64,000 nt of DNA from Jannaschia faecimaris (GTDB lineage Bacteria; Pseudomonadota; Alphaproteobacteria; Rhodobacterales; Rhodobacteraceae): contig NZ_FNPX01000007.1 of assembly GCF_900107415.1 (NCBI RefSeq), positions 62,001-126,000 on the forward strand. The letters are read 5' to 3'. Below the pieces are notes generated by a model. That model saw nothing but the letters and a program-made list of their open reading frames with translations, searched no databases and was not told the origin of the DNA. Below are positions 1-64,000 of this stretch, piece after piece (the stretch's first letter is position 1; each line of letters starts with the position of its first letter). The translations under genes were made by a program, and so were the position numbers.

Positions 1-197
1 GGCGCATTATAGCGGGTTGCGACGGCCTCGGCCCGCGCGCTGGTTCCGGCATGGCCCCAGGCGGCGACCCACTCGCCGGCGCGGGGCAGACCCGGACGTA
101 AATTGATACCGGCCAGCCACGCGATACGGCGAATGCGCCGGTTGAAGAACCCGCCCGAGACGAAGCGCGCCGTCAGCGGCGTCTCGGGCGGGGTCAT
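1..197 (-). CDS. kpsC: Capsule polysaccharide export protein KpsC, N-terminal fragment
   Basis: This is the first 65 codons of a gene that runs off the left edge. The start ATG sits one base after the stop of the upstream lipoprotein gene, so the two are translationally close. The visible residues contain the pattern GEWVAAWGHAGTSARAEAVA, which resembles the N-terminal region of KpsC (VAVWGHRPSAxxA-type). KpsC is a cytoplasmic Kdo transferase that, with KpsS, builds the poly-Kdo linker on the lipid anchor of group 2 type capsules. The kpsS gene two genes upstream on the same strand supports the call. Only the first domain start is visible, so activity cannot be judged. Confidence 0.72.
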   Translation of the reverse strand, partial: MTPPETPLTARFVSGGFFNRRIRRIAWLAGINLRPGLPRAGEWVAAWGHAGTSARAEAVATRYNA

Positions 198-198
198 G

Positions 199-1338
199 TC
201 AGTTTACGCCGACGGTGCCGGCTGCCGATGTGATCTGACCCAGCGAGCCGAAGACGGCGGCGACCGACCGGTTCCAGGCCACGATCGGCGCTTCGGTGAC
301 GTAGATCGTATCGCCGTCCCGGATCACGAAGTCGCGGGCGTCGAACATCCCGTTGGGTTCGGTCAGGTCGAGGACATAGACGACCCGCTGTGTTCCGATC
401 AGGTCATCACGGCCCATCAGGGTCCGCGCGATTTCCTCGGGTTCGTTGCGGAAGACGAAGACGCCCGTGGGGTTCGCCAGCATCGGGTTCAGGCCGCCGA
501 CCTGGGCCAGTGCCTCGATCGCGGTGATGATTTCGGTCTGAAACTCCAGTCGGGTCTGGGCACCGGTCGCCCCGAGTACGGAAAATGCGCGCGTATCCTC
601 TTCCACGAAAATGGTGTCGCCATTGCGCAGGGCGATATCCATGCCTGGGTTCTTGAACAGGTCAGACAGATAGGCGGTTTCGGTTCGGTTGCCGCGCTTG
701 ACGTTGACCAGCGCGATGTCGGGCGGGATGGCCACGCCCCCGGCGGCGGCGATCATGCCGGTCAGGGTGCGGGTGGGGCGTTCGATCGGGAAGACGCCTT
801 GGCTACTGGTGCCGCCTACGACATTGACGGTTGCACCGTCGCCGGCCAACCGCCGCACGACGACTTGTGGGTCCGGCGTCTGCTCGTCCAGGCGGCGCGT
901 GATCAGCTGGCGCAGGGCCTCGGGCGTCTGGCCGGCGGCGCGCAGACGGCCCGCGTAGGGGATGAAGATCATGCCGGACGCGTCGACCTGCACTTCGTCG
1001 ATCAGCGAGGCGGAGGCCCCCGCGTTGGTCAGAAGACCGTCCTCGACGTTTTCGTAAATGATCAGGCCAAGCGTGTCGCCGGGTCGAATCGTGTCCGCCC
1101 CCAGTACGCCCGCATGGCGAAATTCGCTGCTGAAGCCCAGGGCGGGGGTGATGGCGGTGGCCGCGGTGACGCGCGGGTTCACGCTGACGATGAAGGCATC
1201 GCCGCCGTTCATCACGCTGCCCTGGAATATTTCGCGTTTGTTAGGACCGGACCGGGGCAGCGTCCCGCAGGATGCCACCAGGGTCACGGCCAGAAACAAG
1301 GCGAGAGATCTCGCCATCCGGGTTGCCTGTTTGCTCAC
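199..1338 (-). CDS. Polysaccharide export lipoprotein (Wza/KpsD-like)
   Basis: Outer-membrane polysaccharide export protein of about 379 residues. The N-terminus has a lipoprotein signal ending VASC, so the mature protein should be lipidated on that Cys. A Poly_export domain follows (GDTLGLIIYENVEDG region, about residues 85-170), then two SLBB-like beta-grasp segments (VNVVGG...G.F and FSVLGATG...). The size matches Wza/KpsD-like subunits that form the periplasm-spanning exit channel. It lies between kpsS and kpsC on the same strand, so it should export the capsule made there. The start is GTG; an in-frame ATG 21 bases downstream (1317) would also leave a complete lipoprotein signal and cannot be excluded. 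Confidence 0.88.
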   Translation of the reverse strand: MSKQATRMARSLALFLAVTLVASCGTLPRSGPNKREIFQGSVMNGGDAFIVSVNPRVTAATAITPALGFSSEFRHAGVLGADTIRPGDTLGLIIYENVEDGLLTNAGASASLIDEVQVDASGMIFIPYAGRLRAAGQTPEALRQLITRRLDEQTPDPQVVVRRLAGDGATVNVVGGTSSQGVFPIERPTRTLTGMIAAAGGVAIPPDIALVNVKRGNRTETAYLSDLFKNPGMDIALRNGDTIFVEEDTRAFSVLGATGAQTRLEFQTEIITAIEALAQVGGLNPMLANPTGVFVFRNEPEEIARTLMGRDDLIGTQRVVYVLDLTEPNGMFDARDFVIRDGDTIYVTEAPIVAWNRSVAAVFGSLGQITSAAGTVGVN

Positions 1339-1420
1339 GTGCTCTGCCTTTCGCTGTGCCTTTCGGTCCTCTTGTGGGGGTTGTCCCCCATCCGGGTCCT
1401 TGGGCTTCGGGTAGTGTGCC

Positions 1421-2704
1421 CTATCCGGACACGAGTTTCAAATTCTGCCGGGGCGCGGGTTTGCCCATCGCCAGCCGGTCGTAAGGGTCTAGGTCGGACA
1501 ACATCATGTCGACCACCTGGCGCAGGAGTTGTCGTCTCCCGCGCGCAGAATAGAAACCGCCGGCGACCTGGCTGGTCTCCAGCAGGTAGTGGCGGTAGTC
1601 GCGATACGCCCGGCTGTCGGGGCGCTGCGGGTCGGCGAAGAACTCGGCCACGGGTTGGTCGCTGACGAACTGCGGCTTGTCATAGACCGACCGGCCCAAC
1701 GCCTTGACCGGCAAGCCGCGCCAAAGTGCCTGCTGGGCGGCGGTGGAATTGACCGTGACGGCGCTGCGCGCTTCGTTCATCAGCCCGGCCAGCTTGCCGC
1801 CGCGCAGGTAATGGACGCGACCGTCCAGCCCGTATTCCCGCACCAGTTGCCGGATCGTCGCCATGACCGGCGCGCGTCCGTCCTCCAAGGGGTGGGCCTT
1901 GAGAACAAGGTGATGATGCGTCGGAGCTCCCTTGGCGAAGGCTTCGACGACCTCCTCCAGGAATTCGATCATCGACGCGTAGGGCGAGTGCGCGCGGAAG
2001 CTGGAGTCATGCTCCAGTTGCATCAGGCACAGGTGATAGGGGAAGCCGCCGTGGGTGATGCGCCGGGTCGAGATCTTCCGTTGCAGCGCGGTGAGGGGCA
2101 TCGTCAGAAGGCGGCGCAGGTACAGGCGGAATTCCTTGAAGACCGTGATGTCCCGATGCGGGCGGTATGCCCGGTACTTGCCCGGCCGCGACACCACGAA
2201 CCAATGATAGAGCATGCCGTAGAACACGTGGTGGCGCATGTCGCCCCAGTGGGCGGGCGCGTCGGGCAGGTCGAGATCCAGCTCGGCCAGCGCGGCCTGC
2301 ATGTCCGGGACGGACTTGTCCATCAGGCGGGAATGAGCGTTGGACCCGCCCCGTTCATAGCTGACCCACCAGGGTCGGAGGTAGCCTTCCTCGAAGACGT
2401 GCACCTCGATCCCACGGGCGCGGGCCACCTCGATTGCCTGCGCGTGAAGTGTGCGCACGTCGCCATATACAACAAGGTCGGTTATGCCCTTGTCGGACAT
2501 CAGGGTATCGCAGGCCGCGGCCCAGTCGTCGGGTGCGCCGTGGTACGGAATATAGCTGCTGCGGTGGAACCAGAACGCATCGTCCCCGCGGTTGAAGCCG
2601 ACGCGCCATGTCTCGCAACCCGCCGCCCGGAGCAGAACCCCCAGGCGGTGGAAGAAGGGCCCGTGGGGCCCCTGAAGAAACAGAAATCGACGCGTTGGAC
2701 GCAT
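1421..2704 (-). CDS. kpsS: Capsule polysaccharide export protein KpsS
   Basis: A 427-residue protein of the capsule-synthesis family (KpsC/KpsS, PF05159 type), a cytoplasmic Kdo transferase acting on the lipid anchor of capsular polysaccharide. Diagnostic stretches are FLFLQGPHGPFFHRLG at the N-terminus, VHVFEEGYLRPWWVSYERGG, and the C-terminal NSTAAQQALWRGLPVKALG, a nucleotide-sugar-binding pattern of this family. I chose the ATG at 2704 because it is preceded by GAGGGGCGAA and gives the family's usual N-terminus; the open frame extends 148 codons further but would run through the promoter and start of ribE on the other strand. It heads the capsule set kpsS, lipoprotein, kpsC. Confidence 0.88.
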   Translation of the reverse strand: MRPTRRFLFLQGPHGPFFHRLGVLLRAAGCETWRVGFNRGDDAFWFHRSSYIPYHGAPDDWAAACDTLMSDKGITDLVVYGDVRTLHAQAIEVARARGIEVHVFEEGYLRPWWVSYERGGSNAHSRLMDKSVPDMQAALAELDLDLPDAPAHWGDMRHHVFYGMLYHWFVVSRPGKYRAYRPHRDITVFKEFRLYLRRLLTMPLTALQRKISTRRITHGGFPYHLCLMQLEHDSSFRAHSPYASMIEFLEEVVEAFAKGAPTHHHLVLKAHPLEDGRAPVMATIRQLVREYGLDGRVHYLRGGKLAGLMNEARSAVTVNSTAAQQALWRGLPVKALGRSVYDKPQFVSDQPVAEFFADPQRPDSRAYRDYRHYLLETSQVAGGFYSARGRRQLLRQVVDMMLSDLDPYDRLAMGKPAPRQNLKLVSG

Positions 2705-2836
2705 TTCGCCCCTCAGAATTGTTGCGACATCTATCGGCCGCTCCGTTGGCACGGGAAAGGCGCGAATGTGTCGCGAATGGGGCACTTGCGGCATCTGCGC
2801 CACGGGTCTAGCTGATGGAAAACCAACGGAGGTCCC

Positions 2837-3439
2837 ATGTTCACAGGCATTGTCACCGATATCGGAACGATCCGCGTGCTGGAGAAGCGGGGCGACCTGC
2901 GCGCCCGGATCGGCACAGCCTACGATCCGGCGGGCATCGACCTGGGGGCCTCGATCGCCTGCGACGGATGCTGCCTGACGGTGGTGGACCGGGGCCGAGA
3001 CGGCCATGGAGGCTGGTTCGACGTGGACGTGTCGGCGGAAAGCCTGTCGAAAACGGCACTGGGGGCCTGGGAGGTGGGCGCGCGCGTAAATTTGGAGCGA
3101 TCCCTGAAGGTGGGTGACGAACTGGGCGGGCACATTGTATCGGGCCATGTCGACGGCACCGCGACGATCCTTTCAATCACGCCCGAGGGCGATTCCATGC
3201 GCTACCTCTTCGAGGCCCCCAAGTTGCTGGCCCGGTTTATCGCGCGCAAGGGGTCGGTCGCGTTGCAGGGCACGTCGCTGACTGTGAACGAGGTCGAGGG
3301 TGCCACCTTTGGCGTGAACCTGATCCCGCATACGCAGGAAGTGACAACTTGGGGCGGAATGAAGGCCGGGGATCTTGTGAACCTGGAGATCGACACGCTG
3401 GCCCGTTACGTCGCACGGTTGGCCGAAGCGGACGCCTGA
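2837..3439 (+). CDS. ribE: Riboflavin synthase alpha subunit
   Basis: Riboflavin synthase, 200 residues, the usual length. It dismutates two 6,7-dimethyl-8-ribityllumazine molecules into riboflavin and a pyrimidine that is recycled by lumazine synthase. It starts with the family hallmark MFTGIV, and has two tandem lumazine-binding barrels; the second begins near GGHIVSGHVDG (about residue 95). A strong ribosome-binding site (ACGGAGGT) lies 5 bases before the ATG. It is divergent from kpsS and shares a cluster with ribB and ribH downstream. I saw no FMN riboswitch in the 130-base gap upstream. Confidence 0.96.
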   Translation: MFTGIVTDIGTIRVLEKRGDLRARIGTAYDPAGIDLGASIACDGCCLTVVDRGRDGHGGWFDVDVSAESLSKTALGAWEVGARVNLERSLKVGDELGGHIVSGHVDGTATILSITPEGDSMRYLFEAPKLLARFIARKGSVALQGTSLTVNEVEGATFGVNLIPHTQEVTTWGGMKAGDLVNLEIDTLARYVARLAEADA

Positions 3440-3484
3440 GGCGGCCGGCGCGCCGGTGAGTATTTGTGAAGCAGAGATCCGGGC

Positions 3485-4108
3485 CTACGCGAGGCGTGCC
3501 GTCAGGATCTTGACCCCGGCGAGGCCGAAGCACGCCGCGAAGGCCGCCTCGAACGGGCGGCGCAGGCGGATGTAGGCCCGCGTCATCGCCGGGACCGAAA
3601 AGAGCAGCGCGTAACCGTGGAACGTCAGGGCGCTTTGCAGGCCAACGGCGGCGATGACGATCATCAGTTGCGCGGGAGACGCGCCCGGCGGGATGCCGAT
3701 GGCATAGAGCGAGCCGAAGAACAGGATCGCCTTGGGGTTGGTCAGATGCAGGGCGAGACCCTTGAGGAACAGGCCGCGTATCGTCCCCGCCATGGCCCGT
3801 GCCTCCAACGCCTTCGGTGAGAGGGCACCGCGTGCCGATTTCAGAGCAAGCCAGAGCAGATAGCCCGACCCGATGTAGCGGATCACCTCGAACATCCACC
3901 CATTCGCAAGCATCACCGCGCCAAGACCAAAGGCCGCGGCGACGGACCACGCAAGCGAACCGCAGGTGATCCCGGCCGCCAGCGCCAGACCCGCACGACG
4001 TCCGCCGACAGGCGACATCGACGTGCCCGCGATGGCCAGCGTGGCGGGGCCGGGGCTGGCCCCGGCGACCAGCGCCGCCAGCAGGATCAGTGTCAGGTTC
4101 ACATCCAT
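3485..4108 (-). CDS. LysE-family amino acid exporter
   Basis: Inner-membrane exporter of the LysE/RhtB superfamily, 207 residues, with about six hydrophobic segments. The family signature GASPGPATLAIAGTSM follows the first membrane helix, and a second family region, LTNPKAILFFGSLYA, sits near residue 125. Such proteins export amino acids or related metabolites; the substrate cannot be predicted. I chose ATG 4108 because it directly precedes the first helix; the longer open frame adds 51 residues without family character. It is on the opposite strand to the riboflavin genes it separates, so it is probably not part of that pathway. A 12-bp perfect palindrome (CCGGCGCGCCGG, 3445-3456) lies between its end and the end of ribE. 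Confidence 0.88.
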   Translation of the reverse strand: MDVNLTLILLAALVAGASPGPATLAIAGTSMSPVGGRRAGLALAAGITCGSLAWSVAAAFGLGAVMLANGWMFEVIRYIGSGYLLWLALKSARGALSPKALEARAMAGTIRGLFLKGLALHLTNPKAILFFGSLYAIGIPPGASPAQLMIVIAAVGLQSALTFHGYALLFSVPAMTRAYIRLRRPFEAAFAACFGLAGVKILTARLA

Positions 4109-4211
4109 GCGCGGTCTTCCCAAGGCTGAAATATCAGGCAGTTTCAACCGGACTTCATTTCCTTGCCCATGTCCATCTTGCGCAGCGCAACGCTTCGTGC
4201 GCCAATACGGC

Positions 4212-4772
4212 ATGACAGACGATATTCCAGGCATTGGCCACAATTCGGGCCAGGATTTCAACGGCTACACCGGTCGCCTGCACCAGTGGCGCAAAGCACG
4301 TCGTGCGCTGATCCCGAACACTATCCCGGTGGAGGTCGTGCGGATGCGCGTGCGTCGTGCGGCGGCGATCGGTCTGGACTACCACACCTATGCGTCGATC
4401 CGTGCGGGGACGGGGCGGGACATCACGGCCCTGCTGTTTTCGTCCAACGCACTGGGCATGATCCGGCGGGCCGAGATGGAGGCCGCTCGGGCCGCGAAAC
4501 TGGCGCAGGTCGCGGCGGAGCGGGGCGCGTTGCTGCACCGGCCTATCGTGATTTCGTCGCATCCGAACCTGGAGTTCACCGTCGAGGCTCCGCTTTTCAC
4601 TGAAAGCTGGTCGCAGATGCGGGCGCGCCTGCGGGCAGTGCTGCGCGACCGTGGGCTGCCGGCGGATGCGGTTCTTCTGGTCGGGGACACGGCGTTCGAG
4701 GAAAGCTGGTGCGCGGCCCTGCGCGCGGGCGGCTATCTTTCGGCACAGCGGTATTTCGGGACGACCGCATGA
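4212..4772 (+). CDS. Conserved hypothetical protein with GIGHNSG motif
   Basis: A 186-residue soluble protein that I cannot assign to a functional family. It begins MTDDIPGIGHNSGQ; the GIGHNSG motif recurs at the N-termini of many unrelated alphaproteobacterial and phage proteins, but its role is unknown to me. The middle is basic and helical, with RMRVRRAAAIGLDYHTYASIRAGTGRDI and an Arg/Ala-rich helix (RRAEMEAARAAKLAQVAAERGALL). The C-terminus has RAVLRDRGLPADAVLLVGDTAFEESW, which has no obvious catalytic signature. No good Shine-Dalgarno sequence precedes the chosen ATG. It is divergent from the LysE exporter and 179 bases upstream of ribB. The start is uncertain, since the frame is open further upstream. 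Confidence 0.6.
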   Translation: MTDDIPGIGHNSGQDFNGYTGRLHQWRKARRALIPNTIPVEVVRMRVRRAAAIGLDYHTYASIRAGTGRDITALLFSSNALGMIRRAEMEAARAAKLAQVAAERGALLHRPIVISSHPNLEFTVEAPLFTESWSQMRARLRAVLRDRGLPADAVLLVGDTAFEESWCAALRAGGYLSAQRYFGTTA

Positions 4773-4951
4773 TGTGCCATTGCCGTTGTGCCCGATGAGC
4801 CGGGCGATGTCCGACCTTCCGCCGCGTGGGACGCCCGCAATGGTGCGCAAACTGCGGGCCAGTTGAGCGGACGGAACGCCGCGTTTCGGGCACTTCCTCT
4901 GGCCCTTTGGGGCTTCGGGGCCTAGATCGTCTCCAAACAGGAGGTGCGCCC

Positions 4952-6085
4952 ATGGCCGAGCCCATTCCATTCGAAGCCCCCGGACCCGTCGAGAACGAGT
5001 TCCGTGACGTGATTTCCCCGATCGAGGACATCATCGATGATGCCCGCAATGGCCGGATGTTCATCCTTGTCGATCACGAGGATCGCGAGAATGAGGGCGA
5101 TCTGGTCATCCCGGCGCAGATGGCTACGCCCGATGCCATCAATTTCATGGCGACCTACGGGCGGGGCCTGATTTGCTTGACGCTCACCGGGGATCGGATC
5201 GACGCGCTGGGCCTGCCGCTGATGGCGTCACAAAATTCCAGCCGCCACGAGACGGCGTTCACCGTTTCCATCGAAGCGCGCGAAGGCGTGTCGACGGGCA
5301 TCAGCGCGGGCGACCGGGCGCGGACCGTATCGGTGGCGATCGACGCCAGCATGGGCGCGCAGCACATAGCCACGCCGGGCCACGTCTTTCCGCTGCGGGC
5401 GCGCGATGGTGGCGTTCTGGTCCGGGCCGGACACACCGAGGCGGCAACGGATATCGCGCGGCTTGCCGGGTTGAACCCGGCGGGCGTGATTTGCGAGATC
5501 ATGAACGACGACGGCTCCATGGCGCGCCTGCCGGACCTGATTGCCTTCGCGCAGCGGCACGCGCTGAAGATCGGGACCATCAGCGATCTGATCTCCTATC
5601 GTCGCCGCAACGACAATCTCGTGCACGAGGGGGAGGCGCGTTCCGTTACCTCCAAAGTGGGCGGAGAGTGGCAGATGCGCGTCTTCACGGACGAGACCCA
5701 AGGTGCCGAACATATCGTTCTGAGCAGGGGTGATATCGGCTCGGGTGCGCCGTTGCTGGTGCGGATGCATGCGATGAACCCGTTGGAGGATGCGCTTGGC
5801 ATCGGTGACAGCGACCTGGCCGGCGCAATGCAGGTCATCGCCGACGAAGGGCGGGGCATCGTGGTCTTGCTGCGCGATACGGAGATGAAGCTGGACGCGG
5901 ACGGTGTGAGCCCGCGCAAGTTGCGTCAATACGGACTGGGCGCGCAGATCCTTGCCGCGCTGAACGTGCACGAGATGGAGCTGGTGACGAACTCGGGCGC
6001 GCCGCGCATCGTCGGGTTGGAAGCCTATGGCCTGACCATCATCGGTACGCGCCCGATTCCCAAGACGGTTCAACAGGAGAACTGA
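4952..6085 (+). CDS. ribB: 3,4-dihydroxy-2-butanone-4-phosphate synthase with degenerate RibA-like domain
   Basis: 377 residues. The N-terminal domain (about 30-205) is DHBP synthase, which converts ribulose 5-phosphate to the four-carbon precursor of lumazine plus formate; the acidic active-site loop DHEDRENEGDL and the following GRGLICLTLT and SMGAQHIATPGHVFPL regions are intact. The C-terminal part (about 215-377) has the fold pattern of GTP cyclohydrolase II but lacks the HSECLTGD...RCDC zinc and GTP loop, so it is unlikely to be active. Such RibB-RibX hybrids are known in alphaproteobacteria; GTP cyclohydrolase II must then come from another gene. AGGAGGT precedes the ATG. It is followed one base later by ribH. 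Confidence 0.93.
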   Translation: MAEPIPFEAPGPVENEFRDVISPIEDIIDDARNGRMFILVDHEDRENEGDLVIPAQMATPDAINFMATYGRGLICLTLTGDRIDALGLPLMASQNSSRHETAFTVSIEAREGVSTGISAGDRARTVSVAIDASMGAQHIATPGHVFPLRARDGGVLVRAGHTEAATDIARLAGLNPAGVICEIMNDDGSMARLPDLIAFAQRHALKIGTISDLISYRRRNDNLVHEGEARSVTSKVGGEWQMRVFTDETQGAEHIVLSRGDIGSGAPLLVRMHAMNPLEDALGIGDSDLAGAMQVIADEGRGIVVLLRDTEMKLDADGVSPRKLRQYGLGAQILAALNVHEMELVTNSGAPRIVGLEAYGLTIIGTRPIPKTVQQEN

Positions 6086-6086
6086 T

Positions 6087-6632
6087 ATGGCGGGACATTC
6101 CGACAACGAACTGCCGCTGCCGGCCTTCGATGAACCCTGCAAGGTGCTGATCGTGATCGCGCCTTATTACGGCGACATCTCCAAGGCGCAGTTGGATTCG
6201 GCCCGTGGCGTGCTGGAGCGGGCGGGCGTCGCGCATGAAACGGTCGAGATGCCCGGTTCGCTTGAACTCCCCACCGCCATTGGAATCGCGCACCGGCAGT
6301 CGGATTTCGACGGCTATGTCGCGCTGGGCTGCGTGATCCGGGGGCGGACCTCGCATTACGACGTGGTCGTAAACGAAAGCGCGCGGGCCATTGCGACGCT
6401 GGGCCTTGCCGGGGCTTGCATCGGGAACGGCATCATCACCGTCGAGAACATGGAGCAGGCCGAGGAGCGGGCGGACGCGGACAGGCTGAATACGGCCGGA
6501 GCCGCGGCACAGGCCGCGCTGCATCTGATCGCGCTTCAGCGATCGATGAAAAAGTCGAACACCGGCATCGGATTCAAGCCCGGCAGCTTTCAACATGACG
6601 CCGTAGGCAAGACAGGGCCCACCGTTGCTTGA
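6087..6632 (+). CDS. ribH: 6,7-dimethyl-8-ribityllumazine synthase
   Basis: Lumazine synthase, 181 residues. It condenses DHBP from RibB with the ribitylamino-pyrimidine to give the substrate of RibE. Visible signatures are the phosphate/ribityl loop VEMPGSLELPTAIGIA, the catalytic His region GCVIRGRTSHYDVV, and NGIITVENMEQAEERAD. These are the standard residues lining the interface sites of the icosahedral or pentameric enzyme. The N- and C-terminal extensions are slightly long. It starts one base after the ribB stop (AACTGATATGG), so it is co-transcribed and probably translationally coupled, and nusB follows 31 bases downstream. Confidence 0.96.
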   Translation: MAGHSDNELPLPAFDEPCKVLIVIAPYYGDISKAQLDSARGVLERAGVAHETVEMPGSLELPTAIGIAHRQSDFDGYVALGCVIRGRTSHYDVVVNESARAIATLGLAGACIGNGIITVENMEQAEERADADRLNTAGAAAQAALHLIALQRSMKKSNTGIGFKPGSFQHDAVGKTGPTVA

Positions 6633-6663
6633 CGCCCCCGCCGGGCGGGCCTAGGTCGCGCGC

Positions 6664-7146
6664 ATGGATCAGATGACCCCAGACGAGAAGCGCGCGCTCA
6701 AGCGCCGGATGAAATCCGCGTCCCGGCTTTATGCCGTACAGGCGCTGTTCCAGATGGAAGCCATCGGGCAGACCTTGGACAAGGTGCAGGTGGAGTTCGA
6801 GACGCATCGCTTTGGCATGGTGACCGAGGAGGGAGCCTTCGAGGAGGGCAACCCGACCCTGTTCCGCAGCCTGTTGGAGTCGGCGGTCAAGCTTCAGGCG
6901 AAGATCGACCAGATGACCGATCGGGCACTGGTGGCGAAATGGCCTTTGGGCCGGATCGACCCCACGCTTCGCGCGCTGTTCCGCGCCGCCGGCGGTGAAA
7001 TGCTTGACAGTGACACACCGCCCAAGGTCGTGATTAACGAATTCGTCGAAGTCGCGCGTGCCTTCTTTCCCGACGGCAAGGAAGCCGGTTTCGTGAACGC
7101 CGTGCTGGACCACATGGCGCGAGAGGCCAAGCCGGACGCGTTTTGA
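6664..7146 (+). CDS. nusB: Transcription antitermination factor NusB
   Basis: NusB, 160 residues, an all-helical RNA-binding protein that with NusE (S10) assembles on boxA of rRNA leaders and prevents premature termination. The pattern SASRLYAVQALFQMEA at the N-terminus and the C-terminal PPKVVINEFVEVARAFFPDGKEAGFVNAVLD region are typical. A ribH-nusB pair is a common bacterial arrangement, and the 31-base gap to ribH suggests one transcript. After it lie about 200 bases without a gene before the tautomerase. Confidence 0.94.
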   Translation: MDQMTPDEKRALKRRMKSASRLYAVQALFQMEAIGQTLDKVQVEFETHRFGMVTEEGAFEEGNPTLFRSLLESAVKLQAKIDQMTDRALVAKWPLGRIDPTLRALFRAAGGEMLDSDTPPKVVINEFVEVARAFFPDGKEAGFVNAVLDHMAREAKPDAF

Positions 7147-7351
7147 GGCGATGAGGCTGGCATTGCTGGGCCAGGTACGGGGAGCGTAGCCCAATTCCGT
7201 TCAGGTGGACCGAATCGACCGCATTCCGTAGTGTGCCAGCACCCCAGGCTGAAAGCCGACGCCGCGCGGTCCTTCGACTACAGGTTCGAAGTTTGGACAC
7301 CGGCGGCTCCGGTCGCGGGTATTGCGTACCGTCAGAAATTCGGAGAGCCTC

Positions 7352-7570
7352 ATGCCTTCAATCGATATTCAGCTTCTGGAGGGTGTGTTTTCAGACGCTG
7401 AGAAAGCAGAGATCATTCGCCGCGTGACAGATGTCTTAGGCGCGGTTGGCGGTGAGGCGATCCGCGATGGAACATCGGTCCGGGTTCACGAGGTTCGCAG
7501 TGGCTGCTATGGCTACGCCGGGAAGGCCCTGACAACGCAGGATGCGCTGGCGATGCGCGCCCGCGGATGA
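7352..7570 (+). CDS. 4-oxalocrotonate tautomerase family protein
   Basis: A 72-residue protein of the tautomerase superfamily. The second residue is Pro (MPSIDIQLLEG), which becomes the N-terminal catalytic base after Met removal, and this fixes the start at the ATG with CGGAGAG just upstream. The following SDAEKAEIIRRVTDVL helix matches the conserved amphipathic helix of 4-OT-type monomers. The physiological substrate is unknown; such enzymes tautomerise 2-hydroxymuconate-like compounds or act as dehalogenases and hydratases. It stands alone between nusB and the convergent RND pump gene, whose stop lies 4 bases away. Confidence 0.78.
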   Translation: MPSIDIQLLEGVFSDAEKAEIIRRVTDVLGAVGGEAIRDGTSVRVHEVRSGCYGYAGKALTTQDALAMRARG

Positions 7571-7574
7571 CGAT

Positions 7575-10500
7575 CTAGGCCGACCGACGGCGCGGCAGGG
7601 ACAGGCCCACGATCAGCCAGGTCAACAGCAGCAGGCCCGTTGTGCCCGCCATGAAGACCGCGAAGACCGTGGGGATGCCTGGGTCCGCAAGGATTGGTTG
7701 CAGGGGGGGCAAGACCTCGCTGGTGATCAGCCGATAGCCCAGCGTGGCAAAGCCCCAGATCGCGATCACCGTGCCCAGCGACAGACCGACCAGACCCGCC
7801 CCACGACCGCGCCGCCGCAAGGGCAGACGCAGCAGTCGGCGCAGCGCCGTGGTCAGGCGCGCGACATCGTTCCCCATCAGTAGGATCGCGGGCACCAGAA
7901 GCACCACCAGCACCATCCCGAAGCCCAACCCATAGGCCAGCGTAATGACGGTGGGCCGCAGGAACTGTGCCTGGCTGGAAGATTCGTAGAGCAACGGTGC
8001 AAGGCCCAGAACAGTCGTGAGAGTCGTCAGCAGGATCGGTCGCAGACGGTCGCAGACGGCATCCACGATGGCCGGTCGCAACGCACGGTCGCGGGCGTAG
8101 TCGTCCACCGTCGTCACCAGAACGATCGAGTCGTTGATGATGATGCCGGTCATCCCGATCAGGCCCACGACCGAGAACATCGAGAGCGGAACGTCCCACC
8201 ACCAATGGCCCCAGACCGCCCCGATCAGGCCGAAGGGAATGACGGCCATGATTACCCCGGGGCGCGTCCAGCTGGAAAAGATCCAGGCGAGGACAAGGTA
8301 GATGCCCAACAGGCACGCCACGAGGCCCAGGGTCGCGTCGGTCAGGAAATCGCGTTCCTGTTCGGCAAGGCCGCCCTGTTCATAGGCGACCTGATGGACG
8401 GAGGCGATTTCGGGCAGGATTTCATTTGTCAGGGCCGCGCGGATGGCGTTGGCACGGGCGGCGTCGTCCTGCGTGATGTCGCCCGACACGGTCACGATCT
8501 GCACGCCGTTGTCGCGCCGCACGGTTGCGAAACCGGATTGCACCTTGACGGTCACGATGTCTGAGAGGGCCACGTCGCCACCGGACGGCGTGGTCAGGCG
8601 CAGCGTGTCGAGGAAATCGGCGCGGACTTCGCCTTCGGCCAGTTCCACGCGGATTTCACCGGTGCGGGGGCCGGCCGGGAAGGTCGCCGCCTCGATGCCG
8701 TTCAACCGATTGCGCAGGGTCCGGCCCAGCGTGTCGATATCGAAGCCCAGGGCCTCTCCCTGCGGTGTCAGGTTCAGGATCAGTTCGTCCTTGTCGAAGG
8801 GCAGGCTGTCTTCCACGCCCGATACCTCGGGGAATTGCAGGACCGCCAACTTCAGTGCATCCGCCGCAGCCTTCAACGTGGCCGAGTCCGCGCCGTAAAA
8901 GTCTACCGAGAGGGCATCGCCGCCGGGTCCGGACCGCCAGCCGCGAAAGCTGATCTCTTCGGTCAAGGGGAGTTGGACGGCGGCTTCCTGCAATTCCTCA
9001 ACGAGCTGAAAACTGGAATAGGGGCGCAGGTCGGCGTCGATCAATTCGATCGAAATCGCGCCCAGCTGTTCCGGATCCTTATCATCGGCAGATGGCAGGG
9101 GGCGGCCGGAATTACCGCCGATTTCGGCCAAAACGTACGCCAGCGGGTTGGTGCCGTGGCGCTCGGCATAGTCTTCGCCCAGAGCCATGGTTGCGCGCTG
9201 CAATTCGCGCATCTGTGCCAGCGTGTCGGCCCGCGTGGCTCCGTCGACCATGGCAAAGTTTCCAGTCACCGAACCCCGCTCCGGTGCGTTGAAGAAACGC
9301 CACTGGACGTCGCCCCGGATGAACAGCGCAGCCTGCGTCGAAAGCAGGACGACCGCGACCGCCGCCACAGGGTAGCGCGCCCAGAGGGCAAAGCGGACCA
9401 GATGGCGGAACACGCGATCACGGGTCCAGTTGAAGCCCCGGGTAACCGTGTGGGAGACGATATCGACGCCGTGGGTCGAAAGCCGTGCGAGCGTGCGCTG
9501 TGTCGCGTCGGGGCCGGACAGGAATCCGCTCCATATCAGCACAGCATAGACACCCCCGAGAACGACGACGACGAACGGGACCGAGAACGCCACCGCAAGA
9601 CTGTCGTCGATCAGGCCCAGAAGTTCTGCGGCAAGGGTCAAGCCGAAGGCAAGGACCAGCGCCAGGACCGGCAGCAGGATCGCGGCCGCCAGCGCGCCGG
9701 TTGCCGCGCGCCATGCGCTGAACCCGCGGGGCGCGCGCGAGACCAGTGCCCCGGCCATATGATGCGGCAGGATCAGGAAGCACTCGATCAACGAAGCGAT
9801 CAGAACAACGATTACGGTGAAAGGGATGTCGATGATTAGGTCCCCGAACCTACCACCGATGGCCACAAGTCCGAAAAAAGCGATGACGGTCGTCAGCGTG
9901 GCCGAGAAGACAGGCGTGAACATGCGCCGGGCTGCTTTTTCGGCCGCCGTCTTCGGGTCTTCGCCCAACCGCGAATGGCGAAAATCGGCGTGCTCGCCCA
10001 CGACGATCGCGTCGTCCACGACAATGCCCAGCGTGATGATCAGCGCGAAAAGCGACACCACGTTGATCGTGATTCCCGCGACCCACATCAGTGCGATTGC
10101 CGACAGCATCGCGACAGGGATACCGGCCGCGACCCAAAAAGCCGTCCGTGCGTTCAGGAACAGAAACAGCAGAGCCACAACCAGCCCCAAACCCATCAAC
10201 GCATTGTCGATCAGCAAGCCGATGCGCCCTGTGATTGCTTCGGTCCGGGTGCGGATCAGTTCGATCCGGGTGCCCTGGGGGGCTCCTTGGAGAACGTCGC
10301 TCGCCACGGCTTCGACCTGCTTTTGCAGGCCGATGGCGTCCCCTTCGGCCGAGCGGTCGACGCGCACGCTGATCGCGGGGTTGTCGCCCACGAAATAGGC
10401 CCGCTCCCGGTCGACGCCGCCGGACGTGACGCGGGCCACGTCGCCGATGGTGAGTGCGGTGCCGTCGGTTTTGCGGCGCAGTACGATGCCGGCGATGTCT

Positions 10501-11192
10501 GCGGTCTCGCGCCGGGCGGTGCCGGTGCGGACGCGGGCGTTGGCCCCCGTCACGTCGCCGGCAGGATCGGCCTGCGCCTCGGATCCGATGGCGGCGGCGA
10601 TATCGGCCATGGTCAGATCGTGGCGGATCAGGTTCGCGGTCGGCACCTCGACCAGGACTTCGGGGGCGGCGATGCCCCGGACCGAAGTGCGCGTCACGCC
10701 CGCGGCGAAGAGTTGCAGGACGAACTCGTCGGTGATGCGTGCAAGTTGGTCCACGCCGACCGGGCCAGTCACGATCACATCGGTCACACGGTCGCGCCAT
10801 CGGCCCTGCCGGACCACGGGGTCGTCGATCCCCTCGGGCAGGGCAGAGACGCCGTCGATTGCGGCCTGCACATCGTCGGCAGAGGCCGCAACGTCCAGGC
10901 CCGGTTCGAATTCCAAGGTGATCTGTGCCGACCCCTCGCGGGATGTGGCGGAACTTTCGGTCACACCTTCCACCGCCAGCAGGGCGGGTTCGAGCAGTTG
11001 TACCACGCCCCGGTCGACGTCCTCGGCCCCTGCACCGTCCCAACGGACGGATACGGCTATGTCGTCCACGATTACGTCGGGAAAGAACTGCGCCCGCATG
11101 TTCGGGATCGCCATGATCCCCGCCGCGATCATCAAAACCAGCAGCAGGTTCGCTGCTGTCCGATGGCGGGTGAAATAGCCAATTATGCCCAT
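7575..11192 (-). CDS. RND-family efflux pump permease (HAE1/AcrB type)
   Basis: Inner-membrane proton-driven pump of 1205 residues; AcrB relatives are usually about 1040. The N-terminal helix (FTRHRTAANLLLVLMIAAG), the periplasmic porter domains, and the transmembrane-4 proton-relay Asp pair (GIVVDDAIVVGEH, about residues 392-393) are present, as is GIIINDSIVLVTT in the second half. About 70 extra residues with several hydrophobic segments lie after the first six-helix block (about 488-560), and about 100 residues with two more helices are at the C-terminus. The adaptor gene ends 1 base upstream, so the two form one operon. No TolC-type outer-membrane gene is nearby. The substrate range is unknown. 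Confidence 0.92.
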   Translation of the reverse strand: MGIIGYFTRHRTAANLLLVLMIAAGIMAIPNMRAQFFPDVIVDDIAVSVRWDGAGAEDVDRGVVQLLEPALLAVEGVTESSATSREGSAQITLEFEPGLDVAASADDVQAAIDGVSALPEGIDDPVVRQGRWRDRVTDVIVTGPVGVDQLARITDEFVLQLFAAGVTRTSVRGIAAPEVLVEVPTANLIRHDLTMADIAAAIGSEAQADPAGDVTGANARVRTGTARRETADIAGIVLRRKTDGTALTIGDVARVTSGGVDRERAYFVGDNPAISVRVDRSAEGDAIGLQKQVEAVASDVLQGAPQGTRIELIRTRTEAITGRIGLLIDNALMGLGLVVALLFLFLNARTAFWVAAGIPVAMLSAIALMWVAGITINVVSLFALIITLGIVVDDAIVVGEHADFRHSRLGEDPKTAAEKAARRMFTPVFSATLTTVIAFFGLVAIGGRFGDLIIDIPFTVIVVLIASLIECFLILPHHMAGALVSRAPRGFSAWRAATGALAAAILLPVLALVLAFGLTLAAELLGLIDDSLAVAFSVPFVVVVLGGVYAVLIWSGFLSGPDATQRTLARLSTHGVDIVSHTVTRGFNWTRDRVFRHLVRFALWARYPVAAVAVVLLSTQAALFIRGDVQWRFFNAPERGSVTGNFAMVDGATRADTLAQMRELQRATMALGEDYAERHGTNPLAYVLAEIGGNSGRPLPSADDKDPEQLGAISIELIDADLRPYSSFQLVEELQEAAVQLPLTEEISFRGWRSGPGGDALSVDFYGADSATLKAAADALKLAVLQFPEVSGVEDSLPFDKDELILNLTPQGEALGFDIDTLGRTLRNRLNGIEAATFPAGPRTGEIRVELAEGEVRADFLDTLRLTTPSGGDVALSDIVTVKVQSGFATVRRDNGVQIVTVSGDITQDDAARANAIRAALTNEILPEIASVHQVAYEQGGLAEQERDFLTDATLGLVACLLGIYLVLAWIFSSWTRPGVIMAVIPFGLIGAVWGHWWWDVPLSMFSVVGLIGMTGIIINDSIVLVTTVDDYARDRALRPAIVDAVCDRLRPILLTTLTTVLGLAPLLYESSSQAQFLRPTVITLAYGLGFGMVLVVLLVPAILLMGNDVARLTTALRRLLRLPLRRRGRGAGLVGLSLGTVIAIWGFATLGYRLITSEVLPPLQPILADPGIPTVFAVFMAGTTGLLLLTWLIVGLSLPRRRSA

Positions 11193-11193
11193 G

Positions 11194-12642
11194 TCAGCCG
11201 CCCATCCGGGATTCTAGCCTTTCGACTATTTCCGCTGGTACTTCCTTATCCTCCAACTGTGGCAGAAGGCGGGCCTTGCGTCCCTCGGGAATCCGTGTGT
11301 TGGCCTGGACATACGCCTTGAGGCGCGCGCGCCGTTCCGGGTCAAGTGTGACCAACGCCGGAGGCGCGAGTGCGGCACCGGGGCGCAGCGGGCGGACTTT
11401 GATGCCTGATCCAAGGGCGGGTGTACGTTCGGCCACCACGTCGCGCCCCTCCAGAGGCCCGGAGACCAGAACGTCGTCGCCTTGTCGGCGCAACAACTCG
11501 ACCGCGATTTCTTCCAGGCGGTCGTCTTCGGTCAGGGCCAACACTGTTGATTGCGGCGACAGGGCCGTCGCGGGCAGGCGGATCGCATGTTCGATGGCGG
11601 GCTCCTGAACTTCGACGCGCAGGAAGTCGCCGGGGCGAAACCCCTTGGCCTGATCCAGTGTGGCGAAGACCCGGCGACCGGTCTGGCTTGCGCCGACTGT
11701 CGCGCTCTCGCGGGTGATGGTGCCCGCTGCGGCCAGCGACAGGCCTTGCACATCCAGCACCGCGCGGATCTGCGCGCCGATGAGTTCGCCCCGCTCGTCC
11801 AGAAGGCGCGCGTGCTGCGCCGCTGAAAGGCTGAAGATGACCTCCAGGTCGTCAGGATCGATCAGCGTCGCGACCTTTTCGTTGGATGACACAAGGCTGC
11901 CGCGCAAAACGGAAACCTCGCTCAGCTGGCCACCGAAGTCGGCGACGACCGTGCGATCAGTCAGGTCGCGGCTGGCATTGTCGAGGGCGATTCTTGCCCG
12001 TTCGATGGCGAGACGGGCGGTGTCGATCCGGGTTTCGGCCTGGGCGATGGATCCGCGGCGTGACAGGATGGTCTGCTCCGCCGCCGAGAGCGACAGTTCC
12101 GCCGTCTCTACCGCCGCCGTCGATCCGACGCCGCGTTGCAACAGGTCTTTCTGGCGGCGAAGGGCGGCGGCTTGCAGGTCGCGCTGCGCTTGCGCGCCGA
12201 CCAGTTCGGATCGGGCTAGCGTCAGCGCCCGTTCGGCGTCGCGCAGCTCGGCCTCGGCTCCGGCCAGTTCGGCGCGGGCGACCGAGAGGTCGGCCTCAGC
12301 CTCCGACGGATCTATGCGCAGCAGAATCTGGCCCGTGGTGACGGTTCCACCGTCTTCGAACCCGTCGGCCAGTTCCACGATGCGACCGGCGGATGGCGCG
12401 CGCAATTCAAGAACGCGGCGCGCCCGAACTTCGCCGAAGGCAGTCATGACCGGAGTGATTGAGCCGGGCGTCGCGGCGATGACGTTCGCGGCAAGTACGC
12501 GTTCGCGCGCGGGCGGGCCACCCGTCTCGCGTGTGCGACGATCTTCAAGCGCGGAATACGTGATCTGCGCCGCCCACCCCAGCAGTCCCGCCGTCAGGGC
12601 GAGCAGGAACAGGCCGACAAGGCTTCGTCCGAGAAAGCGCAT
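11194..12642 (-). CDS. RND efflux periplasmic adaptor (HlyD/membrane fusion protein)
   Basis: A 482-residue membrane fusion protein that links the RND permease to an outer-membrane channel. One N-terminal hydrophobic segment (VGLFLLALTAGLLGWAAQITY) anchors it in the inner membrane. Then come the lipoyl half-motif (RAPSAGRIVELADGFEDGG), a long Ala/Arg/Glu-rich alpha-helical hairpin (about 120-230), the second lipoyl half (ADFGGQLSEVSVLRGSLVSS), and a beta-barrel/membrane-proximal domain. It directly precedes the permease gene. A divergent or local regulator gene is not seen; moaB lies 100 bases upstream on the same strand. Confidence 0.9.
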   Translation of the reverse strand: MRFLGRSLVGLFLLALTAGLLGWAAQITYSALEDRRTRETGGPPARERVLAANVIAATPGSITPVMTAFGEVRARRVLELRAPSAGRIVELADGFEDGGTVTTGQILLRIDPSEAEADLSVARAELAGAEAELRDAERALTLARSELVGAQAQRDLQAAALRRQKDLLQRGVGSTAAVETAELSLSAAEQTILSRRGSIAQAETRIDTARLAIERARIALDNASRDLTDRTVVADFGGQLSEVSVLRGSLVSSNEKVATLIDPDDLEVIFSLSAAQHARLLDERGELIGAQIRAVLDVQGLSLAAAGTITRESATVGASQTGRRVFATLDQAKGFRPGDFLRVEVQEPAIEHAIRLPATALSPQSTVLALTEDDRLEEIAVELLRRQGDDVLVSGPLEGRDVVAERTPALGSGIKVRPLRPGAALAPPALVTLDPERRARLKAYVQANTRIPEGRKARLLPQLEDKEVPAEIVERLESRMGG

Positions 12643-12742
12643 TGGAACTCCGAACGTGTTGTGCAGCCGTAAAGATAAGCCTTTCTAGGCCGCTGCCAAC
12701 TTACACGTTTGTCGCGAAAGGTTCCGTTGCTTGAATAGGAGA

Positions 12743-13276
12743 TCATTTCCGCCGCAGGTGTTCGTCCAGTCGGGGCATGATTTCAACGAAATTGCAGGGT
12801 TTGTGCGTGTAATCAAGCTGATGCAGCAAGATCTCGTCCCAGGCATCACGGCAGGCCGAGGGGGAACCGGGCAAGGCGAAAAGATAGGTTCCCATCGCCA
12901 CGCCCGCGCAGGCGCGCGACTGCACGGCGGAGGTCCCGATCTTTTTCATGCTGACGATGGTAAACATCGTGCCGAAGGCGTCGATTTCCTTTTCGTAGAC
13001 GTCGCGATGCGCCTCGACCGTGACGTCCCGCCCGGTCAGGCCGGTGCCGCCGGTCGAGACGATGACGTCCACGTCTTGCGCGGTGCACCAGTCGCGCAGC
13101 TGCGCCGCGATGGCGGCACGGTCATCGCGAGCGATATCGCGCGCCGCCAAAATGTGACCCGCGCCCTCCAACCTTTCGACCAAGGTATCGCCCGAACGGT
13201 CGTCGGCGACCGTGCGGGTGTCGGATACGGTCAGCACCGCGATGCGGCATGGCAGGAAGGCGCGGTCGTTGCTCAT
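12743..13276 (-). CDS. moaB: Molybdenum cofactor biosynthesis protein MoaB
   Basis: A 177-residue MoaB/Mog-family protein. MoaB-type proteins bind molybdopterin and adenylylate it in preparation for molybdenum insertion. The family signature IVSTGGTGLTGRDVT is intact, as is the Asp-containing AVLTVSDTRTVADDRSGD near the N-terminus and the C-terminal FALPGSPSACRDAWDEIL loop. I chose ATG 13276, 10 bases after the stop of the GST gene; a TTG two codons upstream is possible. No other moa or mob genes are in the window. It is probably co-transcribed with the upstream GST and uracil-DNA glycosylase genes. Confidence 0.93.
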   Translation of the reverse strand: MSNDRAFLPCRIAVLTVSDTRTVADDRSGDTLVERLEGAGHILAARDIARDDRAAIAAQLRDWCTAQDVDVIVSTGGTGLTGRDVTVEAHRDVYEKEIDAFGTMFTIVSMKKIGTSAVQSRACAGVAMGTYLFALPGSPSACRDAWDEILLHQLDYTHKPCNFVEIMPRLDEHLRRK

Positions 13277-13286
13277 GGTCAAAGTC

Positions 13287-14105
13287 TCACTTGTCGAAAT
13301 CGGCGCGGGAGTGACGCTCGGGCAGCTTCAGGCTCTCGTCGTCGCCAGCGATGCGGTTCACCATGCGACCGCGACGGACAGCGGGCCGGGCGTCGATCTT
13401 TTCGGCCCAGGCGAGGACGTTCTTGTAGCTGGTCACGTCCAGGAATTCCGCCGCGTCGTACTGGCGGCCAAGGACCAGTTGGCCGTACCACGCCCAGATC
13501 GCCATATCGGCAATGGAGTAGCTGCCGGCCATCCAGTCGTTGTCGGCCAGATGCCGGTCAAGAACGTCCAGCTGCCGCTTGGTTTCCATGGCGTAGCGAT
13601 TGATCGGGTATTCGTACTTCTCGGGCGCATAAGCATAGAAATGACCAAATCCTCCGCCGAGGAAGGGCGCGCTGCCCATTTGCCAGAACAGCCAAGACAG
13701 CATTTCGGTGCGGCTGTCGCCCAAGAAGGCGTCGTATTTCTCGGCCACGTGCAGCATCATCGCGCCACTCTCGAAGATCCGGACGGGTTTGTCGCCGCTG
13801 CGGTCCATCAAGGCTGGAATCTTGGAATTCGGGTTTATTTCGACGAAGCCGGAGCCGAACTGATCGCCGTCACCGATCTTGATGAGCCAAGCGTCGTAGT
13901 CGAAATCATGCCCTGCCTCGATCAGCTCCTCGAAGAGAACGGTAACCTTGACACCGTTTGGCGTGCCGAGGGAATAGAGTTGATAGGGATGCTCCCCGAC
14001 CGGCAGTTCCTTGTCATGCGTCGGCCCGGCGACAGGCCGGTTGGTGCTGGCGAATTGGCCGCCGGACTCCGTGTTCTGCCAGACTTTCGGAGGATTGTAT
14101 GTCAT
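13287..14105 (-). CDS. Glutathione S-transferase, YghU-like disulfide-bond reductase
   Basis: A 272-residue glutathione-dependent enzyme of the Nu class (YghU/YfcG). It has the thioredoxin-like N-domain with SLGTPNGVKVTVLFEEL, the glutathione-binding NPNSKIPALMDRSG and IFESGAMMLHVAEKY loops, and the all-helical C-domain. YghU proteins have disulfide-bond reductase and peroxidase activity using two glutathione molecules. I chose ATG 14105, preceded by AGGAAA; upstream frame lacks family sequence. It lies in the same-strand set with uracil-DNA glycosylase and moaB. gshA elsewhere in the window supplies the glutathione pathway. Confidence 0.9.
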   Translation of the reverse strand: MTYNPPKVWQNTESGGQFASTNRPVAGPTHDKELPVGEHPYQLYSLGTPNGVKVTVLFEELIEAGHDFDYDAWLIKIGDGDQFGSGFVEINPNSKIPALMDRSGDKPVRIFESGAMMLHVAEKYDAFLGDSRTEMLSWLFWQMGSAPFLGGGFGHFYAYAPEKYEYPINRYAMETKRQLDVLDRHLADNDWMAGSYSIADMAIWAWYGQLVLGRQYDAAEFLDVTSYKNVLAWAEKIDARPAVRRGRMVNRIAGDDESLKLPERHSRADFDK

Positions 14106-14214
14106 CGGGGTTTCCTGTTTCTTGAATTGACAGCTCAAGATGGGGCAACCGACGCCCGTGTCCAAGGGGGCGTGGTGCCGAGTGGCCTGTGCGGGACCGC
14201 ACGACGCCTCGTCT

Positions 14215-15012
14215 TCAACCATCAAGCCGGGCGGCAAGGTCCAGCAGGTCGGCCCAGGCGTGGCGTTTCGCAGCCGACTGCCGGAGCAGGTAGGCAGGAT
14301 GCAGCATTGGTAAAACGGGCCGATCTAACCCCGTCGTCCATTGTCCGCGCAGCCTGGTGATCCCGCGCTTGCCCAAGACGGCATTGCACGCCTGGTTGCC
14401 CATCAGGACCAGCAGGTCCGGGTCGGCTAGTTCGACGTGACGGCGCAGGAATGGCAGCATCATGGCGACCTCCGCCGGTTCCGGGTCGCGGTTGGAGGGC
14501 GGCCGCCAAGGCAAGACATTGGTGATGTAGACCGCGCGCGACGGGTCGGGTGCGTCGCGCGCAAGCCCGATAGCGGCCAGCATCCGGTCCAGCAATTGCC
14601 CCGCTTGACCGACGAAGGGCTTGCCCGCGCGATCTTCCTCCCGGCCCGGTGCCTCGCCTATGATCATCACACGCGCCTTGGGGTTGCCGTCGGCGAAGAC
14701 CAGGGTCCTGGCCCCAAGCCGGATGTCACAATGCGGATAGGCGTCGAGTGCGGTGCGCAAGTCTTCCAGCGTCTGCGCGGCGGCGGCGGCGCGTTCCGCT
14801 TCGTCCACGGGGTCGCCTTGCACGGTCGTCAGCGTCGGCGCGGCATCGGGATGGGCGGTCGCCCGCGCCGGCTTGGCGGCTGCCGGCATCCGGTCGGGCA
14901 GGGCGTAGCGGTTCAGAGGATGTTCGGCGATGGCTTCGTCACAGCCCATCTCTACCAGCCATTCAAGCGTGGCGGCGGCGGTGAAGGGGTCGATGTCGGC
15001 GGCTTCGTGCAT
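14215..15012 (-). CDS. Uracil-DNA glycosylase, family-4-like, lacking Fe-S cysteines
   Basis: A 265-residue uracil-DNA glycosylase that excises uracil produced by cytosine deamination. Motif A (GEAPGREEDRAGKPFVG) and the C-terminal motif (PMLHPAYLLRQ) are the family-4 forms, and YITNVLPWRPPSNRDP matches the third conserved block. The four cysteines that bind the 4Fe-4S cluster in classical family 4 are not all there: VLPWRPP has Trp where VxxCRPP is usual, the next Cys position is Met, and the N-terminal C-x2-C pair is not seen. An N-terminal extension rich in Pro and Ala (about 40-90) is likely flexible. The start ATG at 15012 is the first plausible one. Confidence 0.85.
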   Translation of the reverse strand: MHEAADIDPFTAAATLEWLVEMGCDEAIAEHPLNRYALPDRMPAAAKPARATAHPDAAPTLTTVQGDPVDEAERAAAAAQTLEDLRTALDAYPHCDIRLGARTLVFADGNPKARVMIIGEAPGREEDRAGKPFVGQAGQLLDRMLAAIGLARDAPDPSRAVYITNVLPWRPPSNRDPEPAEVAMMLPFLRRHVELADPDLLVLMGNQACNAVLGKRGITRLRGQWTTGLDRPVLPMLHPAYLLRQSAAKRHAWADLLDLAARLDG

Positions 15013-15115
15013 GGAGCGAGGGGTAGCGCGGGCAGGGCGCAACGGAAAGGGGCATGTCGCAGACTCGCACGGTATCGATCCCGATTTTGTCGCAATCGTA
15101 CGGCTAGTGTCCGAG

Positions 15116-16222
15116 GTGGTTCGTATTTATCGCTATGTCATCGGCACTATTTTTCTGTTCTCCGGTCCGCAGGTCGCGATGGGCGGCGCGGCCCCGCCCT
15201 GTGCCACGGCTATGTCGACGCAGATGTGCCTGCTGGACCGCGCGATGGTGCGAGCCGGGTCCCGAAGCAACCCAATCGATATCGCGGGCGTGATGAACCT
15301 GATTGCCGGGATCGCGGGGTATTCCGGACGGGTCTCGATGGCCGACTTCCTGCCGTTGTTACGGGGGCGGTTGGAGGAACGCCTGCCCTATGGCGCAATC
15401 CGGCTGGACGTCCTGCGGGCGCAGGCGTGCAACCCCTTCCGGTCCTATTCGCCGGGTCCCATTTTTGCAGCCGAGATGATCCGGCAGGTCGAAGACCTGT
15501 CGCGCGGCGTGACGGAAGAGGACCGGCGGATCATCGGGAACGATCTTTCGATTGAGGGGACCGTTGCGCAATGCCTCGCTCTGATGGGCGACATGGCGGG
15601 TGTCCGCGATTTGATCGCAGCAAATCCGGGCACCACTGCCCGGATCGCGGCCCGTGCGACGCATACCTTCCTCCGCCAGAACGAGGGGGCTCTGGCGCGC
15701 GACCTGATTGCGGCCCATGGCGATGGACAGGCGGAAAGCTCGTTTTGGTTCAATCGTCTCCCCGAACCTGATTTCACGATCGAGGCGCTGGCCGAAGCGG
15801 GAGAGATCGGCACCGTCTTCGTGGCGATCCAGGCGGTGCGGGATGAAGCGGTTCGACTTTGGCTGCTTCGTTTTGTGATGACCCGGATGGATGAAACTGC
15901 GCATAAGGCACAGTTGGTCATGGTGGTCGAGGCGCTGTCGGATGGACCGGACGTGGCCCTGACCCCTGGGATGCGTTTCCTTGTGGCGCGCGTGCCCGTT
16001 GCCGCGGGCGACTGGAGCGAGACATTGGCGCGTTTGGAGCCATCGGAAGGCTCGGAAGATAATGGCCCGTTGGTCAATTGGACACTAGTGCACTTAAGCG
16101 GTGCGAACGGCGAATACGCGGTCGTGGCGGCTATGATGGAACGGATGGTGCGAGACTATAGCGGATCGATCCTCGGAGAGGCACAGATGATATCTGTCAA
16201 ACGCCGTGCAAGCGGCCGGTGA
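15116..16222 (+). CDS. Secreted hypothetical protein
   Basis: About 368 residues if the GTG at 15116 is used; a GTG three codons earlier is equally possible. After the start a basic n-region (VRIYRY) and hydrophobic VIGTIFLFSG suggest a Sec signal peptide, with cleavage near VAMGGAA. The rest is an Ala/Leu/Glu-rich, repeat-like helical chain (QCLALMGDMAGVRDLIAANP, HTFLRQNEGALARDLIAAH) suggestive of tetratricopeptide- or ankyrin-like helical repeats, though no family signature is clear. It is divergent from the uracil-DNA glycosylase gene. I do not recognise a function. Confidence 0.6.
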   Translation: MVRIYRYVIGTIFLFSGPQVAMGGAAPPCATAMSTQMCLLDRAMVRAGSRSNPIDIAGVMNLIAGIAGYSGRVSMADFLPLLRGRLEERLPYGAIRLDVLRAQACNPFRSYSPGPIFAAEMIRQVEDLSRGVTEEDRRIIGNDLSIEGTVAQCLALMGDMAGVRDLIAANPGTTARIAARATHTFLRQNEGALARDLIAAHGDGQAESSFWFNRLPEPDFTIEALAEAGEIGTVFVAIQAVRDEAVRLWLLRFVMTRMDETAHKAQLVMVVEALSDGPDVALTPGMRFLVARVPVAAGDWSETLARLEPSEGSEDNGPLVNWTLVHLSGANGEYAVVAAMMERMVRDYSGSILGEAQMISVKRRASGR

Positions 16223-16511
16223 GGCCGGATGAATTGATCTGCACCGGCTTCTGAACGGATTGCTGGAACTGGGCGGGCGTCATGTCGAGGGCGGCGACCA
16301 CGTGCAGGGGCAAATCCTGCTGAAACAGGCCTAGGAAACAGGGGCCCGCCCGTGGCAGGTGGAATCGCTTCCGGAGGCGCTCGCACTCGCGTTGGCCGAG
16401 AAAGGAGATAGTCGCCGGGTTGTTTACCTGGTCGAGTGGTTCGCTTCCGGCCGCGCATCGCGGTCCACGCGCCCCATTGATCGTGCTCGCCCGCTCCGGC
16501 ACAAGACCCCC

Positions 16512-17444
16512 ATGTTCACACAGCGCCACCTTCTGGGCATCGAGCCCCTGCACCCGGTCGAGATTGCGGCTCTTTTGGACCGAGCCGATCACTATGCCGA
16601 GGCCACGCGCCGGGGCGAGAAGCATGGTGATGCGCTGGAGGGCCTGACGCAGATCAACATGTTCTTCGAGAATTCCACGCGCACGCAGGCCAGCTTCGAG
16701 ATTGCGGGCAAGCGGCTGGGCGCGGACGTGATGAACATGGCGATGCAGGCGTCGAGCCTGAAAAAGGGCGAGACGCTGATCGACACGGCTCTGACGCTGA
16801 ACGCGATGCGGCCCGATCTTCTCGTGGTGCGCCATCCGCATTCGGGTGCGGTGAATCTGCTGGCGGAAAAAGTGAATTGCGCCGTGTTGAACGCGGGCGA
16901 CGGCAGGCATGAACACCCGACGCAGGCCTTGCTGGATGCGCTGACGATCCGGCGTGCCAAGGGGCGGCTGCATCGCCTGACCGTGGCGATCTGCGGTGAC
17001 ATCGCCCACAGCCGCGTCGCGCGATCCAACCTGATCCTGCTGGGAAAGATGGAAAACCGCGTGCGCCTGATCGGCCCGCCGACGCTGATGCCATCGGGTA
17101 TCGGCGAGTTCGGGGTCGAGGTCACCGACGACATGGAAGAGGGGTTGAAGGGCGCGGACGTGGTGATGATGCTGCGCCTTCAGAAAGAGCGCATGGACGG
17201 CGGTTTCATCCCGTCGGAGCGCGAATACTACCATCGGTTCGGCCTGGATGCCGCCAAGCTGGCAAATGCCAAGCCGGACGCCATCGTCATGCATCCGGGA
17301 CCGATGAACCGAGGCGTGGAAATTGACGGAACGCTCGCCGATGACATCAATCGTTCCGTCATCCAAGAGCAGGTAGAGATGGGTGTCGCCGTGCGCATGG
17401 CCGCGATGGACCTGCTGGCGCAGAACCTGGCCAAGGCGGGCTGA
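16512..17444 (+). CDS. pyrB: Aspartate carbamoyltransferase catalytic chain
   Basis: PyrB, 310 residues. It joins carbamoyl phosphate and aspartate in the second step of de novo pyrimidine synthesis. Carbamoyl-phosphate binding [13 protein letters not shown] (about 48-60), [26 protein letters not shown] and [11 protein letters not shown] are all present. I chose the ATG at 16512 because it begins the family N-terminus; the open frame 51 codons upstream lacks similarity. No pyrI regulatory gene is present; instead a pyrC-like gene with a degenerate active site lies downstream, as in class A ATCases where an inactive dihydroorotase-like chain is needed for assembly. Confidence 0.96.
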
Positions 17445-17506
17445 GGTCTGTAATCCGCGCTGTCTCGACCTAAATATCTAGGAGGAAGGCCTTCGGAGGA
17501 GTTGAG

Positions 17507-18043
17507 ATGACATTTGCCCTGACGCCCAAAGATCCGCGCATTCATGTATTTTCGGTCAGCGACGGACCTGTGAAGCTGGCGCATCAGACCTACCTGTCGC
17601 GCCTGAGCAGCGAGACAGAGGGAACGCCGCTCGCCGAGGCATTGGGCGCGGACATCGACGCGACCTACGCCGAGGTCTTCGCGGTGCGCGACGTGGAGCC
17701 GATGGGCCTGCGCGCCTACCTGGCGCAGGCGCACGACATTCCGGAAGACGCCTTGGCAGCCGATGCGACCCGGCTTGACGGGCTGTCGGGCGATGTCCTG
17801 GTGCTGGCCCCTCGGGCGCTGGACGGGGTAGAGGCGCTGTCTCCCCGACCCGAATTGACCCATATCGGCAGCTATGCACCCGCCGAGGCGGACAATGCCC
17901 CGCGCGATCTGCCGCGCGCCGTCAAGGAGCCCAGCGTGGTCGCCCCGGAGGTCAGCGAAGCCCCCGGCCCGTCCAAACGCATGATAACGGTGATCGTCGT
18001 CGTCGCGCTTTTGCTTGCGGCAGTTCTCTTTGCCCTGCTCTGA
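17507..18043 (+). CDS. Tail-anchored hypothetical protein between pyrB and pyrC-like
   Basis: 178 residues with a strong ribosome-binding site (GGAGGAG, 5 bases before ATG). The first 150 residues are soluble and acidic, then KRM is followed by one C-terminal hydrophobic helix (VIVVVALLLAAVLFALL) that ends the protein, giving a tail-anchored topology with the bulk in the cytoplasm. No domain is recognised. Its place between pyrB and the pyrC-like gene suggests co-transcription and possibly a membrane link to pyrimidine synthesis, but this is inference from position only. Confidence 0.72.
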   Translation: MTFALTPKDPRIHVFSVSDGPVKLAHQTYLSRLSSETEGTPLAEALGADIDATYAEVFAVRDVEPMGLRAYLAQAHDIPEDALAADATRLDGLSGDVLVLAPRALDGVEALSPRPELTHIGSYAPAEADNAPRDLPRAVKEPSVVAPEVSEAPGPSKRMITVIVVVALLLAAVLFALL

Positions 18044-18158
18044 GCAGGTGCTGCCCCTGTCGCGGGTGCGCGTCAGCACGGGTGTCGCCATGTTGGTCTG
18101 TCGGCCCTACACGCATCGCTGATGGACAGGCTGCCGCACCTTGGGTAACTCCGGAGAT

Positions 18159-19430
18159 ATGACAGCCACCCTTCTGACCAACGCCCGCCTGATCGATCCC
18201 GTCTCGGGCCATGAAACCCTTGGCGATTTGCGTATCGAGGCAGGCCGGATCACGGATACCGGCCCGGCGGAGCGGATCATTGACTGTAAAGGCAAATGCC
18301 TGGCCCCGGGGATCGTCGATGTCGGCGTCAAGGTTGGCGAACCGGGCGAGCGCCACAAGGAAAGCTTCCTGACGGCAGGCGAAGCGGCGGCGCGCGGCGG
18401 CATTACCACGATGGTCTGCCGCCCCGACACGATCCCGGTGATCGACAGCCCTGAAATGCTGGAACATGCGCGGTCCCGCGCGTTCCGTTCGCCCGTTCGG
18501 GTGCACCACATGGCGGCGCTTACGCGAGAACGTGGCGGGCGCGAGATGGTGGAGATCGGTTTCCTGCGCGATGCCGGGGCCGTGGCGTTCACGGACGGGA
18601 CGCATGTCATTTCCGACACCAGGGTGCTGTCACGCTGCCTGACCTACGCGCGGTCGCTCGGCGCGCTGGTCGTCGGGCATCCGCAGGATCCGGGCCTGTC
18701 GGCGGGGGCCTGCATCACGAGCGGCAAGTTCGCGTCCCTGCGCGGTCTGCCCGGCGTTTCGCCATTGGCCGAGCGGATGGGTGTGGAGCGGGACCTCGCG
18801 CTGGTCGAGGCGACGGGCGTGGCGTACCATCTGGATCAGATCACGACTGCCGCCGCCCTGCCGGCGTTGGTCCGTGCCAAGGCGGCGGGGGTGGACGTGA
18901 CGGCAGGCACGTCGATCCATCATCTGACGCTTAATGTGCTCGACGTGGCCGACTATCGGACCTTCTTCAAGGTGATCCCTCCATTGCGGGAGGAGGACGA
19001 CCGCCTGGCGATTGCCGAGGCGCTGGCCGACGGGACAATCGACATCCTCAGCTCCATGCACACGCCGCAGGACGAGGAATCCAAGCGCCTGCCGTTCGAG
19101 CAGGCGGCCCCCGGTGCCGTAGGGCTGGAGACGCTGCTGCCCGCCGCGATGCGGCTTGTGACGGCGGGGCATATCGATCTGCCGCACCTGTGGCGCGCGA
19201 TGTCGCTGAACCCTGCGCGCAGGCTGGGGCTGGAAGGGGGGACGCTGGCCCCCGGCGCGCCGGCCGATCTGGTTCTTTTCGACCCGGAGGCCCCCTTCGT
19301 GCTCGACCGCTGGACGCTGGCGTCGAAATCCAAGAACACTCCCTTTGACGGGTCCCGGATGGAGGGGCGCGTTCTGACTACATGGGTTGGTGGCACCGTG
19401 GTTTACGACCGGGAGGCGGCACATGCCTGA
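18159..19430 (+). CDS. pyrC: Dihydroorotase-like protein, metal ligands missing
   Basis: A 423-residue protein with the amidohydrolase fold of class I dihydroorotase. In an active enzyme the strand-1 motif reads D-x-H-x-H-x-R-E-P-G; here it reads [16 protein letters not shown], so both metal-binding His and the Arg are gone. The usual late D-H-A-P-H motif is [12 protein letters not shown], again without the Asp. The fold is otherwise kept ([30 protein letters not shown]). This fits the non-catalytic PyrC' chains that stabilise ATCase in class A complexes; the functional dihydroorotase should be elsewhere in the genome. CCGGAG precedes the ATG. The end overlaps plsY by 8 bases. Confidence 0.88.
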
Positions 19431-20025
19431 TCTGGCAACGGCCCCCCTGACCCTGCTTCTGGTGGCGGCGCTGGCCTATTTGCTGGGCTCGATCCCGTTC
19501 GGCATCGTGATGGCGCGATTGTTCGGCCTGGGCGACCTGCGCAAAGTCGGATCGGGCAACATCGGCGCGACGAATGTCTTGCGTACCGGCAACAAGCCCG
19601 CGGCGTTTCTGACTTTACTGGGCGACGCGGGCAAAGGCGGGGCCGCGGTCCTGCTGGCGCGCGCCTTGGTGGGCGAGGACGCGGCGCAGCTGGCGGGCCT
19701 GATGGCCTTCCTCGGGCACTGTTTTCCGGTCTTTCTGCGTTTTCACGGGGGCAAGGGCGTCGCGACCTTCTTGGGCACGCTGCTGGCCCTGTCGTTCCCC
19801 TTGGGCCTTGCCGCTTGCCTGATGTGGGCCGCGACGGCGGCGGTGGCGCGCATTTCGTCGCTTGCAGCACTGGTCGCGGCTATCAGTGCGCCGGTCTGGG
19901 CGCTTTGGCTGCAACCATCGGGCACCGTTTTCTGCATTGGTCTCGCCGCGTTGATCTTTTATCGGCACAAGGCGAACATCCGGCGTATCCGTGAAGGGAC
20001 AGAGCCGAAGATCGGCCAGAAGTGA
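19423..20025 (+). CDS. plsY: Acyl-phosphate:glycerol-3-phosphate acyltransferase PlsY
   Basis: A 200-residue integral membrane enzyme that transfers an acyl group from acyl-phosphate (made by PlsX) to glycerol 3-phosphate, starting phospholipid synthesis. The three conserved PlsY loops are visible: [17 protein letters not shown] with [36 protein letters not shown], and [16 protein letters not shown]. About five hydrophobic segments match the known topology. GGGAGG lies before the ATG inside the end of the pyrC-like gene, giving an 8-base overlap and likely translational coupling. Confidence 0.95.
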
Positions 20026-20359
20026 CCAAGGTGATGTTTGCCCTGACCTGATCGCGGCTGTCCGTTTGCGCCCGGCGTTCGTAGCTTGCGATCAGCACCG
20101 CATCGGGGTTTTCGAAGCGGATGATGCTTGGCACTTTCGGTGAAGCCAATAGCACCTGCCCCAAGCAGAACCGTGGCACCGTCCGCAGTTGCGCCGCGTG
20201 GAGCCGGCCACGGTTGAAACCCTGCGACATGCCGGTCGGGAAGGGGCCGGGTTCGGTGCCAATGTGCCAGTGGTTGATCGCACGGGGCCCCTTCGGACCG
20301 GGTTGGCACCTGCGGCGAGCCGTGCCCCGAAAGGCAGCCTGAAGCCCCGGACGGATGCG
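20026..20359 (+). other. Gap without a supported gene
   Basis: This 334-base stretch lies between convergent plsY and the alpha/beta hydrolase. On the minus strand one frame reads protein-like without stops from about 20310 into the end of plsY (INHWHIGTEPGPF... then PSIIRFENPDAVLIASYERR), but there is no credible start or ribosome-binding site and it overlaps plsY antisense, so I do not call it. It may be the remains of a gene lost when the neighbouring lower-GC hydrolase arrived. No terminator with a clear stem and T-run was found for plsY. Confidence 0.4.
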
Positions 20360-21151
20360 TCAGACTAGCCCGTTGGCCACGATTGGATTGAGTTTTTCAG
20401 GCTTCGTTATCATGGCCATATGTCCACCATTGCCGACCTGTTCAAAGTTCCAGCTTGAGAAATGCTCTCTCATCAACTGAACGATCTGATGAATTGATCG
20501 AACGGTATCTGTGGATGACACGACTGTCGTGTCCTTGGGCAAACCGGCTTCCCAATCCTGCAAACTCGTTCTCTCGTTCATCACGGCATCCCACTCATGG
20601 AAGTTGGGTTTCAGCGCCAGCGCGAACTTGCTCCTGCGGTCTTGAGGCATTGAATCCCAGCTTCCGGACCCTCTCCAGTAATTCGCGAACGTCTCGGCGG
20701 CAGTTTCCCACGTTCCCGCCCTTCCATTTGTCTTGATTGCATCCTGTAGTCTGGCGGCTTCTTGGAAGGCTTCGGTGCGTCCATGCTTTTCCAGAAGGTA
20801 GAATGGGTTCGGTTCCACAAGAACCAAGCGGCGCACCTGATCCTTGAAGATCAAGGCCGCTTTCATAGCGACGCTGCCACCGAAAGAATGTCCGACGATT
20901 GATATCTTGCTGCCATCGGAAGGCAGAAAGGCTTTCATCAGCTTCGCCTGGTCTTCGAGAGTTTGCGATCGGTCTTCGACCCAAGCCCGAGTTTTTCCGT
21001 AGCCGAAAAGATTGACCGCGACGACATGAAAGTCGCTTGACAGACTCTCCATCAAACTTCGCCATTGCTTGGCCCCGGCGACACTGGAGTGGATGAGAAC
21101 AACCGTTTCCCCTTGGCCGGATTCCATGAAATCAGGGAGTTCAATCGACAT
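20360..21151 (-). CDS. Alpha/beta hydrolase
   Basis: A 263-residue serine hydrolase. The oxyanion-hole strand is VVLIHSSVAGAKQWRSL, the nucleophile elbow is ISIVGHSFGGSVAM (Ser about residue 94), and the catalytic His is in QVGNGGHMAMI near the C-terminus; the acid is probably in the VVSSTDTVRS region. The substrate is unknown. The gene is visibly less GC-rich than its neighbours and is flanked on both sides by 330-380 bases without genes, which suggests acquisition by transfer. No signal peptide is present. The start ATG is followed by the usual short beta strand. Confidence 0.82.
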   Translation of the reverse strand: MSIELPDFMESGQGETVVLIHSSVAGAKQWRSLMESLSSDFHVVAVNLFGYGKTRAWVEDRSQTLEDQAKLMKAFLPSDGSKISIVGHSFGGSVAMKAALIFKDQVRRLVLVEPNPFYLLEKHGRTEAFQEAARLQDAIKTNGRAGTWETAAETFANYWRGSGSWDSMPQDRRSKFALALKPNFHEWDAVMNERTSLQDWEAGLPKDTTVVSSTDTVRSIHQIVQLMREHFSSWNFEQVGNGGHMAMITKPEKLNPIVANGLV

Positions 21152-21530
21152 GAGGCGACCTCCAGGATCAAGACGCGAGTTCGTATATCACCAAGCCACG
21201 GTTGAGGACATGAGGCGGTTGTGTGGGGACGTCTTGAGGCGCAGTAAAACCCCGTACCGTTTCCACTTTGTGGAACCGACTGTCTGCGTGGCGGCTGGAG
21301 CGATTGTGGAAAATCGCGTCCACCTTTACCTCGCTCGGTGGATAGTAGCCGGTCAAGGATCCGGCGCGCCAAGCGGGTACCGTCCGCGACCATGGTCGCC
21401 TGCGCGGGGCACCGGGTAAGTCCGCACTCACTGTCGTGGGCCAGCCAGGAACGCACCTGCGGTGGTCGCGGCGGCGGGCACAGAAGCGGAGCCGTGGTGA
21501 CGACCCCATTCTGGATCTTGGTGAAACCCG
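21152..21530 (-). other. Gap without a supported gene
   Basis: These 379 bases lie upstream of the alpha/beta hydrolase and downstream of gshA. Open frames exist on both strands but none has a good start site, composition or recognisable motif. The stretch should contain the hydrolase promoter. No repeat ends or target-site duplications typical of an insertion sequence were seen. Confidence 0.4.
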
Positions 21531-22901
21531 TCAGTAGCTGCGCTCGGCGTAGATGCGGGTCAGGTCACCGTTCCAGGCCCCATGGTAGTCGTCCAGCATC
21601 TCGTCTGCAGGCGTCTTGCCCGTTTCCACCGTTTCACGGAGAGCGTTGAGGAAATGCGTTTCGTCCGGGATCAGACCACCGCCGCCGGGGCGTGCGCGGG
21701 CCTTGAGGCCGGCATGGCTTATATCCACCAGTTCGCGCGCCAGATCCTGCATCTTGATGCCGCTCACTTCGGCTTGCAGGCCTTGTTCGGAGGCGGCGAC
21801 ACGCAAGGCAAGCCGCGTTTCCTGATTCCACCCCTTGGCGATGTCCCAGGCGGCGTCCAGCGACGACTGGTCATACATCAACCCGACCCAGAACGCGGGC
21901 AAGGCGCACAGGCGCCGCCAGGGGCCACCGTCCGCGCCACGCATTTCCATGTAGTTCTTGATGCGGGCCTCGGGGAAGAGCGTGGTCAGATGGTCGGCCC
22001 AGTCGGACAACAGGGGCTTTTCACCCGGCAGAGCAGGCAGCTCGCCGCGCAAGAAGTCGCGGAAAGACTGGCCCAGGGCATCGATGTATTTGCCGTCGCG
22101 GTAGACGAAATACATCGGTGTATCGAGTGCATACTCGACCCAACGCTCGAACCCGAAGCCATCTTCGAAGACGAATTCGGGAATCCCCGTACGAGACGCA
22201 TCCAGATCGCGCCAGACGCGGCTGCGCCAGGATTTGTGGCCGTTGGGCTTGCCCTCGAAGAAGGGTGAGTTGGCGAACAGCGCGGTGCCCACCGATTGCA
22301 GCGCCATGGCGACGCGAAGCTTCTGCACCATGTCCGCCTCGGAGGCGAAGTCGATATTGACCTGCACGGTGCATGTCCGGCGCATCATGACTTTTCCCAT
22401 GGTGCCGACCTTGTCCATGTATGCATCCATCAGCTTGTAGCGGCCCTTGGGCATCAGCGGCATCTGATCGTGTGTCCAGATCGGCGCAGCCCCAAGGCCG
22501 ATGAACCCCACGCCTATATCGTCGGCGACGGATTTCACCTCGCGCAGGTGGTCGTTCACTTCGTCGCAGGTCTGGTGGATGGTCTCCAGCGGCGCGCCCG
22601 AAAGCTCCAGCTGGCCGCCCGGTTCCAGGCTGATGTTGGCCCCGTCCTTCTCAAGTCCGATCAGGTGTCCGCCCTCGACCACCGGGGTCCAGGCAAAGCG
22701 GTCGCGCAGACCCGACAGAACGGCGTTGATCGATCGCTCACCATCGTAGGGCAGGGGCAAGAGGCTGTCTTTGCAGAAGCCGAACTTCTCGTGCTCGGTC
22801 CCGATGCGCCATTTGTCCCTGGGCTTGCAGCCTGATGACATGAATTCAGCAAGTTGCGCGTGATCGGTGATGGTACCGCCGCCGGACTGGGGAATGGACA
22901 T
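21531..22901 (-). CDS. gshA: Glutamate--cysteine ligase (plant/alphaproteobacterial type)
   Basis: A 456-residue gamma-glutamylcysteine synthetase, the first enzyme of glutathione synthesis. The length and motifs match the plant-like class rather than the E. coli class: KWRIGTEHEKFGF near the N-terminus, ISLEPGGQLELSGAPLETIHQT, KGRYKLMDAYM, TCTVQVNIDFASEADMVQK, and NYMEMRGADGGPWRRLCALPAFWVGL. The start ATG is clear. It probably forms its own transcript; the small membrane-protein gene lies 56 bases upstream on the same strand. Confidence 0.95.
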   Translation of the reverse strand: MSIPQSGGGTITDHAQLAEFMSSGCKPRDKWRIGTEHEKFGFCKDSLLPLPYDGERSINAVLSGLRDRFAWTPVVEGGHLIGLEKDGANISLEPGGQLELSGAPLETIHQTCDEVNDHLREVKSVADDIGVGFIGLGAAPIWTHDQMPLMPKGRYKLMDAYMDKVGTMGKVMMRRTCTVQVNIDFASEADMVQKLRVAMALQSVGTALFANSPFFEGKPNGHKSWRSRVWRDLDASRTGIPEFVFEDGFGFERWVEYALDTPMYFVYRDGKYIDALGQSFRDFLRGELPALPGEKPLLSDWADHLTTLFPEARIKNYMEMRGADGGPWRRLCALPAFWVGLMYDQSSLDAAWDIAKGWNQETRLALRVAASEQGLQAEVSGIKMQDLARELVDISHAGLKARARPGGGGLIPDETHFLNALRETVETGKTPADEMLDDYHGAWNGDLTRIYAERSY

Positions 22902-22957
22902 GCGCGCTCCTTCGGGGCCTTGGATGTTGAAGGGTCACGACTGAGCGTGGCGCGCAG

Positions 22958-23470
22958 TCAAGTCAAGGCACGCAGCGGGTGCCGTCGCCATATGGTGATC
23001 GTATGCGGTGTGCGTTTCTGCACGGCGCGAACCATTGCGCCCGTGTCCAGACCGGGCAGCGGGGCCAGCGCATCCAACAGCTTGTCGGCCCCGGCGGCCC
23101 CTTCGGGAATCATCAGGGGCTGGTCCTGCGTGTGCGCCAGTCGCCAGAAGGCATCGCCCTGCGCGGGGCGGTGAAACGTGATCTCCGTCAGTTCATCCAG
23201 CGCGACAACCCCACCCACGACGGGCCCCATGTAGGTGATCCGCCCCTCTACAACCTGCACCACGCCGGGCGAGTGACCATCGCTGCGAAAGCGCGCGGCG
23301 CGAAGACCCGACAGGATCAGAACGCTGCCGACCGCCAGGGCGACGGCCCCGAACAGGGCCAGCAGCCCGGTGAAGGCCAGCCAGAGCCAGAGGCCGATCA
23401 GGACGGCGGCCCCGCCAATCAGCGCCTCTCGCCAGCGGGTAAGGAGCGTGGCAACCTCTGGGCGGATCAT
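22958..23470 (-). CDS. Conserved membrane protein of unknown function
   Basis: 170 residues. The N-terminal third holds two closely spaced hydrophobic helices (ALIGGAAVLIGLWLWLAF and LLALFGAVALAVGSVLILSGL), followed by a cytosolic beta-rich domain (VVQVVEGRITYMGPVVGGVVALDELTEITF), resembling small bacterial PH-like membrane proteins. Its ATG overlaps the stop of the GNAT gene by 4 bases (ATGA), so translation is coupled. The function is unknown. Confidence 0.75.
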   Translation of the reverse strand: MIRPEVATLLTRWREALIGGAAVLIGLWLWLAFTGLLALFGAVALAVGSVLILSGLRAARFRSDGHSPGVVQVVEGRITYMGPVVGGVVALDELTEITFHRPAQGDAFWRLAHTQDQPLMIPEGAAGADKLLDALAPLPGLDTGAMVRAVQKRTPHTITIWRRHPLRALT

Positions 23471-24288
23471 GGCCTGACCTTTCCGTCGAAGAAGACCCAG
23501 GTGAAGTGTCCGATCTGTTGAAAGCCAAGGGCAAGGTAGGCGGCGACCGCTGCCTTTGAGGCGGCGAACATCGTCGCGGATTTAACGCCATCGGCGTGTG
23601 CCTGCGCCAGGTGCAATCCGACGGCCCGCCGCGCCACCCCCCGGCCACGGGCGTCGGGCGGCGTATAGACGCCCCCCACCTGCACGATGTCGGGCAAGGC
23701 GGCGTTGAACCCGGTCAGAGCGACAGGCGCGTCGTCGATCAGCAGCAGGCGATGGCTGTCGGCGGCGATCCAGCCGTCGACCTCGGCGGTGACCGCGTCA
23801 AGTGATGCCGTGCCGTGACCGACTTCTTCCAGGTAGGCCTGCCGCCAGGCTTGGGCGCGGTCCCGGTCGGCGGAGACGGGGACCAAGTGGCCAGGACCAT
23901 CCGGGCAGGTCAGGTCGGCCAGGTCCATCAGGAAGTGCGGCTCATCCGTGTTCAGGGTTGTCGGCGCATCGTTCAGGTCAAGCGCGTCGATCAGTGGGCG
24001 AACCATGTCGGTGGGACCCGCGAAGCCGATCAGGGGTTTGTCGCCCAGGATCGTAGCCGCATGAGGGATTGCTGCGGGGTCGGGCAGGACCGGGAGGGCC
24101 ATGCCGCCATTGGTAACGGCCAGCACATTGGAGGGATCCGGGGCATCGGCCCAAAGGCGCAGCGCGTGGGGATGATCGCCCCCCAGTCCGTGTTCATCGA
24201 GGTTCGCCAACGGGAACATCGCACGTTCGGCGCAGGTGTTCAGCAGGGCCGTTACGACCGGCAGGTGTGTTTCGTTCAATCGGATCAC
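23467..24288 (-). CDS. GNAT-family N-acetyltransferase
   Basis: A 273-residue acetyltransferase. The acetyl-CoA-binding region is in the C-terminal half: IVQVGGVYTPPDARGRGVARRAVGLHLAQAH, with the R/Q-x-x-G-x-G/A signature as RGRGVA, then LGFQQIGHFTWVFFDG at the end. The N-terminal half is divergent. The start is a GTG at 24288 that overlaps the rsmE stop as GTGA; upstream frame lies inside rsmE. The target molecule is unknown. It is the middle gene of an rsmE-GNAT-membrane protein operon with 4-base overlaps at both ends. Confidence 0.85.
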   Translation of the reverse strand: MIRLNETHLPVVTALLNTCAERAMFPLANLDEHGLGGDHPHALRLWADAPDPSNVLAVTNGGMALPVLPDPAAIPHAATILGDKPLIGFAGPTDMVRPLIDALDLNDAPTTLNTDEPHFLMDLADLTCPDGPGHLVPVSADRDRAQAWRQAYLEEVGHGTASLDAVTAEVDGWIAADSHRLLLIDDAPVALTGFNAALPDIVQVGGVYTPPDARGRGVARRAVGLHLAQAHADGVKSATMFAASKAAVAAYLALGFQQIGHFTWVFFDGKVRP

Positions 24289-25022
24289 GACCAGTCCCCT
24301 TGCGCCTGTTGCCAAAGTGTCAGGGCCGCCGCAGCCGCGGTATCGGCGCGCAGAATCCGGGGGCCGAGGCTGACGGGGTGGGCGTTCGGGTGTGCCCGAA
24401 GCACCCCCCGCTCCTCGGGGGAAAACCCGCCTTCCGGTCCAATCAAGATCGCGGCGGGGGCCGGCGGGAAGGGGCTGGTATGGCCGCCTTGGGCCCAGTC
24501 GGGGTCTTCGGACAATGTCTCGTCACAGAAAATTAGTGCGCGGTCCGCAGGCCAGTCCGCCAGCATCTTGCGAAGGGGCAGGATATCGTCGACCGGGGGG
24601 ACGAAGGTGCCGCCGCATTGCTCGGCGGCCTCCAGCGCATGGGCCTGCAATCGGTCCTGACGGATGCGTTCGGAATTGGTGTATTGTGTCGTGACAGGGC
24701 AGATGCGGGCCGCGCCAAGCTCGGTCGCCTTTTCCACGATGAAATCGGTGCGTGCCTTCTTGATCGGGGCAAAGCACAGCCAGATGTCGGGTGGGTTGCG
24801 TTGGGGCGCGGTCTGTTTGCCGATCTCCAGCGTGCCTCCCCGCTTGGAGGCCGAAGCGATGGTCGCGCGAAACGCGCCGCTCGCGCCATCGAACACCGTC
24901 AGCGTATCGCCGGGCGCAAGCCGCATTACGCCGGACAGATAATGGCCCTGATCCTTTGACAGCTCGACGCATTGCCCCGCCCCGAGGGGTCCGGTTATGT
25001 GCAATCTGACCTTGCTGCCCAT
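24285..25022 (-). CDS. rsmE: 16S rRNA (uracil-1498-N3)-methyltransferase
   Basis: RsmE, 245 residues, a SPOUT (knotted) methyltransferase that methylates U1498 in the 30S decoding region using S-adenosylmethionine. The N-terminal PUA-like RNA-binding domain (about 1-75) is followed by the catalytic domain with FAPIKKARTDFIVEKATELG, CVEQCGG-type AAEQCGGTFVPPV, and the knot region LIGPEGGFSPEERGVL and LGPRILRADTAAAAALTLWQ. It starts 14 bases from the start of the divergent ubiA gene, so the two promoters must overlap. Confidence 0.95.
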   Translation of the reverse strand: MGSKVRLHITGPLGAGQCVELSKDQGHYLSGVMRLAPGDTLTVFDGASGAFRATIASASKRGGTLEIGKQTAPQRNPPDIWLCFAPIKKARTDFIVEKATELGAARICPVTTQYTNSERIRQDRLQAHALEAAEQCGGTFVPPVDDILPLRKMLADWPADRALIFCDETLSEDPDWAQGGHTSPFPPAPAAILIGPEGGFSPEERGVLRAHPNAHPVSLGPRILRADTAAAAALTLWQQAQGDWS

Positions 25023-25036
25023 GGAGAGCCTTTCCG

Positions 25037-25978
25037 ATGACTGAAACTCCCGATCAAGGACAGGTGGCCGACGCCGTCAAGGGCAATTGGGTCGACACAC
25101 TGGCCCCGGCGATCGCACGACCCTATCTGCGACTGTCGCGGGCGGACCGGCCGAATGGTACCTGGCTGCTGCTTCTGCCGTGCTGGTGGGGGCTGGCACT
25201 GGCCGTTGCGGCGACCGGGTTCCGGGCGTTCGACATCTGGATCGCGGTTTCCGTCGCGCTGGGTGCATTCCTGATGCGCGGTGCCGGATGCACCTGGAAT
25301 GACATTACGGACCGGGAGTTCGACGGTGCCGTCGCGCGCACCCGGTCGCGGCCCATTCCGTCCGGGCAGGTCACGGTCAGGGGCGCGCTGATCTGGATGG
25401 CGGTGCAGACGGGCATCGCCGCGCTGATCCTGTTCACCTTCAACTGGACGACCATCGGCCTGGGCCTTTTGGCGCTGATCCCGGTGGCGATCTATCCCTT
25501 CGCCAAGCGGTTCACGTGGTGGCCGCAGGTCTTTCTAGGGGTCGCGTTCAACTGGGGGGCGCTTCTGATCTGGACGGCGCACACCGGGGCGTTGGGCTGG
25601 CCAGCGGTGCTTCTATACATGGGGGGCATCGCCTGGACGCTTTTCTACGATACGATCTATGCCTATCAGGATATCGAGGACGACGCACTGATCGGCGTGA
25701 AATCCACCGCGCGGCGCTTCGGCGACCGTCCCATGCCGTGGATGCGTGGCTTCGGCGCGGCGGTCGTTATCCTGATGTCGATGGCCGTCCTAATGGCCCT
25801 GCCGGTCCTGCCCGCAACAGTGGCATTGGTCGGCATCTGGGCAATGGGCTGGCATTTGGCGTGGCAACTCACGCAGCTGGACGTACGGGATGCCGATCTT
25901 TGCCTTCGACTTTTTCAATCCAACCGGACGGCCGGGCTGATCCCCCTGCCGTTTTTCGCCGTCGCCGCGCTCGTCTGA
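25037..25978 (+). CDS. ubiA: 4-hydroxybenzoate polyprenyltransferase
   Basis: UbiA, 313 residues, an integral membrane prenyltransferase that attaches the polyprenyl tail to 4-hydroxybenzoate in ubiquinone synthesis. Both Mg-diphosphate-binding Asp motifs are present: CTWNDITDREFDGAVARTRSRP (NDxxDxxxD) and YDTIYAYQDIEDD. About eight hydrophobic segments are visible. The ATG lies 14 bases from the divergent rsmE ATG and the leader is very short. It is followed 53 bases later by the OmpA gene. Confidence 0.94.
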   Translation: MTETPDQGQVADAVKGNWVDTLAPAIARPYLRLSRADRPNGTWLLLLPCWWGLALAVAATGFRAFDIWIAVSVALGAFLMRGAGCTWNDITDREFDGAVARTRSRPIPSGQVTVRGALIWMAVQTGIAALILFTFNWTTIGLGLLALIPVAIYPFAKRFTWWPQVFLGVAFNWGALLIWTAHTGALGWPAVLLYMGGIAWTLFYDTIYAYQDIEDDALIGVKSTARRFGDRPMPWMRGFGAAVVILMSMAVLMALPVLPATVALVGIWAMGWHLAWQLTQLDVRDADLCLRLFQSNRTAGLIPLPFFAVAALV

Positions 25979-26031
25979 TTGCCCCTGCCGAAACAGGCGG
26001 GTAGTCAGATGTGGGGAGCTACAGGACACGC

Positions 26032-27975
26032 ATGTCACGCAAACGCATTCTCACGACGGCCGCTGCCTTTGCGGTGGCCGGGGCGGCATCCATCGGGGGG
26101 GCCTGGGTCGCGGCAAACTATGTCGAGGCGACCTCGAAGGTTGCGGTGACACAGGAACTTGATGCTGGCGGCCTCGGATGGGCGTCGGTGGTCACTGACG
26201 GGTTGCAGCTGGTTCTGACGGGCATCGCCCCGGACGAGCCCGCCCGCTTCCGCGCCATCACGCGTGCGGGTGCCATCGTTGATCCGCGCCGCATCATCGA
26301 CGCGATGGAAGTGCAGCCGAGCCGCCCGGCAACGGTGCCGCGCTTCTCGCTCGAGATCCTGCGCAACGACGCCGATGTGTCCGTCATCGGACTGGTGCCG
26401 AGTGGCGAGGGCCGCGATGTGTTGAACGATCTGCTCGACAGGCTTTCGACCGGCGACGCGCCGATGGACGTGACAAACATGGTCGAAGCTGCGGACCACG
26501 CCGTTCCAGACACCTGGGAAGCCACGGTGCGCTTTGCTATCTCGATCCTGGACGAGCTGCCGCGCTCCAAGGTCTCGGTCGAGGCGGGGCGTATCGTCGT
26601 GACGGCCGTTGCCGACAGCGATGATGAACGCATCGCGCTCGAACGGGAGCTTAACCGCTCCAAGCCCCGAACGGTGACGCTCGTCCTCGACATCGCGTCG
26701 CCCCGCCCGGTTATCACGCCCTTCACCCTTCGCTTCGTCATAGTCGAGGGGGGGCGTTCCCGGTTCGAAGCTTGCGCTGTCGACAGTGAGGTGGCGCGCA
26801 CCCGCGTTCTTGCCGCCGCGGCCGAAGCCGGGTTCAGCGGAAACGCAAACTGCGTGATCGGTTTGGGCGTTCCCTCGGCCAGTTGGTCGACCGCGGCCTC
26901 CGAAGGGATCGGCGCGCTGGCGCAGCTGGGCGGCGGGGCGCTGACCCTGTCAGACGCCGATGTCTCCTTGATCGCGTTGGAAGGAACGGACGCGTCGCTG
27001 TTCGACACGGTCGTGTCAGAGTTGGATGCGGCCCTGCCGGAGCTTTTCCTTCTCTCCGCTGTCTTGCCTGAACCGACACAGGTCGACGGCACCGGCACAT
27101 CGGACAGCGGCCCGCCCGAATTCGTCGCCACCCTGTCGCCCGAGGGGCAGGTGCAATTGCGCGGACGCTTGTACGACGATGCACAGAAGGCCGCTGTCTT
27201 CAGCGTCGGGCGCGCCCTGTTCGGGGTGAACAACACTTATGCCGCGACCCGTTCCGACGAGACATTGCCACAGGGTTGGCCGGTGCGCGTGCTGGCCGGT
27301 CTGGAGGCTTTGTCGCGGTTGGAGGAGGGCGTCGTGGTCGTGCAGCCGGACCTTGTCGTGCTGCGCGGCGTGACCGGTGACCGGCAGGCGGAGGCGACGA
27401 TCTCGGGTCTGCTGTCGGCAAAGCTGGGCGCGGAAGCCGATTTTCGGATCGAGGTTATATACGACGAGGAGTTGGACCCGGTCCTGAATATTCCCACGCC
27501 CGAAGAGTGCGAGACCCGGCTGAATGGCATCCTGGTAGAGCAGAAGCTGACATTTGCCCCCGGTGAATCCGTGATCGAGGAGGCGGGCGATGGCCAGTTG
27601 GCGCGTCTGACCGACATGCTCAAGGAGTGCCGCCGCGCGGTCTTCGAGATTGGCGGTCATACCGATAGCCAGGGGCGCGAGGAGTCGAACCTGGCCTTGT
27701 CCGTGGGGCGCGCCGAGGCGGTGCGCGCCGCGCTCATCAGTCGAGGTGTCCCACCCAGCCAGTTGGTGTCCAAAGGCTATGGCGAGGCGGAACCCATCTC
27801 GGACAACGAAACCGAGGAGGGGCGGGAAGACAACCGTCGCATCACGTTCACACTGCTGGGTCGCAGCGATCGGGAAGAGGCGTCGGCAGAGCCCGCAATT
27901 GCGGCCGCGTCGGAAACCGGCGAAAGTGACGCGCAGCAAGTCACTGGCCCGGCCACCGAGGGGACCGACGAATGA
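26032..27975 (+). CDS. OmpA-family protein with BON-like repeats
   Basis: A 647-residue envelope protein. It starts with a basic n-region and an uncleaved or cleaved hydrophobic segment (AAAFAVAGAASIGGAWVAA). The middle consists of repeated BON-like units (VTDGLQLVLTGIAPDEPARF; SVIGLVPSGEG; VQLRGRLYDDAQKAAV; VVLRGVTGDRQAEATIS). The C-terminal peptidoglycan-binding OmpA domain (about 515-615) has FEIGGHTDSQGREESNLALS and SKGYGEAEPISDNETEEGR, followed by an acidic low-complexity tail. It is likely to tie the membrane to peptidoglycan. AGGAC precedes the ATG, and its stop overlaps the next gene (ATGA). Confidence 0.88.
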   Translation: MSRKRILTTAAAFAVAGAASIGGAWVAANYVEATSKVAVTQELDAGGLGWASVVTDGLQLVLTGIAPDEPARFRAITRAGAIVDPRRIIDAMEVQPSRPATVPRFSLEILRNDADVSVIGLVPSGEGRDVLNDLLDRLSTGDAPMDVTNMVEAADHAVPDTWEATVRFAISILDELPRSKVSVEAGRIVVTAVADSDDERIALERELNRSKPRTVTLVLDIASPRPVITPFTLRFVIVEGGRSRFEACAVDSEVARTRVLAAAAEAGFSGNANCVIGLGVPSASWSTAASEGIGALAQLGGGALTLSDADVSLIALEGTDASLFDTVVSELDAALPELFLLSAVLPEPTQVDGTGTSDSGPPEFVATLSPEGQVQLRGRLYDDAQKAAVFSVGRALFGVNNTYAATRSDETLPQGWPVRVLAGLEALSRLEEGVVVVQPDLVVLRGVTGDRQAEATISGLLSAKLGAEADFRIEVIYDEELDPVLNIPTPEECETRLNGILVEQKLTFAPGESVIEEAGDGQLARLTDMLKECRRAVFEIGGHTDSQGREESNLALSVGRAEAVRAALISRGVPPSQLVSKGYGEAEPISDNETEEGREDNRRITFTLLGRSDREEASAEPAIAAASETGESDAQQVTGPATEGTDE

Positions 27976-28295
27976 ATCGCACCGAATTTGTCATCGCAAT
28001 CGCGGTGATCCTGTTTGCCGCCTTCGTGCTGGGCTGGTTCGCATCCTGGCTGGTCTACCGGTTCAGCCGCGTGACCGTTTCGGACGTCGCCGAACTGGAA
28101 GAGATGGCCAAGTCCCTGCACGACGCGGAAGAACAGCGCGACGAGGCAATCACGTATTACCAGTATCGCGAGAATGAACTGTCAACGCAGCTGACCCAGA
28201 GCCAGGCAGAACTGACCGCCGCGATGGACGGCCTGCGCGAGGCACGGCAGGAGGCCGGCGAATTGCGCAAGTACATAGAGAAGATGAACGCCTGA
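27972..28295 (+). CDS. Small membrane-anchored coiled-coil protein
   Basis: 107 residues. One N-terminal transmembrane helix (FVIAIAVILFAAFVLGWFASWLVY) is followed by a continuous Glu/Ala/Arg-rich coiled coil (about 40-105). The start overlaps the OmpA stop by 4 bases (ATGA), so the two are coupled and may act together in the envelope. No family with known function is recognised. A strong terminator follows 33 bases after the stop. Confidence 0.78.
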   Translation: MNRTEFVIAIAVILFAAFVLGWFASWLVYRFSRVTVSDVAELEEMAKSLHDAEEQRDEAITYYQYRENELSTQLTQSQAELTAAMDGLREARQEAGELRKYIEKMNA

Positions 28296-28327
28296 CGCGC
28301 AGACGGTCTGCCGACCGCACATACAAA

Positions 28328-28360
28328 GGGCCGCCCTTTCGAGGCGGCCCGTTCTTCTTG
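28328..28360. terminator. Bidirectional intrinsic terminator
   Basis: An 8-bp perfect stem (GGGCCGCC / GGCGGCCC) with a 7-base loop, flanked by AAA on the left and a T-rich GTTCTTCTT on the right. It sits between the convergent coiled-coil gene and trcR and can serve both. Confidence 0.8.
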
Positions 28361-28373
28361 AAATACCGTAATC

Positions 28374-29138
28374 TCAGCGGTTGGCGTCTTCGTCGTCATC
28401 CGCATCGTCGGGGATGTTGAAGAAGCTGTCGGCGTCGCGCACATCGCGCTTGTCCTCGACCTCCTCGTCCTGATCGTTACCCGACAGGCTGAACGTCTCA
28501 AGGCCCGAGATGTTCGACGGAATCCGCTGATCGTCGGGGTCCATGCCCAGCGACTGTTCGGTCGATACCAGCTTGCGGCGCTCATCATCGGTCATCGCGG
28601 CGGCACCGGAGCTGGCCTGCTTGGCGGCGGCCTTCTGCACGGCGGCGTCCAGCTCGGTCTGTTTGCACAGGCCCAGGGCGACCGGATCGATCGGCTGAAT
28701 GTTCTGGATGTTCCAGTGCGTCCGCTCGCGGATGGCCTGGATCGTCGGCTTCGTCGTGCCGATCAGCTTGGACACCTGCGCGTCCGTCAGCTCGGGGTGA
28801 AACTTGACCAGCCACAGGATCGACGCGGGACGATCCTGGCGCTTGGACAGGGGGGTATAGCGCGGGCCTCGGCGCTTTTCCTCGCCTTGGGCGGCGGCAT
28901 TGAACTTCAGCTTCAGCTTATGCATCGGGTTCTTTTCAGCAGCCTCGATTTCCTCGGCGGTCAGCTGATTGTTGGCGACCGGGTCAAAGCCCTTCACGCC
29001 CACGGCCACGTCGCCGTCGGCGATGCCCTGAACCTCAAGCTCGTGGAGGTCACAGAAGTCGCCGACCTGCTTGAAGGTCAGTGTTGTATTGTCGACCAGC
29101 CAGACGGCTGTGGCCTTGGCCATGATGGGTTTGTTCAT
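28374..29138 (-). CDS. trcR: Cell cycle transcriptional regulator TrcR (DUF1013)
   Basis: A 254-residue protein of the DUF1013 family, conserved in alphaproteobacteria and described as the cell-cycle transcriptional regulator TrcR. Family stretches are ATAVWLVDNTTLTFKQVGDFC at the N-terminus, GPRYTPLSKRQDRPASILWL, and a helix-turn-helix-like segment ELTDAQVSKLIGTTKPTIQAIRERTHW (about 118-144). The C-terminus is a very acidic, probably disordered tail (DDADDDEDANR). AAGGAGG precedes the ATG. It is transcribed toward the shared terminator with the OmpA operon. Which genes it controls cannot be read from this window. Confidence 0.9.
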   Translation of the reverse strand: MNKPIMAKATAVWLVDNTTLTFKQVGDFCDLHELEVQGIADGDVAVGVKGFDPVANNQLTAEEIEAAEKNPMHKLKLKFNAAAQGEEKRRGPRYTPLSKRQDRPASILWLVKFHPELTDAQVSKLIGTTKPTIQAIRERTHWNIQNIQPIDPVALGLCKQTELDAAVQKAAAKQASSGAAAMTDDERRKLVSTEQSLGMDPDDQRIPSNISGLETFSLSGNDQDEEVEDKRDVRDADSFFNIPDDADDDEDANR

Positions 29139-29267
29139 CGTTTGCCTCCTTCAAGACATGACTTCCTCGTCGCCCGGATCAGGGCTGCGGCGCGGGCCGC
29201 TTGTTCTCGCTATCGGGGAACTTGGGGCGTTATATAGGCTGGGCCGAGGTAATACGAAAGACCTTTG

Positions 29268-29900
29268 ATGAAACGCTTGATTGCCGCGCTGATGATGTTC
29301 GCCACGCCGGGATTCGCGGATGGTGAGGCTGCGGGGGACTTCGACTACTACGTCCTTGCGCTGTCATGGACGCCGACGTGGTGCGCGCTGGAAGGTGACC
29401 GGCGTGGATCACCGCAATGCGATCGGAACACGGGCTATGGTTTCACCCTGCATGGTCTTTGGCCGCAATACGACGATGGCTGGCCAAGTTTCTGCCGTAC
29501 GTCGGAGCGCCCCGCCACCCGCGGGCAAACCGGCGAAATGGTGGATATCATGGGGTCATCCGGCCTCGCGTTTCATCAATGGCGCAAGCATGGCGTGTGT
29601 ACCGGTCTGGATGCAGAGGAATACTTCGCCCTGTCGCGGTTGGCCTACGAGGGTGTTTCCCGCCCGCAAGTCATCCGCGACCTGGGACGGGAGGTGACCC
29701 TGCCCGCCGCCGTGATAGAAGAGGCGTTCCTGGAGGCCAATCCCGACCTCTCCGGGGATGGCGTGACGGTCACCTGCCGGGCCGACCGGGTTCAGGAGGT
29801 CCGGATCTGCCTGAGCCGCGACCTGCAACCGCGCGATTGCGGTCAGGACGTGATCCGGGACTGCACGCTGGGCCGGGCATTGCTTTCCCCGATCCGCTAG
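29268..29900 (+). CDS. Secreted ribonuclease T2
   Basis: A 210-residue periplasmic or secreted RNase that cleaves RNA through a 2',3'-cyclic intermediate. A signal peptide (KRLIAALMMFATPGFA) precedes the mature chain. Both catalytic blocks are intact: CAS-1 FTLHGLWPQYDDGWPSFC with its His, and CAS-2 HQWRKHGVCTGL with Glu replaced by Gln-Trp-Arg-Lys-His as in many bacterial members. Six or more Cys are placed for disulfides (WCALEGD, PQCDRN, DCGQD). The ATG at 29268 is preferred over the TTG just upstream. Its stop codon overlaps the stop of the convergent EAL gene in the palindrome CTAG. Confidence 0.92.
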   Translation: MKRLIAALMMFATPGFADGEAAGDFDYYVLALSWTPTWCALEGDRRGSPQCDRNTGYGFTLHGLWPQYDDGWPSFCRTSERPATRGQTGEMVDIMGSSGLAFHQWRKHGVCTGLDAEEYFALSRLAYEGVSRPQVIRDLGREVTLPAAVIEEAFLEANPDLSGDGVTVTCRADRVQEVRICLSRDLQPRDCGQDVIRDCTLGRALLSPIR

Positions 29901-31207
29901 CGCGTCAGTCGATTCGCCCAATCCATCGCCGGGCCGGGGCGGCCGAGGTGATATCCCTGCCCATATTGGACCCCGATATCCATCAGCGTCTGAACCTGCT
30001 CCTCGGTCTCGATCCCTTCGGTGATAAGGTTGATGTCCATTTCCCTGGAGAGCGAAACCAAAGCGTGAAGGATCGCCTCTTCCCGTCCGGTGGTGCCAAT
30101 GCCGCTGACGAAAGCGCGATCGATCTTGAGGATGTCGACCGGATACCGCCGCAGCCTTTCGAGATTCGACAGGCCCGACCCGAAGTCGTCCAGAGCGATC
30201 CGCACGCCGCGCGCGCGCATCCGTTCGATCATGTCGGCCGCTCGCTCCGGCGCGACGATGATCGCGGTTTCCACGATTTCCACGATCAGGTTCTCGGGGG
30301 GCAGAGCGTCCAAAACCTTATTCAGCCAACAACATGCGGGGCTGCCTTGGCCGTCCAGGACCGCACCGGTGATGTTGAACGTCGCGTAGATTGGCGACGG
30401 ACCTTCCACGAACGGCCGGGCGGCGGCGATCGCCAGCTCGGGAAGCACATCGACGCCCGCCTCCGGCAAGCGGTTCAACGTGTCCAGAAAACCGGCAGGC
30501 CCCTCGATTGTTCCATCCGGACGGTTCCAGCGCAGCAGGCTTTCAACCCCGACGGTTTGGCGATCTGCGAGCCGTACGATCGGCTGCACATGGTATTCAA
30601 GGGCCCGCGTCCTGACAGCTTCGGCGAGCACTGCGCGTGACGGGACGACCGACGGTGTCGGCTGCTTGAGAACGGTCTGCGTCTGGTTGCCGCCGGCGCG
30701 CTTGGCGTTCGTCAATGCTACATCCGCACGCAGGATGGCGCGCGCCCGGCTTTCATTGGCCGACACGGCCACCACGCCGACGGTCAACATGCGCGTCACG
30801 GATCCGGTCGTGCCTTGCACCTGGACGCAGGCCGCGATCTGGCGAAGCCGTTCCGCTTCGACGGCGGCGTCTTCGAGACAGGTACCGCGCGAGCGGACCA
30901 GAAACCGACCACTTTCCAATCGCTCCAATGTGGCCGATGGTTGAAGAGAGCGTTGCAGCACATCCGCGACCGCATTCAGCAACCGGTCGCCGGTGTCGAA
31001 ATCGTGCTGCCGGTTCACGCCGGCCAAGTCGTCAAGATCGAACAGGGCAAGCGTGGACCCCGTCGAGTCTGGCACCGGCTTCGTCGCGAGGGATCGGCTG
31101 GGTGTCGATGTCGGGGCCGCAGGCCCCCGTGAGCCACGCCATACCCAACCGATCCCCATTCCGAGGATCAAAGCGAAGGGAAAAGATATCAAGGCTATGG
31201 TTTCCAT
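29897..31207 (-). CDS. Degenerate GGDEF / EAL cyclic-di-GMP phosphodiesterase
   Basis: A 436-residue membrane protein. One N-terminal helix (ALISFPFALILGMGIGWVW) is followed by a GGDEF-like domain (about 50-170) whose signature is ESGRF instead of GGDEF, so cyclase activity is unlikely. The EAL domain (about 195-430) keeps the catalytic set: VESLLRW (E, in ESL form), FNITG, EIVETA, DDFGSG, KIDRAF, EGIETEEQ, and GQGYHLGRP. It should hydrolyse c-di-GMP to pGpG. Such proteins lower c-di-GMP and favour motility over biofilm. It is convergent with the RNase T2 gene. Confidence 0.88.
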   Translation of the reverse strand: METIALISFPFALILGMGIGWVWRGSRGPAAPTSTPSRSLATKPVPDSTGSTLALFDLDDLAGVNRQHDFDTGDRLLNAVADVLQRSLQPSATLERLESGRFLVRSRGTCLEDAAVEAERLRQIAACVQVQGTTGSVTRMLTVGVVAVSANESRARAILRADVALTNAKRAGGNQTQTVLKQPTPSVVPSRAVLAEAVRTRALEYHVQPIVRLADRQTVGVESLLRWNRPDGTIEGPAGFLDTLNRLPEAGVDVLPELAIAAARPFVEGPSPIYATFNITGAVLDGQGSPACCWLNKVLDALPPENLIVEIVETAIIVAPERAADMIERMRARGVRIALDDFGSGLSNLERLRRYPVDILKIDRAFVSGIGTTGREEAILHALVSLSREMDINLITEGIETEEQVQTLMDIGVQYGQGYHLGRPGPAMDWANRLTR

Positions 31208-31294
31208 AAACTACCGAGCCAGCGGATTTTGGGCCGTAAACGGGCCCGGTTCACAATCTGGTTAACGCTAACATGGGTTAGGTGCCACGACTTT

Positions 31295-31891
31295 CTAGAA
31301 TGCCTTACGTGCGGACAACGCGGCGCGCAGTGTCCCATCGTCCAGATAGTCGAGTTCGCCCCCGATCGGGACACCCTGGGCAAGTCCAGAGATTGAGACG
31401 CCGGTAGTGGCCAGTTCCTGCGCGACGTAATGGGCCGTCGTCTGACCCTCGACCGTGGCGTTCAGGGCGAGGATAACTTCCGTGATGGCCTCTGCTGCAA
31501 TGCGGTCGCGCAGCTTGGGGATATGCAGGTCCTCGGGGCCGATGTCGTCCAGCGGCGACAGTGTTCCGCCCAGCACGTGATAGCGGCCGTCAAAAACCTG
31601 TGCGCGCTCCATAGCCCAGAGATCGGCGACGTCCTCGACGACGCAGATCAGGCCGGTTGCACGCTTCTCGCTCTCGCAAATGGCACAGATATCGTCGGTC
31701 GACAGGTTCCCGCAGTTCAGGCACGCCCGAACAGATCGCCCGACCTGATCCAGCATTTGCGCCAGCGGCAGAAGCTGCGTATCGCGTTTCTTGATCAGAT
31801 GCAGAACGGCACGTCGCGCAGACCTGGGGCCAAGGCCCGGCAGGCGGGACATCAGCTCGATCAGGGTCTCAATGTCGCGGGTGGAGCTCAA
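31295..31891 (-). CDS. recR: Recombination mediator protein RecR
   Basis: RecR, 198 residues, works with RecF and RecO to load RecA at gaps. It has the helix-hairpin-helix [20 protein letters not shown] at the N-terminus, a four-Cys zinc finger [18 protein letters not shown], and a Toprim domain starting [15 protein letters not shown]. The start must be TTG (one base after the ybaB stop), because it gives the exact family N-terminus [13 protein letters not shown]. It is co-transcribed with ybaB. The usual upstream neighbour dnaX is 2 kb away here. Confidence 0.95.
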
Positions 31892-31892
31892 A

Positions 31893-32237
31893 TCAGAACG
31901 GCAATTTCATGCCCGGCGGAAGACCCATGCTTTCGGCGATCTTGCCCATCTCTTCCTGGGATTTTTCACTTGCGCGGGCCTGTGCGTCCTTGATGGCGGC
32001 AAGGATCAGGTCTTCAGCCATTTCCTTCTCGGAAGGGACGAAGATAGACGGGTCGATGTCCAGGCCGACCAACTCGCCCTTGGCAGTGCAGGTCGCCTTG
32101 ACCAGACCCGCGCCGGACTCGCCCGTGACAGTGATCGCGGACAGGTTGTCCTGCATCTCGCCCATCTTGGACTGCATTTCCTGCGCTTTCTTCATCATTC
32201 CGGCCATGTCGCCCAGGCCACCGAGTCCCTTGAACAT
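31893..32237 (-). CDS. YbaB/EbfC family nucleoid-associated protein
   Basis: A 114-residue DNA-binding dimer. The family features are the Met/Lys-rich N-terminal helix ([22 protein letters not shown]), the strands [22 protein letters not shown], and the C-terminal [12 protein letters not shown]-type tail. The last three bases before recR's TTG include its stop, so the two are coupled. AAGGGATGA precedes the ATG. It usually sits between dnaX and recR, and in this genome the link to dnaX has been broken by an insertion. Confidence 0.94.
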
Positions 32238-32261
32238 CTGTCATCCCTTTCTTTGATCCGC

Positions 32262-32378
32262 TCACTCCGAGGTAGTGCTCAACGCCCCGCGCCGCAACCG
32301 CGTGTCGCAGAGGTTGGACAGGTCGCCCCCACTGCAAGAGCCGTCGTCCGGCGGCGTCTCTCTTCGCAGGGTGGCCAT
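32262..32378 (-). CDS. Possible 38-residue small protein upstream of ybaB
   Basis: An open frame of 38 codons, too short for standard gene finding, with an excellent ribosome-binding site (AAGGAG, 6 bases before the ATG). It ends 24 bases before the ybaB start on the same strand. The product is hydrophilic with two Cys (GSCSGGDLSNLCDTRLRRG). It could be a real small protein, a leader frame for ybaB-recR, or chance. No relative is known to me. Confidence 0.35.
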   Translation of the reverse strand: MATLRRETPPDDGSCSGGDLSNLCDTRLRRGALSTTSE

Positions 32379-32474
32379 TGCGATCTCCTTACATGGGTCG
32401 GTTTTCGCCCGAACCACTGCCGGTCATCAGACTGAAAGGTCTCAAATTGCGCATATTTCGCGCTCGGTGGAATG

Positions 32475-32511
32475 CCCCGCTGCGGGACAGACCGTGTTGT
32501 GGTAGGGTCTG
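32475..32511 (+). promoter_or_regulatory. Tandem hairpins in the leader of the homocysteine methyltransferase-like gene
   Basis: Two small hairpins lie in the 60 bases before the gene: CCCG-CTG-CGGG (32476-32486) and CAGACC...GGTCTG with a 12-base loop (32488-32511). They are flanked by a direct repeat TCGGTGGAA (32464 and 32518), the second copy of which overlaps the ribosome-binding site. It could be a cis-acting RNA control element, but I could not match it to the SAM or SAH riboswitches I know. Confidence 0.3.
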
Positions 32512-32536
32512 AAAGATTCGGTGGAAGGAGCAGGGG

Positions 32537-33451
32537 ATGACTAACAGCAATCTGCTTTCGAATGATCGCGTCTGGATTTCTTGGACCGGGATGGAGACCG
32601 ATCTTATTTTCAACAAGGGTTACGATCTGCCGAATTTCGCTGCGTTCCCGATGATCGACAGCGCAGAAGGGCGGGACATGCTCGCGCGCTACTACGAAGA
32701 TCTCATTGCGATTGGCCGCGAAACCGGAACCGGGATCATTCTTGATACACCCACATGGATGGCCAACCCCGACCGTGCAAAAGGGGTCGGCTATGAGGCT
32801 GCGGATTTGCCGCGGGTCACGCATGCCGGGGTCGCCTTGGCGCGCAGTGTGTCCGATTCAAACCCTGATGTCGCGACAAGGGTAAGCGTACAGATTGGTC
32901 CACGGGGCGACGGTTACGAACCCGGTCTCTCGGCGGCGGAAGCATCGGCAAATTACCACGCACCACAGATTGACGCAGCGAGGGAGGCGGGCGCGGATAT
33001 GGTCAGCGCCTACACACTGGGTGCGACCGGCGAAGCAATCGGCATCTCGACTGCCGCGAAGCGAGCAGGGATTCCCGCGCTCATCTCGTTTACGGTGGAA
33101 ACCGATGGAAAGCTTGCCGACGGCACATCGCTGGCATCAGCGGTCGCCAATTTGGCAGAAGCCGCCGAGCCTGCAGCGATCATGGTCAATTGCGCGCACC
33201 CCGATCACATCGCCCACGCTTTCGATGGCGGGGAATGGGAGGCCATGCTGACCGGCGTCATTGCGAATGCGTCCCGTCAAAGTCACGCCGAACTGGACGA
33301 CTGCGAGGTTCTGGACGACGGAGATCCGGACGAACTGGGGCGACAGTTGGCAGACATGAGGCGCGCCCGCCCCGGTCTGCGTATCTTGGGAGGCTGTTGC
33401 GGGACCGACTTGCGTCATCTACGCGCTGCTGCCGAAAGCGTCACGGGATGA
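32537..33451 (+). CDS. Homocysteine S-methyltransferase family protein
   Basis: A 304-residue zinc-dependent methyltransferase of the Pfam S-methyl-trans family (BHMT/MmuM-like). The TIM barrel starts with WTGMETDLIFNKGYDLPNF, and the three zinc-binding Cys are in IMVNCAHPDHI and GGCCGTDLRHL. The methyl donor (betaine, S-methylmethionine or another) cannot be told. A good ribosome-binding site (GGAAGGAG) precedes the ATG. The gene is less GC-rich than its surroundings and is inserted, with dps, between dnaX and ybaB-recR. Confidence 0.85.
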   Translation: MTNSNLLSNDRVWISWTGMETDLIFNKGYDLPNFAAFPMIDSAEGRDMLARYYEDLIAIGRETGTGIILDTPTWMANPDRAKGVGYEAADLPRVTHAGVALARSVSDSNPDVATRVSVQIGPRGDGYEPGLSAAEASANYHAPQIDAAREAGADMVSAYTLGATGEAIGISTAAKRAGIPALISFTVETDGKLADGTSLASAVANLAEAAEPAAIMVNCAHPDHIAHAFDGGEWEAMLTGVIANASRQSHAELDDCEVLDDGDPDELGRQLADMRRARPGLRILGGCCGTDLRHLRAAAESVTG

Positions 33452-33654
33452 GGTTGCCCGTGTGCCCTACGTAGTCAGCGCCGTCGCTGCCCCGTTGACC
33501 TGGTGCGTGCATACGTGGCGACGTTTTGCGGTTACCAGCAAGGACGGCCGGCCTGTTGCAAGCGGTCCGCAAGGGTCGCTCTCGCGTCGAAGCAACACGC
33601 ATCGTAAGCGTTGACTTACTAATCGGGGCACCCCTCTTTCTCGAACAATACGTG

Positions 33655-34134
33655 TCAGGCGGCGGCGTTGGATCCGATGAACCATGTGTCCTTCTCGACC
33701 GTGCGGCTGACTTCGGTCAGCAGGTCGGCGGTATCTTCGTCACCTGCCGCGTCGGCGGCTTCCATGCCTTCGCGGATCATCTTGCCGAACGTCTTGAAAC
33801 GCGAGACCAACTCGGACACGTGATCATCCAGCGCCGTCAATTCGACCGGATAGGCGTCGAGCGTCGTCTTATCGGCCACGACCTGCGTCGTGCCTTTGGC
33901 AAAGCCGCCCATCAGGGCAACACGCTCGGCCATCATGTCGGTGCTCTCTCCAAGACGGGCCGAAACCTCGTCCAGCATTTCGTGCACGCCAATGAAGCCT
34001 TGGCCGCGCAGGTTCCAATGCGCCTGTTTGACGGCGAGGCGCAGATCAATGCCGACGGCAAGGCGTTCGTTGAGAACCTCGCACATCTGTTCCTGGGTCT
34101 GTTGATCGATTCCTGTGACAAAACTCTCGGGCAT
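33655..34134 (-). CDS. dps: DNA-protection ferritin-like protein Dps
   Basis: A 159-residue Dps/miniferritin that forms dodecamers, oxidises and stores iron with hydrogen peroxide, and protects DNA in stationary phase. The interfacial ferroxidase motif is VKQAHWNLRGQGFIGVHEMLDEV (His and Asp at the usual spacing), followed by the conserved helix TDMMAERVALMGG. It is the only iron-storage gene in the window. It lies between dnaX and the methyltransferase gene. I saw no clear OxyR or Irr box in the 112 bases upstream. Confidence 0.93.
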   Translation of the reverse strand: MPESFVTGIDQQTQEQMCEVLNERLAVGIDLRLAVKQAHWNLRGQGFIGVHEMLDEVSARLGESTDMMAERVALMGGFAKGTTQVVADKTTLDAYPVELTALDDHVSELVSRFKTFGKMIREGMEAADAAGDEDTADLLTEVSRTVEKDTWFIGSNAAA

Positions 34135-34246
34135 ATAGGCTCTCCGGTTGTGTGATGCTTTGACTCAACAACAACTCGGACCGGGTTTCGGTTTCATCTT
34201 GCGCCAGAGAATCTTCGGTCACGGTACCCTCCGCACGCGACGCAGG

Positions 34247-35944
<1,698 letters not shown>

Positions 35945-35994
35945 TTGCCACCCTCCGGTCGAAGGACCAACCTAGGCCCAACGTCGGGCGGTTG

Positions 35995-36367
35995 CTAGAG
36001 TGTCCAGAGCACGATCCCGACCGTGGCGGCCCCGATCGAAAATACGGCTGCCATCATGGTAAAGTTCGTGTCGGACTGCACTTCGGCCTCGTGCGACTCG
36101 AGCCGGTTCTGCGCAGGGCAGGCATTCTTGCGCGCCGCCCAGAAAATCAGGAGTGCTGCGACGATGAACAGGGTCGATATGGATTTGGGCACCCAGGTTG
36201 GCTCGGCGGCCCCCAAACACGGCGCGCAGACCCACCGCAATCGCGATGGCGGCCATGCCGGTGCGCATCCAGCCCGCGAACGTGCGCTCGTTGGCCATTG
36301 CCGTGCGGTCCTCGGCCCAGTCGGTATGGTCTTGGGCGAGTTCGTTCTTGGCGGATTGGTCAGACAT
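35995..36367 (-). pseudogene. DUF202 (YidH-like) membrane protein, frameshifted
   Basis: The first 50 codons (MSDQSAKNELAQDHTDWAED, then NERTFAGWMRTGMAAIAI) match the DUF202/YidH family, then the frame breaks; the rest (EPTWVPKSISTLFIVAALLI, ending GAATVGIVLWTL) continues in another frame. Dropping one G from a run of five (C5 on the plus strand, 36210-36214) restores a single protein of about 123 residues with three membrane helices. This could be a real inactivating insertion, a phase-variable run, or a sequencing error. It lies just upstream of dnaX. Confidence 0.8.
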
Positions 36368-36518
36368 GGTGGGAAGTTAGGACTGTTGGGCGATTAGGCG
36401 AGCTGGGCGAAATCGTTGCACTTCGTCTTCGGGAGCTTACGCTTGGCGAAAGCCCCGGTCACACATCATGTCGTTGAGGAAGGAACCCGACAAATTCGCG
36501 AGATGAAAAAGCGGGATG

Positions 36519-36616
36519 GTGAGAGGCTGGACGACGACCCAAACGGGACTCGCTGTGGCTGCTTCCTTCCGGACCTGACCAGGTTGGCAAGACGCTTGCC
36601 CGCGCCAACCTCTCAC
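36519..36616 (-). ncRNA. ffs: Signal recognition particle RNA (4.5S, small bacterial type)
   Basis: On the minus strand the sequence reads GTCAGGTCCGGAAGGAAGC, the invariant apical loop and symmetric internal loop bound by Ffh, followed by AGCCACAGCGAG. The two ends, GTGAGAGGTTGG and CCAGCCTCTCAC, pair to form the long hairpin of about 98 nucleotides. A T-run (GCTTTTTC) follows the 3' end and may act as terminator. Ends are approximate. It sits upstream of the DUF202 remnant and dnaX, a common alphaproteobacterial location. Confidence 0.93.
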
Positions 36617-36660
36617 AGGTCAAATAGGACGCCCGAGGCGGGGATGCAACCTCAGTCGAT

Positions 36661-37365
36661 CTACTCTTCGAGCCGGACCCAGGCGTCGGCGGCAATATCT
36701 TCACCGCGTTCGTATAACCAGTGATTCTGTCCCTCCAGCCGCACGAGTTCGAAGGGATGACCGGCCGCCGCTATTGTCCGGCCCGCGTCACGGGCGGGGC
36801 CGAAGGGGAAAACCCGATCGACCGATCCGAGGTAGTGGCGGACGGGTACGCCGGTCTCGACCGCGATGACGTGTTCCTCCGACAAAGTTCCGGCGTGAAC
36901 GGCGACTGCGCGCCAGGGGCCGTCGAAGCGGTTAGCCCAGACCTGCGCCGCGATTCCGCCCCGTAAGTGGTCGAAGTGGACGATCCGCGCGGTGTCCACC
37001 GGATAGAGCCCCGAAGCCGGCGCAAGTACGGCCAGCGCGCTGCGCGGATCGGGCAAGCCCTTGTCCCAACCCTGAATGCTGTCGAAATCGGGTGCGATCA
37101 GTACCACGCCCTGCGCCGCAGCCACTTCGTGCCACATGTTGATCATGCTTTGCCCATTTCGGCCCGATCCGTGCAGAAGGATCAAAGTCGGACGCGGCGG
37201 CCCGTCAACCGGACCGGCACCCCACCAGACGACGCCGCTGTCGATCCGGTACTGGGTGCCCTGCGTCGGGTCCGGCGAATAGCGGGTGCTGCGCGCATGA
37301 GAGGTCAGGTCTGTTCGGCTGATCTCCCGAAAACGGGCCGGGCCGCGGCGCAACAGTGGCGACAC
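36661..37365 (-). CDS. Alpha/beta hydrolase homologue lacking the nucleophile serine
   Basis: About 234 residues from a GTG start. The fold resembles the esterase/PHB-depolymerase-like hydrolases: oxyanion loop LILLHGSGRNGQS, an acid loop GSVDRVFPFG, and the terminal His in LEGQNHWLYERG. At the place of the G-x-S-x-G elbow the sequence is HFDHLRGGIA, so Leu (TTA, 36964-36966) stands where Ser is expected; one base change (TCA to TTA) would explain it. It is probably inactive as a serine hydrolase. The start is uncertain because the first 40 residues lack family character. Confidence 0.65.
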   Translation of the reverse strand: MSPLLRRGPARFREISRTDLTSHARSTRYSPDPTQGTQYRIDSGVVWWGAGPVDGPPRPTLILLHGSGRNGQSMINMWHEVAAAQGVVLIAPDFDSIQGWDKGLPDPRSALAVLAPASGLYPVDTARIVHFDHLRGGIAAQVWANRFDGPWRAVAVHAGTLSEEHVIAVETGVPVRHYLGSVDRVFPFGPARDAGRTIAAAGHPFELVRLEGQNHWLYERGEDIAADAWVRLEE

Positions 37366-37390
37366 GCATCGTCATCGGCTCCGAGACCTC

Positions 37391-37570
37391 CTAAAGGTCG
37401 GCTTTGCCCAATAAGGGCAGGGCCATGAGTATGCCCCGTGCCTCAAGTGCCACTGGCACAGCAAGGGCAAGCACCCCCAACAGGATGATCAGGAGGGTCA
37501 GGCGAAGGGCGCGCGTGGGAAACTCCGGGTCAGGTCTGCCACGGAGTTCGCATTCGACCGTGACTACAAT
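37391..37570 (-). CDS. Small membrane-protein frame, in frame after the ABC permease stop
   Basis: After the TGA of the permease gene the same frame stays open for 61 codons and encodes a hydrophilic start (VECELRGRPDPEFPTRALR), one transmembrane helix (LTLLIILLGVLALAVPVAL) and a short tail, then TAG. No ATG, GTG or TTG begins it; only an ATT (37568-37570) stands near the front. It may be a small protein with a rare start, a readthrough extension of the permease, or the end of a permease gene shortened by mutation. Confidence 0.35.
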   Translation of the reverse strand: MVVTVECELRGRPDPEFPTRALRLTLLIILLGVLALAVPVALEARGILMALPLLGKADL

Positions 37571-37576
37571 CGGGCG

Positions 37577-38341
37577 TCAGCCGGGAGATCTCTCGGCCCA
37601 GCCCGCGAAAACGCGCTCCAAGAAGACCACGACATAGAACAGCGCTATGCCCAGCACCGCCAGCGCGATCAGCACGGCGAACATCAGCGGGTAATCCGCG
37701 TTGATTTTGCCTGAATCGAACAGGTGGCCCAGCCCGCGCCCATGCGGTTCGACGATCTCCATCAGGTTTGTGCCGATGAACGCCAGCGTGACCGCGACCT
37801 TCAGCGCGCCAAAGAACTCGGGCAGGGTCTTGGGCAGGGCGATCTTGCGGAAGATGGTGAACTTGGAGGCCCCGAGGCTGCGCAGGATATCGCGATATTC
37901 CGGCTCAAGCGTGCTCAACCCGATGCTGACTGATACGGCGATCGGGAAGAATGAGATCATGAAGGCGATCAGGATCGTGTTCAGGTCATGCTGCCCGATG
38001 AACAGTAGCGCGATCACCGGTACCACGGTGGCCTTGGGGATGGCGTTGAAGCCGACCAACAGGGGGTAGAGCGCCTCGCGCGCCGTGCGGCTGAAGCCCA
38101 TGACCATGCCCAGAAGGGTACCGAAGACAACAGCCAGAAGAAGGCCCGCGATGGTCCGCCAGAGCGTCTGCCAGCCGTATTCGAGGAAGAGCCATTTGTA
38201 TTTCACGAAAGCGGGACCAAGGTCGCTGGGTGAAGCCATCTTGTAATTCGGCCAGCCATTCGCCCAGACCAGCAACTCCCACGCCAGCAGGAATGCGACG
38301 ATGGCGGCGAGCGGCACGGCGATCTTGCGCAAGGTGTTCAT
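37577..38341 (-). CDS. ABC transporter permease (NMT1/taurine-nitrate type)
   Basis: A 254-residue membrane permease of the binding-protein-dependent family with six helices. The cytoplasmic EAA loop that docks the ATPase is SLGASKFTIFRKIALPKTLPEFFGALKVA. Its ATG overlaps the ATPase stop by 4 bases (ATGA). It is the last standard gene of the importer operon with the ATPase and the NMT1-type binding protein. The frame continues after the stop (see the small frame downstream). Confidence 0.92.
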   Translation of the reverse strand: MNTLRKIAVPLAAIVAFLLAWELLVWANGWPNYKMASPSDLGPAFVKYKWLFLEYGWQTLWRTIAGLLLAVVFGTLLGMVMGFSRTAREALYPLLVGFNAIPKATVVPVIALLFIGQHDLNTILIAFMISFFPIAVSVSIGLSTLEPEYRDILRSLGASKFTIFRKIALPKTLPEFFGALKVAVTLAFIGTNLMEIVEPHGRGLGHLFDSGKINADYPLMFAVLIALAVLGIALFYVVVFLERVFAGWAERSPG

Positions 38342-39216
38342 CGCGGGGCCTCCGTCGACGGGTCCTGCGCGGTGGCGGCCACATGTTCCGTCGGGGTGCC
38401 GGCGACGCCCGGCACGGCCCGGGGTTTATGGGCGGCCTCGGTTTCCCGCCCTTGGGCGATCTGAATTTCCCGGCGCAATTGGGCCAGCAACTCCACCGCC
38501 CGAGGGGCATAGAGATCATCGAGGCCCCGCGGCCCCGGCAAGTCGATTTCCACCACGGTCTGTGCCCGCGCCGGCCGGGCCGAGAACACCACTGTCCGGT
38601 CCGAGAGGAACACCGATTCCCGCAGGTCGTGGGTTATAAGCACGCAGGTGAATTTCTCCTTGGCCCGCAACTCGTGCATCGTTTGCCACAGGTCCTCGCG
38701 GGTGAAGGCGTCCAATGCGCCGAACGGCTCGTCCAGGATCAGAACCTCGGGGCGGTGCACGATGGAGCGGCAGAGTGAGGCGCGTTGGCGCATACCCCCC
38801 GACAGCTCCGAAGGTTTCTTGTCCTCGAACCCTTCGAGCCCTACCAGCGCCAGCAATTCGCGGGCGCGGTCCTGTTGCTGCACCTTCGACATAGACGTGC
38901 CGACGATCTCCAGCGGCAGCATCACGTTCTGAAGGATCGTGCGCCATTCCAGAAGGACGGGGTTCTGAAAAGCCATGCCCACGGTCTTGCGCGGTCCGGT
39001 GACCGGCTGCCCGCCCAGGCGCACGATGCCCTGATCGGGTTTCATCAACCCGGCAATCAACCGCGTCAGCGTGGATTTCCCGCACCCCGATGGGCCGACG
39101 ACGGCGGTAAAACTGCCCTCGGGCATGTCCATTGAGAGGTCGTCAAGAACCGGAAGCGGCCCCGCCGCCGTTTGATAGGCATGCGTGACGTGTTCGAGGG
39201 CGATCGGAAGGGACAT
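38338..39216 (-). CDS. ABC transporter ATP-binding protein (NMT1/taurine-nitrate type)
   Basis: A 292-residue ATPase. Walker A is VGPSGCGKSTLTRLIAG (about 41-48), the Q-loop is AFQNPVLLEWRT, the signature is LSGGMRQRASLCRS, and Walker B is LILDEPFGALD, with the H-loop in ITHDLRESV. A 40-residue Pro/Ala/Thr-rich tail after about residue 250 is longer than usual. It powers uptake through the permease whose gene overlaps its end. Confidence 0.94.
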   Translation of the reverse strand: MSLPIALEHVTHAYQTAAGPLPVLDDLSMDMPEGSFTAVVGPSGCGKSTLTRLIAGLMKPDQGIVRLGGQPVTGPRKTVGMAFQNPVLLEWRTILQNVMLPLEIVGTSMSKVQQQDRARELLALVGLEGFEDKKPSELSGGMRQRASLCRSIVHRPEVLILDEPFGALDAFTREDLWQTMHELRAKEKFTCVLITHDLRESVFLSDRTVVFSARPARAQTVVEIDLPGPRGLDDLYAPRAVELLAQLRREIQIAQGRETEAAHKPRAVPGVAGTPTEHVAATAQDPSTEAPR

Positions 39217-39274
39217 GGCGGTCTTTCAAAGTCGGGGTGGCCATCCATTGAAACGGGGGCCACCCCGGTTGCGA

Positions 39275-40279
39275 TTACTTCAGCATACGGTCCGACGCAG
39301 CGGGCAGGTAAGCGTCGGTGAAGTAAAGGGCGGCGTCCGGCTCGGTCTGGAACTCATAGACCATCTTTGTCTGCTCGATCGCGCTTGCCATTCTGTCCGC
39401 GTCGATGCCGCCAAGGCCGTTTTCCATGACGTAAGGCGTCAGGACGTTGGCGTCGATCGACAGTTGCAATCGGCGTTCCTCCAGATCGGTATCGCCGGCC
39501 GGATTGCGGTCGATCACGGCCTGAGCACCCATGGCCGGGTCCGCGATGACGTCTTTCCAGCCCTTGGCGACCGCGCGCAGGAAGCCGGTGACGGCTTCGG
39601 GGTTGGCCTCGGCGAAGTCGGTGTTGACGATGATCGCGTTGCCGTAAAGCTCGAGTCCGTGATCGGCCATCAGGATTGTCGAGATGTCGTCCTCCGGCAC
39701 GCCCAGGCGCACGAGGTTGAGGTAGGACGAGAAGCTGAAGCCGGTCACGGCGTCGACTTCACCCTCGGCCAGCATGGGTTCACGGGTCGGGAACCCGACC
39801 GGCTCCACCGTGACCTTGCTGACATCGATGCCGGCGGTTTCGGCGAAGATCGGGAACTGCGCCCAGGCCCCGTCGGGGGGCGGCGCGCCCAGAACGTGGT
39901 TTTCAAGGTCCTTTGGTTCCGACACGCCTTGCGACTTGCGACCCACGATGGCGAAGGGCGGCTTGTCGTAGATCATCATCACGGCCGTGACGGGTGCCCC
40001 TGGATTCTGGTCGAGGAACCGCATCAGCGAATTGATGTCGGCGAATCCGACCGGGAAGGCCCCGGTCGCGACCTTCGGTATCGCGTCGAGCGAGCCTTGG
40101 CCGGCGCTGATCTCGACCGAAAGGTCTTCGGCGGCGAAATGGCCGTTGTCGACGGCGGCGAAGTAAGCTGCGGAAGGGCCCTCGAATTTCCAGTCGAGTG
40201 CGAAAGGCATCTCGGTCTGGGCGGCGACAGGCGCGGCGAGCGTGAGAGCAGCCACAAAGCTGCTGAATTTGATGAACAT
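39275..40279 (-). CDS. NMT1-type substrate-binding protein
   Basis: A 334-residue periplasmic binding protein of the NMT1/THI5-like fold. A signal peptide (FIKFSSFVAALTLAAPVAAQ) precedes the mature chain beginning PFALDWKFEGPSAAYFAAVD, the family's ligand-binding start. Relatives bind hydroxymethylpyrimidine, riboflavin, taurine or nitrate analogues. No TPP riboswitch is seen in the 200 bases upstream, so thiamine-precursor uptake is not supported. The ATG at 40279 has GGGGAG upstream; the TTG two codons earlier is less likely. It heads the importer operon. Confidence 0.88.
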   Translation of the reverse strand: MFIKFSSFVAALTLAAPVAAQTEMPFALDWKFEGPSAAYFAAVDNGHFAAEDLSVEISAGQGSLDAIPKVATGAFPVGFADINSLMRFLDQNPGAPVTAVMMIYDKPPFAIVGRKSQGVSEPKDLENHVLGAPPPDGAWAQFPIFAETAGIDVSKVTVEPVGFPTREPMLAEGEVDAVTGFSFSSYLNLVRLGVPEDDISTILMADHGLELYGNAIIVNTDFAEANPEAVTGFLRAVAKGWKDVIADPAMGAQAVIDRNPAGDTDLEERRLQLSIDANVLTPYVMENGLGGIDADRMASAIEQTKMVYEFQTEPDAALYFTDAYLPAASDRMLK

Positions 40280-40484
40280 CTGCAATCTCCCCTGAGTTCG
40301 GCCGCCAGAGTTTCGATTTACCGACCGGTGAGGGCCAGAGGTGGCGGCAAACGAGGGGAGGCTGCACGCGAGAGTGCGACCGTTTCAAGCGATTCTTAGC
40401 TCAGATGCCCAGTTTTGGGGCGCGTGGGGCCTTGCCCCCGACCCTCGGATACTCTTGGAAAGGGAAAATTTTGGGAGCCGAGCG

Positions 40485-41426
40485 ATGAAACACGCCGAGA
40501 CCGTCACCTTCGGGGGCGGAGGACTGGACCGTGCAGAGGATCTGCGCCGCCATCCCGAGATCCTTGAAACATTGCCGGTGAAAACCTTGCCGATGTGGCG
40601 CGGCAAGCCGCTGATGAATGCGGCGCGCGATGGGTTGGCGTTGATGGACGGCCATGCCTTCGCCAATCTTGGCACGCCTGTTCTGCTGGGACGGGTCGAA
40701 GAGGCCGCAGTTTTCGCGCGCGACATCTCGCGGCTGGAGGTCACGGGGGTCGCCGACACGCTGGGCGCTTTCATCGACGACAGCGAGCAGACGCATTCGG
40801 ATCTGCCCGAGGGGACGGCGTTCTGTGAGTTGCGCCAGATGATGACCCGGCTTGCGGCGTTCGATGCGGAGCTTGCGGCGACGGCGCGCGGGGTACTGGA
40901 ATGGCACCGCACACATGGTTTCTGCGCCAATTGCGGGGTCGAAACGCAGGTCGGCAAAGCCGGCTGGATGCGAGCCTGTGCGGGGTGCGGACGCGCGCAT
41001 TTCCCACGCACCGACCCGGTGGTGATCATGCTTGTGACGCGGGGCAATTCCGTCCTGCTGGGCCGGTCGCCGGGCTGGCCCGACGGATTTTTCAGCTGCC
41101 TTGCCGGGTTCATGGAACCGGGCGAGACGATGGAAGCCGCCGTGCGCCGCGAAGTCTGGGAGGAGACGGGTGTGCGCGTTGGGCCGGTCAACTACCTTGC
41201 CAGTCAGCCTTGGCCATTCCCCGGCAGCCTGATGTTCGGTGCTCACGGCGAGGCGATCAGTGAAACCATCGAGATCGACCCGGAGGAAATCGCCGAAGCC
41301 CTCTGGCTCAGTCGCGAAGAACTTGCGGAGGTTTTTGCCGGAACTCATCCGCGCATCCTGCCCGCCCGCGAGGGGGCGATCGCACATTTTCTTCTGAAGA
41401 ACTGGTTGGCCGACACGCTGACATAA
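40485..41426 (+). CDS. nudC: NAD+ diphosphatase NudC
   Basis: A 313-residue Nudix hydrolase that splits NAD(H) to NMN(H) and AMP and can remove NAD caps from RNA. The zinc ribbon is CANCGVETQVGKAGWMRACAGC, the Nudix box is GFMEPGETMEAAVRREVWEETGV, and the NudC-specific SQPWPFPGSLMFG follows. The first 150 residues are the divergent N-terminal domain. I chose ATG 40485; it is divergent from the NMT1 operon. The downstream SRPBCC gene begins 63 bases later. Confidence 0.93.
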   Translation: MKHAETVTFGGGGLDRAEDLRRHPEILETLPVKTLPMWRGKPLMNAARDGLALMDGHAFANLGTPVLLGRVEEAAVFARDISRLEVTGVADTLGAFIDDSEQTHSDLPEGTAFCELRQMMTRLAAFDAELAATARGVLEWHRTHGFCANCGVETQVGKAGWMRACAGCGRAHFPRTDPVVIMLVTRGNSVLLGRSPGWPDGFFSCLAGFMEPGETMEAAVRREVWEETGVRVGPVNYLASQPWPFPGSLMFGAHGEAISETIEIDPEEIAEALWLSREELAEVFAGTHPRILPAREGAIAHFLLKNWLADTLT

Positions 41427-41489
41427 GGCCTCCTCTTTGCCGGCAGCCGTGCGGAGGATAAGGAGGAGATCAGTCAAGGAGAGACCCCA

Positions 41490-41945
41490 ATGAAATTCGT
41501 CGCCACCGAGGATGTAGCCGCCCCGATCGACGCCGTCTGGGCGAGGGTTTGTGATCTTGAGGCTTTCGAAAGACGCGCGGCGCAGCGGGTCGGCGGCATC
41601 CGGCGCAATCCGTCGGGGCCTCCGGGACAGGGCACTGAATGGACCGGTACGGCCGAGATCATGGGCAAGACCCGCGCAATCACGGTGACCGCGGCCACGC
41701 TGGCGGCCCCGACGCAGTTGGTGGCCGAGGCCGTGACGGACGGGATGAACATCACAATCCAGGTCGAGCTTGTCGGGTTAGGGCCGCGGTTGACCCGCCT
41801 CACCGTGACCAGCGAGGGCAAGGCCCGCAGCCTGACGGCGCGCCTGATGTTGCAATCGGCCAAGTTGGCCCGGAAGACTATGGCCAAGCGCTACAAGGCG
41901 CGGATCGCGGACTTCGCGTCGCGGGTGGAGAAGACGGCGGGCTGA
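41490..41945 (+). CDS. SRPBCC-family protein
   Basis: A 151-residue protein with a START/Bet v 1-like helix-grip fold (SRPBCC superfamily). It begins KFVATEDVAAPIDAVWARVCDLEAFE, a typical beta-helix opening for this fold, and ends in a basic C-terminal helix (KLARKTMAKRYKARIADFA). These proteins bind hydrophobic ligands; no ligand can be inferred. AAGGAGA precedes the ATG. It may be on the nudC transcript. Confidence 0.78.
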   Translation: MKFVATEDVAAPIDAVWARVCDLEAFERRAAQRVGGIRRNPSGPPGQGTEWTGTAEIMGKTRAITVTAATLAAPTQLVAEAVTDGMNITIQVELVGLGPRLTRLTVTSEGKARSLTARLMLQSAKLARKTMAKRYKARIADFASRVEKTAG

Positions 41946-41968
41946 GCCCCGAATTAGGTTTCGCGCGC

Positions 41969-42814
41969 CTATGCGGCCCCACCGTCGAAATGGTCGGGAT
42001 CGGCCGGGTAGACGCCCAGGATATTCAGTTCGGAGCAGAAGTATGCGAGTTCCTCAAGCGCTCGCGCGACGGGCGGATCTTCGGGATGGCCTTCGATATC
42101 AGAATAGAACTGGGTCGCGGTGAATTGCCCGTCGATCATGTAGGATTCCAGTTTGACCATGTTCACGCCATTCGTGGCGAACCCGCCCATTGCCTTGTAA
42201 AGCGCAGCGGGCATGTTGCGAACGCGGAAGACGAATGTCGTTTTCACCGGGCCATTGTCAGGGCGGGGCCAATCGGGCGTGCGCGACATGATGACAAAGC
42301 GGGTCGTGTTGTGCCCATGGTCTTCGATGTCACGGGCAAGCACATGCAATCCGTATGTCTGCGCCGCCAGAACCGACGCGAGCACGCCCTCGGATCGCTC
42401 CCCGTGCTCCGCCAGCTCAGCGGCGGCCCCGGCGCTGTCGGCGGCGGCCTCGGAGGTGATGCCGCGGGCGTCCAGCCAGCCGCGCGCCTGCGGGATCAGG
42501 ACGAGGTGCGCGCGAACGTGACGGATATCTTCCAGCGGCACACCCGGCAGGGCCATCAGCGCGATTCGTACTCGGATGAACGCCTCGCCTACGATATGCA
42601 GGCCGGACTCCGGTAGCAGGCGGTGGATGTCGGCCACGCGGCCATACGTCGAGTTCTCGACCGGCAACATTGCAAGATCCGCACGGTGGTCGCGCACGGC
42701 CGCGATACAGTCCTCGAAAGTGGCGCAGGGCAGAGGCGTGTGATCGGGGTGGGCCTGAACGCAGGCTTCATGGGAATAGGCCCCAAGCTCCCCCTGAAAC
42801 GCGATCTTTCCCAT
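41969..42814 (-). CDS. pheA: Prephenate dehydratase
   Basis: A 281-residue monofunctional prephenate dehydratase that makes phenylpyruvate for phenylalanine synthesis. The catalytic domain has IAFQGELGAYSHEACV, LPVENSTYGRVADIH and the DHGHNTTRFVIMSR active-site Thr-Arg motif (about 165-178). The C-terminal ACT domain contains NMPAALYKAMGGFATNGVNMVKLESYM for feedback binding of phenylalanine. I chose ATG 42814 over a longer frame that overlaps the divergent cytochrome gene. Confidence 0.95.
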   Translation of the reverse strand: MGKIAFQGELGAYSHEACVQAHPDHTPLPCATFEDCIAAVRDHRADLAMLPVENSTYGRVADIHRLLPESGLHIVGEAFIRVRIALMALPGVPLEDIRHVRAHLVLIPQARGWLDARGITSEAAADSAGAAAELAEHGERSEGVLASVLAAQTYGLHVLARDIEDHGHNTTRFVIMSRTPDWPRPDNGPVKTTFVFRVRNMPAALYKAMGGFATNGVNMVKLESYMIDGQFTATQFYSDIEGHPEDPPVARALEELAYFCSELNILGVYPADPDHFDGGAA

Positions 42815-42953
42815 GTTCAATCCTCTTGATCCGGTGCAAAATCCGGCGCTGATGCGTATGGTCGCAGCCTGTATCCCTTGCGCGCCCCCTAGGAAACCAC
42901 ATACATGGCGCGCAAAGATATGATGACGTGAAGAACGAGCAAGGGGTGCCCGA

Positions 42954-43478
42954 ATGGACACGATGACGATTACCAAAGCCGGCGGTGCCTTCTGCGGTGC
43001 CCTTCTGGTGCTTCTGCTGGGTGCCTGGGCCGGAGAAAGCCTGTACCACGTTGGCGGGGTCGCCCACGAAGGTGAAGAGCACGCCCAAGGTTACGCAATC
43101 GAAGTTCCCGACTCCGGCGACGGAACCGAGACGGCCGATGCCGAGCCTGAAGTGCCGTTCGAGGAGGTCTTTGTGAACGCCTCCGCCGAAGAAGGTGAGA
43201 AACTTTGGCGGCAGTGCGCCTCCTGTCACAAGTTGGAATCCGGTGCGAACGCTACGGGTCCGTATCTCGCCGGCATTGTAGGTCGCGACAAAGGGGCCGC
43301 CGAGGGTTACGCTTATTCGGAGATACTGGCCACGATGGACGGCGACTGGACCCCCGAGAACCTGTCGGGCTTCCTGCTGAACCCCAAGGAGTATGCGCCG
43401 GGTACCAAGATGGCCTATCGCGGGATGGATGACGTGAACGATCGCGCCAACCTTATTGCCTATCTCGCCGAGCAGTAA
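42954..43478 (+). CDS. cycM: Membrane-anchored cytochrome c (CycM/c552 type)
   Basis: A 174-residue cytochrome. An N-terminal helix (FCGALLVLLLGAWAGESLY) anchors it, an acidic linker (about 45-75) follows, then the heme domain with CASCH and the Met ligand in GTKMAYRGM. It matches CycM-type cytochrome c552 that shuttles electrons between the bc1 complex and cytochrome oxidase. It is divergent from pheA and is followed by a strong terminator. Confidence 0.93.
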   Translation: MDTMTITKAGGAFCGALLVLLLGAWAGESLYHVGGVAHEGEEHAQGYAIEVPDSGDGTETADAEPEVPFEEVFVNASAEEGEKLWRQCASCHKLESGANATGPYLAGIVGRDKGAAEGYAYSEILATMDGDWTPENLSGFLLNPKEYAPGTKMAYRGMDDVNDRANLIAYLAEQ

Positions 43479-43503
43479 GCGTCGCGCGCAGACGTCCAGA
43501 CAA

Positions 43504-43527
43504 GGGCCCGCTTCGGCGGGCCTTTCG
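43504..43527 (+). terminator. Intrinsic terminator after the cytochrome gene
   Basis: A 7-bp GC-rich stem (GGCCCGC / GCGGGCC) with a TTCG tetraloop, followed by TTTC, 26 bases after the stop of the cytochrome gene. Confidence 0.82.
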
Positions 43528-43672
43528 CATGTTCGGAGCGTAGGTCGGCACGATTGAACGGACCATTGCGGCAACATGCCGCTCCTGCTCACCGGCAAGT
43601 GTTGGGCGGGGCCTTGAATATCTTGCTCACGCCTCGTTACCTGCATCAAATATCCTTTTGGGAGAGTTCGCC

Positions 43673-45511
43673 ATGTTCCGACGTCTCGCACTTCTTGCCG
43701 TCATCGCCGCCGCGCCGGCCTTGGCGCAGGACACGACGCCGGATTACGGGATATCGACCTTCCCCGGAGGCGAGTTGAAGTATCAGCCCGGTTTCACCCA
43801 CCTCGACTACGTGAACCCCGTTGCGCCCAAAGGTGGGGAGATCAGCGTCTGGGCTTTTGGGTCTTTCGACTCGATGAACCCCTACACGCCAAAGGGTCGC
43901 GCGGCGGGGCTGTCCTCCGCTCCCTATGAAAGCCTGCTGGTGGGCACGGCGGACGAGATTGGTACATCCTACTGCCTCATTTGCAACTCGATGGACTACC
44001 CAGAGGACCGCAGCGAAGTGACCTTCACCCTGCGCGATGACGTGTTCTTCTCGTCCGGCGAAAAACTGACGGCCGATGACGTCGTCTTCAGCTACGAGAC
44101 GTTCCGCGACAAGGGCCTGCCCAGCTTCCGCGCCGTCTTGCAGACGCAGGTCGAGACCGCAGAAGCTATCGATCCGCTGACCGTGCGGTTTATCTTCAAG
44201 GAAGGGATCCCGACGCGCGAGCTGCCGGCCACCGTGGGCGGCCTTCCGATCTTCTCCAAGGCCGACTTCGAGGAGAGGGGCATCGACTTCGAAGAAAGTA
44301 CGCTCGAGCCACACATCGGCAGCGGACCCTATGTTCTCGAAAGTATGGATATCGGTCGGTCGGTCACATACCGTCGCCGCGACGACTATTGGGGTGCCGA
44401 TCATCCACTCAACATCGGATCCAACAATTTCGACAGCATCCGCATTGAGTATTACGCGGATTATGACGCGGCTTTTCAGGGCTTCAAGGGGGGCAACTAT
44501 ACCTTCCGCAACGAGGCTTCGTCGAAATCATGGGCCACCGGCTATGACTTTCCGGCAGTGCAGGATGGCAGCGTGATCACTGCGGAATTGCCCGACGGCT
44601 CCATCGCCACCTCTCAAAGCTTTGTCTTCAACCTGCGTCGCGACAAGTTCTCCGACCCGCGTGTCCGCGAAGCAATCGGCCTTATGTTCAATTTCGAGTG
44701 GTCGGACGCGACACTGTTCTACGGCATCTATGATCGGATCGAGAGTTTCTGGGAAAATACCGAACTCAAGGCCGTGGGCCTGCCCTCGGAAGCGGAATTG
44801 GAAGTCCTGGGTCCGCTGGTCGACCAGGGCTTGTTGGACGCGTCCATCCTGACCGAGGAGGCCGTCGTGCCCCCCAGATCGGGCGACCGCCAATTGGACC
44901 GGGGCAACCTGAGAGACGCGTCGCGCTTGCTGGATGAGGCAGGATGGGCCGTTGGCGACGACGGCATTCGCCGCAAGGACGGTCGCACGCTATCGGTCGA
45001 ATTTCTCAACGATAGCCAGACATTCGACCGCGTCATCAATCCCTTTGTCGAGAATCTGACCCGCTTGGGCGTCGAGGCTCGCATGACACGTATCGACAAC
45101 GCCCAGATGCAGGAGCGCGAGCGCAGCTACGACTTCGACATCATCACCCATCAGATGCCCATGTCCTTCGTGCCCGGCTCCGGTTTGCGCCAGTATTTCG
45201 GATCGCAGACGGCGAACGATTCCGCATTCAACCTGATGGGTCTGGCCGATCCGGGCATCGACGCGCTGATCAAGGCAGTCGAGGGAGCAGCAACCGAGGA
45301 GGCGCTGCACGTCGCCATCTCTGCCCTCGACCGGGCACTGCGGGCCGAGCGATTCTGGATTCCCCAATGGTTCAAGCCTGTGCACACGGTCGCCTACTAC
45401 AACTACCTGCGCTATCCGGACCCGCTGCCGCCCTATGCGCTGGGCAATCTCAGCTTCTGGTGGGCCGACCAAGAAGCTTTTGACAAACTCAAAGCCGACG
45501 GAGCGTTCTGA
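43673..45511 (+). CDS. yejA: Peptide ABC transporter substrate-binding protein YejA-like
   Basis: A 612-residue periplasmic binding protein of the SBP family 5, the YejA type. The signal peptide is FRRLALLAVIAAAPALAQ. Typical features are YQPGFTHLDYVNPVAPKGGE at the mature N-terminus and TFTLRDDVFFSSGEKLTADDVVFSYE, the shared family signature. It brings peptides (in E. coli, microcin C-like) to the YejBE permease. The ATG at 43673 (with GGGAGAG upstream) is used; the longer TTG start is rejected. It heads a four-gene operon. Confidence 0.92.
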   Translation: MFRRLALLAVIAAAPALAQDTTPDYGISTFPGGELKYQPGFTHLDYVNPVAPKGGEISVWAFGSFDSMNPYTPKGRAAGLSSAPYESLLVGTADEIGTSYCLICNSMDYPEDRSEVTFTLRDDVFFSSGEKLTADDVVFSYETFRDKGLPSFRAVLQTQVETAEAIDPLTVRFIFKEGIPTRELPATVGGLPIFSKADFEERGIDFEESTLEPHIGSGPYVLESMDIGRSVTYRRRDDYWGADHPLNIGSNNFDSIRIEYYADYDAAFQGFKGGNYTFRNEASSKSWATGYDFPAVQDGSVITAELPDGSIATSQSFVFNLRRDKFSDPRVREAIGLMFNFEWSDATLFYGIYDRIESFWENTELKAVGLPSEAELEVLGPLVDQGLLDASILTEEAVVPPRSGDRQLDRGNLRDASRLLDEAGWAVGDDGIRRKDGRTLSVEFLNDSQTFDRVINPFVENLTRLGVEARMTRIDNAQMQERERSYDFDIITHQMPMSFVPGSGLRQYFGSQTANDSAFNLMGLADPGIDALIKAVEGAATEEALHVAISALDRALRAERFWIPQWFKPVHTVAYYNYLRYPDPLPPYALGNLSFWWADQEAFDKLKADGAF

Positions 45512-45514
45512 GCC

Positions 45515-46600
45515 TTGGGTGCCTACATCCTCAGACGACTTCTGCTGATCATTCCCACACTGATCGGCATCATGGTCATCAATTTCTCACTGATCCAGTT
45601 CGTCCCCGGCGGGCCGGTGGAGCAGGTTCTGGCCCAATTGCAGGGTGAAGGCGACGCCTTCGCCAACATCGCCGGTGGCGGGGACGGGGCAGGGGCCGAG
45701 CAATTCGACAACGACAGCGGCTATCAGGGCGCGCGGGGTCTGCCACCCGAGTTCATCGCCGAGTTGGAGCGGCAGTTCGGGTTCGACAGGCCGCCGCTGG
45801 AACGCTTTCTCAACATGATGTGGGACTACATGCGCTTCGACTTCGGGGAGAGCTATTTCCGTTCCATCTCCGTCGTTGACCTGGTTTTGGAAAAGCTGCC
45901 GGTGTCCCTGTCTCTTGGGCTTTGGTCGACCCTTCTGGCCTATTGCATCTCCATCCCGCTGGGTATTCGCAAGGCGGTGCGCGACGGCTCCGCCTTCGAT
46001 AGCTGGACCTCGGGCATCGTGATCGTCGCCTATGCCATCCCGGCGTTCCTGTTCGCGATCCTGCTACTCGTGCTTTTCGCGGGCGGTTCCTATTACAAGA
46101 TATTCCCTCTGCGCGGCCTGACGTCATCGGACTTCGACCAATTGTCGACCGTTGGAAAAGTGCTCGACTACTTCTGGCACCTGACCCTGCCGACGCTGGC
46201 AATTACGATATCGTCCTTCGCGGGTCTGACTCTGCTGACCAAGAACTCCTTCCTAGATGAAATCCGCAAGCAATACGTCGTTACCGCCAAGGCCAAGGGC
46301 CTGCCGGAGAGCCGCGTCCTTTATGGTCATGTGTTCCGCAACGCGATGCTGATCGTGATCGCGGGGTTCCCGGCGGCCTTTGTCGGCGTGTTCTTCGGCG
46401 CATCGCTCATCATCGAGACGATCTTCTCGCTCGACGGTCTGGGCCGTCTGGGCCTGGAGGCGGTCGTAAGCCGCGACTACCCGGTCGTGTTCGGAACTTT
46501 GTTCGCGTTTTCCCTGCTGGGCCTGTTGATGAACCTGGTGACGGACCTGACCTATATCTTTGTCGACCCGCGTATCGATTTCGAGAGCCGAGAGACATGA
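45515..46600 (+). CDS. yejB: Peptide ABC transporter permease YejB-like
   Basis: A 361-residue permease of the OppB family with six membrane helices and an N-terminal [20 protein letters not shown] helix. The start is TTG, three bases after the yejA stop; no ATG exists near. The EAA loop is [26 protein letters not shown]. Inserts such as [17 protein letters not shown] after the first helix are typical of YejB-type permeases. Its stop overlaps yejE's start (ATGA). Confidence 0.92.
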
Positions 46601-47709
46601 CGCTGTCCCCTCTGAACGCCCGCCGCTGGCGCAATTTCAAGAAGAACCGCCGCGCCGTCTGGTCGCTTTGGTTGTTCGCCGTCCTGTTCGGGCTGTCGCT
46701 TTTTGCCGAACTGCTGGCCAACGACAAGCCCCTTTTGGTCAGTTATCAGGGCGAGCTGCGATCCCCGATCATTTCGTTCTATTCCGAGCAGGATTTCGGC
46801 GGCTATTTTCAGACGGAAGCCACCTACCGAGAGGTCGAAGTCCAATGCCTGATCATCGCGGGGGGCATCGAAGACCCCTGCCTTGACGACCCCGAGGGCA
46901 TCATCGCCGAGGTGCAGGCGTCGGGCACGGCCTTGGGCGAGCCGGTTGAGGCCGGCTGGCTCCTCTGGCCGCCCATCCCCTACAGCTACAACACAGTCAA
47001 CAACATCGACGGCGCGGCCCCGTCCGCACCAGATGCCAACCATTGGCTTGGTACCGACGACACGGCGCGCGACGTGCTGGCCCGCGTGATCTACGGCTTC
47101 CGCCTGTCGGTGGCTTTCGCGCTGATCGTGACGGTCCTGTCGTCCCTCCTCGGCATCGCGGCGGGTGCCGTGCAGGGGTATTTCGGCGGCTGGACTGACC
47201 TCATATTGCAGCGCATCGTCGAGATTTGGGGCTCCACCCCTTCACTTTACGTCATCATCATCGTGGTCGCGATCATTCCAGTGTCGTTCTGGCTCTTGGT
47301 CGGGCTCACCGTCCTATTCGGCTGGATCGGCCTCGTCGGCGTGGTGCGCGCGGAGTTCCTGAGGGCGCGGAATTTCGAGTATGTCCGAGCGGCCAAGGCG
47401 CTGGGCGTGTCGGACCGCGTCATAATGTTCCGCCACGTCCTGCCCAACGCCATGGTTGCCACGCTGACCTTCCTGCCCTTCCTGGTAACCGGTGCGATCG
47501 GCGGTCTCGCCTCGCTCGACTTCCTCGGCTTCGGCCTGCCGTCGTCGTCGCCATCGCTCGGGGAACTGACGCTTCAGGCCAAGCAGAACCTTCAGGCCCC
47601 GTGGCTGGGTTTCACCGCCTTCACCACCTTTGCGATCATGCTGTCGCTGCTGGTGTTCATCTTCGAGGGTGTTCGTGATGCCTTCGACCCGCGAAAGACC
47701 TTTTCATGA
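46597..47709 (+). CDS. yejE: Peptide ABC transporter permease YejE-like
   Basis: A 370-residue permease of the OppC family. It has an N-terminal [20 protein letters not shown] anchor and a large periplasmic loop (about 60-150), characteristic of YejE. The catalytic-ATPase docking EAA loop is [24 protein letters not shown]. Overlaps of 4 bases at both ends tie it to yejB and yejF in one operon. Confidence 0.92.
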
Positions 47710-49313
47710 GCCTGCTCGACGTCCGCGACCTGAAGATCGCATTCCGTCAGGACGGGGTTGAAAACCTGGCGGTCAAAGGCGTGAGCTTTTCCGTCGAGAA
47801 GGGCGAAACGGTCGCCCTCGTGGGGGAGTCAGGGTCTGGCAAGTCCATCACTGCCCTCTCTACCGTTGCCCTTCTGCCGGATGCGGCGGAAGTCTCCGGC
47901 TCCGTCACCTATGACGGTGCCCAGATGATCGGCGCGCCCGAGGCCGAGCTGCGCCGCGTGCGCGGCAATGATATCAGCTTCATCTTTCAGGAGCCGATGA
48001 CCTCGCTCAACCCGCTGCACACGATCGAGAAGCAGCTGCGCGAGAGCATCGAATTGCATCAGGGTCTGCGTGGCAGCGCCGTGCGCGCGCGTATTCTAGA
48101 CTTGCTTGAAAAGGTCGGAATCGACGATGCGGAGCGCCGCCTGCCGGCCTATCCCCACGAATTATCCGGCGGACAACGTCAACGCGTGATGATCGCCATG
48201 GCGCTCGCCAATGGTCCTGACCTGCTTATCGCCGACGAGCCGACAACGGCGCTAGATGTGACCATTCAGGCTCAGATCCTCGAACTTTTGGCCAAGCTCA
48301 AACGGGACGAAGGCATGTCGATGCTCTTCATTACGCACGATTTGGGAATCGTGCGCCGCTTCGCTGACCGGGTTTGTGTCATGCAAAGGGGCGAGATCGT
48401 CGAGACGGGTCCGGTGGCGGAGATCTTTGACGCTCCGAAACATCCCTACACGCAGATGCTGCTGGCCGCCGAACCGAGGGGGGTGCCGGAGCCGGTTCCC
48501 GCGGACGCATCGGAGATCGCCTCGACCGAGCATCTGAAGATCTGGTTTCCGATCACCAAGGGCCTTCTCAAGCGAACCGCGGGCTACGTAAAGGCGGTCA
48601 ACGCGGCGACACTCTCGGTCCGTGCGGGCGAGACAATGGGAATCGTTGGTGAATCCGGGTCGGGCAAGACCACGCTGGCGCTGGCGATCATGCGGCTGAT
48701 CTCCTCCGAGGGGCCGATCACGCTGGAAGGTCGCCGCATCGACGGGTTGCAATCCAAGGCACTGCGGCCCCTGCGCCAGTCGATGCAGATTGTTTTCCAG
48801 GATCCTTACGGCAGTCTTTCCCCCCGAATGACCGTCGCCGAGATCGTGGCCGAAGGCCTGATACTGCATGACACCGGCGATAGCCGCCCCCACCGGGAAC
48901 AGGTGTCCGAAATTCTGAATGAAGTAGGCATTGATCCGGCGTCGATGGATCGCTACCCGCACGAGTTTTCGGGCGGGCAGCGGCAACGTATCGCGATCGC
49001 CCGCGCCATGATCCTGCGGCCCAAGCTTGTCGTGCTGGATGAGCCGACCTCCGCGCTGGACCAGACGGTACAGGTGCAGATCGTCGATCTTTTGCGCGAT
49101 CTGCAAAGACGCTATGGCTTGGCCTACCTTTTCATTTCCCATGACCTGCGGGTCGTGCGCGCGCTGGCGCACAAGGTTATCGTGATGAAACGCGGCGATG
49201 TGGTCGAGGCGGGTGACGCGGCGCAGGTTTTCGACGCACCCGCCGCCCCGTACACCCGCAAGCTGATGGCCGCGGCATTCCACCTCAAGGCCGAGGATAC
49301 GGTTGCCAGTTGA
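47706..49313 (+). CDS. yejF: Peptide ABC transporter dual ATPase YejF-like
   Basis: A 535-residue protein with two fused ATPase domains. First: VALVGESGSGKSITALS (Walker A), LSGGQRQRVMIAMALAN, LLIADEPTTALD. Second: MGIVGESGSGKTTLALA, FSGGQRQRIAIARAMI, LVVLDEPTSALDQ. This two-in-one architecture distinguishes YejF from separate OppD/OppF. It energises YejABE. The gene ends just before a strong terminator. Confidence 0.94.
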   Translation: MSLLDVRDLKIAFRQDGVENLAVKGVSFSVEKGETVALVGESGSGKSITALSTVALLPDAAEVSGSVTYDGAQMIGAPEAELRRVRGNDISFIFQEPMTSLNPLHTIEKQLRESIELHQGLRGSAVRARILDLLEKVGIDDAERRLPAYPHELSGGQRQRVMIAMALANGPDLLIADEPTTALDVTIQAQILELLAKLKRDEGMSMLFITHDLGIVRRFADRVCVMQRGEIVETGPVAEIFDAPKHPYTQMLLAAEPRGVPEPVPADASEIASTEHLKIWFPITKGLLKRTAGYVKAVNAATLSVRAGETMGIVGESGSGKTTLALAIMRLISSEGPITLEGRRIDGLQSKALRPLRQSMQIVFQDPYGSLSPRMTVAEIVAEGLILHDTGDSRPHREQVSEILNEVGIDPASMDRYPHEFSGGQRQRIAIARAMILRPKLVVLDEPTSALDQTVQVQIVDLLRDLQRRYGLAYLFISHDLRVVRALAHKVIVMKRGDVVEAGDAAQVFDAPAAPYTRKLMAAAFHLKAEDTVAS

Positions 49314-49316
49314 TGC

Positions 49317-49350
49317 AAAAAGGCGGTCCCGACGGACCGCCTTTGGTGTT
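49317..49350. terminator. Bidirectional intrinsic terminator
   Basis: A perfect 11-bp stem (AAAGGCGGTCC / GGACCGCCTTT) with the loop CGAC, between the convergent yejF and D-Ala-D-Ala carboxypeptidase genes. A-rich on the left and T-rich on the right, so it can work both ways. Confidence 0.85.
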
Positions 49351-49392
49351 TCTAGATTATCCGGGGCGGACGTTCGGCCTCCAGCAGATCCG

Positions 49393-50661
49393 TCAGCCGC
49401 CGATGACCACGTCGCAATCGACGTCGCGTGCGCGGAGCCGAGTGCACGCGCGCTCGGCGCTGCGTTGCGAAAGGCCCACGAAACTGGGCGCAAATCCGTT
49501 GCGCACCCGATCGACCCGGCGCAACGCCTGATCCAGAGTGTCGAGCTCTTGCAAGGCGGTCCGCAGCAACAACTTGTCTGCGGCGGATCTCGACCCCTGA
49601 GAACTCAAGGCGATCCCGTATTCATTTCCCGCCGTCGACGCGCGGGTCACGACGACGCGCGCTGGTTCGCCTTCCGGCCGCGGCTCGGGCTGCACGACGG
49701 ATACGGTCGGGGCCGAGGCCGAGGCATAGACCGTTCCGCCGGATGGCGTTCCGCGCATCTGCGGGCGCATCGATACGGCAGGGGCCGTTGGGCCCGTGGT
49801 CGTTGGGCCGCCATAGACCGGCAGGCTGGGCCGGCGTTCGGTCACGTGCTGCGGGGCGTTTGCAAAGCCGAGGTCCAGCAGCTCCGCGATGCGTTCATTC
49901 CGCGTCGCGGTCGAACGCCCCCCGAAGACTGTGGCGATGATGCGCACACCGCCCCGCTCGGCCGATGAAACGAGGTTGAAGCCGGCGGCACTGGTATAGC
50001 CGGTCTTGATCCCATCTGCCCCCCGGTAGGCATCCAGCAGACGGCGGTTCGTGTTGCGCACGCGGGTCACGCCGGCATCTGTCGTGCGCCGTGAGAACAG
50101 GTTGTAATATTGAGGATAATCATAGAACAGCCGCCGGCCCAACGTCGTCATGTCGCGCGCGGTGCTCAGGTGGCCCGAAGCGGTCAGGCCATGGGCGTTT
50201 CGAAATGTCGTGTTCGTCATGCCGAGCGCGCGCGCGGTGCGGGTCATCCGTTCGGCAAATGCGCTCTCGGAACCGGCGATGGCCTCGCCGATGGCTGTGG
50301 CGGCATCGTTCGCGGATTTCACTGCAGCCGCGCGGATGAGATAGCGGAACGCGATGCGCTGTCCGGACCGCAGACCAAGCTTGGACGGAACCTCGTTGGC
50401 GGCGTTCCGGCTGACGCGGACTTCGGTGTCCAGCGTGATCTCTCCCTGACGAACCGCTTCGAACGCGATGTACAGCGTCATCATCTTTGTCAGCGATGCG
50501 GGATGCAGGCGCGTGTCGGCATTCCGTGAGCGGATCACCTCACCCGTGCGGGCGTCGATTACCATCTCCGCATAGGGGGCTGCTTTGGCCATCGGGATGG
50601 CGGCCAGCCAGATTGCACAGAAGGTAGCGAGCCCCAAAAGGACTGTTCGGATCATGTTCAT
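49393..50661 (-). CDS. D-alanyl-D-alanine carboxypeptidase (low-molecular-weight PBP)
   Basis: A 422-residue peptidoglycan-trimming serine peptidase of the S11 family. After a signal peptide (about 1-27, ending MAKAA) come the three active-site motifs: SLTK (Ser about residue 56), SAN (about 117) and KTGYT (about 220). The C-terminal part has a Pro/Thr-rich linker and a SPOR-like domain (SFVGLSQRSAERACTRLRARD), which may target it to septal glycan. The start GTG at 50667 or ATG 50661 are both possible. It is convergent with the yej operon. Confidence 0.92.
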   Translation of the reverse strand: MNMIRTVLLGLATFCAIWLAAIPMAKAAPYAEMVIDARTGEVIRSRNADTRLHPASLTKMMTLYIAFEAVRQGEITLDTEVRVSRNAANEVPSKLGLRSGQRIAFRYLIRAAAVKSANDAATAIGEAIAGSESAFAERMTRTARALGMTNTTFRNAHGLTASGHLSTARDMTTLGRRLFYDYPQYYNLFSRRTTDAGVTRVRNTNRRLLDAYRGADGIKTGYTSAAGFNLVSSAERGGVRIIATVFGGRSTATRNERIAELLDLGFANAPQHVTERRPSLPVYGGPTTTGPTAPAVSMRPQMRGTPSGGTVYASASAPTVSVVQPEPRPEGEPARVVVTRASTAGNEYGIALSSQGSRSAADKLLLRTALQELDTLDQALRRVDRVRNGFAPSFVGLSQRSAERACTRLRARDVDCDVVIGG

Positions 50662-50927
50662 TTTCACAAGACTGCTCTGTCTGCCTGGGCCCCGATCTTG
50701 TCGCCGGTGACCTGTGTGAATGTAGGATCAGTCTAACCTGAAAAGACGGCAGGAATCCACTGTTCAAAGCGGTGCCCCGAAAATACCCAATTTGCCGGAG
50801 CGTCACGCGATATCTGGTAGTTTTTTGGGGTCTCGCCTACTATGGCGGGGACTTAACATGGCACGAATGTGGCGCATTATGCGGTGGTTCCGCCGCAAGA
50901 CCGTCCTTGCACCGATCGGGGGAAACG

Positions 50928-51830
50928 ATGACAGAGACTGCTGACGCGCGGAAGACCGCGGCCTCCGGATGGTTTCGGGACCTTCGCGATCAGATCGTTG
51001 CCGCCTTCGAGGCGCTGGAAGATGCAAACGCCACTGGTCCCTTCGCCGACTTGCCGGCGGGCCGGTTCGAAGTGACGCCGACGTCGCGGACCGCCGAAGA
51101 CGGCTCGGATGCCGGGGGTGGGTTGATGTCCGTTCTGCGTGGCGGTCGCGTTTTCGAGAAGGTTGGAGTCAACTGGTCCGAGGTCCATGGTCAGTTGGGT
51201 GAGCGCGCGCAAAAGGCGATGGCCGCGCGCGGCGTGCCCGGAATGGCCGAGGATCCGCGCTTCTGGGCCAGCGGGATCAGCCTTGTCGCGCACATGCGCA
51301 ATCCGCATGTTCCGGCCGTCCACATGAACACGCGCATGTTCTGGACGCCGCATGCCTGGTGGTTCGGTGGCGGCAGCGACCTTAATCCGTGCCTGGAATA
51401 CGCCGAGGATACGCAGCATTTCCACGACCAGATGAAGGCGGCCTGCGATCCACATGGTCCCCTAGACGGGGAAGATCGCTACGCCAAGCTCAAGGCCTGG
51501 GCGGACGAGTACTTTTATGTTCCCCACCGGGGACGTGCGCGGGGTGTGGGCGGTATCTTCTACGACGATCTGAATACGGGCGATTGGGCCACCGATTTCG
51601 CCTTCACACAGGATGTTGGAAAGCATTTCCTCCCCGCCTTCGTGCCGCTGGTCGAGAAGCGGCGCGCGCAGGAATGGTCAGATACCGACAAGGACGCGCA
51701 GCTGGTGCATCGCGGTCTCTATGCGGAATACAACCTTGTATATGACCGGGGTACGAAGTTCGGCTTGGAATCCGGGCATGACGCGAACGCCGTGCTGATG
51801 TCCCTTCCGCCCGAAGCGAAATGGCACTGA
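50928..51830 (+). CDS. hemF: Oxygen-dependent coproporphyrinogen III oxidase
   Basis: HemF, 300 residues, the aerobic enzyme that decarboxylates coproporphyrinogen III to protoporphyrinogen IX. Signatures are NPHVPAVHMNTRMF, WWFGGGSDLNPCLEY, and YNLVYDRGTKFGLESGHDANAVLMSLPPEAKW, the last being the family hallmark. I chose ATG 50928 with GGGGGAAAC upstream. No FNR-like TTGAT-N4-ATCAA box was seen in the upstream gap, so oxygen control is not evident. Confidence 0.96.
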   Translation: MTETADARKTAASGWFRDLRDQIVAAFEALEDANATGPFADLPAGRFEVTPTSRTAEDGSDAGGGLMSVLRGGRVFEKVGVNWSEVHGQLGERAQKAMAARGVPGMAEDPRFWASGISLVAHMRNPHVPAVHMNTRMFWTPHAWWFGGGSDLNPCLEYAEDTQHFHDQMKAACDPHGPLDGEDRYAKLKAWADEYFYVPHRGRARGVGGIFYDDLNTGDWATDFAFTQDVGKHFLPAFVPLVEKRRAQEWSDTDKDAQLVHRGLYAEYNLVYDRGTKFGLESGHDANAVLMSLPPEAKWH

Positions 51831-51840
51831 AGCGGCATTG

Positions 51841-53046
51841 TTAATCGGCCGCGGTCGCCTTTTCCGACGCCCAGGCGCCCCTGAAATCGTTAACGTAACC
51901 TTCGTCGCTGATCTCCTGGCCCATGCTGACCATCGCGCCCAGACGGCCCAGCTCATCCCCGCATTTGGCGGCGGCCCCGTTGCCGCCGATCAAGGCGGTC
52001 ACCGTATCGTCGAGCCGCTCGATGTACGGAAAGCCGGTGGAGGTCCAAACCACGGCGCAGGGCGCGGTGTTTGTCGTCTTGAATGGGATGCCGGGCAGCA
52101 ATCCCGACAATTCCTGCAACAGGCGTTCGCCCACAGTGATGTCGCCCTGCCCGTGATACCAGTCCCGCATGTCGTCAGCGGAGCGGATGCGCGGGCTGTC
52201 CAGCTGCCCGCCGATCTTGAGGTAGAGATGCCCGTCGGGATACCGGACCGGCGGCAGCACATACAGGTCGTGGTCCCATCCCTGCGGCACGAAGATGACC
52301 GAAGGCATCTGCGCCAGCGCCGCGCCCGTATCCTCGGACAGGCGGGCAAAGGCGATCGTCCGTGACCAGACCTTCATCCGGGGTGACCGAGGCAGAAACC
52401 CGTCTGATCCGGCGTGCGGCCCTGTGGCGACCGTGACCTGATCCGCTTCGATCCGCGTGCCATCGGCCAGGGTAACGCGGCCATGGTCCAGCGCGGTGGC
52501 CGCGTGCGCGATCACGACGGCACCTGCCGCGCGCGTCAGCTTGATCTGCGCGTCCCGCATCGCGCGCGGATCAATCCAGCCGCCCTGCGTTTCCTCATAT
52601 GTGGCTATCGACCCCGAGGGCAGGGCAAGGCCCAGACGCTCCCAAACGTCACCGGTTCCCATCTGCAAAGGAGATCGGGGGAGGGCTTCGGCGACCGCAA
52701 GGAACCGGTTCGTGAAACTGTCGGCCATCTGGCCATCTTCGGGGCCGGACATCAGGGCCCCCGCTTCGTGAAAGATTGAAAGGCCGGACCGATTCTCCAG
52801 GTCGCGGTACCGGTCGATCGACCGACGGCTGAGCAGCGACCAATCCGGGTCTGCGGCCACGCGCCGGGTGATCCTTGCGGCATCATAGTGGCTGCCGAAT
52901 GGACCTTGGGAGGCGGATTTTAACTCGGGCTCGGGCGGCGCGATCAGCGCGACGCGCGCTCCCGCTTCCGCGAGGTATCGCGCACAGGGGGCACCCATCA
53001 TGCCCCCGCCTATGACGATGTGATCGAATCTCTCCACGTTTCCCAC
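51841..53046 (-). CDS. FAD-dependent amine/amino-acid oxidase family protein
   Basis: A 401-residue flavoprotein of the DAO (glycine/D-amino acid oxidase) family. The FAD-binding IVIGGGMMGAPCARYLAEAG starts at residue 9, and GGWIDPRAMRDAQIKLTRAAGA and VTVATGPHAGSDGFLP fit the family. The substrate is unknown; relatives include sarcosine oxidase and N-methyltryptophan oxidase. The start is GTG (53046 or three codons on). It follows hemE by 30 bases and may share its transcript. Confidence 0.83.
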   Translation of the reverse strand: MGNVERFDHIVIGGGMMGAPCARYLAEAGARVALIAPPEPELKSASQGPFGSHYDAARITRRVAADPDWSLLSRRSIDRYRDLENRSGLSIFHEAGALMSGPEDGQMADSFTNRFLAVAEALPRSPLQMGTGDVWERLGLALPSGSIATYEETQGGWIDPRAMRDAQIKLTRAAGAVVIAHAATALDHGRVTLADGTRIEADQVTVATGPHAGSDGFLPRSPRMKVWSRTIAFARLSEDTGAALAQMPSVIFVPQGWDHDLYVLPPVRYPDGHLYLKIGGQLDSPRIRSADDMRDWYHGQGDITVGERLLQELSGLLPGIPFKTTNTAPCAVVWTSTGFPYIERLDDTVTALIGGNGAAAKCGDELGRLGAMVSMGQEISDEGYVNDFRGAWASEKATAAD

Positions 53047-53076
53047 GCTACAACCCGCGCTGGTACCAAGCGATTC

Positions 53077-54111
53077 CTATTTCTGGGTCTCGCGCAGGGT
53101 CTCGATCATCAAGGTCACGTTGTCGGGGTCGGCGTCCGGCGTGATGCCATGGCCCAGGTTGAAGATATGCGGCCCCTTGGACAGCGCTTGCCGGATGCGC
53201 CGCACCTCGGACACCAGCGCGTCCCCGCCGGTCACCATGTGCCGCGACGCCAGGTTCCCCTGCACGCAGCCATCCGGCTGCACGTGTTCGGCAACCCATT
53301 CCGCGTCGACTGAGTTGTCCACGGCAACGCAATCGGCCCCGGTAGCTGCGTGAAAACCGATATACCCCTCACCCGCTTCGCGCGGAAAGGCGATGACGGG
53401 GATGCCGGGGTGACGGGCCTTCAGCGCCGCAGTTATCTCGCGCGCGGGCTCCAGCGCATACTTGCTGAAATCCTCGCCCTTAAGCGATCCGGCCCAGCTA
53501 TCGAAAATCTTCACGACTTCGGCCCCAGCCTCGATCTGCTTCGAAAGGTACTCGATGGTCGAAGCCGTCAGCAGATCGATCAGTGCCTCGAACGTTGCGC
53601 GATCCTCGGCCTTGAGCGCGTGTGCCGGACCTTGGTCCGGAGTGCCCTGACCCGCGATCATATAGGTCGCCACCGTCCAGGGCGCGCCCGCGAAGCCGAT
53701 GAGCGTCGTCTCGGCCGGCAAGGCCCCCGACAGGTTGCGCACCGTCTGGTAGATCGGGCTCAGCGTCTCGTGGATATCGTCGATGCCCTTCAACTTGGTC
53801 AGACCTTCCGGGCCGGTGATCGTCGACAGGCGCGGGCCTTCGCCGGTCACAAACCACAGATCCGCCCCCAGTGCCTGCGGCAGCAGCAGGATGTCGGCAA
53901 ACAGGATTGCTGCGTCGAAGCCAAAGCGACGGATCGGCTGCAACGTGACCTCTGTCGCGAGATCGGGGTTGTAGCACAGCGACAGGAAGTCCCCAGCCTC
54001 GGCCCGCGTGGCCTTGTACTCGGGCAGGTAGCGTCCGGCTTGCCGCATCATCCAGATCGGAGGTGTGGGCAGGGTCTCGCCCGCCAGGGCGCGCAGGATG
54101 GTCTTCGTCAC
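53077..54111 (-). CDS. hemE: Uroporphyrinogen decarboxylase
   Basis: HemE, 344 residues, decarboxylates the four acetate groups of uroporphyrinogen III to give coproporphyrinogen III, the substrate of HemF. The N-terminal [20 protein letters not shown] has the catalytic Arg and the barrel contains [17 protein letters not shown] and [11 protein letters not shown]. The start is GTG, preceded by AAAGGAAAG. It is divergent from hemC, with 139 bases between the starts. Confidence 0.96.
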
Positions 54112-54250
54112 GGTCTTTCCTTTACGGGCTTCGCTGCCGAGGGCTGGACAGCACCCGTGCGAGACGGGCAGGTAGTGGCAGCCTGACTTGTCCCGCCGAC
54201 GGCGGTGCTGTCAACTCGACCACGACCAATCCTGCCGAAAGAAGATCGAT

Positions 54251-55195
54251 ATGCCCGACCTGCCGACCCCGGACGCCCCCCTTCGCATCGGCACCCGGGG
54301 GTCGCCGCTTGCCTTGGCGCAGGCCCACGAGACGCGCGCCCGGCTGATGGCCGCCTTCGATCTGCCCGAGGCGGCCTTTCAAATCGAGGTCATCAAGACC
54401 ACCGGCGACCGTATCATCGACCGCCCATTGAAGGAGATCGGCGGCAAGGGCCTGTTTACCCGAGAGATCGAGGAGGCGCTGGCCGCGGGTGTCATCGACA
54501 TCGCCGTGCACTCCATGAAGGATATGCCGACGCTGCAACCCGACGGGTTGATCATCGACTGTTACCTGCCGCGCGAAGACGTGCGTGATGCCTTCGTCAC
54601 GCTGTCGGGCGCGGCCTTTGCCGATCTGCCGTCCGGGTCCGTCGTGGGCTCCTCTTCGCTGCGCCGTCGGGCGCAGATTATCCTTCGCCGGCCTGACCTT
54701 AAGGTGGTCGAATTTCGCGGCAACGTGCAGACCCGCATGAAGAAACTTGGTGACGGTGTCGCCGATGCGACCTTCCTTGCCATGGCCGGGCTTAATCGGC
54801 TCAAGATGGAGGACGTGCCCCGGCATGCGACCGACGTCGCCGAAATGTTGCCCGCCGTTGCACAGGGGTGCATCGGGATCGAACGGCGCGTCGCAGACCA
54901 GAATGCGGCGCAGATGCTGGCCGCGATTCATCACGCCGAGACGGGGATGCGCCTGAATTGTGAGCGTCAGTTTCTCAAGACGCTGGACGGCAGTTGCGAG
55001 ACGCCCATCGCGGGCTTGGCAGAACTGGACGGCACCATGTTGCGCTTCCGGGGTGAAATCCTTCGACCCGACGGGTCGGACGTGCTGACTGTCGCCGGCG
55101 AGTGTCCGATCAAAGACGGCGCAGCGCTGGGCGAGCGTCTGGCGCAGGATCTGCTGGATCGCGCCCCCGACGGCTTCTTCGACTGGCGCATCTGA
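54251..55195 (+). CDS. hemC: Porphobilinogen deaminase (hydroxymethylbilane synthase)
   Basis: HemC, 314 residues, polymerises four porphobilinogens to hydroxymethylbilane. Family motifs are RIGTRGSPLALAQA, GKGLFTREIEEALAAG, DIAVHSMKDMPT, and the dipyrromethane cofactor Cys in LDGSCETPIAGLAE (about residue 245). It is divergent from hemE and near hemF, so three tetrapyrrole genes cluster here. I chose ATG 54251. Confidence 0.96.
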   Translation: MPDLPTPDAPLRIGTRGSPLALAQAHETRARLMAAFDLPEAAFQIEVIKTTGDRIIDRPLKEIGGKGLFTREIEEALAAGVIDIAVHSMKDMPTLQPDGLIIDCYLPREDVRDAFVTLSGAAFADLPSGSVVGSSSLRRRAQIILRRPDLKVVEFRGNVQTRMKKLGDGVADATFLAMAGLNRLKMEDVPRHATDVAEMLPAVAQGCIGIERRVADQNAAQMLAAIHHAETGMRLNCERQFLKTLDGSCETPIAGLAELDGTMLRFRGEILRPDGSDVLTVAGECPIKDGAALGERLAQDLLDRAPDGFFDWRI

Positions 55196-55202
55196 CGAAA
55201 TT

Positions 55203-55230
55203 GGGGTGCCACCATTCGGACGCACCCCGT
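55203..55230. terminator. Possible intrinsic terminator between hemC and gnd
   Basis: A perfect 7-bp stem (GGGGTGC / GCACCCC) with a 12-base loop, followed by GTCTCTGCTTT. The T-run is poor, so this is a weak call. Confidence 0.45.
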
Positions 55231-55266
55231 CTCTGCTTTAAAAATACTCAGAGCCCCGGCGTACCC

Positions 55267-56664
55267 TCAGCCTTTGGCCCAGGGCCCGTGTTGGCCCGTC
55301 TTGCCGTTGGTGTGCACGAAGCCATGCAGCCCGAAGAAGTCACGCTGACCCTGCACCATGTCGGCGGTACCACGGGTGGTGCGCATCATGTCGAAATACG
55401 CCAGACCCGATGACAGCGCGGGCAGGGGGTGACCGTTCAGTGCCGCCTGCGCGACGACCTGCCGCAATGCCCCGTGCGTGTCTCGCAGGATCGCGGCAAA
55501 GTGGTCGGTGAACATCAGGTTTACGCCCGGCTCTGCGTTCAGCGTGCTGGCCATGTCATCCAGCATGCTTGAGCGGATGATGCATCCTTGCCGCCAGATC
55601 TGGGCGATCCTAGACATTGGTAGGTCCCAGCCGAAATCGCGTGTCGCGGCTGAAAGCATTTCGAACCCCTGCGCGTAGCAGAGGATCTTGCCAGCCATCA
55701 GCCCTTTCTCAAGTGTCGTAAGGTCCAGTCCGTCAAACGCCTGCGGCGCGGCACCGAACACCTCCTGGCCCTTTGCGCGTTCCTCCAGCCGGGCCGAGAG
55801 ATTGCGCGCAACGACGGCCGCTTCGATGGCCGGAACGGGGGCCAGGCGGTGTTGGGCCTCGATCACGGTCCAGCGACCGGTGCCCTTCTGGCCTGCGGCG
55901 TCCACGATCACCGACAGCAGCGGCGCACCCGTTGCTAAATCCTTGGCATGGGCGACCTTCCCCGAAATCTCGATCAGGTAGGATTCCAAAGGTCCCTTGT
56001 TCCATTCGGCGAACACGTCGCCGATGGAATCGTAGTCCATCCCATGTCCGTCGCGCAGGATGCCGTAGACTTCGGCGATCATCTGCATGTCGGCATACTC
56101 GATGCCGTTGTGGACCATCTTGACGAAATGTCCGGCCCCGCCCGGCCCCATCAGCGCCGCGCAGGGGTCGCCCTCGTGTTTGGCGGCAATGGCGGTCATG
56201 ATGTCCTCGACCCGTGCCCAAAGGTCGGCCTTGCCACCACCCATGATCGACGGGCCGTGCCGCGCGCCTTCCTCACCGCCGGAGACCCCGACGCCCAGGA
56301 ACGGGCCAGTCGCGGCCTCCACCCTTCGGTCGGTGTCCTGAAAGTTGGCATTGCCGCAATCGATGATCAGGTCATCATCATCCAGCAGGGGGCGCAATGC
56401 ATCGATCTGCGCGTCCACTGCGTCACCGGCGGGTACCATCAGGATAATTGCGCGTGGTTTCGCGATCGCGGCGACCAAGTCTTCCAGAGACTCGGTGGGG
56501 GTGATCCTAGCGGCCAAGTCGCCTGCCTGGGCTGCAAAGTCACGCGTGACCTGGGTGGTGCGGTTGAACACCGCGATGTCAAAGCCCTTTTCCGCGATAT
56601 TGGATGCCAGCGCGGCCCCCATCGTGCCAAGGCCGATCAGGCCGATCCGTGCGTCTTCTGACAT
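55267..56664 (-). CDS. gnd: 6-phosphogluconate dehydrogenase, decarboxylating
   Basis: A 465-residue enzyme of the oxidative pentose phosphate pathway that makes ribulose 5-phosphate, CO2 and NADPH. The N-terminal GLIGLGTMGAALASNIAEKG and FNRTTQVTRDF are the NADP-binding Rossmann start; GVSGGEEGARHGPSIMGGG and HFVKMVHNGIEYADMQ are the substrate and catalytic Lys loops. The length is usual for the tetrapyrrole-type long Gnd. It is convergent with hemC. Confidence 0.95.
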   Translation of the reverse strand: MSEDARIGLIGLGTMGAALASNIAEKGFDIAVFNRTTQVTRDFAAQAGDLAARITPTESLEDLVAAIAKPRAIILMVPAGDAVDAQIDALRPLLDDDDLIIDCGNANFQDTDRRVEAATGPFLGVGVSGGEEGARHGPSIMGGGKADLWARVEDIMTAIAAKHEGDPCAALMGPGGAGHFVKMVHNGIEYADMQMIAEVYGILRDGHGMDYDSIGDVFAEWNKGPLESYLIEISGKVAHAKDLATGAPLLSVIVDAAGQKGTGRWTVIEAQHRLAPVPAIEAAVVARNLSARLEERAKGQEVFGAAPQAFDGLDLTTLEKGLMAGKILCYAQGFEMLSAATRDFGWDLPMSRIAQIWRQGCIIRSSMLDDMASTLNAEPGVNLMFTDHFAAILRDTHGALRQVVAQAALNGHPLPALSSGLAYFDMMRTTRGTADMVQGQRDFFGLHGFVHTNGKTGQHGPWAKG

Positions 56665-56952
56665 GCCGCATTCCCCTGCGTGTTACCGTTACCATCGGTC
56701 TTAGACACGTCAGCCGGGCAAGGAAAGGGCGCGACCTGACCGTCTTTTCGGCTGGCTCGGATTGAGATGAAGGTCAGGGACGGGCCACGATCGCGACGCT
56801 CATAAGGGGGGCGGCCGTCGGGATTGCAGGGGCGACAACTCGCGCATGATAGAGCGAGCGCCGAAGTGAAAGAAGGGCGCATGCCGCGCGGGGTGACGTG
56901 GGGCCAAGGGTAGGTTTTCAAACGGGAAAGTCCGCTGCGCGGTGCGCCGCCT

Positions 56953-57489
56953 TCAACTCCGGTCGCGGGCGTGTTCCAGATGAATCGTCTCAAACAGGGC
57001 CAACCAGTCATTCGCGGAGCTCAGTGCGGCTTCCCCCTTTGGGCCGTAGCCGGGAATCTGCTCCAACGTGTCGCAAAGCGCCCGCCAAGCCTCGGTATCG
57101 CGTGACGTTGTCAGGAAACGCATCGCTGGCCCCGACGTGTCGGACAACCGACGCGCCAACATCCGCATGCCCAGCTGCTGAGAATGCCAGACATAACCGC
57201 GCCCTTCCGCATCATCGACGCGCGGCGTGGGTGAGGTTCTGACCTGCTTGTCGCGGCCCAGTTCGGAAAGATCGGCCTCAATATCCGCGCAAGCTTTGTC
57301 CAAGGCATCGACCAACTCGACCGCGCTATCACGCAGCACCGACAGCGCGTCCCGCTGGGCGGCCAGAAACGCGGCCAGATCGCCGGACTGTGTCAAATCA
57401 AACTGATTTTGCGCGCGCTCGAGGGCGTCGTGCGAAGCGCGTGTGCCTGTGCGCAATCGTTCACGGAGGGATGGACCAGAAAATACCAT
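56953..57489 (-). CDS. Heme oxygenase-like protein (BphO family)
   Basis: A 178-residue all-helical protein resembling biliverdin-producing heme oxygenases. The proximal heme His is probably in RTGTRASHDALE (about residue 20), and the distal-helix region YVWHSQQLGMRMLARRL corresponds to the E-G-S-x-L-G-G-x-x-L-A pattern, though one of the two conserved Gly is Met here. No bacteriophytochrome gene is next to it. It lies near hemC, hemE and hemF. Either it degrades heme for iron or it binds heme or bilin without full activity. Confidence 0.62.
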   Translation of the reverse strand: MVFSGPSLRERLRTGTRASHDALERAQNQFDLTQSGDLAAFLAAQRDALSVLRDSAVELVDALDKACADIEADLSELGRDKQVRTSPTPRVDDAEGRGYVWHSQQLGMRMLARRLSDTSGPAMRFLTTSRDTEAWRALCDTLEQIPGYGPKGEAALSSANDWLALFETIHLEHARDRS

Positions 57490-57766
57490 GTCTATCCATC
57501 TAGGTCACGGCTTTGTGATGCAAGGTTTTAGGTGAGCCGACCGGCCAAATCTTGCCACCCTAAACACATCAGCGAACGCGCACGGCCGCCAATCAGGGCG
57601 GGGTTGGATGTGTCGGGAGGGCAAGGTGACGGCCTTGATCTTGGACATGCAGGCCACGTTTGCGAGATTGGTTAGCGTTATAGTTCAAGGGGGTAGCCAG
57701 TTCCCTCGCTGGTTCGCCAGCAGACCGGAACCAAGACAAGTGTAGGGACGTTCGGTCGAAATTTCC

Positions 57767-58825
57767 TCACGCCGCCAGAAAATTGCCCTCGGTCGTGGGT
57801 TTCGGCTGCGCCGTCCCGGCAAACATCCGTTCGGACAGAGTTCTGGCCTCGTACGCCCGCAAGGTCCGCATCGCGTCCGGACGCATGAGAAGCGCCTGCA
57901 TTTGTTTCGGCGATACGTTGTTGACGAGCGAGCGGCGTATCCGCGCCGACATACCGCCAATGGATCGACGTGACGGCTGGAAGCTTTCAGTCAGAAGGCC
58001 GTTTGAAATAAGCACGGCATGCCGATCCAACAATATGTGGAAATATGCCACGGCCCTTTCCGGCATGATCCTTTCGGCGGCTGTCCCGACCATATGCTTG
58101 GCGGCCATCATGACGCCTGGCTCGCCGAAGTAGAACTCGGCCCAAGCGCTCTCCAGGACGACCCGATGTTGGGCAGAGACGTATAGGTCCGCATATGGGG
58201 CACCCGGCTGCACGGAGTTTGCCGAGATGCAAATCGGTCTGAGTGACGGATCGCATCGCATGTCCTCGACAGATGCATGGGTCCGCCCGATCCAGAGGAT
58301 AGGTACAGCGTCACCGTCGCCCGTCAGGACCAGATCGCCGGTCTTTAGGGCATCAACCTTCCTTGCACCTTGCGGTGTCAGAATATCCGTATCTCCGCAA
58401 AAGCAGATGAGAACATCCGGCGGGGTTGTATCGGTGTTCTGCAGCGCGACAGCACCATTGCCGAACTGGTTCATCAGGGCCATCGAGCCGCTGCCGTCAG
58501 TTACAAAGAAGAACCGCTCATATGTCCCGTCAATAATCACCGAGATTACCGTGATCTGGCTGCCTTCCAGAACGTCAGGGACCTTATTGTTTCCTGCGGG
58601 CAGATCGCCGGTTTGCTCCACGATGAAGCTGTAGTTCTGGCCGTCTATCGTCACGGTGGTATCCGGATCGGGGGCACCGCCATTGGCTTCCAGGATGATG
58701 TCTCCGGTCGGTCCGCTGTCGAACGTGATCAGAACAGTCGGTTGCTGTGACGTGTTCTGAATATTCAGGGCCGCGTTGTTCGCAGACGAGGCATCGCCTC
58801 GGGCAAAAAAGCTCAGTGTTGTCAT
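57767..58825 (-). CDS. Hint-domain (Hedgehog/intein-like) protein
   Basis: 352 residues. The N-terminal part (about 1-140) is beta-rich with no recognised family. Then a Hint domain begins at ICFCGDTDILTPQGARKVDALK (about residue 140), with block-F-like LYVSAQHRVVL and further conserved positions. No downstream extein or cholesterol-transfer domain is visible; a basic helical tail ends the protein. Stand-alone Hint proteins of this kind are common in Rhodobacteraceae; their role is uncertain, perhaps surface autoprocessing. No signal peptide was seen. Confidence 0.78.
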   Translation of the reverse strand: MTTLSFFARGDASSANNAALNIQNTSQQPTVLITFDSGPTGDIILEANGGAPDPDTTVTIDGQNYSFIVEQTGDLPAGNNKVPDVLEGSQITVISVIIDGTYERFFFVTDGSGSMALMNQFGNGAVALQNTDTTPPDVLICFCGDTDILTPQGARKVDALKTGDLVLTGDGDAVPILWIGRTHASVEDMRCDPSLRPICISANSVQPGAPYADLYVSAQHRVVLESAWAEFYFGEPGVMMAAKHMVGTAAERIMPERAVAYFHILLDRHAVLISNGLLTESFQPSRRSIGGMSARIRRSLVNNVSPKQMQALLMRPDAMRTLRAYEARTLSERMFAGTAQPKPTTEGNFLAA

Positions 58826-59439
58826 ATGGTCGCCCGTTTGGGGTCATTGCTCGGCCTACGTAGGAATTAGCGCCGATAGGTGGTCAAATTTAGGCCCGGA
58901 GAGTCACATTTCTGCCCTATTTGGGGGTGCGAGCATCGGCGTATCTTTTTGCCGTCTTCTGACCTTTTGGTAGGTACGTCGCGGAGCGCTTTGGGCATAC
59001 GCGGTGCAGATAACGTCCGCACTCGCCTGCCGCCGCTTGGTGGAACGCTAAGAGTTCGATGACTACTTAAGTCTAGTTTTCCACTTCGGATCTGAATCAT
59101 TAGGCTGGTGATCCCGTCGGCGCTGCATCAACGGCAGTCCGGCTCCATGTTTGCCCGCCCTAGATCCCGCAAGTGCGGTGATCCTCACAGTCTTACGCGC
59201 TGGCCGAGGTTCGCCCGTCATCCTTGCGTCGTGGGACTGCAGTAATTCAGAAATGAACGCGATGATATGAGGTCGCTAAGATGCGACTGCGCCGAAAATA
59301 TCATTTGTGGCGTGGGATTTGGCTTGCAATTGTGGCCCCCCTGGTCGAGCGCCTGCCACCCGTGATTGGCCATGCTTGGGAGTAGTTGCTGCATTGCATC
59401 CGAAAGTATGGTAAGAACCGCGCAGCAGTGGAGGAAATC
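58826..59439 (+). other. Gap without a supported gene
   Basis: These 614 bases lie between the Hint gene and a small open frame. Open frames on both strands have no good start, no family motif and mixed codon composition, so none is called. The first 60 bases presumably hold the Hint promoter. No repeat or attachment site was recognised. Confidence 0.4.
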
Positions 59440-59628
59440 ATGACTAAACACATCGTGGATCGCACGCGCGCACGCAGCGGTGCGGCCAAGTTCCAGCAAT
59501 ATGTTCGGATTGATCTTGCTGATAAGCCAGGTGCGCAATTGAAGATACTTCAGAAGCGACCGCGCAGCACTGATTCACATGCCCGTGCAGTGCGTTTTGC
59601 TGAAATTGAGCGACGCAAGGTTGAGTGA
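59440..59628 (+). CDS. Small basic hypothetical protein
   Basis: A 62-residue open frame with an excellent ribosome-binding site (TGGAGGAAATC before ATG). The product is basic and soluble (MTKHIVDRTRARSGAAKFQQ then RIDLADKPG), with no known domain. Nothing around it suggests a function; the DNA after it is AT-rich and gene-poor. Confidence 0.45.
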   Translation: MTKHIVDRTRARSGAAKFQQYVRIDLADKPGAQLKILQKRPRSTDSHARAVRFAEIERRKVE

Positions 59629-59920
59629 ATGAAGGCGGTTATCAATTGAATTTTCAGCCGGGATGCCGTCTCCCTGAATCTTTGCTATTTTCCTGTAATA
59701 GGGTGTCGATTGCCTGAGTCGGGTGACAGCTCGGGGTATTGTGTGCGGTCGGTTCGCGTACATGTTTGCCGGTCAGTTTATGTTGACCATGCTTATTCGC
59801 GCTTTGATTGCGCCGAAGGTAGTCGGCGCATCAATGGCCTGCCTTTTCGCTTGGAATGTTTGGTTGAATCATTTTTTGATGTAGATGAGTAACTCTTCCC
59901 ACCTACGAGCGATCGGAAAA

Positions 59921-60300
59921 TCACCTTAATTTTTGAGGTTCAGGAATAGCCGGTTTGGTCTGCAACCATTTGACCGCTGATACCGGAAGTTCTGGTGAAG
60001 CAGTATGGGGTAAAAATTCCGCCAGATGCCAACTTCTTTTGCTGAGAAAGAATTCCGGGACATTCTTCATTTTAAGATAATCTTGAATCTTTTATCAAGT
60101 CGGCCATAAGCGTATTTCCATCACTTATATGGAAGTAATTGAATTCGAATATTATTATCTTCAAATTCGCAAATGGTTTGTTGACGGGACTCTTGGAAAA
60201 TGCAGCTTCAGTGAAACTTTGCCATATATGCTCCTCCGATCATGGGACGTGTCTTATGTTTGAACTGGCCTTCTTCCGCGGAATGCTTTCAAACTGAATG
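59921..60300 (-). pseudogene. AT-rich gene remnant with one stop and one frameshift
   Basis: On the minus strand a continuous protein-like chain is seen only if two lesions are bridged. Upstream codons (RKKASSNIRHVP) meet a TGA at 60240-60242; then WQSFTEAAFSKSPVNKPF, NLKIIIFEFNYFHISDGN and LMADLIK follow. A one-base slip in AAAA near 60085 joins this to IQDYLKMKNVPEFFLSKR and LAEFLPHTASPELPVSAV, ending at a TGA at 59921. The upper limit is approximate. The piece with IIIFEFN recalls methyltransferase (FkbM-like) C-termini but I cannot name the family. The region is much more AT-rich than its surroundings. Confidence 0.42.
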
Positions 60301-60495
60301 AATTCCCGCACAGCGGACCTCGGTCGCGAGGGCATTGAGCACCACCTGTCGAGATTGGTTCGGGGCATCTGCGCGATCAGTTTGGTCGAGGGGGACGACA
60401 TGCTGCGGCGGGTTCCGACGTCCGTGCCTGGTGATATCCAATAACGTGAGCTATGTCGTTCACTTGGTCATGACGGGGTCAAAAATACAGCGCGT

Positions 60496-61062
60496 TCAGC
60501 ATCGCGCGGCAGCGGCAATCAGGATGCGAGCAGCCGCCTTGGCGTCCGCGGCCACCTTCGCTTCGCCCTGCATGACCGCAGTGACGATTGCCCCTTCTTT
60601 CAAAAGCATCAGTTGCCGCGCGAGGGTGCCGGGATCCGTGACGCGGGCCTGCGCGGCAATGCCCTGGACGAACTCCAGCAGCATGCGCTTGTGCGTGGCT
60701 GACTGAATGTGAATCGGGTCTTCCGGGTTCTGGAATTCCGAAACGGCCTTGATGAACATACAGCCTTTGAACTCCGGTGACTTGAACCATTCCTCCAAGG
60801 CATCGAAGACCGCCAGCAACCGGTCTTTGGGTGCCTCCGCAATCTCCTCGACCCGGCGGCAGAACCAGTTACGAAACCGCTCGTCCCGCAACCTGAGCAC
60901 GGCGAGGATCAGATCCTCCTTCGTGCGGAAGTGTTTGTACATGGAGGTCTTCGAAATGCCGGTCTCGGCCACAAGCTTGTCCATTCCGGTGGCGTGAAAT
61001 CCATCTCGGTAGAACACGTCCAGCGCGTTTCTAACCAATTCATCTCGCTTGTTCGGTCGCAT
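60496..61062 (-). CDS. TetR-family transcriptional regulator
   Basis: A 188-residue repressor. The N-terminal DNA-binding domain shows the usual TetR_N pattern: ALDVFYRDGFHATGMDKLVAETGISKTSMYKHF, with the recognition helix in SKTSMYKHF (about 36-44). The C-terminal ligand-binding domain is helical with Cys and Phe (WFKSPEFKGCMFIKAV). It is divergent from the cysteine hydrolase gene, and a 46-bp palindrome in the shared 236-base gap is its likely operator, so it probably represses both itself and the divergent genes. The inducer is unknown. Confidence 0.92.
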   Translation of the reverse strand: MRPNKRDELVRNALDVFYRDGFHATGMDKLVAETGISKTSMYKHFRTKEDLILAVLRLRDERFRNWFCRRVEEIAEAPKDRLLAVFDALEEWFKSPEFKGCMFIKAVSEFQNPEDPIHIQSATHKRMLLEFVQGIAAQARVTDPGTLARQLMLLKEGAIVTAVMQGEAKVAADAKAAARILIAAAARC

Positions 61063-61207
61063 TCGGGCTCCATTTGTTTACTGATTTGTCAACTTATAAC
61101 TGCGTGATGTCCGGACCTCTATGAGAAATAATCTCATAAAAACAGTTTTATAAGGTAATTCTCAGGTTCTGGCTGGGAATCTTTTTAGCACGACGAGCTT
61201 GACATGA

Positions 61208-61253
61208 GTTACCGATCGGTTCACCTTTTATCAAAGGTGTACAGATCGGTGAC
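61208..61253. promoter_or_regulatory. 46-bp imperfect palindrome, probable TetR operator
   Basis: The two 23-base halves (GTTACCGATCGGTTCACCTT... and its partner) match at 19 of 23 positions when one is reverse-complemented, centred between 61230 and 61231. It holds two nested inverted elements: outer ACCGATC/GATCGGT and inner CACCTTT/AAAGGTG. This size fits binding of two TetR dimers or one extended site. It lies 146 bases before the tetR start and 46 bases before the hydrolase ATG, so it can block both promoters. Confidence 0.7.
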
Positions 61254-61298
61254 TCACTTGATCTTTAGTAACGCCCTCATCTCGAAGGGAAGTTGATC

Positions 61299-62066
61299 AT
61301 GAACCCTCTCCGAAGCATCATCGCCACAGCCGTCGGTGCCCTGTCGTTGTTCACCCTGACCGCGACGATAGCGCTGGCCGAAGACGGCGGACTTCCCGAT
61401 CCGGGATTTCAAATCGTTGCCGGCGAAACCGCCCTTCTGATGACCGATCCGCAGAACGACTTTCTCAGCCCGGATGGCGTTGCCTGGGGTGTCGTCGGGC
61501 CCAATGTCGAGGCCGTCGGCACCGTCGGCCATATCGACGATCTATTTGCCGCCGCGAAGGCGTTCGACATGCCGGTGTTCGTGTCGCCACACTACTATTA
61601 CCCCCATGACCACGGCTGGAAAATCGAAGGTGCGCTGGAGATGCTGATGCATGAAATCGGTATGTTCGACCGCAGTGATGCGCTTTCAGTGGATGGGTTT
61701 GAAGGATCGGGTGCCGACTGGCTTGAGCAGTACAAGCCTTATATCGAAGACGGCGCGACCATCGTGACCAGCCCGCACAAGGCTTTTGGACCCGAGAGTA
61801 ACGACCTGGTTCTGCAGCTGCGCAAGCGCGACATCTCGAAGATTATCATCGCGGGCATGTCGGCCAACCTGTGCACGGAATCCCATATGCGCGAATTGAT
61901 GGAGCAGGGCTTTGAAGTCATGGTCGTCACAGATGCGACCGCTGCGGCGCAACTTCCGGGGCTGGACGGCTACGCCGCCGCGCTGACGAACTTTCGCATG
62001 ATTGCCAGCCATGTCGCGGAAACTGACACCACGGCGTCCGCGATCCGCGCCCTCGCCGACAACTGA
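61299..62066 (+). CDS. Secreted cysteine hydrolase (isochorismatase-like family)
   Basis: A 255-residue hydrolase with a Sec signal peptide (NPLRSIIATAVGALSLFTLTA, cleavage after IALA). The family's catalytic triad is represented by Asp in LLMTDPQNDF (about residue 50), Lys in SPHKAFGP (about 162) and Cys in GMSANLCTESH (about 192). Such enzymes hydrolyse amides or vinyl ethers; the substrate is unknown. It is the first gene downstream of the operator. AAGGGA precedes the ATG. A hairpin follows its stop. Confidence 0.88.
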   Translation: MNPLRSIIATAVGALSLFTLTATIALAEDGGLPDPGFQIVAGETALLMTDPQNDFLSPDGVAWGVVGPNVEAVGTVGHIDDLFAAAKAFDMPVFVSPHYYYPHDHGWKIEGALEMLMHEIGMFDRSDALSVDGFEGSGADWLEQYKPYIEDGATIVTSPHKAFGPESNDLVLQLRKRDISKIIIAGMSANLCTESHMRELMEQGFEVMVVTDATAAAQLPGLDGYAAALTNFRMIASHVAETDTTASAIRALADN

Positions 62067-62071
62067 CCCCC

Positions 62072-62114
62072 AAGAGCCACCCCCTGATCCCCCCGGTTTT
62101 TCGTGGCTCTTTTC
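62072..62114 (+). terminator. Hairpin after the cysteine hydrolase, possible partial terminator
   Basis: A perfect 9-bp stem (AAGAGCCAC / GTGGCTCTT) with a 22-base loop, followed by TTTCC. It begins 5 bases after the stop. It may attenuate transcription into the next genes rather than end it. Confidence 0.5.
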
Positions 62115-62178
62115 CCCGGCTACTTGAAGAATTCTCGCTGCCGTCGGGGCATCCAAATCCACATCAAAAGGAAACGCC

Positions 62179-62643
62179 ATGATCCGCCCACCGGTACCGC
62201 CATTCTCCGAAATCACAGCAGCGCAAAAAGTTCGGGCCGCCGAAGACGCGTGGAATGCTCGTGCGCCCCAAGCCGTGGCGCAGGCTTACACCGAGGACAG
62301 CCAGTGGCGTAACAGGTCCGAGTTCCTGTCAGGGCGTGCCGAGATCGAGGCATTCCTGACGCGCAAATGGGAGCGCGAAAAGGAATACCGTCTGATCAAG
62401 GAGCTTTGGGCGTGGGCGGACTTTCGGATTGCGGTGCGCTTTGCCTATGAATGGCGCGACGAGGGGCACCAGTGGTTTCGCGCCTACGGCAACGAAAACT
62501 GGGAATTCGCCGCCGATGGCCTCATGCGGTGCAGGATCGCCAGCATCAACGATCAGGCAATTCCGACCGCGTCACGACTGTTTCATTGGCCCTTGGGTCG
62601 CCGCCCGGACGACCATCCGGGGCTTACTGACCTGAACCTCTGA
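62179..62643 (+). CDS. DUF1348 (NTF2-like) protein
   Basis: A 154-residue protein of the DUF1348/NTF2-like fold. The family stretches are [77 protein letters not shown], and [16 protein letters not shown]. These proteins form cone-shaped barrels; a ligand or function is not known. AAAGGAAACGCC precedes the ATG. It lies in the TetR-linked set with the hydrolase and the FMN protein. Confidence 0.85.
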
Positions 62644-62656
62644 CAAGGAGACTGAC

Positions 62657-63286
62657 ATGCCAAGGGCCTTTGCCGAAATCGCCTTCACCGAACATGTCCG
62701 CGCCCAGCAGACCCGATTGGGGTCGGCACAGGGATATGCGAAATTCCTTGCGGCCGATGCTGTTGGCGGCAATGCGCTCGGTCCTGACGAGGCCGCCTTC
62801 ATCGAGGCGCGCGACGGGTTCTATCAGGCGACGGTTTCCGAGACAGGCTGGCCCTACTTGCAATTCCGGGGTGGTCCGATCGGGTTCCTGCGGGTCCTTG
62901 ATCCCCGGACCATCGCCTATGCTGATTACCGCGGGAACCGCCAGTATATCAGCCTGGGAAACCTTGCGGGTGACGGCCGGATATCCATAATTCTGATGGA
63001 CTATCCCAACCGCAGACGCCTCAAAATTTGGGGGCGTGTTCAGGTGGTCGAGGGGGAGGCGGTGGGCGACATCCTTACCCTGTTACATGATCCCGGCTAT
63101 GCTGGTCGGCCCGAACGCGTCATCGTTATCACGATCGAAGCGATCGACTGGAATTGTCCGTCGCACATACCGCAGCGCCTGACCCAAGCGGAACTGGAGC
63201 CGCATCTGTCGCAGATGCAAGAACAGATCTCAGACCTCACAATCGAAAACGCACGGCTGGCCGCATTAGTCGCAAACGCGTCATGA
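62657..63286 (+). CDS. Pyridoxamine 5'-phosphate oxidase-like FMN-binding protein
   Basis: A 209-residue flavoprotein of the split-barrel FMN-binding fold. The segments FYQATVSETGWPYLQFRGG and ISLGNLAGDGRISIILMDYPNRRRLKIWGRVQVVE match the FMN-binding and dimer strands of this superfamily. The C-terminal coiled coil (SQMQEQISDLTIENARLAALV) is common in this subfamily. The exact reaction is unknown. ACAAGGAGA precedes the ATG, 13 bases after the DUF1348 stop, so the two are co-transcribed. Confidence 0.85.
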   Translation: MPRAFAEIAFTEHVRAQQTRLGSAQGYAKFLAADAVGGNALGPDEAAFIEARDGFYQATVSETGWPYLQFRGGPIGFLRVLDPRTIAYADYRGNRQYISLGNLAGDGRISIILMDYPNRRRLKIWGRVQVVEGEAVGDILTLLHDPGYAGRPERVIVITIEAIDWNCPSHIPQRLTQAELEPHLSQMQEQISDLTIENARLAALVANAS

Positions 63287-63432
63287 ACCGTTCCTTCGAA
63301 CCAAGACCCAAACCATTAGGAGCGGACTATTTTGCAATGATGCCCTCCCCTAACATCGGTATTTAGACCAAGGCTTTCGTGGTATCGGTGGTCTTCGCGG
63401 CTGGCCTGCCAACCAGCGGCGAGGTTCGTGAT

Positions 63433-63630
63433 ATGTCATTGCCCGACCATGTTGCGTTCAAGACCGCCAGCATTGACGGAATTGACATCACTTACCGCAA
63501 AGGGGACGACTCATCGCAACCCACCGTACTTTTGCTGTACGGGTTCTCCAGTTCGTCACATAATTCTCGCAACCTAATCGTGCACTTTGCGCAAGACTAT
63601 CACGTCGTCGCGCCGGACGCCCCCGCGCGG
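63433..63630 (+). pseudogene. Alpha/beta hydrolase N-terminal fragment
   Basis: The first 65 residues match the start of a haloalkane dehalogenase/epoxide hydrolase-like protein: VAFKTASIDGIDITYRKGDD, then TVLLLYGFSSSSHNSRNLIV and DYHVVAPD. The usual oxyanion His of HGF is Tyr here. Similarity stops after APD, just before the nucleophile region, and the frame then runs through unrelated sequence to a stop at 63696. It is joined directly to a DUF305 fragment, so it cannot work. Confidence 0.72.
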
Positions 63631-63659
63631 GTGTCAGAGTCTCCCAGATCCGGATGTAG

Positions 63660-64000
63660 ATGGCACTCTACATGGGCGCGACAATGGCGATTGTAAGGCT
63701 CGCCTTCATGCTCGGGATGTACTCCAACCGGAAAGCCAACGTTGCGATCTTGGTGGGTGCGACAATTGCCTTTGTGATGAGTCTCTACCTCGTCCGGTCG
63801 CAAGATACGGTCGCTGATATCGCTTGGATGAAGGCGGTGATCCCACGCCATTCCATCGCGATCCTGACCAGTGAACGGGTCGATATTTCCGATGCGCGCG
63901 TCCGCGAACTTGCTGATGCGACCATCGAAGCGCAGCGCGGCGAGATAGCCGAAATGAAGCGATACATCGCCGATATTCAGGCCAACGGTGATGCACCGGC
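63660..64000 (+). pseudogene. DUF305 membrane protein, 5'-truncated and running off the right edge
   Basis: From ATG 63660 the frame encodes MALYMGATMAIVRLAFMLGM, a second hydrophobic helix (VAILVGATIAFVMSLYLV), and the DUF305 core MKAVIPRHSIAILTSERV with RVRELADATIEAQRGEIAEM. The usual first part is missing. Just before the ATG the same frame reads VRVSQIRM then TAG (63657-63659) where family members have Tyr, so the homology begins earlier than the ATG and is broken by a stop. The gene continues beyond the window. Confidence 0.68.

Follow-up and report, generated by a model that had tools for sequence, protein, structure and literature searches.

A large inverted repeat lies between a TetR-family regulator gene and a divergently transcribed hydrolase operon in Jannaschia faecimaris, and the locus raises the question of whether this repeat is one enlarged operator or a group of ordinary ones. 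The stretch of DNA that was analysed, termed the window, is 64,000 nucleotides in length. The original prediction described a 46-bp element at 61208-61253 in which 19 of 23 half-site positions pair, with nested inverted repeats, and proposed that two dimers of the adjacent TetR bind it cooperatively, control both divergent promoters and tightly repress a small regulon. The repeat itself was reproduced: the same 19 of 23 positions pair, rising to 22 of 26 when the element is widened to 61205-61256, and a repeat search returns arms of 24 nt that match at 88% with 4 nt between them. It is the best centre in the window and the only one with at least 17 of 23 pairs, while none of 60 simulated first-order Markov windows (0/60) reached 19 of 23.

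The nesting was also borne out, as the two halves of the palindrome carry direct copies at a distance of 30 bp, TACCGATCGGT and TACAGATCGGT. These copies belong to two predicted 18-bp boxes, O1 and O2, whose centres are 30 bp apart and which are separated by 12 bp without overlap. Within the window, five of nine palindromic pairs are formed in O1, four in O2 and six in O3, and many relatives have boxes that are better palindromes. O3 is a third copy of the box that had been overlooked; it sits next to the tetR gene, 13 bp upstream of its start codon, and its centre is 131 bp from that of O1. Judged by its make-up, the “46-bp element” is two separate predicted boxes added together and no single unit. 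The idea of one large operator was rejected, as its halves are separate boxes whose distance drifts in relatives. The features are collected in Table 1.

Table 1. Predicted operators, promoter elements and genes at the regulator locus (positions in the window).
Feature	Position	Strand	Basis
O1, predicted TetR box AGTTACCGATCGGTTCAC	61207..61224		Centre 61215.5; PWM 23.5; profile kept in relatives; own-genome core search
O2, predicted TetR box GTGTACAGATCGGTGACT	61237..61254		Centre 61245.5; PWM 18.5; relatives' profile; own-genome core search
O3, predicted TetR box GTTTACTGATTTGTCAAC	61076..61093		Centre 61084.5; PWM 19.0; O3-anchored profile of relatives
O3-O1 spacer	61094..61206		Length kept in relatives, sequence free
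Imperfect palindrome (O1 + O2 + flanks)	61205..61256		22/26 pairs
TTGACA, predicted -35 of operon promoter	61199..61204	+	O1-anchored profile
CACCTT, weak candidate -10 overlapping right half of O1	61222..61227	+	Conserved T at O1 +10; inference
TetR-family regulator, 188 aa	60496..61062	-	TetR_N, TetR_C_13
Isochorismatase-like cysteine hydrolase, 255 aa	61299..62066	+	Pfam Isochorismatase; likely signal peptide by eye
DUF1348 (NTF2/SnoaL-like) protein	62179..62643	+	Pfam
PNPOx-like protein	62657..63286	+	Pfam PNPOx_N

The names first given to the flanking genes are upheld by Pfam. The regulator carries just two Pfam domains, TetR_N (PF00440, 49.5 bits against a cut-off of 24) and TetR_C_13 (PF16925, 33.8 bits against a cut-off of 27), and the divergent genes match Isochorismatase, DUF1348 and PNPOx_N. 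The best NCBIfam match of the regulator is DicD/YjdC (NF047866); at 80 bits against a cut-off of 240, it is not a member of that family. In a sample of the genus, a match to the regulator at E 1e-30 was found in only one of 20 genomes, that of the window itself, and the locus therefore looks accessory in its own genus. Beside the regulator locus, some 1.4 kb (59000-60450) holds open reading frames of no more than 123 aa and is possibly decayed or inserted DNA. At 63379-63696 there is a short alpha/beta-hydrolase-like frame with a weak, partial Abhydrolase_1 match, from which a DUF305/CopM-like frame is entered (63660-64000, cut by the end of the window).

Relatives of the regulator were collected from samples of the family (24 of 198 genomes with a match at E 1e-20 or better), the class (41 of 385, loci being taken for the best), the order (43 of 390) and a second order (12 of 25), together with 12 further stretches and the best 80 of 215 confirmed loci on GTDB contigs. 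The window's own genome is counted among the family-, class- and order-sample matches, and one order-sample match with an internal stop (G845) was left out of the loci. Thirteen loci, L014-L026, were excluded before the box scan, since their TetR reached no more than 51% identity or, in L026, is a fragment. The scan covered 92 loci including the window, which were also those on which the box matrix (PWM) had been trained; three boxes were found in 80, two in seven, four in one, one in two and none in two. Three of the loci are duplicates. Among the 89 distinct loci, 77 have exactly three boxes, and 77 have O3 together with the O1-O2 pair, so that conserved boxes lie in the shared intergenic region as a palindromic operator of a TetR would. 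The consensus is approximately GTTTACCGATCGGTACAC, of which AC.GATC.GT is nearly invariant. When the matrix was held fixed and applied to 29 later, class-wide loci (L121-L149), at least one box appeared in all eight with a TetR 59-69% identical (L121-L128) and in five of the 21 more distant ones.

Among the 80 contig loci, the divergent genes are DUF1348 followed by PNPOx in 47; the hydrolase comes first in 13, and all three genes follow the order of the window in two of these. In eight of the 80, the divergent side has none of the three within 3.5 kb. Dozens of relatives thus have this box ahead of these genes, which supports the predicted assignment of the operator to the adjacent TetR. Where the TetR is about 51% identical or less, several loci carry ACAGACCTGTCTGT-type boxes instead. 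Six of these distant loci (L014, L015, L131, L132, L133 and L144), in which the TetR stands beside DUF1348 or PNPOx, have two such boxes each, spaced about 88-103 bp apart by eye. In these distant relatives the operator specificity appears to have changed and the targets to have stayed the same.

The positions of the boxes relative to the promoters suggest how they act. In the O1-anchored profile, 90-96% of the 68 non-redundant loci have the TTG of a -35 at positions -17 to -15. The T that is conserved at +10, followed by A/T at +11, suggests a -10 element that overlaps the right half of O1; a generic sigma-70 scan found no full promoter at this locus. In 61 loci aligned on O3, CAA at +30 to +32 (TTG on the other strand) is present in 75-82%, with ATA at +7 to +9, and these point to a predicted tetR promoter that overlies O3; the window itself has no obvious tetR -35. 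In L126, L127, L128 and L183, TTGAC lies at the left end of the O1 box, so operator and -35-like sequence share bases there. Given these promoter positions, O1 seems positioned to shut off the operon, and O3 to do the same for tetR. The proposed control of both divergent promoters therefore holds in part: O1 lies on the operon promoter, but tetR is served by a box of its own, O3, as a predicted autoregulatory site.

The model that follows is one in which O1 and O2 are tandem operators of the adjacent divergent TetR-family repressor and form, with O3, a three-operator control region that represses both the operon and tetR. Confidence in this prediction is high. A TetR dimer on O1 would cover the DNA just behind the operon -35 and block RNA polymerase. 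O2, 30 bp downstream, would act as a second block in what is probably the initially transcribed region, and O3 would let the repressor close its own promoter. A presumed ligand would free the repressor, and the hydrolase, DUF1348 and PNPOx-like proteins would be induced. Steric repression of both operon and regulator is thus very likely on this arrangement. The boxes may instead serve a different regulator. Tandem TetR boxes are by themselves ordinary.

The distance between O3 and O1 is less ordinary. Loci of less than 57% identity were removed ahead of one set of O1-O2 and O3-O1 counts and ahead of the count from O2 to the divergent genes. After the removal of spacers more than 60% alike, O3 and O1 stand 127-133 bp apart in 61 of the 68 non-redundant loci, and 126-134 bp apart in 70 of 86 loci of a larger set. 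This spacing is conserved from Rhodobacterales to other alphaproteobacterial lineages, with no such constraint on the spacer sequence. Gapped alignment of 800 spacer pairs from 79 loci (79 of the 80 trios, near relatives included and a 359-bp case left out) gave a median identity of 48.5% against 47.9% for shuffled sequence. In the 501 pairs whose likeness did not exceed chance, lengths differ by a median of 2 bp, and by no more than 3 bp in 74%. Between O2 and the first divergent gene that was recognised, lengths vary more, at 32-386 bp in 61 of 64 cases with three extremes; since 27 of the 64 fall at 116-126 bp, relatedness alone also preserves lengths in close kin. A tree of 98 TetR proteins places the standard spacing (75 rows) on either side of its midpoint root, and well supported branches force at least seven changes of spacing, with the bootstrap not fully settled. 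The rule stops short of the distant clade described above, as the spacings there are 88-103 bp.

Two loci, L067 and L122, have O3 farther from the start codon and nonetheless keep the boxes 128 bp apart, so the conserved unit seems to run from box to box; both were placed in the standard-spacing class for the tree and start-codon tests. Among loci of at least 57% identity, O1 lies 149-158 bp from the start codon in 68 of 83 with O3 as opposed to one of 10 without it (Fisher p 1.1e-5, uncorrected for relatedness). With a fragment (L026) dropped and L105 re-anchored, one of nine O3-less loci has the standard O1 position (p 4e-5, also uncorrected for relatedness). A distance constraint between the tetR-side and operon-side predicted operators is well supported. 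As the distance is fixed while the DNA between varies, a functional coupling of the two ends is suggested.

That the constraint is helical in nature is only suggested. Counted as events on the tree, there are nine departures from the standard spacing among loci with all three boxes (87, 119, 121, 121, 122, 111, 118, 78 and 96 bp), a clade with 86, 87 and 87 bp being taken as one event and L040 and L126 sharing a clade. None of the nine is more than 2.5 bp away from a whole number of turns relative to 130 bp (V-test p 0.006, Rayleigh p 0.047), with events and reference picked post hoc. The addition of L094 (359 bp) and L062 (145 bp, without O2 and 4.5 bp off) changes these values to 0.023 and 0.14, and 15 strict departures of up to 200 bp, unreduced to events, give a Rayleigh p of 0.087. 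The departures lean weakly towards whole helical turns.

The spacer is further marked by A/T tracts, which in the window lie, by eye, at about 61126-61132, 61136-61142, 61146-61153, 61157-61161 and 61179-61187. An inverted repeat at 61127-61160 was considered as a further operator and rejected, as it coincides with these tracts; over the same interval, the spacer profile of relatives has only A/T peaks and no other conserved sequence. The peaks in relatives fall at -85, -74, -64, -33 and -24 from O1. In 61 loci (spacings outside 126-134 bp left out), the A/T content has a 10.5-bp period that beats 1000 of 1000 rotations. This phasing recurs in seven loci outside the tract placement, and in 15 further such loci, four of which had been in the training of the box matrix, the value is 0.813 in phase, as opposed to 0.533 when displaced by half a turn. 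The window alone is not significant at 10.5 bp (p 0.16) and is stronger near 9.5-10 bp, and only 23% of the 61 loci pass the 95th percentile of their own shuffles. As single sequences mostly lack significance, the 10.5-bp signal belongs to the loci taken together.

One explanation, plausible if short of probable, is that the spacing of about 130 bp and the phased tracts serve the geometry of two back-to-back promoters, through UP elements, contacts of alpha-CTD or nucleoid proteins, or supercoiling coupling, with TetR only occluding locally. The tracts were followed in loci with shifted spacing or without O3, from which those below 57% identity had been removed. On a shift of spacing, the distal tracts keep their position relative to O3 and the tetR promoter (0.81, compared with 0.57 when offset by half a turn; nine loci with spacings of at least 105 bp), and the proximal tracts keep theirs relative to O1 and the operon promoter (0.80 compared with 0.44, 14 loci); in five loci of shorter spacing, the distal tracts are not tied to O3 (0.69 against 0.69). 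As each group follows its own promoter, the tracts behave as promoter elements. They also persist without O3, at 0.795 against 0.487 in 10 loci and, with the fragment dropped and one locus re-anchored, at 0.759 against 0.493 in nine (p 0.018). The tracts may thus be UP-like promoter elements held in one helical register by the fixed spacing. Against this explanation, the O3-less loci lose the distance (1/9 against 68/83), though the old promoter was possibly lost with the box. Also, 53 control promoters from the same loci do not have such phasing (power 0.002 against 0.287 at 10.5 bp); these were picked by consensus alone, and some may be false, which may blur the control.

A second explanation is that the repressor acts through a short DNA loop, in which dimers on O3 and on O1, with O2 helping, would meet across the 130-bp spacer of phased A/T tracts and thereby couple the tetR promoter with the operon promoter. 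This reading is offered tentatively. The A/T tracts lost weight as evidence for a loop, since they are retained in loci without O3 and each group goes with its own promoter. Operator and promoter positions move together, and their effects are therefore inseparable here. Short-range repression loops are known from lac and gal. Rco of pLS20, a tetramer, loops between two operators (PMC4207663), and condensation by Fur of H. pylori involves three operators (PMC5007355). The present locus is like these systems in that its promoter region has several predicted operators at defined distances, but those proteins act as tetramers or larger. Within the TetR family, looping by Mce3R is put forward by its authors as a suggestion (PMC11667970), and among the matches listed from the open-access literature there was no demonstrated DNA loop by a member of the family. 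Lac repressor readily formed loops in a poly(dA:dT)-rich DNA (PMC3795714); neither this paper nor PMC12825309 decides the looping question at this locus.

The cooperative operator originally proposed, in which the 46-bp palindrome is bound by two interacting dimers in the manner of QacR or CprB, is unlikely. The palindrome as a whole exceeds chance, and 61 of 68 loci have the centres of O1 and O2 at 28-34 bp from one another, so the distance is non-random. Over 85 loci of at least 57% identity, however, it spans 23-34 bp, a full helical turn, and the faces of the two boxes are not fixed; an obligatory dimer-dimer contact is therefore unsupported. L121 and L125 keep O3 and O1, and no O2 was found in them. 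QacR and CprB likewise place two TetR-family dimers on one DNA region, but there both occupy one site of 22-32 bp (PMC4150764), whereas here a 12-bp gap divides two 18-bp boxes at a drifting spacing, and the two predicted dimer sites do not make up one site in fixed register. Predicted sites for two dimers are thus supported, and a need for cooperativity is not. A close comparison is Tn10 tetR/tetA, where a divergent tetR and two palindromic intergenic operators, tetO1 and tetO2, with centres about 30 bp apart, repress both genes. Those operators are 15 bp each (PMC3511530) and are reported to give no indication of cooperativity (PMC3037858). The present locus differs in its predicted third operator, 131 bp off at the tetR start, and in its targets, which are enzymes in place of an efflux pump.

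That the palindrome acts as a hairpin in RNA or DNA, as an attenuator or a terminator, is highly improbable despite the 24-nt arms with 4 nt between them: the -35 position would put the transcript start downstream of O1 and leave the RNA without the left arm, each box is conserved singly while the joint centre moves with the O1-O2 distance, and a terminator scan names two other places and omits the palindrome. Rfam matches over 61193-61268 to two plant microRNA families (29.7 bits against a gathering score of 102, and 18 against 75) may be expected of a long hairpin and are probably a false signal from the long inverted repeat; the hairpin was dropped on the scan, these scores and the promoter position.

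As to the tandem O1/O2 and O3 control region, a search of the organism's own genome with a 14-base core pattern found 10 places, namely O1, O2 and eight single matches, compared with one for the reversed pattern. Six of the eight lie inside open reading frames and two between them, as called by the authors' own ORF finder, and just one, inside a frame, scores above PWM 12. This agrees with the small regulon that had been proposed, within a pattern that is blind to boxes as weak as O3, and other weak sites may therefore exist. A hint at what the operon does comes from a fungal DUF1348 gene, 71cR, which in Neurospora raised resistance to the photoactivated toxin cercosporin and whose disruption in Cercospora had no effect (PMC4608573). 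By analogy, a link of the operon to oxidative stress is a lead only. In the open-access literature that was searched, DUF1348 by itself matched two papers and no match joined DUF1348 with TetR, and a search for isochorismatase, TetR and SnoaL returned a fungal match only.

With this locus, DUF1348, a family of unknown function, gains a predicted operator motif and a predicted regulated operon. Looping and helical phasing are usually credited to tetrameric repressors. If true, the fixed-distance system would provide a natural test of looping and helical phasing by minimal TetR dimers.
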